From a virus, in the IMG/VR virus record IMGVR_UViG_3300009703_000101, positions 1-24,103 of that record: 24,103 nucleotides of DNA. One strand, written 5' to 3'. The notes beneath the pieces are model-generated. The model was not told the origin of the DNA and searched no databases. It saw only the letters and a list, made by a program, of their open reading frames with translations. The translations under genes and the position numbers were made by a program. Below, piece after piece: positions 1 through 24,103 of the stretch (within the stretch, counting starts at the first letter, position 1; every line of letters begins with the position of its first letter).

Positions 1-110
1 AAAGTAATAGCTGAAGAAAATTCTCCAGTTACTTTAGTTTCACTATTGCCAAACATCATCGCCGACAGAATTGCACAGAAAACCATTAGGTTTCTTGTAA
101 TCGTATTCAT
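1..110 (-). CDS. Exported small protein, N-terminal part only
   Basis: The gene runs off the low-coordinate edge of the window, so only the first 36 residues are visible. They begin MNTITRNLMVFCAILSAMMF, a short basic start followed by a hydrophobic stretch typical of a signal peptide, then a polar segment. The ATG at 108-110 is preceded on the minus strand by GGAG at a normal distance. No family can be named. It is the first of two signal-peptide proteins that flank the trypsin-like protease. Confidence 0.6.
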   Translation of the reverse strand, partial: MNTITRNLMVFCAILSAMMFGNSETKVTGEFSSAIT

Positions 111-273
111 ACTAATCTCCTATATTATTTTACGATTGTTGTTATTATAGTCCAATGCAATATGTGCATAGGATATAAATCTGTTTTGGTAGGTATGTAT
201 ATAACATTTATGTTTAAAATAAATTTCCATTTCGTATATAAATATAACCAATTTTTTCAAAATACATTTTTTT

Positions 274-1083
274 TTAGTCGTCATCTCCATCATCAGAATC
301 ACTATATAGACATTCTTCGAGAGTAAAGTTACTGTCATATATAAACTCAAAACCATTTTCTTCCAATAGTTTATACGCTCTATTTACAGGAATGAAATAT
401 CCCATATGCGTGATTGCATCCGCACTAAACCCACTTGGTTGTACTGAAATTCTTGACGGAATACCAATCCACTCATATAGTTTTCTACTAGCTGACCATC
501 TATAACACGCACCACCACTATTACCATAAATAGTCTGAGCTGAAGACATCCAATATTTATAATGGTCTATCTCATCATCCATATAAGTAAGCATACCTTC
601 AGATGCTATTGGTGGGTGACCGAGTGAAGCTCCTACAGCATATATAGAATCGAAAATATGTACATCATCTATTTCACTTAATGGAAACAGATTAGCTACA
701 TAATCAGAGGTCTGTTCTTTATCCCGTAATCTAAGTAATGCCCAATCTTGTCCACCTTCACATTCTGAGTAAGCTACAATATCAGCCTCTACTGCGAACG
801 AACCGATGCAATGAGAATAATTATTATATCTAAAATATTCAACCTGTACGGTGTCTAATATCTCAGTATCAATTTTTTTCTTCTTAATTGGGTTCCACTT
901 CTTAACTACTTTAATACAATTAGCAACTACATGGTGGTTAGTAATGACATAGGTATAAGCCTCACCATCGTGTTTCTTTGAATACACTACCGTACCACTA
1001 CCACCAGATTTATGTGTTCTGACTCTAACAGTCGGATAAAACATCTGTTGGTGTTTGTTTATTATTTGTTTAGATGCTGACAT
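274..1083 (-). CDS. Trypsin-like serine protease (269 aa)
   Basis: The protein has the three catalytic blocks of the chymotrypsin/trypsin fold in order: TNHHVV with His51, QDWALLRL with Asp113, and GNSGGA with Ser189 and the oxyanion-hole glycine. A GSGTVVYS strand precedes the histidine block, as in HtrA/DegP-type catalytic domains, but no PDZ domain follows. The C-terminus is a short, very acidic tail (SDSDDGDDD). I chose the ATG at 1083 because AGGAG lies 7 bases upstream; a longer in-frame ATG at 1119 overlaps the upstream gene and has no such site. There is no obvious signal peptide, so it probably acts in the cytoplasm or in the virion. It is unlike the T4 gp21 prohead protease family. 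The target is unknown. Confidence 0.85.
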   Translation of the reverse strand: MSASKQIINKHQQMFYPTVRVRTHKSGGSGTVVYSKKHDGEAYTYVITNHHVVANCIKVVKKWNPIKKKKIDTEILDTVQVEYFRYNNYSHCIGSFAVEADIVAYSECEGGQDWALLRLRDKEQTSDYVANLFPLSEIDDVHIFDSIYAVGASLGHPPIASEGMLTYMDDEIDHYKYWMSSAQTIYGNSGGACYRWSASRKLYEWIGIPSRISVQPSGFSADAITHMGYFIPVNRAYKLLEENGFEFIYDSNFTLEECLYSDSDDGDDD

Positions 1084-1093
1084 AGTATAACTC

Positions 1094-1447
1094 CTATTTT
1101 TGTTTTTCAATTGTACCATTATTTTTATTCATAGATTTTAGATAATCTTCCAAATCAATAAATTCTTTTTTCTCATCTGGTGGAAACCACGCTTCCCAAT
1201 ATCCCATTGGAAATCCGATAGTTACCCATTCACCACTATTTGAATCTCTTACAACCAGATAAATTGCTGAACCATCTGTTGAAGCATACCCACTTGACAT
1301 ATCTAATGTGATTAATTTACCATATGTTTCATCGTGGTTAATATCATTTGAATATTTGAACCAAGTGTTTATAGGTTCTTCACATTCACATTCAGTGCCA
1401 CTCATAAAACCAATTAAAATTATTATAATCATTGTTTTAAGTTTCAT
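1094..1447 (-). CDS. Secreted or membrane-anchored protein of unknown function (117 aa)
   Basis: The first 17 or so residues (MKLKTMIIIILIGFMSG) form a clear signal peptide. A Cys-Glu-Cys pair follows at once, which could carry disulfides or, less likely, a lipid, since no canonical lipobox is present. The mature part is rich in Trp and Gly and ends in a charged tail. AGGAGA precedes the ATG. It lies 10 bases upstream of the protease start and is probably co-transcribed with it. No family is recognised. Phage proteins of this form can act in the host envelope, but nothing in the sequence proves that. Confidence 0.7.
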   Translation of the reverse strand: MKLKTMIIIILIGFMSGTECECEEPINTWFKYSNDINHDETYGKLITLDMSSGYASTDGSAIYLVVRDSNSGEWVTIGFPMGYWEAWFPPDEKKEFIDLEDYLKSMNKNNGTIEKQK

Positions 1448-1533
1448 ATCAATTCTCCTATAATAATATATAGTTGAATATAATATTTAATAATCTTAAA
1501 AGTGTGCCGTATCACATGACATACTTTTTTTAG

Positions 1534-1607
1534 TAGCGAGTGTTGGACTCGAACCAACAATCTAAGCTTATGAAACTCAGTTAGTTACCAATTACTATCA
1601 ACTCGCA
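1534..1607 (-). tRNA. tRNA with CAU anticodon (Met-type)
   Basis: The minus strand folds as a 74-nt cloverleaf. Acceptor TGCGAGT pairs with ACTCGCT except at the terminal 1-72 pair, which is T opposite T. The D stem is TAGT/ACTA. The anticodon stem TGAGT/GCTTA, with two G-T pairs, closes a seven-base loop TTCATAA with anticodon CAT. The T arm GTTGG-TTCGAGT-CCAAC is perfect. The discriminator is A and CCA is not encoded. CAU could mean initiator Met, elongator Met, or Ile after lysidine modification. The unpaired 1-72 position recalls initiators, but the three G-C pairs of an initiator anticodon stem are missing. It lies four bases past the tmRNA 3' end and is probably processed from the same transcript. 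Confidence 0.85.
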
Positions 1608-1611
1608 TTAG

Positions 1612-1951
1612 TGGACCTGCCGGGAGTCGAACCCGGGTCTTGATACCTTTAACATAAAAGTCATTTACAAGTTTGTTTAGTTTCTTTCCCACTAACAAAG
1701 TCAACCCAACTGTTCTGATTTATAGTATCGTAGCTGTAATAACCAACACTGGTTTTGTTGTTTTCCTTCAAGGTCTTTTCCGATTTATGACATCACATTA
1801 TCCGTATCGGAGTATGGTGTGATGGCAGTTACTTATGCAGCAGCTGCGTATTGATAATCGTTGCCAATTACAATGTGTTAATTCATTAAGTGAATAAATC
1901 TACTTGCACCTCTATATCAAAAAACTACCAATCGAAACCAAAGTCAAGCCC
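1612..1951 (-). ncRNA. ssrA: Phage-encoded one-piece transfer-messenger RNA (tmRNA)
   Basis: tmRNA rescues stalled ribosomes and tags the unfinished protein for degradation. The 5' end GGGCTTG pairs with CAGGTCC near the 3' end and contains the G3-U70 pair that marks alanine charging. The T arm CCGGG-TTCGACT-CCCGG is perfect and the discriminator is A. Near the 5' end GGTTTCGATTGG matches the conserved GGATTCGACGG region, and GAGGTGCA is also recognisable. Mid-molecule lies a ten-codon tag reading frame. A following arm CATCACA/TGTGATG fits a pseudoknot stem, and GTTAGTGG before the 3' tRNA-like part matches bacterial tmRNAs. At 340 nt it is of normal length. CCA is not encoded. Being one-piece, it is unlike the split tmRNAs of alphaproteobacteria and most cyanobacteria. 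Confidence 0.93.
1833..1865 (-). other. tmRNA tag reading frame
   Basis: The frame reads GGC AAC GAT TAT CAA TAC and then four alanine codons and TAA. With the alanine carried by tmRNA itself, the predicted tag is A-GNDYQYAAAA. The G-N-D start and the tyrosine-plus-alanine end resemble bacterial tags such as ANDENYALAA, but the usual penultimate Leu-Ala-Ala is all alanine here. The resume codon GGC is inferred from alignment with known tmRNAs. Confidence 0.8.
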
Positions 1952-1966
1952 AATTGTTTTTATTAC

Positions 1967-2101
1967 TTAATAATCTTCCGATTCATCATCTATATCTTCT
2001 TGCTCTTGTTCTAAAATGTTTATAGCGTCTAATACGCTTTCCCAACTATTATCCATATAAGCTTGTTTTAATAAATCTATTGCTGTTGCTATGTTGTCCA
2101 T
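1967..2101 (-). CDS. Small acidic protein (44 aa), unknown
   Basis: This short gene reads MDNIATAIDLLKQAYMDNSW and then an acidic helical tail ending in EDIDDESEDY. A GGAG element lies nine bases upstream of the ATG at 2101. A second ATG at 2105 is in another frame and is too close to GGAG. The stop lies 15 bases before the tmRNA 5' end, so it may share a transcript with tmRNA and the tRNA. The function is unknown. Confidence 0.55.
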   Translation of the reverse strand: MDNIATAIDLLKQAYMDNSWESVLDAINILEQEQEDIDDESEDY

Positions 2102-2173
2102 TCATAATCTCCGTACGATATAATGTTAATAGTTATATATATAACACCAACAGAAATTTCTATGGTTTTTTTA

Positions 2174-2530
2174 TCAAGTCTTACCTACGATGTTAGCCTC
2201 GTCAAATATTCGTTGGAAATCTGTAATATCCTGTGTTTGATTTGAGAACTCTTGTGTAACCTTCATAATATTTTTAAATAACGTGTCTGCTTTTTTCTCA
2301 CGGTCTAAAATCAAAGTAGCTACCGTGGTTGGAATTTCATCAGGTCCTGCTATTTCGGCTTCTTCTAAAATAGCACTAATAGTTTCGTTATACACCATAC
2401 AACTATTTACATCACCTAACAATTTAAGCATAGTATGTTTTATGATATGCATTTCATTTACGAGGCGTCTAAAATTATCAACTATTTCACTAGCTGTTAA
2501 ATTTATTTCTTCGGTTGATGTATCGGACAT
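2174..2530 (-). CDS. Helical protein of unknown function (118 aa)
   Basis: The protein is predicted almost entirely alpha-helical and acidic, with no cysteine motif, membrane segment or signal. The start MSDTSTEEINL follows TAGGAGTT. I considered GrpE because of the nearby DnaK gene, but there is no long N-terminal coiled coil followed by a beta-rich domain, so that name is not supported. It lies between a 49-residue and a 44-residue protein on the same strand. Confidence 0.6.
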   Translation of the reverse strand: MSDTSTEEINLTASEIVDNFRRLVNEMHIIKHTMLKLLGDVNSCMVYNETISAILEEAEIAGPDEIPTTVATLILDREKKADTLFKNIMKVTQEFSNQTQDITDFQRIFDEANIVGKT

Positions 2531-2564
2531 AATAACTCCTAATTTACTTACTAATAAATAGTGT

Positions 2565-2714
2565 TTAATCAGTTAAAAGTTGTTTTTCTTTACGGTCACT
2601 ATCAGTATTCAATGCTGGGTGATTTAACACAGCTTCAATCTTCAAGCGTATCTCTATTAAATTATCATTAATAGTATCTAATGTTTCTAATATTTGTTTA
2701 TCTAAATCATCCAT
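2565..2714 (-). CDS. Small helical protein (49 aa), unknown
   Basis: The gene reads MDDLDKQILETLDTINDNLI and continues as an amphipathic helix with heptad-like hydrophobic spacing, then a polar tail. The ribosome site GAGGAA lies six bases before the ATG. It sits just past the dnaK gene and its trailing hairpin. A small coiled-coil protein is likely; the function is unknown. Confidence 0.6.
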   Translation of the reverse strand: MDDLDKQILETLDTINDNLIEIRLKIEAVLNHPALNTDSDRKEKQLLTD

Positions 2715-2741
2715 AATTATTTCCTCATATATTTATAAATA

Positions 2742-2774
2742 GTTATAAGGGAAGACCCAATCTCCCCCTATAAC
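2742..2774 (-). terminator. Long hairpin after dnaK
   Basis: On the minus strand GTTATAGGGGGAGA pairs with TCTTCCCTTATAAC around a TTGGG loop, giving 14 pairs with two G-U. It lies about 35 bases past the dnaK stop and before the next gene's ribosome site. No clean U run follows, so it may be a weak terminator, a processing site or an mRNA 3'-end stabiliser. Confidence 0.45.
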
Positions 2775-2810
2775 CTGTTGTCAATGTAACCTTTATTTGT
2801 CTAAGGGAGG

Positions 2811-4691
2811 TTAGACTTCTTCGTACTCACCATCATACACCTCATCAGTTTTATTACCCGAATCTGATGGTTCTGTTGGTGAATTATTTTGTGCTTCATA
2901 TATCTGTTTACCAAGTTCCATTATCATGGTATTTAATTCATTGAGCTTATCTTTAATATCTGGAATATCTGAATTTTTATTAGCTTCTTCAAGATTTGAA
3001 ATACAAGTTTCAACATTCTGTTTATCTGTGTCTGATAATTTATCTCCAAATTCACTTTCAAGTTGATTACGCGTCTGATATATTAACTGGTCAGCTGAGT
3101 TATGAACATTGACTTCCTCTACTCTCTGTATATCTTCCTGAGCATGTAACTCGGCGTCTGACTTCATTTTATCAATTTCGGATTGAGATAGTCCACCTGA
3201 AGCTTCAATCCTAATCGAATGTTCTTTTCCAGTAGCTTTGTCTTTAGCAGATACATTTAATATACCATTAGCATCGAGGTCAAAGGTTACTTCTACTTGT
3301 GGAACACCCTTGGGTGCTGGTGAAATACTATCTAAGTGAAATCTCCCCAATGACTTATTTCCATCAACTACTTTTCTATCACCTTGTAAAATATGAATTT
3401 CTACTGAAGGTTGATTGTCTTGAGCTGTTGAAAACACTTGCGATTTCTTAGTTGGTATTGTAGTATTAGCTTCAATGATTGGTGCCGTAACTCTACCCAG
3501 AGTTTCAATACCCAATGTTAGAGGTGTTACATCTAACAGTAACACATCATCAACATCACCACTCATTATACCACCTTGAATCGCAGCTCCCATAGAAACA
3601 ACTTCATCTGGATTTACATTCTTATTTGGTTCTTTACCAAATACCTGTTTAACTATTTCAGATACTTTAGGTATCCGAGTTGAACCACCTACAAGGATTA
3701 TTTCATCTATTTCATTTGCCTTTTTCTTGGCTGATGATAGTGCTGCTTTACATGGAGCTATTGTCCGTTGTAAAAGTTTATCTACTAATGTTTCAAACTT
3801 AGCACGAGTTACTGTTATATTCAGATGCTGTGGTCCTTCACTGGTAGCTGTGATAAATGGTAAATTGATAGTAGTCGTTTTAGCTGATGATAATTCACAC
3901 TTAGCTTGTTCTGCTGATTCTCTCAATCGTTGAAGAGCCATCGGGTCTTTACTTAAATCCACACCATTCGATTTTTTAAACTCTACCACTAACCAATCTA
4001 TTAAAGCTTTATCGACATCATCACCACCCAAATGAGTGTCTCCGTTTGTAGATAACACTTCAAACACACCGTCACCTAATTCTAATATTGATACATCGAA
4101 AGTACCACCACCAAAGTCATACACAGCTATAACTTGACTCTTATCTTTCTTGTCAAGTCCATATGCTAGAGCAGCTGCTGTTGGTTCATTTATAATCCTA
4201 CGGACATTAAGTCCAGCTATAGTTCCAGCATCTTTAGTAGCTTGTCGCTGTGAATCATTAAAATAGGCTGGAACTGTAATTATAGCTTCAGTTACTGATG
4301 TTCCTAAATAAGCTTCAGCGTCTTTCTTTAATTTACTTAATACATACGACCCAAACTCCTGTGGAGTATAACTTGTATCATCCAATACAATCTTTACCGA
4401 ATCCTTACCATCAGCTGTTACTTTAAATGGAACCTCTTTCAATTCATTTGATACTTCACTAAATTTCCTACCCATAAACCGCTTTGATGAATAAACAGTA
4501 TTATGTGGGTTAGTTACTGCTTGACGCTTAGCAGGGTCACCTACTAACCGGTCACCGTCTTTAGTGAACGCTACTACCGAAGGTGTTGTTCTACTACCCT
4601 CACTATTAGTAATGACAGTAGCGTCACCTCCTTCGATTACAGATACACACGAATTAGTCGTACCTAAATCTATTCCAATTATTTTTGACAT
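2811..4691 (-). CDS. dnaK: Molecular chaperone DnaK (Hsp70), full length, 626 aa
   Basis: DnaK is the ATP-driven chaperone that binds exposed hydrophobic segments. All signatures are present: [12 protein letters not shown] at the N-terminus, the phosphate-binding [13 protein letters not shown], the [12 protein letters not shown] block, the linker [11 protein letters not shown] near residue 385, the beta substrate-binding domain ([17 protein letters not shown]) and the helical lid. The C-terminus ends YDGEYEEV, matching the acidic EEV tail of bacterial DnaK that helps J-protein and client binding. Length is normal and no domain is broken, so it should be active. It starts one base after the Hsp20 stop, indicating one operon. 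A J-domain protein lies at 8.1-8.5 kb; no GrpE is visible. Complete Hsp70 genes are rare in phages. A host origin by transfer is likely, though base use matches the neighbours. Confidence 0.98.
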
Positions 4692-4692
4692 A

Positions 4693-5097
4693 TTATCTTA
4701 CCTTCACTTTAATTTGTTTCGGTAATACTGTTTCTTTGAATGGAACCATAATTGTTAATAACCCATCAACTACTGTAGCTTCTACATTTTCAGAATCCAG
4801 AGTATCAACCATATCAAATTTTTCTACAAAACCATCAGTATCACCTGAATTTGATTTGCCTGTAATTATGAGTGTATCACTTTCAATAGTCACCTCAATT
4901 AATGATTTACTATATCCGGGCACTTCCATTGTTAATGTAACTCCACTTTCATCTTCACTGGTTTTGAAAGTTTTCTGTTTATTGACTCTACGGTCATATA
5001 CTGGTAAATTTGATGATGTGAATATCGAATTTAAGTCATCAAAAAAATTATCCACTATATTATTATTATTATAATTTGTTAAATTGTTTGTAAACAT
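4693..5097 (-). CDS. Small heat-shock protein, Hsp20/alpha-crystallin family (134 aa)
   Basis: Hsp20 proteins hold unfolding proteins for refolding by DnaK. The alpha-crystallin domain covers about residues 40-130: it starts with [20 protein letters not shown], carries LIITGKS, and ends with the diagnostic DGLLTIMVP strand. The N-terminal arm is short and Asn/Phe-rich ([13 protein letters not shown]). No clear C-terminal IxI motif is visible; the end reads [14 protein letters not shown] precedes the ATG. Hsp20 genes are known in T4-like cyanophages; direct coupling to a full DnaK gene is less usual and suggests a hold-then-refold pair. Confidence 0.93.
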
Positions 5098-5122
5098 TTG
5101 TTTCTCCTATTATGTTGTTTGC

Positions 5123-5142
5123 TCCCGACACCAATGTCGGGA
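5123..5142 (-). promoter_or_regulatory. GC-rich inverted repeat upstream of hsp20-dnaK
   Basis: TCCCGACA and TGTCGGGA are perfect 8-bp inverted repeats around a four-base centre. They lie about 15 bases upstream of the Hsp20 ribosome site in the probable 5' leader. GC content is far above the surroundings. No U run follows, so it does not look like a terminator. It differs from the CIRCE element (TTAGCACTC). It could be a repressor operator or an RNA hairpin. Confidence 0.5.
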
Positions 5143-5225
5143 CCTAATTAAGTACTACACTACTATATAATCAAAAACCATACTAAACTATTTTTACATA
5201 AATTATGTCATAGTATGCAACACAA

Positions 5226-5244
5226 GTGTCAGTATATTTGACAC
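5226..5244 (-). other. Small hairpin in the def-hsp20 intergenic region
   Basis: GTGTCA and TGACAC are 6-bp inverted repeats separated by seven bases, 17 bases past the deformylase stop. Flanking CATAGT/ACTATG could add an outer stem. It may mark the 3' end of the deformylase transcript. The rest of the gap (5143-5225) is AT-rich and holds TTATATAGT as a possible -10 for the heat-shock operon, without a convincing -35. Confidence 0.3.
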
Positions 5245-5260
5245 TATGTCATTAAAATAA

Positions 5261-5845
5261 TTATGCAGGTATGTCATCGAGTACCCAACCATTATCTATC
5301 AAAGCTATAGCCTTTTTATATTTGACAATCTTTGTTTCAGAACCATTACTTATTGTAACCTTTTGGTTACGACCAATTTTATTTGATGTTATGTTAGGTG
5401 GTATGAACTTTCTATCAAGGATTGTCTTACCGTCCAAATGGTCTATTTCATGCTGTACACACATACATTCCAACAACCCAGCTGTATCATCTTCATGGTC
5501 AGCTTCGAATACCATATTACTTTCATAATTATCACACTTGACAACTATCCGGTCATAGCGTTTAGTATTAACTGGTTTCTTCCGTTTAATTGATAAACAT
5601 CCTTCTTTAAAATCTACTTCATTCCCACGCTCAATTATTTCAGGATTGATAAGATAAATTGGGTCTGTAACATTCACTACAGCTACTCGTTTGTTGATAC
5701 CTAATTGATTAGCAGAAATTCCTATACCAGTAGTACGCTGTGTCAGATATTGTAATAAAGTAGCTGCTATCATTTCACCTTCTTTAACACTCTTAACTGG
5801 CTCAGTAGGTATATTAAGTTGTTTTAAATTCGTCACTATATTCAT
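5261..5845 (-). CDS. def: Peptide deformylase (194 aa)
   Basis: Peptide deformylase removes the N-formyl group from new bacterial proteins. The three family motifs are present: GIGISANQ (residues 40-47; usual form GxGxAAxQ with Ser for the first Ala), EGCLS (81-85, metal ligand Cys83) and QHEIDHLDG (131-139, HExxH with His132, Glu133 and His136). It should be a working enzyme. A basic extension of about 50 residues follows the catalytic core (from about 145) and ends GWVLDDIPA; phage deformylases usually lack it. The ATG overlaps the stop of the upstream zinc-ribbon gene by one base (TAATG), so the two are coupled. Phage deformylases are known from marine T4-like phages. Here an IF-3 gene lies in the same cluster. 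Confidence 0.96.
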   Translation of the reverse strand: MNIVTNLKQLNIPTEPVKSVKEGEMIAATLLQYLTQRTTGIGISANQLGINKRVAVVNVTDPIYLINPEIIERGNEVDFKEGCLSIKRKKPVNTKRYDRIVVKCDNYESNMVFEADHEDDTAGLLECMCVQHEIDHLDGKTILDRKFIPPNITSNKIGRNQKVTISNGSETKIVKYKKAIALIDNGWVLDDIPA

Positions 5846-6285
5846 TATTTTTTAACCTTTCCGTTTACGAAATCTCGTTGTTTCTTTAGAGCTCGTTTAA
5901 GTTTCTGTTTTTCATTATATGCTTTAACTAATTTAGCATCTGTATTAGTTTTCTTTTTAGGTTTTCGTTTTTTACGAGGTTTAACCTTAGTCGGTGTCAA
6001 TGTACCTTTTAACTTAGGTTGTTCTACTCCCTTATGATATACAGTTCCATCTTTATCTACAAACTCATTCATAAAATGCCATCCAGATGGTCGACCTGTT
6101 GCTATACGGGTCATAGTCGATTTAGGCCATTCAGCTCTCCGAGCATTACAAGTACCACAAGTAACACAAGTAGTATCTTCGCTGACTGGTATATAATTGT
6201 TACACCGTTTACAGGTCATGTGTAAAATACCATCTTCGGTATAAGTGTTATATAATATTATTGGTTTTCGTTTTTTACGAACCAC
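5845..6285 (-). CDS. Zinc-ribbon protein with a lysine-rich tail (146 aa)
   Basis: Two knuckles, CKRC and CVTCGTC, about 14 residues apart, make a probable zinc ribbon at residues 25-46. The C-terminal third is extremely basic, with KPRKKRKPKKK and later Lys/Arg clusters, as expected of a nucleic-acid or ribosome-binding tail. The start is GTG at 6285, with AGGAG five bases upstream; an ATG two bases earlier is out of frame and too close. It has its own promoter (6328-6357) and is coupled to deformylase. Its role is unknown; the neighbourhood suggests translation or transcription. Confidence 0.8.
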   Translation of the reverse strand: MVRKKRKPIILYNTYTEDGILHMTCKRCNNYIPVSEDTTCVTCGTCNARRAEWPKSTMTRIATGRPSGWHFMNEFVDKDGTVYHKGVEQPKLKGTLTPTKVKPRKKRKPKKKTNTDAKLVKAYNEKQKLKRALKKQRDFVNGKVKK

Positions 6286-6327
6286 ATTCTCTCCTTATTT
6301 ATTAATTAGTAATTTTCAATACTATAT

Positions 6328-6357
6328 AATATACAACAGGTTTATGGTACGGAACAA
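6328..6357 (-). promoter_or_regulatory. Promoter of the shared phage family (TTGTTC-18-TATATT)
   Basis: The -35 TTGTTC (6352-6357) and -10 TATATT (6328-6333) are 18 bp apart. An A tract of nine or so bases lies just upstream of the -35 on the minus strand, like an UP element. It faces the zinc-ribbon gene and deformylase, 43 bases upstream of the first start. Confidence 0.7.
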
Positions 6358-6367
6358 GTCTTTTTTT

Positions 6368-6868
6368 TTATGAGGGTGTAAACATTGTAGTTATATATCT
6401 ACCATCGCGAGTTGGTTGTGTAGCTAGTACTACTAAATCATTAAGAGCTTCGGTGATAGTATCAATCATAGTAAAACCTTTTGTTTCATCATCACGCATT
6501 CGGTCATTTACTTTAATTGCTAATTTTACCTTATAGCCTTTATTTAAAAACTTACAACATTGGTTTAGTTTAGTTCCCATATCGTGTTCTGAGATTACAG
6601 TATTCATTCTAATCTCTTTCAGGTGAGTTTTACTTTTTGATTTATTTTTTTTAAGTTTTTTGTTATGGTCGAATTTGTATTTACCATAATCCATAATTTT
6701 ACATACAGGTGGATTAGCTTCTGGTGAAACTTCTACTAAATCATAACCTCTATTGTTTGCTTTTGAAATAGCTATGTTGGTAGGCAATACTCCTAATTGT
6801 TTTCCTACATCATCTATCACTCGTACTCGTGTGGATTTGATATAACTATTTATTTTTTTGGTTTCCAA
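6368..6868 (-). CDS. infC: Translation initiation factor IF-3 (166 aa)
   Basis: IF-3 binds the 30S subunit, keeps subunits apart and checks the start codon and initiator tRNA. The N-domain reads VRVIDDVGKQLGVLPTNIAI and YDLVEVSPEANPPVCKIMDY, with the family signature IMDYGKYKF. A lysine-rich linker follows, then the C-domain with HLKEIRMNTVISEHDM and a basic RMRDDETKGF region. Both domains are present, so it is close to bacterial length. The start is TTG, with AGGAG six bases upstream, and there is no in-frame ATG until the signature. Bacterial infC genes use rare starts (AUU in E. coli) to control their own level, and TTG may serve the same purpose. IF-3 in a phage is uncommon, reported mainly from very large phages. 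Confidence 0.95.
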   Translation of the reverse strand: METKKINSYIKSTRVRVIDDVGKQLGVLPTNIAISKANNRGYDLVEVSPEANPPVCKIMDYGKYKFDHNKKLKKNKSKSKTHLKEIRMNTVISEHDMGTKLNQCCKFLNKGYKVKLAIKVNDRMRDDETKGFTMIDTITEALNDLVVLATQPTRDGRYITTMFTPS

Positions 6869-6879
6869 CTTATCTCCTA

Positions 6880-7839
6880 TTATTTTCTACCTACTGGATA
6901 CTCAGATGGCATACTAACTCCCCCATCAGCACTTGGGTTTTTACTCGAACCACGCTTAGATACTGGTGGTGTATCTACTATATCTTCAGAAACTGTAACA
7001 TTTGATGTTTCAACTTCTTCAACGATTGGTGTTTCAACTTCTTCAACGATTGGTGTTTCAACTTCTTCAACGGTTGGTGTTTCAACTTCTTCAACGGTTG
7101 ATGTATAAACTTTAGGTACTGGGGGCATGTAAACTTTATAATCTGTATCTTCTTTTGTAATTTCTTTATTGTGTAATAACACTATATTAAATCCTATAAT
7201 TAATATAACAGCTAATGGGTCAAATACAACTATAAGAACAAACATAATCCACATAACTGTGGTATCAATATCAGTATTAAAAATTTCTGAGATATATAAC
7301 AATGGACCTACATCTATCCCACTATCTACCATTGTTATTTCTAATTCACCAATCTCATTTTTCAGTTCACTAACTTGTACTGAAGCTTCCTGTATCAATG
7401 AGTTATATTTATTACGGAGGTTTCTCTTAGCTGTTATGTAATTATCAGGTAAGGCGTTAATTGATTGTTCTAACTCTTGCTTTAAAAACATTTTATCTTC
7501 TTCAACAGTTTTCAGTCTATCTTTAAATACTTGTAGTTTAGTTGTTAATCCTTCAAATTCTATTGTACTTCCCATATAAGAATTTGATAAAAATCCAAAG
7601 ATACCCATACTTGTAATTCCGATTAAAAGAATTACAGCTATAGTCATATAAGATTTCTGTAACCAATTAATTGTATTCCAGTATCTGTACAAGAATGAAG
7701 CTGTAACTAATTTACCTATTTCAAGTGATGAAGCCATTATACAGACAGCTATAAAATTACCACTGAATAACATACCAATACCTGTTACAGAAAAGAAAGC
7801 AGCCATACTCGAAATGAATAAAGCTGAGATACCAATCAC
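6880..7839 (-). CDS. Four-helix membrane protein with coiled coil and repeat tail (319 aa or longer)
   Basis: Three hydrophobic helices (about residues 3-22, 26-46 and 62-86) are followed by a charged coiled coil (about 90-165), a fourth helix (about 190-222, VMWIMFVLIVVFDPLAVILI) and a cytoplasmic tail holding four copies of VEEVETP. The GTG at 7839 is the first standard start but has no ribosome site. Reading further upstream in frame gives ATT AAA ACT AAT TTA TTT ACT ATT before GTG. This would supply a natural KTNLFTI leader, with the ATT touching the previous stop (ATTAA at 7859-7863). The start may therefore be ATT at 7863. Such proteins are common in marine phages; the function is unknown. 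IF-3 lies 11 bases downstream. Confidence 0.75.
   Translation of the reverse strand: MIGISALFISSMAAFFSVTGIGMLFSGNFIAVCIMASSLEIGKLVTASFLYRYWNTINWLQKSYMTIAVILLIGITSMGIFGFLSNSYMGSTIEFEGLTTKLQVFKDRLKTVEEDKMFLKQELEQSINALPDNYITAKRNLRNKYNSLIQEASVQVSELKNEIGELEITMVDSGIDVGPLLYISEIFNTDIDTTVMWIMFVLIVVFDPLAVILIIGFNIVLLHNKEITKEDTDYKVYMPPVPKVYTSTVEEVETPTVEEVETPIVEEVETPIVEEVETSNVTVSEDIVDTPPVSKRGSSKNPSADGGVSMPSEYPVGRK
7006..7102 (-). repeat. 24-bp tandem repeat, about four copies
   Basis: The unit GTTTCAACTTCTTCAACGAT plus four bases repeats with almost no change, encoding VEEVETP and one variable residue. Only one or two positions differ between copies, which suggests recent slippage. It lies in the cytoplasmic tail of the membrane protein. 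Confidence 0.9.
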
Positions 7840-7858
7840 AATAGTAAATAAATTAGTT

Positions 7859-8038
7859 TTAATTGTTATTCTCTTGGTCTATTAAATCTGTAAGGTATTC
7901 TACATAATTATCTATTGCATTCATCATTTTAGATATGAATACAGGGTCTATTCTTCCATACTCAGTACTTGTCCGTACTTTGTCGGTTATGTCTTGAATG
8001 TTTTCTAAGTGTCTTTCACATACAGCTTTTGTTCTCAT
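7859..8038 (-). CDS. Small helical protein (59 aa), unknown
   Basis: The gene begins MRTKAVCERHLENIQDITDK and continues as a mixed-charge helix ending DQENNN. TAGGAGCAATAT precedes the ATG, a strong ribosome site. It lies directly upstream of the membrane protein, whose candidate ATT start overlaps this stop. The upstream AT-rich stretch 8045-8100 holds an 11-bp direct repeat (ATAATAAGTAT) and no clear promoter. Confidence 0.65.
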   Translation of the reverse strand: MRTKAVCERHLENIQDITDKVRTSTEYGRIDPVFISKMMNAIDNYVEYLTDLIDQENNN

Positions 8039-8102
8039 ATATTGCTCCTAATTTATTATACTATATTAATAATAAGTATATAATAAGTATATAATATATT
8101 AT

Positions 8103-8456
8103 TTATAAACTATTAATAATAAGATTCATAATAGTTTCCTTATCGTTAGAATGATGCCACTTCCAAGCATTACTCTCCTGTAGTCTTTGAACTTTTTCTT
8201 TCAAAGCGTTTATATTGGTTTCCATTATATTGATGTGGGATTCGTCAATCTCCGGTAAGTCAATTTCCAACTCGTCAGCTGCGTCAAATAAACCTACTAC
8301 ATCATTATTATTATAATGTTCAACAGCTTCTTTAAACTGTTTAACTAATTTATCTTTTAATTTACTATTTGGTAATTTTTCTAATTTATCTGGATGTGTC
8401 TTTGTAACTATTTTTCTATAAACTTTTTTTACTAATTTTTCTTTATCATTTGGCAA
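8103..8456 (-). CDS. J-domain (DnaJ-like) co-chaperone protein (117 aa)
   Basis: J domains stimulate the ATPase of DnaK through a His-Pro-Asp loop. Here VYRKIVTKTHPDKLEKL places HPD at residues 21-23, after a basic amphipathic helix II, and a lysine-rich helix III (KDKLVKQFKEAVEHYNN) follows. The rest is acidic and helical, with no zinc-finger or client-binding domain. The first standard start is TTG at 8456, without a ribosome site. In frame upstream, ATA AAA TAT AAT GAA would add KYNEL, the position of helix I (canonical YYEIL). That ATA (8469-8471) overlaps the previous stop as ATAA, so the true start may be non-standard. With DnaK and Hsp20 nearby it is the likely dedicated partner. The J-domain call is by motif only. 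Confidence 0.78.
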   Translation of the reverse strand: MPNDKEKLVKKVYRKIVTKTHPDKLEKLPNSKLKDKLVKQFKEAVEHYNNNDVVGLFDAADELEIDLPEIDESHINIMETNINALKEKVQRLQESNAWKWHHSNDKETIMNLIINSL

Positions 8457-8467
8457 TTCATTATATT

Positions 8468-8653
8468 TTATTTTTCATTTAGTATAACACCTGTATTAGC
8501 TTTTGGTTCTTCATAATCAGGTCCAACAGCTTTTCTAAACGCAGGTTCAAACTGTTCAATACATTGTCTGAAAATTGTTTCAGTTTCACTATATTCCAGT
8601 TCGAGGTATTTGATTTCATATTTAAGTTTTTTATATTTAAGTTGTAATGACAT
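8468..8653 (-). CDS. Small coiled-coil protein (61 aa), unknown
   Basis: The first half (MSLQLKYKKLKYEIKYLELE) is a strongly predicted coiled coil; the second half contains FRKAVGPDYEEPKANTG and looks extended. It directly precedes the J-domain gene, and the two are probably coupled by the stop overlap. No recognisable ribosome site stands out before the ATG. The function is unknown. Confidence 0.6.
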   Translation of the reverse strand: MSLQLKYKKLKYEIKYLELEYSETETIFRQCIEQFEPAFRKAVGPDYEEPKANTGVILNEK

Positions 8654-8705
8654 AACATATATACATATATAAGTATATGACTATTACTCCAAATAACATT
8701 TTATT

Positions 8706-9215
8706 TTATTTATTTTTTGTAATACCGGAACTTTTTAATAATTTATTTAATGTCAATGTACGACCTAATCGGTGTTCTCGTTCTTGATAGTATTGTTCAA
8801 AATCAAGTTCCTTCAATTCGGCTTCTGTCAATGGTTTTACATTTTCAACTTCTTTATGTTCCTTATCCTTTTGAGGTTGCTCTTTAGCTGATTGTTCTTC
8901 GGCTCGCATAATATCTCGTGCAAAATCTCTACGCTTTTTATTTTCTATATCATCATCTGGATTTTTCAAACCTCGCTGTAACATTCGTAAATACCGCTCG
9001 ACTTTTTTAAGTCGACTTTCTTCTTCCGGTGTCAAGTCTGGTGTCGTTCCTTGAAGTTTAGCATGTTCTAATTCACCTAACATATATTGATAAAATTTTT
9101 CAGTATCAGGGTCATTGAGCTCTTGGCATTGAATACAAGCATCTTGTATTAAATCAATCAAGGCATTTAATATATCTTCATCTATTGAAAAATATCTCAT
9201 TTGTGCTCCACTCAT
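8706..9215 (-). CDS. Charged helical protein (169 aa), unknown
   Basis: The protein is alpha-helical, with an acidic N-terminal third (SIDEDILNALIDLIQDACIQ), a basic middle (EESRLKKVERYLRMLQRGLK) and a Glu/Lys-rich tail. It has no cysteine motif, no membrane helix and no nucleotide-binding loop. The ATG is preceded only by a weak GAGA. Structural or scaffold-like proteins of phages can look like this, but no family is recognised. Confidence 0.6.
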   Translation of the reverse strand: MSGAQMRYFSIDEDILNALIDLIQDACIQCQELNDPDTEKFYQYMLGELEHAKLQGTTPDLTPEEESRLKKVERYLRMLQRGLKNPDDDIENKKRRDFARDIMRAEEQSAKEQPQKDKEHKEVENVKPLTEAELKELDFEQYYQEREHRLGRTLTLNKLLKSSGITKNK

Positions 9216-9283
9216 TATTGTTCTCTAAAATAAATATAACATAACTTGCTTAAATTCATATATTTTTTTCCTTATATCGAATG

Positions 9284-9514
9284 TTATTGTCTAATTTCTT
9301 CACCATACATAGTATAAGCTTTTTGAGTTTTAGGTTCTTCTACACCATCATCTACATACACCTCACCTTTAGCACAATCTATAACATAGATTCTATCTCC
9401 CGCTCGTTGAAATACATGCTCGATACCTTCTGTAAGACTTTCTAAATTCTCACCATCTTTTACATCACGCCACCTATCTCCGGGTGGCATTCGAGTTAAT
9501 ACTAATTCTTGCAT
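9284..9514 (-). CDS. Small protein (76 aa), unknown
   Basis: The product starts MQELVLTRMPPGDRWRDVKD and appears to be a small mixed alpha/beta domain with RIYVIDCAKGEVYVDDG as a beta hairpin. GGAG lies eight bases before the ATG. It is followed 15 bases upstream in the operon by the FmdB-type zinc ribbon. The function is unknown. Confidence 0.6.
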   Translation of the reverse strand: MQELVLTRMPPGDRWRDVKDGENLESLTEGIEHVFQRAGDRIYVIDCAKGEVYVDDGVEEPKTQKAYTMYGEEIRQ

Positions 9515-9529
9515 CCTCGTTACTCCATA

Positions 9530-9721
9530 TTAATCATTGTTGCGTTTCTTATAATCTGTTTCATAAAACCCACTACCTTTAAATTTTGGTTTATTGGTAG
9601 TGGGGAATTGACGCGTCATACCACATCCACATTTAGTACACATTCGTAATTCTTTATCTGTACTTTTACATAATATGTCTGTGGTATTTCCGCATTTACA
9701 TTTAAAAGTATATAGTGGCAT
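9530..9721 (-). CDS. FmdB-type zinc-ribbon protein (63 aa)
   Basis: The protein has the FmdB-family pattern: an MPLYTFKCKCG start, a first CxC knuckle, a second knuckle CTKCGCGMTRQFP, and the typical C-terminal phrase KFKGSGFYETDYKKR. In bacteria these small zinc ribbons are putative regulators; their exact role is unsettled. Two ATGs stand in tandem; the second, at 9721, fits both the family start and the spacing from GAGGG, so I use it rather than 9724. It is in a run of small genes that may start from the promoter at 9999-10028. Confidence 0.85.
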   Translation of the reverse strand: MPLYTFKCKCGNTTDILCKSTDKELRMCTKCGCGMTRQFPTTNKPKFKGSGFYETDYKKRNND

Positions 9722-9739
9722 CATAAACCCTCATAATAG

Positions 9740-9976
9740 TTAGTGTGTTATACATATATCATTTGTTTTTTTCCATTCAACATATCCATATATATTTAAA
9801 CCCATCAAAGCTATAGCCAAAACAAATTGAGGCCACGCTTCTATATAAGTCGAATATATCAAATTAAATATATTACCTATAAACCACACAATCCAAGATA
9901 CTGTAAGTTTCTTAGCATTTAAGTAATAACCTAACAGTATTAAAAATGTGGCTATCCAACCAAATATACTAATCAT
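9740..9976 (-). CDS. Small three-helix membrane protein, PnuC/SWEET-like (78 aa)
   Basis: Three hydrophobic helices span most of the protein: IFGWIATFLILLGYYLNAKK, SWIVWFIGNIFNLIYS and FVLAIALMGLNIYGYVEWKK. The pattern gyyLNAKK, swxxWfiGN and lNxYGyxxWkk resembles the repeat unit of PnuC-type vitamin transporters and related half-transporters. At 78 residues it would have to work as an oligomer. The substrate is unknown, and the family call rests on pattern only. It is the first gene after the promoter at 9999-10028. Confidence 0.65.
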   Translation of the reverse strand: MISIFGWIATFLILLGYYLNAKKLTVSWIVWFIGNIFNLIYSTYIEAWPQFVLAIALMGLNIYGYVEWKKTNDICITH

Positions 9977-9998
9977 TTATTATTTCCTATCATATTAT

Positions 9999-10028
9999 AA
10001 TATACAACATTTATCTAATGTTAAACAA
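9999..10028 (-). promoter_or_regulatory. Promoter of the shared phage family (TTGTTT-18-TATATT)
   Basis: The -35 TTGTTT (10023-10028) and -10 TATATT (9999-10004) are exactly 18 bp apart. An A-rich tract precedes the -35. It faces the three-helix membrane protein 23 bases downstream and perhaps the small genes to 8.7 kb. Confidence 0.7.
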
Positions 10029-10041
10029 GGTTTTTATTTTA

Positions 10042-11637
10042 TTAACCTCCTACTTTTATGTCATCAACCATAAGTTTTTTATTAGAGCGTTCTCTGTTAA
10101 ACTTTTTAGTAACAGGTCTAAGATTACCATCCTTACCTGTACCACCGTCCGATGCTGGCATGATATGGTCAAATTCAGTTGCGTCACCGTTATACATAGT
10201 GAAACCAGATTGTTCTTCACCGGTTTCATTAGTAAAACCACTCTCTACCATCGCAAGTTCTTTATCTGCTAGAGTAGCAGTCTTACCATGTTCCTGAACA
10301 TATCCCATTAATACCCAATTATCTAACCTACTCATCATATCCCCTAACAACCTTATCTGAATTAAATTGGTAGAATCTCTATGACGACTGTTATGAGAAG
10401 CCACTCGATAAGAGTTCATATTTTCTACCTTTATTAGTTTACCAAAATTAGCTTTTTTAGTTGAAGGTACTTTTATAAAATTACCTTCACTATCTGTAGC
10501 ATATCGGTCAAACTCTTCACGAGATTTTTCGGTTTTTGAAAACCACTCAGCTATAGCTTTAGGGTTAGTAATTTTATATGTAGTAGTAAGTCCTACATCT
10601 ATAGCATTACTTCTATTTTTATTATTATTTAAAAGTGATACTACCATATATAAATTATACAATCTACCTTTTAGTTTTAAAAACTTTGGTGATAAGTGTT
10701 TAGAAATTTCAGCTAATGTTTTCATATTAGCGTTATGTCTTTTTAGTGTAGTTTTAGAATACCCTATTGGATTTCTATACTCATCCATTGGATACAGAGC
10801 GTGTTCCATATCAAACAAACTATCTAAAAATACCTCATCATTTAATGCTGGTGTATTTTCTTTTAGTTCAAACATTAACATAATACTTGTAATTAATTCA
10901 TGACCTCTTTTCTTATTAGCAAACGCACCAGTATAATTAACTCTATTGAATATACTATCCATTACTGTAACATAATTAGCTGTGTCATTAATGTGCTTAA
11001 CTATATTACTATTACCAGCATTCCTTTTATCTTGTCTTGAAACTGGAACACCATCATTGGAATCAATGAATAATTTTTTTAATCCATTGAGAGAAGCTTT
11101 CTTAACCACAACGGCCATCATCCGTTGACTCAAAAACCATTGCTTAAATTCAGGTCGTATATCATTGAATTTAACTTTACCTACATCAGCAGTGTCATCA
11201 GATAATCGTACATGACAATGACTAGCCAATGCTACGAATGGACCATCCCCACCAGCCCATTTTGCTCCTAAGACATATTCACCTGTAAGTTTTATTCTAT
11301 GTTGACCATCTACTATTAACCATTCTTTACCATTTTTAAGTTGGGCTTTTAAGTCTGCTTTAAACGCCGCAGCAACTTTATCAGTTTCTTTTATATTATC
11401 TATTACCGAATGGATATCAACTACTATGAATAAATCTTTAGTAGAAGCATTTCTCCATATACCTTTAATATAAGAATTTTTTTTATTCTTATTCCATGGG
11501 TCATAATATCTTTGGTAAGCGGGTGGGAAATCAAATGTACATAAATGTATATTCTTAACTATCCATTTGAAATCTAATAAGGCTGGTTCTAAAACTAAGT
11601 CCTGAGCGGACTCATTTATTTGTTGGTTTACTTTCAT
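10042..11637 (-). CDS. DUF262/ParB-like protein with C-terminal HNH nuclease domain (531 aa)
   Basis: The N-terminal half carries YQRYYDPW and then WLIVDGQHRIKLTGEY; the DGQHR block (residues 110-114) is the hallmark of ParB/DUF262-type nucleotide-binding domains. The C-terminus is an HNH metal-dependent nuclease: EFDHIMPASDGG (Asp490, His491), then DGNLRPVTKKFNRERSNKK with the following asparagines. The same pairing occurs in GmrSD type IV restriction enzymes, which cut modified DNA, and in phage proteins of unclear role. Here it may attack host or rival-phage DNA; that is inference. I start at the ATG at 11637 because AAGGAG stands seven bases before it; an upstream ATG at 11652 has no such site. 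A leader of about 150 bases with predicted structure precedes it. Confidence 0.8.
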   Translation of the reverse strand: MKVNQQINESAQDLVLEPALLDFKWIVKNIHLCTFDFPPAYQRYYDPWNKNKKNSYIKGIWRNASTKDLFIVVDIHSVIDNIKETDKVAAAFKADLKAQLKNGKEWLIVDGQHRIKLTGEYVLGAKWAGGDGPFVALASHCHVRLSDDTADVGKVKFNDIRPEFKQWFLSQRMMAVVVKKASLNGLKKLFIDSNDGVPVSRQDKRNAGNSNIVKHINDTANYVTVMDSIFNRVNYTGAFANKKRGHELITSIMLMFELKENTPALNDEVFLDSLFDMEHALYPMDEYRNPIGYSKTTLKRHNANMKTLAEISKHLSPKFLKLKGRLYNLYMVVSLLNNNKNRSNAIDVGLTTTYKITNPKAIAEWFSKTEKSREEFDRYATDSEGNFIKVPSTKKANFGKLIKVENMNSYRVASHNSRHRDSTNLIQIRLLGDMMSRLDNWVLMGYVQEHGKTATLADKELAMVESGFTNETGEEQSGFTMYNGDATEFDHIMPASDGGTGKDGNLRPVTKKFNRERSNKKLMVDDIKVGG

Positions 11638-11677
11638 TGTAAACTCCTTCATTTACTGTTAAAAAATCATATAGCTT

Positions 11678-11724
11678 AAGTTCCTGATTTACTCAATCCC
11701 CATACTATATGGCCAAACGAACTT
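11678..11724 (-). promoter_or_regulatory. Structured leader before the HNH gene
   Basis: AAGTTC (11719-11724) and GAACTT (11678-11683) can form an outer stem. Inside it CCATA-TAG-TATGG (11700-11712) forms a small hairpin, and a T-rich stretch follows at about 11663-11669. The leader also contains very short reading frames, including an 11-codon one starting near 11775. It could act as an attenuator or protein-binding site. I match it to no known riboswitch. Confidence 0.35.
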
Positions 11725-11800
11725 TCATCTCTAAAGATGCTCTAATCATTGTCTCTCGACTTTGACTGTGTTCGCATATATTAAATCACCAAACACTTTT

Positions 11801-11830
11801 AATATACAGTAAGTACTTAATGTAAGTCAA
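11801..11830 (-). promoter_or_regulatory. Promoter (TTGACT-18-TATATT) with paired AAGTACTT palindromes
   Basis: The -35 TTGACT (11825-11830) is the best match to the bacterial consensus in this promoter family; the -10 is TATATT (11801-11806) after 18 bp. Two identical 8-bp palindromes AAGTACTT lie at 11811-11818, inside the spacer, and 11829-11836, over the -35 edge, 18 bp apart. A bound repressor would block polymerase, so these are good operator candidates. It drives the HNH gene and overlaps the end of the ligase gene region. Confidence 0.65.
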
Positions 11831-11837
11831 GTACTTT

Positions 11838-13136
11838 TTAAAAGTCTCGTTTAGTTTTATAAATAACCTTAACTGTCGGAAATCTCAAACTGATACCTCC
11901 ATTTTGGTTTTTACTTTCCTCGAAATACTGTACTGTTATATCGTGTCCGATGATTTCAGTCGGATGTTCCGTATAGTGTCTTCGTTCATCAATCGTGAAT
12001 CCAGAACCAACTGATACTTCATATCCTTTGTGTTCTATTACGACATTCGTTAAAATGTCCTCTACCTGTTCCAAACCAGTTTCATTATTTATAGTTCGGA
12101 ATGGTCCTACTTCAATAGATTTTACTTTATATTCTGCATCAAAGAATTTTTTACATTTCAGTAAGTTTTTAGTTCGCTTACCTTCATATTCACAATCCTT
12201 CCTAATCATTATACCTTCCCAACCATTATCAGTCGCGTCAGTAGTCAGTTCAAGTAAATGGTTAGTGTCAATGACTTTAGTAAATTCAACCAAATCTAAT
12301 ATGGAAGAATTACCAAATGTATAATCAATTCTATCTGATAATATTCTATCAGATGTTTTATTGTCAAACTCCTCTAATGTCAGAACATCAAAAATTTTAT
12401 ATCTTGGGTTTTCTATGGTATAATCTTTTCTTTTTATTTGACTAACGGCCGAAGTAAAATCCTCATTACCGTCAGAATCAATTATACATAACTCACCATC
12501 AAATACTACATTATTAATCCCAAGGTTTTGGATTTCAGTTTTAACTTTATTTAATGTAGTAAACTCTTTACCACTTCGTGAATAACAAGTTATATCAGTA
12601 TCTTCTATTCGCACCACAACTCTGATACCATCTAATTTTCTACTCGATAACCAAGTATCAGTTTTAAAGTCTACCCTATGCTCGTAATCCTCATACTTGT
12701 TAGCTAACGCGACTTTAAATGTAGGAATAAGATTATTAAACACTCTATTTAATAAACTCACTCCAGCTCGTGTTTTTAAATCTTTATCAATTATGTTATA
12801 AATCAATTCAGAATATTCTGAATTATCCTCGATAAATTTATTAACATTTCGTATAGCATCATGACCTGTCACTTCCCGCTTATACAGTACATCGAGTAAA
12901 TCAAATATATTACTATATGTAGAAGTGGCAACCAAGTCATTCCTTGATTTTAATAATTTTGAAGTAACTCCAAACATCTTATAAGGGTTATAAGTATATT
13001 CTAACAATTCGTTAATATCCTCATAGTTAGGTATAATACTAAGTTTTTCATTTACTGAGTTAGTGCTTCGTAACTCTGTTACAAAGTCTTGCAATCTGTT
13101 TAATTTATTCATTGTGTTTTTATTTGTATTTTTCAT
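11838..13136 (-). CDS. ATP-dependent DNA ligase (up to 432 aa)
   Basis: The enzyme seals nicks using ATP. The catalytic lysine motif is SSRKLDGIRVVV (KxDG, Lys167), followed by VFDGELCI, the YKIFDVL block, EGIMIRKDCEYEGKR and the lysine motif LLKCKKFFDAEY. An OB-fold C-terminus ends SLRFPTVKVIYKTKRDF. The order and spacing match T4-like phage and eukaryotic-type ligases. The first ATG (13136) lies only nine bases from the -10 of its own promoter and has no ribosome site, so that start would be nearly leaderless. An in-frame ATG at 13112 gives a 424-residue protein with a short leader and may be the true start. Confidence 0.95.
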   Translation of the reverse strand: MKNTNKNTMNKLNRLQDFVTELRSTNSVNEKLSIIPNYEDINELLEYTYNPYKMFGVTSKLLKSRNDLVATSTYSNIFDLLDVLYKREVTGHDAIRNVNKFIEDNSEYSELIYNIIDKDLKTRAGVSLLNRVFNNLIPTFKVALANKYEDYEHRVDFKTDTWLSSRKLDGIRVVVRIEDTDITCYSRSGKEFTTLNKVKTEIQNLGINNVVFDGELCIIDSDGNEDFTSAVSQIKRKDYTIENPRYKIFDVLTLEEFDNKTSDRILSDRIDYTFGNSSILDLVEFTKVIDTNHLLELTTDATDNGWEGIMIRKDCEYEGKRTKNLLKCKKFFDAEYKVKSIEVGPFRTINNETGLEQVEDILTNVVIEHKGYEVSVGSGFTIDERRHYTEHPTEIIGHDITVQYFEESKNQNGGISLRFPTVKVIYKTKRDF

Positions 13137-13144
13137 TACTATAT

Positions 13145-13174
13145 AATATACTAACCTGTTGGTATATGATACAA
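13145..13174 (-). promoter_or_regulatory. Promoter of the shared phage family (TTGTAT-18-TATATT)
   Basis: The -35 TTGTAT (13169-13174) and -10 TATATT (13145-13150) are 18 bp apart, with ACCAACAGGTTAG in the spacer and an A tract upstream. The expected RNA start is at about 13136-13138, right on the first ligase ATG. Confidence 0.75.
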
Positions 13175-13190
13175 GGTTTTTTTAAATATA

Positions 13191-13688
13191 TTATGGTGTC
13201 GTATATTTCCAAGCCTGTAATGTTGAATGAACATCATTAACCTCATTAAACCATACAGTCTTAACAAACGAAGTATGTGGTATCAAAACTATAATCAAAT
13301 CTAAATCACTATCATAATTTATACGATATACTCCTTTAATAACCTCACCATCCCGAACTTCAATCTCAATCAATTTAGCAACATCAACATTCAATGTATC
13401 TGGAAGTACCATTTGACCATACCTATCATCAGACGAAGCGTTCTGAGCATGTCGTGAATAAGTTAGAGAAAACACTCCACTTGGTAATACCACCGAAGAA
13501 GGAAATCCTATCTCCGTATGATACAGCAGACTAGCATCGCGACACCTACTTTCATTGGACTTTGGAAATTTTTTTTTCGAAGCTTTGACCCTACTCGTTG
13601 TAGACCCACTCCTTGCAGACCCACTCGTTGCAGTCTTTGTAGTTGTAGCTTTCTTCTTCAATTTATGAATCAATAATGAATTATGCAT
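13191..13688 (-). CDS. Conserved-looking phage protein with RHAQ..RYG motif (165 aa)
   Basis: A basic, Ser/Thr-rich N-terminal 50 residues (KKKATTTKTATSGS...) leads into a compact domain: SLTYSRHAQNASSDDRYG, then strands VAKLIEIEVRDGEVIKGVYR and DLDLIIVLIPHTSFVKTVWFNE, ending DVHSTLQAWKY. A small beta-sheet domain with a conserved His-Ala pair and a VKTVW strand recalls DUF4258/RelE-like RNase toxin folds. That similarity is weak, and nuclease activity is not shown. The start overlaps the upstream gene by eight bases, so they are coupled. Confidence 0.6.
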   Translation of the reverse strand: MHNSLLIHKLKKKATTTKTATSGSARSGSTTSRVKASKKKFPKSNESRCRDASLLYHTEIGFPSSVVLPSGVFSLTYSRHAQNASSDDRYGQMVLPDTLNVDVAKLIEIEVRDGEVIKGVYRINYDSDLDLIIVLIPHTSFVKTVWFNEVNDVHSTLQAWKYTTP

Positions 13689-14094
13689 TTCTACTTATAG
13701 CCTCCCAATCATCTAATATCTCCATCATTCGGTCAGTAGAGACATTTGATAATAAACTTTCAATAGCTTCTTTCGATTCTCTCAAATCCGCGGTTGGATT
13801 AAAATATCTCCATTCCTTTATAGCTTGAATTTTATTTCCACTCAACATACATTCATACATAAATTCATACCTATTCGGATTTGAATAACTATTGCGATAT
13901 CTTCTCCACATTCTATTAGCTATAAATAAATCAATTCGTGAAACCCTATACTTGTCAGGTACACATGCTATCATATTAATAATGTTATTACACCAATCCA
14001 TATCTTTAAAACGCTTATCAGTTGTTCCCATAGAAACTATTCGGCGTAACTTTTCAAATCTAAGTAATACAATATCATTCGGTATTGTTGTCAT
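13681..14094 (-). CDS. Protein with ribosomal L7/L12 C-domain-like motif (137 aa)
   Basis: Residues 86-115 read GNKIQAIKEWRYFNPTADLR and continue ESKEAIESLL. This closely follows the L7/L12 C-terminal pattern GxKIxxIKxxRxxTxLgLkEAKdxVE, the surface that recruits translation GTPases. The N-terminal 80 residues are helical and basic, with WCNNIINMIACVPDKYRVSR, and match nothing I know. GGAGG precedes the ATG. It overlaps the genes on both sides. The domain may bind translation factors or simply reuse the fold; the sequence does not decide. Confidence 0.6.
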   Translation of the reverse strand: MTTIPNDIVLLRFEKLRRIVSMGTTDKRFKDMDWCNNIINMIACVPDKYRVSRIDLFIANRMWRRYRNSYSNPNRYEFMYECMLSGNKIQAIKEWRYFNPTADLRESKEAIESLLSNVSTDRMMEILDDWEAISRNA

Positions 14095-14392
14095 CTAACC
14101 TCCAACATTCATTAAGTGTATCAAGTCCCTTACTTATACAGACAACCCATACAATAAGTGTCCAATCCTTCCAAGCTGTTCCTCCATCCTGGAATACTAA
14201 TATAGTAGATATAACTAACGCAAATAATACAGTCAGTCGTTTGGTTCTTATATTGAATAAATTATTTGCTACGCAATTATAAAAATATCTAAAAGATTTT
14301 TTATCTTCAACATTAGAAGAAGCCTCAGTAGAAGGCCTTATTGAAGCCAACTCATCAGTAGAAGGTATTGATGCATTTGTTTTATATTTCAT
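14075..14392 (-). CDS. Small membrane protein (105 aa), unknown
   Basis: A Ser/Thr-rich cytoplasmic start (NASIPSTDELASIRPSTEAS) is followed by two probable helices, LTVLFALVISTILVFQ and WTLIVWVVCISKGL, with a short DGGTAWKD turn between them, and then an acidic end. This hairpin form is shared by some phage holins and lysis regulators, but no lysis gene is nearby and the order argues neither way. AAGGAG precedes the ATG. It is first in the three-gene overlapping operon 13191-14392. Confidence 0.65.
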   Translation of the reverse strand: MKYKTNASIPSTDELASIRPSTEASSNVEDKKSFRYFYNCVANNLFNIRTKRLTVLFALVISTILVFQDGGTAWKDWTLIVWVVCISKGLDTLNECWRLDDNNTE

Positions 14393-14441
14393 TGTTATCT
14401 CCTTACATACTTGTAAAACAATAAGTGAATACTATACAGCG

Positions 14442-14486
14442 AAAAACTGGTGCTCGATATATTAACGAGTCACAGCCCACTACCAG
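14442..14486 (-). terminator. Probable intrinsic terminator after the AAA+ ATPase gene
   Basis: On the minus strand CTGGT (14482-14486) pairs with ACCAG (14447-14451), enclosing a second stem CTCG/CGAG, and is followed at once by five T. It lies about 65 bases past the ATPase stop. The stretch before it (14487-14530) also holds pairing segments (GGTAA/TTACC) and a G-run. Confidence 0.5.
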
Positions 14487-14550
14487 AAGCAAGGTAAGCC
14501 GTAGTCACGACTTATTACCCTACCCCCCTGTCTTAAATAGTGATACAATT

Positions 14551-15753
14551 TTAAAACTTAGTTGTTTCCTCAACTTCTTCAACAGAAAATAATTCATCAC
14601 CAGAATCGTCATTAATAAACTTCTGGACAATCTGCTTCACAAAAGTTCGTTCTGAATCAACTCCACCGTCTGCTGCGTACTGAGGATAAACACTTACTTC
14701 AGCTGCATCATTGAGTGAAAATCCATCATAAATTAGACCCGCCATTTCGACTGAGGTTCTTGTTGAAATTCCACTACCTAATGTAGCGTTATCAGATGAA
14801 GCGTTTACTCGTGTCATATTCGCTATCTTAGCTATGTTCTCTAACATTATAGTATCTACATGAGGAAACATATAACTGAGTAATGAGTATTCCTCAGTTT
14901 CATTTAAGACATCCATTTCTACTATTGTAAATCTGTCCATTAATGCTTTATCCATAACTCTGGTTGATGTATACTCATTACCTATATTAGCCGTTGCCAC
15001 GAAAGTAACACCAGGAGCAACTTTGATAGTTGCTTGACCATCTTGTTCATCTAATCGTAAGTATCTTTGACCTTGGTCAAGAACAGTCATTAAGATATTC
15101 CACGCATCTGGATGAGCTCTTGAAAGTTCATCTAATAGAATTACAGCGTTCTCAGTTTGAATGGCCTTAACGAATACTGATTCTGAAAAGTAGGTCCCAT
15201 CCGCTTGATTAAAGTGTGTATTACCGATTAATGTTGACCTAGGGTCCTGTGTGGCTCCTAAATTAAAATAACAATCTGGTCTATCTAATGAATTAACTAA
15301 TGCTTTGGCAGCCATTGTTTTACCACAACCAGATGGTCCTACCATCATAATGTTTTTACCACGGACAGCTGACCTCATCAGATACTTCCATTTTAATTCT
15401 TTCATCACAAGGCCCTTTGGCTTAAGTGAATATGAGCTATGTATAAAACTTACGACTGCGTCGTGTTCCTCGGGAACTTCAACTGTCATAGTTTCCTCTG
15501 TTGGTACATCTGTTGAAATTGATGTTTCGGTAGTGTCATCTACCATATCGTCTAATATTGACATATCCAATAGACGCCAGTAGTTACGACCTGTAGTGGT
15601 CTTATATCGACCTATTAATTGATTGTTCTCAAACGCTCGTTTACGCGTTCCTGTTGAAATTTCAGAAGTTCGTTTAACTCCGTCAGTATCAGTTGCATTA
15701 TATCTGTTCCCAGACTTTTCAACTTTCACTATAACCTCATAAACTGTACTCAT
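14551..15753 (-). CDS. MoxR/CobS-like AAA+ ATPase (400 aa)
   Basis: The AAA+ core starts near residue 112. Walker A is GPSGCGKT (139-146), Walker B ILLDEL (205-210), sensor 1 FVATANIGNEYTSTR (251-265), and the arginine-finger region is KALMDRF with Arg274. A small beta-rich N-terminal domain (about 1-65) and an acidic linker precede it; the C-terminus is acidic (EEVEETTKF). The family is MoxR/NorQ/CobS, whose members remodel partner proteins, often with a VWA-domain protein. Many T4-like cyanophages carry a gene annotated cobS that looks like this, and its phage role is not settled. AAGGAG lies before the ATG, and a family promoter (15820-15849) lies 67 bases upstream. No VWA partner is in the window. 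Confidence 0.9.
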   Translation of the reverse strand: MSTVYEVIVKVEKSGNRYNATDTDGVKRTSEISTGTRKRAFENNQLIGRYKTTTGRNYWRLLDMSILDDMVDDTTETSISTDVPTEETMTVEVPEEHDAVVSFIHSSYSLKPKGLVMKELKWKYLMRSAVRGKNIMMVGPSGCGKTMAAKALVNSLDRPDCYFNLGATQDPRSTLIGNTHFNQADGTYFSESVFVKAIQTENAVILLDELSRAHPDAWNILMTVLDQGQRYLRLDEQDGQATIKVAPGVTFVATANIGNEYTSTRVMDKALMDRFTIVEMDVLNETEEYSLLSYMFPHVDTIMLENIAKIANMTRVNASSDNATLGSGISTRTSVEMAGLIYDGFSLNDAAEVSVYPQYAADGGVDSERTFVKQIVQKFINDDSGDELFSVEEVEETTKF

Positions 15754-15819
15754 ATAATCTCCTTTTGATTTTTTAATTTTGATTTTTTAATTGTTAATCT
15801 CTCGTTTATCTTACTATGT

Positions 15820-15849
15820 AATATACGAACCTTTTGGTATGCCCCACAA
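15820..15849 (-). promoter_or_regulatory. Promoter of the shared phage family (TTGTGG-18-TATATT)
   Basis: The -35 TTGTGG (15844-15849) and -10 TATATT (15820-15825) are 18 bp apart; the spacer ends AAAAGGTTCG, the fullest form of the family motif. It drives the AAA+ ATPase. Confidence 0.75.
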
Positions 15850-15876
15850 GGATTATTTTCAAATAATGAAAATAAT

Positions 15877-16113
15877 TTAGTCAAGTAATGATTCCTTCTT
15901 AAAATCGTTATATGCCTTTGTGTCACCACATTCAAACCGTTCTCGTACTCTAACATTCTTAATGTTAGCCTTACCTGAATAATCCAGCATAGTCATATCG
16001 TCCATGATATATTGTTTAGTGTCGCCACTTTGGTTAGTTAAGTCAACTCGTACAAACGAGCTAAGTTTTGGATTGAAGTTTAATAAGTATTCTACTTTCT
16101 TTGATTTTGACAT
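15877..16113 (-). CDS. Small protein (78 aa), unknown
   Basis: The product begins MSKSKKVEYLLNFNPKLSSF and appears to form a small beta-rich domain (FVRVDLTNQSGDTKQYIMDD), with a basic NIKNVRVRERFECGDTKAY segment. TAGGAGACATT precedes the ATG. It is the only gene between two family promoters, so it is probably a single-gene unit. No family is recognised. Confidence 0.65.
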   Translation of the reverse strand: MSKSKKVEYLLNFNPKLSSFVRVDLTNQSGDTKQYIMDDMTMLDYSGKANIKNVRVRERFECGDTKAYNDFKKESLLD

Positions 16114-16155
16114 AATGTCTCCTAATTGGTTAATTGTTTATTTATCTTACTATGT

Positions 16156-16185
16156 AATATACGAACCTTTAGGTGCACGGACCTA
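16156..16185 (-). promoter_or_regulatory. Promoter of the shared phage family, activator-type (TAGGTC-18-TATATT)
   Basis: The -10 TATATT (16156-16161) and the spacer end AAAGGTTCG match the family, but the -35 region is CCTAGGTC instead of a TTG hexamer. A GTTACAA direct repeat lies 17-19 bases upstream (16204-16221). It drives the 78-residue protein. Confidence 0.7.
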
Positions 16186-16203
16186 GGAAATTCCGAAACT
16201 AAG

Positions 16204-16221
16204 TTGTAACAATTTGTAACC
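16204..16221 (-). promoter_or_regulatory. GTTACAA direct repeat (site 1)
   Basis: The minus strand reads GGTTACAAATTGTTACAA, two GTTACAA words with a 10-bp period (one helical turn). Near-identical sites lie at 16449-16466, 17842-17859 and 18075-18092. Its place upstream of a promoter with a poor -35 fits an activator site. An overlapping open frame encoding NGYKLLQL is also shared with the site at 18075. Confidence 0.5.
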
Positions 16222-16222
16222 A

Positions 16223-16359
16223 TTAGGACTGCAAGCTTTTAGTTGTATGGTACAAGGATTAGCTGTCCCTGGATAGGACTGCGAGCTTTTAGTTGTAGGA
16301 TACAAGTATCTGCCCCTACATCATTACAGGAGCTAAGCATATAGTTGTATGGTACAAAT
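16223..16359 (-). repeat. Three direct repeats of about 36 bp at about 50-bp intervals
   Basis: Copies lie at 16223-16258, 16272-16307 and 16323-16359. The minus-strand unit is CTTGTACCATACAACTAAAA followed by GCTTGCAGTCCTAATG. Its first half looks like the -35 half of the phage promoters (CTTGTATCATATACC), but the -10 place holds CAGTCC or GCTCCT instead of TATATT. The rest of 16190-16410 has no supported gene. They may be decayed promoters or protein-binding repeats. Confidence 0.55.
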
Positions 16360-16414
16360 AAAAATTGCAGAGTATAACTCAAGGAGCTAATTAGAGGAGC
16401 TACTAGCCTATACT

Positions 16415-16444
16415 AATTTACGAACCTTTCCAGGCACCTTCCTA
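16415..16444 (-). promoter_or_regulatory. Degenerate family promoter (TAGGAA-18-TAAATT)
   Basis: The spacer end AAAGGTTCG and the CCTAGG block at the -35 are kept, but the -10 is TAAATT. No gene follows for 300 bases, only the three repeats, so it is either inactive or makes a short untranslated RNA. Confidence 0.5.
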
Positions 16445-16448
16445 GGAC

Positions 16449-16466
16449 GGTTACATACTGTTACAA
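16449..16466 (+). promoter_or_regulatory. GTTACAA direct repeat (site 2, inverted orientation)
   Basis: The plus strand reads GGTTACATACTGTTACAA, matching the other three copies, but the element is flipped relative to the adjacent promoter and directly abuts its CCTAGG block. Confidence 0.45.
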
Positions 16467-16487
16467 GTGACCTCCAGAAGCATAGCA

Positions 16488-16530
16488 ATAAAAAAGGGTC
16501 AGATGATTTAAACAATCAAATTGACCCTTT
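16488..16530 (-). terminator. Strong intrinsic terminator of the non-coding RNA
   Basis: On the minus strand AAAGGGTCA pairs with TGACCCTTT (nine pairs); an inner TGATT/AATCA stem closes a GTTTA loop, and the stem runs into a tract of six T. No coding gene ends here, so it ends the RNA begun at the promoter 16725-16754. Confidence 0.85.
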
Positions 16531-16718
16531 AACAAGAAAGATACCTCTATGTCAATACCTAACACCTACTACTACTATATCGTCTGTTAGGAAACGACTG
16601 ATACACTCACAATGCGAATGTAATAAATTACCTGAAGTTGGAAAAAGGAAACATGATTATCTCATGTAAAACGAAAAGAAAAAACCAACCTCAGGATTTA
16701 AAATCTGTGTTACTCTTA
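16488..16718 (-). ncRNA. Candidate phage small RNA with its own promoter and terminator (about 230 nt)
   Basis: A family promoter (16725-16754) starts this region and a strong intrinsic terminator ends it, yet it holds no gene with a ribosome site. The RNA folds well. CCTGAGGTTGG (16685-16695) pairs with CCAACTTCAGG (16631-16641), 11 pairs with one G-U, around a pyrimidine-rich arm holding hairpin ACATGA-GATAA-TCATGT (16651-16667). A second stem CCTAACA/TGTTAGG uses 16585-16591 and 16558-16564. I recognise no Rfam family: it lacks the G3-U70 acceptor of tmRNA, and I do not see the conserved core of RNase P. It could be a host-directed regulator or a polymerase-binding RNA. The function is not shown by the sequence. 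Confidence 0.65.
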
Positions 16719-16724
16719 TACTAT

Positions 16725-16754
16725 AATATAAGAACCTTTTGGTATATGATACAA
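16725..16754 (-). promoter_or_regulatory. Promoter of the shared phage family (TTGTAT-18-TATATT)
   Basis: The -35 TTGTAT (16749-16754) and -10 TATATT (16725-16730) are 18 bp apart; the spacer is CATATACCAAAAGGTTCT, near the family consensus. It lies just past the end of the acidic 69-residue gene and faces the structured non-coding region. Confidence 0.8.
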
Positions 16755-16763
16755 GTCCTTTTT

Positions 16764-16973
16764 TTAAAAATCGTCTTGTAGTTTTGTGAAGTCTACATCT
16801 TCGTATGAAGCGTAGTTGTCATCAAGGTCTACAAAAAAGTCAATCTCATCTCCACCTATGTCTATGATTAACCCATCTATAGCTTCGATGATATCCTCCT
16901 TAGTAATATCATCACCATTGGCGGCTTGTTCAGTAATATTTCTTAATTCTTCTATTATGTCATTATTTGTCAT
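16764..16973 (-). CDS. Very acidic small protein (69 aa), unknown
   Basis: Roughly a third of the residues are Asp or Glu (DGLIIDIGGDEIDFFVDLDD), spread over a helical N-terminal half and an extended C-terminal half. AAGGA precedes the ATG. Small acidic phage proteins often mimic DNA or block host enzymes, but there is no motif to show it here. It is probably co-transcribed with the zinc-finger gene upstream. Confidence 0.6.
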   Translation of the reverse strand: MTNNDIIEELRNITEQAANGDDITKEDIIEAIDGLIIDIGGDEIDFFVDLDDNYASYEDVDFTKLQDDF

Positions 16974-17004
16974 TTCGTATTCCTTGTTTTTTTATATACT
17001 ATTT

Positions 17005-17193
17005 CTAACTACAATTCCCACATGGTTCTCTATCTAAACCATAAGTTGGAAAATCTATGTGATAATTAACTACACCTTTAACCACTTCATAAGAAGTGTT
17101 ACAGTCAGTACAGAACCGTACTGGGAAAGTTTCTTTATTTTCCCGTATATCGTTATCACTAATTTCTACTATTTCATTGTTGTAATCAAACAT
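17005..17193 (-). CDS. Small zinc-finger-like protein (62 aa)
   Basis: Two CxxC knuckles, FCTDCNTSY and PCGNCS at the very C-terminus, about 30 residues apart, suggest a zinc ribbon. The N-terminal half is acidic (MFDYNNEIVEISDNDIREN). The ribosome site AAAGGATAG is well placed. It follows the promoter at 17248-17277. The partner and function are unknown. Confidence 0.65.
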   Translation of the reverse strand: MFDYNNEIVEISDNDIRENKETFPVRFCTDCNTSYEVVKGVVNYHIDFPTYGLDREPCGNCS

Positions 17194-17247
17194 ATTCTAT
17201 CCTTTTCTTTTTATTTATCATTTATCGTTACCCTTAACGACTATTAT

Positions 17248-17277
17248 AATATACAACTATTTCGCAATACGAAACAA
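17248..17277 (-). promoter_or_regulatory. Promoter of the shared phage family (TTGTTT-18-TATATT)
   Basis: The -35 TTGTTT (17272-17277) and -10 TATATT (17248-17253) are 18 bp apart, with an A tract upstream that overlaps the end of the previous gene. It drives the 62-residue zinc-finger protein and probably the acidic protein after it. Confidence 0.7.
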
Positions 17278-17285
17278 GCCTTTTT

Positions 17286-17597
17286 TTAATCATCAACTTT
17301 AATGTGTGGTAATAATGGAACTCTAATTAAACCACCATCTCTATCTACATACATACCTACCGTCCCAGTTAACGCTTCTGTATAATCACCATACATACCA
17401 TCAATAAAATCTTCTATAATTTCACCAGCTATATCAGCCCATTCTGGCTTAGCTTCTCGTGTTACATCAACCAATGCTGACACCATATCTATAATCGTTG
17501 AATGAATTGTTATACCTCTACTCACAACCATTCTTCCAAATAATTCTTTCTTTTCTGACCATGTCAAATTACCAGCCATAATGTTATTGTTAGTCAT
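17286..17597 (-). CDS. Small protein (103 aa), unknown
   Basis: The product begins MTNNNIMAGNLTWSEKKELF. It has a helical core (TIIDMVSALVDVTREAKPEW, then DIAGEIIEDFIDGMYGD) and a beta-like end (GTVGMYVDRDGGLIRVPLLP). AGGAG lies nine bases before the first ATG; an internal ATG at codon 7 is an alternative. The phrase WADIAGEIIEDF resembles DDIASDIVEDY in the 101-residue protein at 18495, a possible distant relation. No known family. Confidence 0.6.
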   Translation of the reverse strand: MTNNNIMAGNLTWSEKKELFGRMVVSRGITIHSTIIDMVSALVDVTREAKPEWADIAGEIIEDFIDGMYGDYTEALTGTVGMYVDRDGGLIRVPLLPHIKVDD

Positions 17598-17612
17598 ATC
17601 TATATTCTCCTT

Positions 17613-17765
17613 TTATAAATTTTCTGTATTAACAGCCATTATAGTCCATCCAGAACCAAACGCTATTCTATATTCATTAACTAATACTTTCGCTTCAGCC
17701 ATCGTTTCACACGAATCTAAAACCTCTGCATTACTGTTATAAACACCTACTATATTATATTTCAT
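17613..17765 (-). CDS. Small protein (50 aa), unknown
   Basis: The gene reads MKYNIVGVYNSNAEVLDSCE and then a helix AEAKVLVNEYRIAFG and a strand GWTIMAVN, a small beta-alpha-beta unit. AAAGGAAAT precedes the ATG. It is the first gene after the promoter 17804-17833 and 16 bases before the 103-residue gene, so the two form an operon. Confidence 0.6.
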   Translation of the reverse strand: MKYNIVGVYNSNAEVLDSCETMAEAKVLVNEYRIAFGSGWTIMAVNTENL

Positions 17766-17803
17766 ATTTCTATTTCCTTTATTTATCATTTAACTTATAC
17801 TAT

Positions 17804-17833
17804 AATATACGACTATTTGGGTATATGATACTA
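17804..17833 (-). promoter_or_regulatory. Promoter of the shared phage family (TAGTAT-18-TATATT)
   Basis: The -10 TATATT (17804-17809) and -35 TAGTAT (17828-17833) are 18 bp apart; the spacer begins CATATACCC as in the TTGTAT members. A GTTACAA direct repeat (17842-17859) lies eight bases upstream. Confidence 0.75.
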
Positions 17834-17841
17834 ATAAAATA

Positions 17842-17859
17842 TTGTAACAGTTTGTAACA
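17842..17859 (-). promoter_or_regulatory. GTTACAA direct repeat (site 3)
   Basis: The minus strand reads TGTTACAAACTGTTACAA, a clean 10-bp direct repeat. It lies between the stop of the 41-residue zinc-knuckle gene and the promoter at 17804-17833, closer to the -35 than in sites 1 and 4. Confidence 0.5.
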
Positions 17860-17862
17860 ACT

Positions 17863-17988
17863 CTATTCATTAGCTTCAAGCTCATCGTCATACCAATCAT
17901 TCTCATACTCAGACACCGTATCTTCACAGTCACCACAGTAAAAGGTCTCAGTACAAATAGTACAGTCAAAAGTAGTATCAAACGCCAT
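17863..17988 (-). CDS. Tiny cysteine-rich zinc-knuckle protein (41 aa)
   Basis: The protein MAFDTTFDCTICTETFYCGD continues with Cys, then a strongly acidic tail ending DDELEANE. Two CxxC pairs only five residues apart suggest one bound zinc. I start at the ATG at 17988 because AAGGA stands upstream; a longer frame reaches 18051 but would begin inside the promoter. It is the sole gene after the promoter at 18027-18056. Confidence 0.6.
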   Translation of the reverse strand: MAFDTTFDCTICTETFYCGDCEDTVSEYENDWYDDELEANE

Positions 17989-18026
17989 AATCAAATCCTT
18001 GTTTTTTTCATTTCTCATTACATTGT

Positions 18027-18056
18027 AATATACGGACCTTTTGCCGCACAAACCTA
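18027..18056 (-). promoter_or_regulatory. Promoter of the shared phage family, activator-type (TAGGTT-18-TATATT)
   Basis: The -10 TATATT (18027-18032) and spacer end AAAAGGTCCG fit the family; the -35 region is CCTAGGTT. It is nearly the twin of the promoter at 16156-16185, with a GTTACAA repeat at the same distance upstream. Confidence 0.7.
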
Positions 18057-18074
18057 GGAAAACTTGACATTTAA

Positions 18075-18092
18075 TTGTAACAATTTGTAACC
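18075..18092 (-). promoter_or_regulatory. GTTACAA direct repeat (site 4)
   Basis: The minus strand reads GGTTACAAATTGTTACAA, identical over 18 bases to site 1, and the distance to the CCTAGG block is the same. The overlapping frame reads SPNGYKLLQL, as at site 1, with different serine and proline codons. Confidence 0.55.
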
Positions 18093-18095
18093 ATT

Positions 18096-18494
18096 CGGCG
18101 ATAGCTGTTTCTGGTGGGAACGCGTGTACACGGCCATGTAGATTAAGGTCTCCGTATACAGCGTACGATTGGTCTGGAAAATGAAAAGCTAAGTGAACAC
18201 GGCTGTTACTATTCAGAGCTCAAACACTCCACTAAAGGTCATCAACAACCCATCTTTCCTATTGAAAACTCACGATATAACACACCATCACACACCATAC
18301 ACAAATCTATTCAACTTGTCCGATGGGTATTAACTCACAGTTATATGATACCTAATAAGGGCGTTTCCTACACTTCTAATGGATTTATATGTATCATATA
18401 CAATCATAGGTCCATATGTGTTATATACAATTAACTCATAACTGTATACACTCATAGCTACATACTGCCTATATACTATATGTTATATGTCCTG
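18096..18494 (-). other. About 400 bases without a supported gene
   Basis: The part 18100-18180 is richer in G+C than its surroundings and contains the perfect palindrome CGTGTACACG (18123-18132) as well as GTATAC and CGTACG. The part 18180-18330 shows no strong hairpin or repeat. The part 18330-18480 is AT-rich, with related words such as TGTATATGATAC, and holds an open frame of 41 codons (18330-18455). Confidence 0.5.
18330..18455 (-). CDS. Doubtful 41-residue reading frame with internal repeat
   Basis: The frame begins MSVYSYELIVYNTYGPMIVY and contains the near-repeat IVYNTYG / IVYDTYK. There is no ribosome site before the ATG and no promoter, so translation is doubtful. It may instead be an accident of TATA-rich repeated DNA. 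Confidence 0.2.
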   Translation of the reverse strand: MSVYSYELIVYNTYGPMIVYDTYKSIRSVGNALIRYHITVS

Positions 18495-18800
18495 TTATAT
18501 CTTATAGTTTTGATTGATGAACATTCCACTACCTGATGGCCATTCACTTGGATGTTGTTTATAATCTTCTACAATGTCTGAAGCTATATCATCCCAATCT
18601 TTTGATAAATTTTCAAGTTCTCTTTGTTCTTTCAACGATAATAGGACAATTGAATCACCTATTTCAATATAGAGGTTTTCATTGTCTTGTTGTTTATCTT
18701 CCCACTTTTTGATAAAATCCTTGTCTGATGTGGTGTCCCAATATATGTGTTCTATATTGGTTGACTTATCAATAGTCTTTATTTTTATATATTTCTTCAA
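18495..18800 (-). CDS. Small protein (101 aa), unknown
   Basis: The protein is charged, with a beta-like N-terminal half (KKYIKIKTIDKSTNIEHIYW, later LYIEIGDSIVLLSL) and a helix ENLSKDWDDIASDIVEDYKQ. The start is TTG at 18800, overlapping the previous stop as TTGA, so translation should be coupled; no in-frame ATG is nearby. No family is recognised. The DDIASDIVEDY helix resembles part of the protein at 17286. Confidence 0.6.
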   Translation of the reverse strand: MKKYIKIKTIDKSTNIEHIYWDTTSDKDFIKKWEDKQQDNENLYIEIGDSIVLLSLKEQRELENLSKDWDDIASDIVEDYKQHPSEWPSGSGMFINQNYKI

Positions 18801-19096
18801 TTTTGACGAAGTGTTAATTTATCAAAATAAGCATCGACTTCATCAAGGTCAACATTGTGTGGATTTTGTTGTTTTGTATTATCAATGATACAAGGATATT
18901 CTATGTTCCCCATAATATCTAATACATCAATACAAAGATGGCCTGCCACAAGTTCTTCTAAATTTGGTATTGATTCTAATGTTGTGTTTTTGTCTATTTC
19001 AATTTCAAACTGTTTTGTTCTACCCGATATTAGTTTGACTTCGCCACGGATGCACCGATTGAATTGTGTTTCTATAACTCTTCCTATATTTCCCAT
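18797..19096 (-). CDS. Small protein (99 aa), unknown
   Basis: The product begins MGNIGRVIETQFNRCIRGEV, appears mainly beta in the first 70 residues, and ends with a helix DLDEVDAYFDKLTL. GGAG lies six bases before the ATG. Its stop overlaps the TTG start of the next gene. No motif or family is recognised. Confidence 0.6.
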   Translation of the reverse strand: MGNIGRVIETQFNRCIRGEVKLISGRTKQFEIEIDKNTTLESIPNLEELVAGHLCIDVLDIMGNIEYPCIIDNTKQQNPHNVDLDEVDAYFDKLTLRQN

Positions 19097-19120
19097 AAAG
19101 CTCCATATATGTTTTATTTA

Positions 19121-19144
19121 TTTGTTTGTTTGTTTGTTTGTTTG
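19121..19144 (+). repeat. (TTTG)6 tetranucleotide repeat
   Basis: Six perfect TTTG units lie about 25 bases upstream of the 99-residue gene's start. A slippage-prone tract in that position could vary expression of that gene, but no promoter was found next to it. A nearby 13-bp direct repeat, TGATTGGTGATTT, occurs twice at about 19193-19216. Confidence 0.8.
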
Positions 19145-19258
19145 TTGTTCTGTTGCAATAACAGCTATAACTCTATTTGTCGTATTTTGTTTGATTGGTG
19201 ATTTGATTGGTGATTTGAGCGTAGCTGATTTCTCCCCTCAAAAATTTTCCTAACTCCC

Positions 19259-19303
19259 TTATATTGTGCCTGTTGTCAATATTGCTGTGTTAGTTAGTTT
19301 CAT
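19259..19303 (-). CDS. Micro reading frame with leader-like start (14 aa)
   Basis: The frame MKLTNTAILTTGTI begins with the same MKLT as the leader family and is preceded by a near-perfect GGAGG eight bases upstream. It directly follows the 91-residue leader protein. It may be the remnant of a deleted internal-protein gene, or a real micropeptide. Confidence 0.35.
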   Translation of the reverse strand: MKLTNTAILTTGTI

Positions 19304-19306
19304 TTT

Positions 19307-19582
19307 CTAACCTCCGTGTTGTTTACTTAATTTATTTATGTCTGCTAAAAATCTATTAACTTCGCTATCAGACCTACTTATAAGAAGAGCACTCCACCAC
19401 TTTTTTTGGTCTTTTTCATTCTTTGCCAATAAATATGTTTTAAATGCAGATTGATTCTTATATTTTTTTATCATTTCTTTTTTCACATTATCATTTGATA
19501 ATTTATCTAAAATAGATGTTAATTTAGAATTTTGAATTTCTTCTCTTATTATTTGTTTTAGTCTTGTTTTAGTTAATTTCAT
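19307..19582 (-). CDS. Putative capsid-targeted internal protein, leader family A (91 aa)
   Basis: It starts with the family A leader MKLTKTRLKQIIREEIQ, a basic amphipathic helix. The body is a lysine-rich helical domain with KKYKNQSAFKTYLLAKNEKD and KKWWSALLISRSDSEVNRFL. The usual LNE cut motif is missing after the leader; only IREE remains, so cleavage is less certain than in its relatives. AAGGAAAT precedes the ATG. The packaging role is inferred from the shared leader. Confidence 0.6.
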   Translation of the reverse strand: MKLTKTRLKQIIREEIQNSKLTSILDKLSNDNVKKEMIKKYKNQSAFKTYLLAKNEKDQKKWWSALLISRSDSEVNRFLADINKLSKQHGG

Positions 19583-19614
19583 TTTATTTCCTTATTTTAT
19601 TTTTAAATAAATAT

Positions 19615-20004
19615 TTAATGTTGAATTACTTTTAAAGTTATACTAACTATTCCATCATCTGTTAATTTTTTATACCAAGTACCGCCAGCATCCTTAGCTC
19701 TAATAACTTGGAATGAATCAACCAATTTAAATTCTACATTATATTCATCCATAAAATACCTTGCTGTCGTCCCATGCTTACTATCGGTCCAATCTTTTAT
19801 TAAGTCTTTCAGCGCTTTATCTCCGCCATAAAAAAAAGTATCAATAACCTCAATGTTTCCCGTCTTAACTCTTGTAGTCTTTCCAAGGTCTCCCCACTCA
19901 GCCTTATTCTTAAACATTTTAACTATTTTAGGTGCTGTCATTTTCCCTTCATTTAAAAGTTCTTCTCTTATTATTTGTTTTAGTCTTGTTTTTGTTAATT
20001 TCAT
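19615..20004 (-). CDS. Putative capsid-targeted internal protein, leader family A (129 aa)
   Basis: The leader MKLTKTRLKQIIREELLNE is followed by Gly, so L-N-E/G is a proper T4 gp21-type cut site (hydrophobic-x-Glu, then a small residue) after residue 19. The mature part would be 110 residues: a basic start (KMTAPKIVKMFKNKAEWGDL) and a beta-rich remainder (KTGNIEVIDTFFYGGD, then VEFKLVDSFQVIRA). No known domain is recognised. It forms part of a closely spaced series of leader genes. Confidence 0.65.
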   Translation of the reverse strand: MKLTKTRLKQIIREELLNEGKMTAPKIVKMFKNKAEWGDLGKTTRVKTGNIEVIDTFFYGGDKALKDLIKDWTDSKHGTTARYFMDEYNVEFKLVDSFQVIRAKDAGGTWYKKLTDDGIVSITLKVIQH

Positions 20005-20016
20005 TTTTTCATCCCC

Positions 20017-20508
20017 TTATGCTGGTTCTAACCAATCATCAATTGTTTTTTTATTATAATATTCAACACCACCTTTATCCCATTCAACTGTTACTCTGCC
20101 CTTATATCCAATATCAGCTATTGTACCTTTCTTACCAGATGAGTTTTTAACTTTTTTGCCAAGTTTGACTGGTCCTAATTTATTTTTAGTTTTTAACCAT
20201 TTATCAATAGTTGTTAGTTCATTCAATTTCTGAATTTCTTCTCTTATGATTTGTCTTACTTTGTTTTCAACACTTTCATTCTGTTTTTTTGATTCCAAGA
20301 ATTTTTTTGCCATATATCGTTCTTTTTTATATTCCACTTTAACCCATTTCTTTCTCATTGATTCAGGCATATCATCATAATTTTCTGACATTGAATTATT
20401 AACAAACCAAGCAATTCGTCTTGCATCTGCATTTACGATTTTTCTGTATCGGTTTTCTTCTAATGTTTTCATCCATACTCGTATTTCTTTGATTGTTGTT
20501 TTTTTCAT
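20017..20508 (-). CDS. Two-part protein with an internal family A leader segment (163 aa)
   Basis: Residues 1-80 form a basic helical unit (MKKTTIKEIRVWMKTLEENR...). Residues 82-97 read NKVRQIIREEIQKLNE, the core and cut motif of the family A leader, but inside the chain. The C-terminal 65 residues form a small SH3/KOW-like beta domain: VKLGKKVKNSSGKKGTIADI, then GRVTVEWDKGGVEYY. This looks like a fusion of an upstream gene with a leader protein. If the head protease cuts after LNE, the beta domain would be released. Confidence 0.65.
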   Translation of the reverse strand: MKKTTIKEIRVWMKTLEENRYRKIVNADARRIAWFVNNSMSENYDDMPESMRKKWVKVEYKKERYMAKKFLESKKQNESVENKVRQIIREEIQKLNELTTIDKWLKTKNKLGPVKLGKKVKNSSGKKGTIADIGYKGRVTVEWDKGGVEYYNKKTIDDWLEPA

Positions 20509-20512
20509 TGTC

Positions 20513-20785
20513 TCATTTCCTTATTCTAATTTTAGCACCGCCTGGTTTTATAATACTTACCATTCCTATATTATCACCTTTAGCATTTTTAAAATAATAA
20601 ACATACCCTACACCAGGAACGTGCTGTTTTTTTGGTTTCATGTTTGGAAATATCTTTTTTACCTGAGCCCAAACCTTCTTGTTTAATGTTTTTTCACCAG
20701 TTTTTATTACTGTCCAATCAGCTTCATTCAATAGTTGCATTTCTTCTCTGATGATTTGTTTAAGTTTTGATTTAGTTAGTTTCAT
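20513..20785 (-). CDS. Putative capsid-targeted internal protein, leader family A (90 aa)
   Basis: The leader MKLTKSKLKQIIREEMQL is followed by LNE/A, an ideal T4-type cut site after residue 21. The mature part of about 69 residues is a small basic beta-rich domain (KKVWAQVKKIFPNMKPKKQH, then GYVYYFKNAKGDNIGMVSII). I use the ATG at 20785, which overlaps the preceding stop (TAATG) and begins the leader; the frame extends upstream to 20809, inside the previous gene. No family is recognised for the mature domain. Confidence 0.65.
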   Translation of the reverse strand: MKLTKSKLKQIIREEMQLLNEADWTVIKTGEKTLNKKVWAQVKKIFPNMKPKKQHVPGVGYVYYFKNAKGDNIGMVSIIKPGGAKIRIRK

Positions 20786-21054
20786 TATGAATGTCGTCCT
20801 TTTTCCCAAATGATGCTACCAATAGCATCAATCAACCGATTAAAATCTTTAACTTTACCTTTAGTCACTCCACCACCTCCAACTTCGTAAGTGGCTATAA
20901 CTTTATTATCTAATTTCAATACACCTTTTTCTCCATCAACTGTATTACTCAATTTACCGTGGTCTGTATTGATAACTGATATTTGGGTATCTGATTCTTC
21001 ATTTAACAGTTCTTCTCTTATGATTTGTTTTAGTTTTGTTTTAGTTAATTTCAT
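20785..21054 (-). CDS. Putative capsid-targeted internal protein, leader family A (89 aa)
   Basis: The leader MKLTKTKLKQIIREELLNE is followed by Glu-Ser, so the cut could fall after LNE or after NEE before Ser. The mature part looks like two beta hairpins (GVLKLDNKVIATYEVGGGGV) and a helix (FNRLIDAIGSIIWEKG). TAGGAGATAC precedes the ATG. It is coupled to the next gene by a one-base overlap. Confidence 0.65.
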   Translation of the reverse strand: MKLTKTKLKQIIREELLNEESDTQISVINTDHGKLSNTVDGEKGVLKLDNKVIATYEVGGGGVTKGKVKDFNRLIDAIGSIIWEKGRHS

Positions 21055-21095
21055 TGTATCTCCTAATCCTAAGTTGTTATTTATTCACAATGCAT

Positions 21096-21123
21096 CTTAT
21101 ATCTATGTAATAAATGTATGCAA
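21096..21123 (-). promoter_or_regulatory. Possible promoter (TTGCAT-16-TATAAG)
   Basis: TTGCAT (21118-21123) and TATAAG (21096-21101) lie 16 bp apart, 42 bases upstream of the 89-residue leader gene. It does not match the 18-bp family, so the internal-protein cluster may use another class (late). Weak evidence. Confidence 0.3.
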
Positions 21124-21143
21124 CCATAATTAAGTCTTTAAAC

Positions 21144-21749
21144 TTATTCATTTTCTAATCTCTTAACTATATTCATTATACCTTTATTATTCTTTTTAGC
21201 TCCATTATGACTTGACAATCCCTTTTTCCCATCAAAGTTTTTTTCCAATGACTTTGCTACTTTTGGCCAGAAAAGTTTATTGTTGTCATACCATTTTTTA
21301 CTACCTTGATATATTAGTTTTTCTGCTTTTGACTTGTCTATTGTTACTACTTTACCAGTCTTTTCAACCCAATATGTAACATTTTTATTATCGACTGTCA
21401 ATACAACAATATGTTCTACTTTACCACCTGAACTATCTATCCAATATTCAGTTAATGGTGCTATATACATTTTAGATTCTGTAATTAAGTTTTCTTTAAC
21501 TAAAATTTGTGATTTATGTGTTCGTAATACCATACCAGCACCTAAACCAATTCCTCGTTCTTTTGCCTTTTCTATTACTTCATATTTACCTTTACCCAAA
21601 TCTTTAATAAACCAATCTTTTTTGTTGACCCTACCGCTATCTAAACCTTTATCTAATAGATGTTTTACTATTTGTTTATCTCTGGCAGTTAGATGACCCG
21701 ATAATACTTTTATTTTTATTTCAGTTAGTATATCTTTTAATTTAATCAT
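21144..21749 (-). CDS. Putative capsid-targeted internal protein, leader family B (201 aa)
   Basis: The leader MIKLKDILTE resembles the T4 internal-protein leader MKTYQEFIAE in length, in the acidic-hydrophobic end and in the final Glu. A second candidate cut, LITE/S, lies near residue 90 and would split an N-terminal basic domain (HLTARDKQIVKHLLDKGLDS) from a C-terminal one (VVLTVDNKNVTYWVEKTGKV, then a Lys-rich end). The start overlaps the previous stop as ATGA. No known enzyme motif is visible. Confidence 0.65.
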   Translation of the reverse strand: MIKLKDILTEIKIKVLSGHLTARDKQIVKHLLDKGLDSGRVNKKDWFIKDLGKGKYEVIEKAKERGIGLGAGMVLRTHKSQILVKENLITESKMYIAPLTEYWIDSSGGKVEHIVVLTVDNKNVTYWVEKTGKVVTIDKSKAEKLIYQGSKKWYDNNKLFWPKVAKSLEKNFDGKKGLSSHNGAKKNNKGIMNIVKRLENE

Positions 21750-22624
21750 TCAATAGTTCCCCCCCTATCTTCTACAAAAGAAATTACATCACGAGTACCA
21801 CCCCAAACTACAGCACCTTTTGCAACCTTTTTCAAATATTTATCTATATCTTTTCGTGTCAATTTGGTTCTAACACCGTTTACATTAAATCCCCGATTCA
21901 TCCAAGTATATATATCTGAATTATCCTGCATTACTAACACATCTTTGATTTTTATCTTACTGACCAATGTTTCATTCCATTCAAACCAATTATATGGACC
22001 AGTATCTAAAGCTTTAGTTCCAAATTTATCGGTGATTGTCTTTTTGTTTTTCACCATCAATTTAGTTATTTCATCTATGTATATTTTTATATATTGTTGT
22101 TTTTCTTTATTGGTCATTGTTCCAACTTCGCCATCATCTTGTATATATCCAAGCGCCTTAGCCTTTTCGTGTAAATCCGCCCAAGTTTTGTTTTTCGACA
22201 TATGTTGCTGTAGTTTCCATTTTCCTTTAATATTCCCAAGTAATCCATCAAACAAGTGAACATTTAACCATCTTCTTCCACTTTCATCTACACCAGAACC
22301 AATATCCTGATTTGCTGATATTAACAACTTACCTTCAACATGAAATAATATACCACCACCCGTTTGTATTCCTTTACCCTGAGCCAAGTCAGAATGTTGT
22401 GTAATAGCTGTAAATGTTGATAGCGACTTCTTTGTTCCTATTGATTTTTTTACATTACCATTCACCACATGGTCTAATTCAGTCATATGGAATGCACTGA
22501 CATTAACATCACCAATTACCTTTTTCATAATTGGAATAGATATTGGAATATTTAATAGATGCACTTGTTTAAATGTTTTATCCACCCAAGCCAATTCTGT
22601 AATTAAGTCTTTTAATTTAATCAT
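21746..22624 (-). CDS. Leader family B protein, possible ADP-ribosyltransferase (292 aa)
   Basis: It begins with the leader MIKLKDLITE. The body has a spacing that recalls ADP-ribosyltransferases: a first strand NVSAFHMTELDHVVNG with a candidate catalytic His, a Ser-Thr strand KKSLSTFTAITQ, and a late WFEWNETLVSKIKIKDVLVM resembling the catalytic-Glu strand (E-[TV]-L-V, then alternating hydrophobics). Between them lies DIGSGVDESGRRWLNVHLFD. T4 Alt is an ADP-ribosyltransferase carried in the head and injected to modify host RNA polymerase, so the combination makes sense; the enzyme call is tentative. It is coupled by ATGA overlaps to genes on both sides. Confidence 0.6.
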   Translation of the reverse strand: MIKLKDLITELAWVDKTFKQVHLLNIPISIPIMKKVIGDVNVSAFHMTELDHVVNGNVKKSIGTKKSLSTFTAITQHSDLAQGKGIQTGGGILFHVEGKLLISANQDIGSGVDESGRRWLNVHLFDGLLGNIKGKWKLQQHMSKNKTWADLHEKAKALGYIQDDGEVGTMTNKEKQQYIKIYIDEITKLMVKNKKTITDKFGTKALDTGPYNWFEWNETLVSKIKIKDVLVMQDNSDIYTWMNRGFNVNGVRTKLTRKDIDKYLKKVAKGAVVWGGTRDVISFVEDRGGTIE

Positions 22625-23397
22625 TTTTTATTTTTCTTTAAAATTCTTTGTTTTTTAATCCACTGCAACCCTCTATTATTTTTAGTAGCTTTTTTAACAA
22701 ACTTTGAAATGTATTTAGTTACAAGTGAGTTAAATTTCTTCGCTGCATCTTCCACAGATAAATGTTTTGAATTATCCACCAATACAAAGTTTGCCTGTCC
22801 GAATAAATTTTGAAATTTACCCATATTGTTTTGGACATCATTCCAAGATTTTTCTAATATATCTTCTGGTAATTTTCGTTTTCTCTTTTTATTCCGTTCG
22901 TGTGCTACTTCTAATGATGTATTAACAAAAACCATATATGTATCATATCCAAGTTTCTCTAATTTTTCTTTTTCTTTGGCTATTTTACCATAATTATGAC
23001 CAGTTCCATCTATAATCATACCAAGGCGGCCTTCGGTATATTGTTTCATTCTTTGTTTTGTTAATTCTTTAGCAAACATTCTTACACTTGGGTCATCTTC
23101 TGATTCACCAGTTACTTGTTGAAATATATCATCTGGCCACATATCAATATCAAGATTACCAGTTCCAACAGTTTCAAAACCGAATTTCTTTAATAAAAAT
23201 TCAAATTCAGAATCAGAATTTACAGTTTTCATTCCTGTATATGATATGTTAATTTTCTCTGGAATGCCGAATAGTTTTGATACGACAAACGATTTACCAC
23301 TAGCTGGCCCACCTGCCAGAAATACAGCTTTCAGAATACCTTTGTCATCAACACCTTCATTGATGTTCAATTTTATTAAGTCTTTTAGTTTAATCAT
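22621..23397 (-). CDS. Leader family B protein with P-loop kinase domain, zeta-toxin-like (258 aa)
   Basis: The leader MIKLKDLIKLNINE is followed by Gly, giving a proper I-N-E/G cut after residue 14. The body is a P-loop kinase: AVFLAGGPASGKSFVVSKLF with Walker A at 29-36, GMIIDGTGHNY (Asp130) in the Walker B place, and an Arg/Lys-rich lid VAHERNKKRKRKLPEDI. The layout is that of the zeta-toxin/polynucleotide-kinase group, which phosphorylates small molecules or nucleic-acid ends; the substrate cannot be told. The C-terminus is very basic. A 13-residue micro frame with a strong ribosome site ends 10 bases upstream and may feed ribosomes to this weakly marked start. Confidence 0.78.
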   Translation of the reverse strand: MIKLKDLIKLNINEGVDDKGILKAVFLAGGPASGKSFVVSKLFGIPEKINISYTGMKTVNSDSEFEFLLKKFGFETVGTGNLDIDMWPDDIFQQVTGESEDDPSVRMFAKELTKQRMKQYTEGRLGMIIDGTGHNYGKIAKEKEKLEKLGYDTYMVFVNTSLEVAHERNKKRKRKLPEDILEKSWNDVQNNMGKFQNLFGQANFVLVDNSKHLSVEDAAKKFNSLVTKYISKFVKKATKNNRGLQWIKKQRILKKNKK

Positions 23398-23407
23398 AAT
23401 ATTCGCT

Positions 23408-23449
23408 CTACAATGTAATTATTTTTAATAAATCTGTTAGTTTCATCAT
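23408..23449 (-). CDS. Micro reading frame with leader-like sequence (13 aa)
   Basis: The frame MMKLTDLLKIITL resembles leader B (MIKLKDLI) and has a strong ribosome site (TAGGAG) five bases upstream, better than that of the kinase gene it precedes. It may be a broken leader gene or a translational entry point for the kinase. Confidence 0.4.
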   Translation of the reverse strand: MMKLTDLLKIITL

Positions 23450-23455
23450 TTGCTC

Positions 23456-23977
23456 CTAAATGAATTTCTTGTATTCTTTTTGATGTTCTGGTGTCAATTT
23501 ATCAAAATTCTTTTTTAATGATTTCTTTAAGTTTGAGAATATACCATCAATATGTTTTAATATAGCTTTTGAATTTGCTGTTTTCTTTCTTGCAGGAACT
23601 TTAATTGTTTCATAAGCCATCCAAGTTTGTTTTATCGGTTTAATTACAAAACTAACTCCACTATTTGTTTCAAATGATATTTTACTTTCACCAATGTTTC
23701 CATCTTCCATACCATCAATAACAAAAGTAACCCTACACGGTGAATTATGAGCAATTCCATTTGACCATTGTGATTTTGTTCCTAATATAAATGTTCCTTG
23801 AATACTTTCATATAATCTTGTATCCCATTTTGCACTATGGTATGAACCTGGAAAATGTTTTTTCATAACACCAACTACATCTTTTGATAATTGTTCTGCA
23901 TCATTTAGAGTTGCTTCATTCAATTTCTGAATTTCTTCTCTGATGATTTGTTTCAATCTTGTTTTTGTTAGTTTCAT
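23456..23977 (-). CDS. Putative capsid-targeted internal protein, leader family A (173 aa)
   Basis: The leader begins MKLTKTRLKQIIREEIQ and ends KLNE before Ala, an ideal cut site after residue 21. The mature part has an N-terminal helix (NDAEQLSKDVVGVMKKHFPG), a beta-sheet core (YESIQGTFILGTKSQW, PCRVTFVIDGMEDGNIGESK, VSFVIKPIKQTWMAY) and a lysine-rich helical end (FSNLKKSLKKNFDKLTPEHQ). No family is recognised. TAGGAG precedes the ATG and overlaps the end of the upstream gene. Confidence 0.65.
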   Translation of the reverse strand: MKLTKTRLKQIIREEIQKLNEATLNDAEQLSKDVVGVMKKHFPGSYHSAKWDTRLYESIQGTFILGTKSQWSNGIAHNSPCRVTFVIDGMEDGNIGESKISFETNSGVSFVIKPIKQTWMAYETIKVPARKKTANSKAILKHIDGIFSNLKKSLKKNFDKLTPEHQKEYKKFI

Positions 23978-23983
23978 TTTTTA

Positions 23984-24103
23984 TCATCTCCTAAATGGTG
24001 CGTTAAAACTCATTTTTCTTATTTTTTGTAATTTGTAAAAATCCGTCTCTGTTACAAAGTATTCTTTTTTATCTACTGTAATTCGGAATCCACCTTCACC
24101 TGC
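23984..24103 (-). CDS. C-terminal end of a gene that continues beyond the window
   Basis: The last 39 codons are visible and read AGEGGFRITVDKKEYFVTET, then DFYKLQKIRKMSFNAPFRR and TGA. The start lies outside the window. The beta-like first half and basic tail give no family. It ends six bases before the next gene, whose ribosome site overlaps this stop, so it may belong to the same operon. Confidence 0.55.
   Translation of the reverse strand, partial: AGEGGFRITVDKKEYFVTETDFYKLQKIRKMSFNAPFRR

What the first reader, a model, noticed from the sequence alone, without database searches (positions are those of the whole stretch)
19307..23977. Cluster of proteins with shared capsid-targeting leaders: a candidate injected-effector locus
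Five proteins start with the nearly identical leader MKLTKTRLKQIIREE and three with MIKLKD(L/I)(I/L), while their bodies are unrelated. Most leaders end in a T4 gp21-type prohead cut motif: LNE/G, LNE/A (twice) and INE/G; LTE and ITE resemble the T4 internal-protein leader MKTYQEFIAE. In T4 such leaders bring internal proteins into the prohead, are cut off, and the mature proteins are injected with DNA. Here the bodies include a P-loop kinase and a possible ADP-ribosyltransferase. Shared leader and cut site are seen; packaging and injection are inferred.
Basis: partly seen in the sequence, partly recalled or inferred. Interest (0 to 1): 0.9.

Follow-up and report, generated by a model that had tools for sequence, protein, structure and literature searches.

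The report
Capsid-address tags on phage cargo proteins
A marine phage related to T4 carries a row of unrelated small proteins that share short start-tags ending in the cut signal of the T4-type head protease, so they are probably packed into the phage head, trimmed and delivered into the bacterium with the DNA; the same tags turn out to be widespread and apparently undescribed in uncultured marine phages.

Summary
Five window ORFs share MKLTK(T/S)(R/K)LKQIIREE ('type A') and three share MIKLKD(L/I)(I/L) ('type B'), on unrelated bodies. A sixth copy of A lies inside ORF 20017-20508. Seven of the eight N-terminal leaders, and the internal one, end in (L/I)xE; ORF 19307-19582 has no site.

The pattern is not chance. 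In IMG/VR, 74% of 261 distinct A-leader proteins have hydrophobic-x-E just after the leader (8-15% further along), and 80% of 132 B-leader proteins have it with E at residue 10 (3.8% of control ORFs). Conservation stops at the E.

Context fits T4-type capsid targeting. Leaders cluster at T4-like head operons, sit next to the S77 (gp21-type) prohead protease gene and, in the window's closest kin, lie between protease and scaffold/capsid genes. 17 of 24 long type-A contigs encode S77. A kinase family keeps hydrophobic-x-E|G at its domain start behind unrelated N-termini.

Best reading: T4-style capsid-targeting propeptides, expanded to several leader classes and many cargoes. Targeting and cleavage are well supported but inferred; injection is inferred. 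No virion proteomics was available. The window is a 24-kb fragment without the protease.

The parts
23456..23977 (-). 173-aa protein with type A leader MKLTKTRLKQIIREEIQKLNE|A; leader codons 23977-23915
   Evidence: body has no Pfam or PHROG match below E 0.01
22621..23397 (-). 258-aa P-loop kinase (Zeta_toxin/AAA_33) with type B leader MIKLKDLIKLNINE|GVDD; leader codons 23397-23356
   Evidence: comparison of N-termini of 21 sequences
21746..22624 (-). 292-aa ADP-ribosyltransferase-like protein with type B leader MIKLKDLITE|L; leader codons 22624-22595
   Evidence: alignment A3, AlphaFold model with residues 1-12 at pLDDT below 50, weak ART matches in VIA-align
21144..21749 (-). 201-aa protein with type B leader MIKLKDILTE|I; leader codons 21749-21720
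20785..21054 (-). 89-aa protein with type A leader ending LLNE|E; leader codons 21054-20998
20513..20785 (-). 90-aa protein with type A leader MKLTKSKLKQIIREEMQLLNE|A; leader codons 20785-20723
20017..20508 (-). 163-aa protein: conserved ~80-aa N-terminal domain, then an internal type A motif KVRQIIREEIQKLNE|L (20262-20218), then a variable tail
   Evidence: orthologues in L242, L241, L300 with different tails
19615..20004 (-). 129-aa protein with type A leader ending LLNE|G; leader codons 20004-19948
19307..19582 (-). 91-aa protein with type A leader but no (L/I)xE cut site after it
23408..23449 (-). leader-like stub ORF MMKLTDLLKIITL*
   Evidence: read from sequence, no coding evidence
21077..21151 (-). 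leader-like stub ORF MNKFKDLIMVAYIYY...*
   Evidence: read from sequence, no coding evidence
19259..19303 (-). leader-like stub ORF MKLTNTAILTTGTI*
   Evidence: read from sequence, no coding evidence

Best explanation
The leaders are capsid-targeting propeptides of a T4-related marine phage. Each leader brings its cargo into the prohead core by binding a core or shell component. The phage's S77 (gp21-type) prohead protease cuts after (L/I)xE, the leader is lost, and the mature cargo stays in the head beside the DNA and enters the host with it. Cargo is swapped behind conserved leaders, so the locus works as a cassette row of candidate injected proteins (kinase, ART-like, several unknown). Shown: shared leaders, the (L/I)xE end, head-operon and S77 association, modular cargo. 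Inferred: packaging, cleavage, injection, effector function.
For: (1) Type A: 74% of 261 distinct proteins have [LIVMF]xE with E at +2..+8 after the leader, against 8-15% in later windows; information falls to background after the E; A and G are the commonest next residues. (2) Type B, scanned without the E in the pattern: 105 of 132 have [LIVMF]xE with E at residue 10; control ORFs 32 of 841. In T4 the capsid-targeting sequence is 10 residues, processing depends on residues 8 and 10, and gp21 cuts after L/I-X-E (PMC9026906). (3) Leaders sit on genes directly flanking S77 (L134, L146, L139), and a conserved protein soon after S77 starts MKKSDLKKLIKPIVKECI..., weakly related to leader A by hhalign (P 69%). 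(4) In kin G054/G055 the leader cluster lies around S77 and before scaffold and Gp23. (5) 64/119 A loci and 40/109 B loci hold T4 head genes; leaders lie near S77 (p about 0.002-0.004); S77 in 17/24 A contigs against 4/28 comparison contigs, Fisher p 5e-5. (6) Kinase family: N-termini differ but nearly all of 21 sequences show hydrophobic-x-E directly before G(V/I/L)xD. (7) Type A bodies are low in internal [LI]xE (forward share 0.42) against other ORFs 0.525 and scaffold homologues 0.61: cargo appears kept whole, scaffold appears cut up.
Against: No virion proteomics or N-terminal data were found for any phage with these leaders. The window itself has no protease or head gene. About a quarter of A leaders and a fifth of B leaders lack a textbook site, including window ORF 19307-19582. 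Some leader genes lie far from the head operon (G001, G013, G017). T4 internal proteins are basic: window and B bodies are too, but A bodies elsewhere are not. The B-body depletion of internal sites is not significant.
Confidence: 0.77

Rival explanations
1. The leader proteins are prohead core or scaffold components needed for assembly, targeted and cut by S77 but degraded or expelled, not injected effectors.
For: Leader genes sit in the T4 gp67/gp68/gp22 positions beside S77, and a conserved leader-like protein follows S77 in many genomes. In T4 core proteins also carry cut sites (PMC9026906).
Against: Bodies are hypervariable and unrelated; some have enzyme domains (kinase, NUDIX, RNase_T, HD, ATP-grasp, ART-like). 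Scaffold homologues are rich in internal cut sites, type A bodies are not.
Confidence: 0.13
2. The leader is an N-terminal module for something else (for example intracellular localisation or a translation or recombination cassette); the (L/I)xE end is a helix feature, not a protease site.
For: Leader A looks like an amphipathic helix; leader DNA is itself conserved between paralogues and leader-only stubs exist; a motif is no proof of cleavage.
Against: Two leaders of different sequence, and a possible third, end in the same motif; the E sits at variable distance after leader A but conservation stops there; S77 and head-operon association; motif kept in the kinase family behind unrelated N-termini.
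Confidence: 0.08
3. The proteins go into the virion but into tail or baseplate, or are exposed, rather than into the head interior.
For: Some B-leader ORFs match lysozyme or M23 families, as tail proteins may.
Against: S77 acts inside the prohead in T4; genes cluster with head genes in the closest kin.
Confidence: 0.02

Closest known systems
Phage T4 internal proteins IPI, IPII, IPIII with capsid-targeting sequence (CTS)
   Same: Short N-terminal propeptide shared by different bodies, ending in L/I-x-E, in a phage type with gp21 (S77) protease; 10-residue length and positions 8 and 10 match leader B (PMC9026906)
   Different: Leader sequences are different; there are at least two classes per virus group; many cargoes in rows within or near the head operon; internal leader copies; cargo includes enzymes
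T4 Alt, packaged ADP-ribosyltransferase
   Same: An ART-like cargo with a short cleavable-looking N-terminus; Alt is cut by gp21 and ejected (PMC9026906)
   Different: No sequence comparison with Alt was made and Pfam finds no ART domain in the body here; fold support is weak (Z up to 5)
Ejection proteins of SPN3US / phiKZ giant phages
   Same: Propeptides removed by a gp21-related protease before proteins are ejected (PMC5694885 abstract; PMC9026906)
   Different: As I recall the propeptides there are longer and the motif differs; not compared here by sequence
Flavobacterium phage immuto and Microcystis phage Mel-JY01 head operons
   Same: Closest cultured relatives by S77 and Gp23 with the same gene order
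   Different: Only isolated leader-like N-termini (MKKSQLRQIIKEALD in immuto); no leader cluster seen in the parts read

Membership tests
T4-type internal head proteins with capsid-targeting propeptide | Short conserved N-terminal propeptide on unrelated bodies | tested here: met
T4-type internal head proteins with capsid-targeting propeptide | Propeptide ends in the gp21 cut motif L/I-x-E | tested here: met
   74% (A) and 80% (B) against 8-15% and 3.8% controls; ORF 19307-19582 is an exception
T4-type internal head proteins with capsid-targeting propeptide | Genome encodes an S77 (gp21) prohead protease | tested here: inconclusive
   Absent from the 24-kb window, present in closest kin and in 17 of 24 long type-A contigs
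T4-type internal head proteins with capsid-targeting propeptide | Incorporation into the prohead and cleavage there | not testable with these tools
   Needs virion N-terminal proteomics; none found in papers held
T4-type internal head proteins with capsid-targeting propeptide | Injection of the mature protein into the host | not testable with these tools
   Needs an ejection or translocation assay
T4-type internal head proteins with capsid-targeting propeptide | Small basic mature proteins | tested here: inconclusive
   Window and type B bodies basic, type A bodies elsewhere not different from neighbours
ADP-ribosyltransferase superfamily (ORF 21746-22624) | ART fold and catalytic H/R, S/T, E motif | tested here: inconclusive
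   Invariant FH, STxT, NE in alignment A3; top VIA rows include CteC, DarT, Tpt1 with Z up to 5, tied with an unrelated row; Foldseek no hit below E 1e-3
Zeta_toxin / AAA_33 P-loop kinase (ORF 22621-23397) | Match over Pfam gathering score with P-loop | tested here: met
   41.7 bits against 22.3, and 36.9 against 27; GGPASGKS

The most novel reading that the evidence does not exclude
Marine and huge T4-related phages use a general, undescribed capsid address code: several unrelated leader classes (A, B and a third ENWRxFLxE class), also used inside proteins as polyprotein cut sites, deliver many interchangeable cargoes per virion, so that leader matches alone could list hundreds of injected phage proteins in uncultured viruses.
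Probability: 0.5. Interest if true: 0.86.

Novelty: new variant of a known kind. Interest (0 to 1): 0.73.

Why it matters
Injected phage proteins are hard to find because bodies diverge fast. A leader that can be read from sequence gives a direct list of candidates for proteins that act in the first minutes of infection (counter-defence, host take-over), in uncultured marine phages where almost nothing is known. It also offers tags for loading chosen proteins into laboratory phage heads, as has been done with the T4 capsid-targeting sequence.

Tried and rejected
tblastn of the 22-aa leader against 50,697 phage records gave nothing (too short); a doubled consensus found only LR756508.1. Searches of open papers for the leader strings found no paper. 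Window 10042-11652 gave no viral relatives. Strand agreement of leaders and protease was dropped as evidence because nearly all genes lie on one strand. A possible anti-CBASS Acb1 cargo (Pfam hit, probably L272:4975-5463) was rejected as a clear case: MIKFKDFMEK lacks E at position 10 and may be a chance pattern match. Whether Atu_ph07 gp53 (kinase homologue) was seen in virions could not be read: it lies in CDS 31-76, where 29 proteins were detected by MS, but the table is supplementary (PMC6102473). RM378 has a gp21 gene but no leader genes. Foldseek gave no significant fold for the ART-like model. Pfam found nothing in the YRGT proteins of LR756508.1.

Full report
What was checked. The window is a 24,103-base virus record of IMG/VR type. 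Five start with MKLTK(T/S)(R/K)LKQIIREE (type A) and three with MIKLKD(L/I)(I/L) (type B). The bodies are unrelated. Leader ends are QKLNE|A, LLNE|E, LLNE|A, LLNE|G, NINE|G, LITE|L and ILTE|I; only ORF 19307-19582 lacks a site. ORF 20017-20508 carries a sixth type A motif internally, after a conserved 80-residue domain, ending LNE|L.

More than chance. From these loci 290 distinct leader ORFs were read. Information per position is high through KEE(L/I), then stays moderate to the E at +6 and drops to background right after. Of 261 distinct proteins 74% have hydrophobic-x-E with E at +2 to +8; the same-sized windows further along give 8-15%. Alanine and glycine are the commonest residues after the E. 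For leader B the pattern was scanned without the final xE: 132 distinct ORFs came back, 105 with [LIVMF]xE ending at residue 10, against 32 of 841 control ORFs. The B pattern returns some chance matches, so 80% is probably a low figure.

Genome context. Type A contigs above 70 kb encode the S77 prohead protease in 17 of 24 cases. Of 28 contigs picked by the window's MoxR gene, none has leader A and 4 have S77 (Fisher p 5e-5); the two sets were chosen differently, so this comparison is supportive only. Loci fetched by leader alone contain T4 head genes in 64 of 119 (A) and 40 of 109 (B) cases. In 17 genomes with S77, 37 of 63 leader genes lie within 18 kb of it, against 17.6 expected under rotation (p about 0.004). 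In L134, L146 and L139 leader genes directly flank S77. In the closest leader kin of the window, G054 and G055, S77 is followed by leader genes, then a scaffold-like gene, then Gp23; terminase and portal precede S77 in G054. The capsid proteins there have N-terminal stretches ending LIKE|A or LISE|N. In the unannotated 484-kb huge phage LR756508.1 more than a dozen leader genes flank S77 and the capsid gene.

Kinase family as a natural experiment. Homologues of the window kinase have N-terminal extensions from about 8 to over 260 residues with no common sequence, yet nearly all show hydrophobic-x-E immediately before G(V/I/L)xD, including the isolates HTVC008M (MIPFILKE|G), Melnitz (KTFAELQE|G) and Atu_ph07 (internal VTE|G). 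A structural reason for the E cannot be excluded.

Cargo kept whole or cut up. In T4 the scaffold and core proteins are cut into fragments while internal proteins lose only the propeptide (PMC9026906). Counting [LI]xE against its mirror E-x-[LI], the forward share is 0.42 in type A bodies, 0.48 in type B bodies, 0.525 in other ORFs of the same loci and 0.61 in scaffold homologues. Type A differs from other ORFs (p 0.0002), type B does not (p 0.13). This favours intact cargo over scaffold for type A.

Cargo nature. The window kinase is Zeta_toxin/AAA_33. The ART-like protein has eight viral homologues in the alignment, all with type B-like leaders; the AlphaFold model (mean pLDDT 75) has its first 12 residues at low confidence; VIA-align lists CteC, DarT and Tpt1 near the top but only at Z up to 5, so ART is moderately likely. 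Among 78 B-leader proteins Pfam finds five Zeta_toxin/AAA_33, two NUDIX and single RNase_T, HD, ATP-grasp, M23 and lysozyme matches; among 72 A-leader proteins, LRR and DnaJ matches. Which of these single matches carry a clean site was not checked one by one.

A close relative, L004, is 97.7% identical over 1,145 bases from the kinase start onward, but differs upstream exactly at the kinase ATG, where the window's leader gene 23456-23977 is not found. Together with leader stubs in the window this points to cassette exchange.

Comparison with the known. T4 capsid-targeting sequences are 10-19 residues, the first 10 suffice for targeting, residues 8 and 10 control processing, and gp21 cuts after L/I-X-E (PMC9026906). 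Leader B matches this layout closely; its sequence was not shown to be homologous to the T4 one. Papers in the held library do not contain the leader strings, but the library lacks subscription journals and preprints, so absence of description is not proven.

Limits. No proteomics; window without protease; ORF calls mechanical; pattern scans capped; leader A to core-protein similarity modest (hhalign probability 69%); type A bodies not basic. Packaging, cleavage and injection are inferences, injection the least certain.

Noticed in passing
L132:1197-5239 and 71 ORFs in 44 loci: A possible third leader class...(E/D)(N/S)W(R/N)x(F/Y)(L/V)xE, with E at the second residue after the motif in 55 of 71 distinct ORFs.
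   Followed up: partly
L416 (LR756508.1 150000-199000): Unannotated 484-kb huge phage with many leader genes around its S77 protease and a row of proteins MRLKEILLE... with YRGT(S) motifs after the capsid gene, possibly ADP-ribosyltransferases; no Pfam match.
   Followed up: partly
window 20017-20508; L242:7593-8129; L241:2877-3605; L280:7230: Conserved 80-aa domain (KEIRxWMKTLEENRYRK...) followed by leader-like cut sites and different tails, as in a polyprotein.
   Followed up: partly
window 274-1119, 2811-4691, 5261-5845, 6368-6868: Virus-borne trypsin-like peptidase, full-length Hsp70, peptide deformylase and translation factor IF-3.
   Followed up: no
L012:9254-11590 (Atu_ph07 gp53): 778-aa protein with the kinase domain in its interior directly after VTE|G, in a gene cluster rich in MS-detected virion proteins.
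   Followed up: partly
L132 (PBSV01000031.1): Contig binned as an Opitutia MAG carries leader A and third-class leader genes; probably a viral contig misbinned.
   Followed up: no
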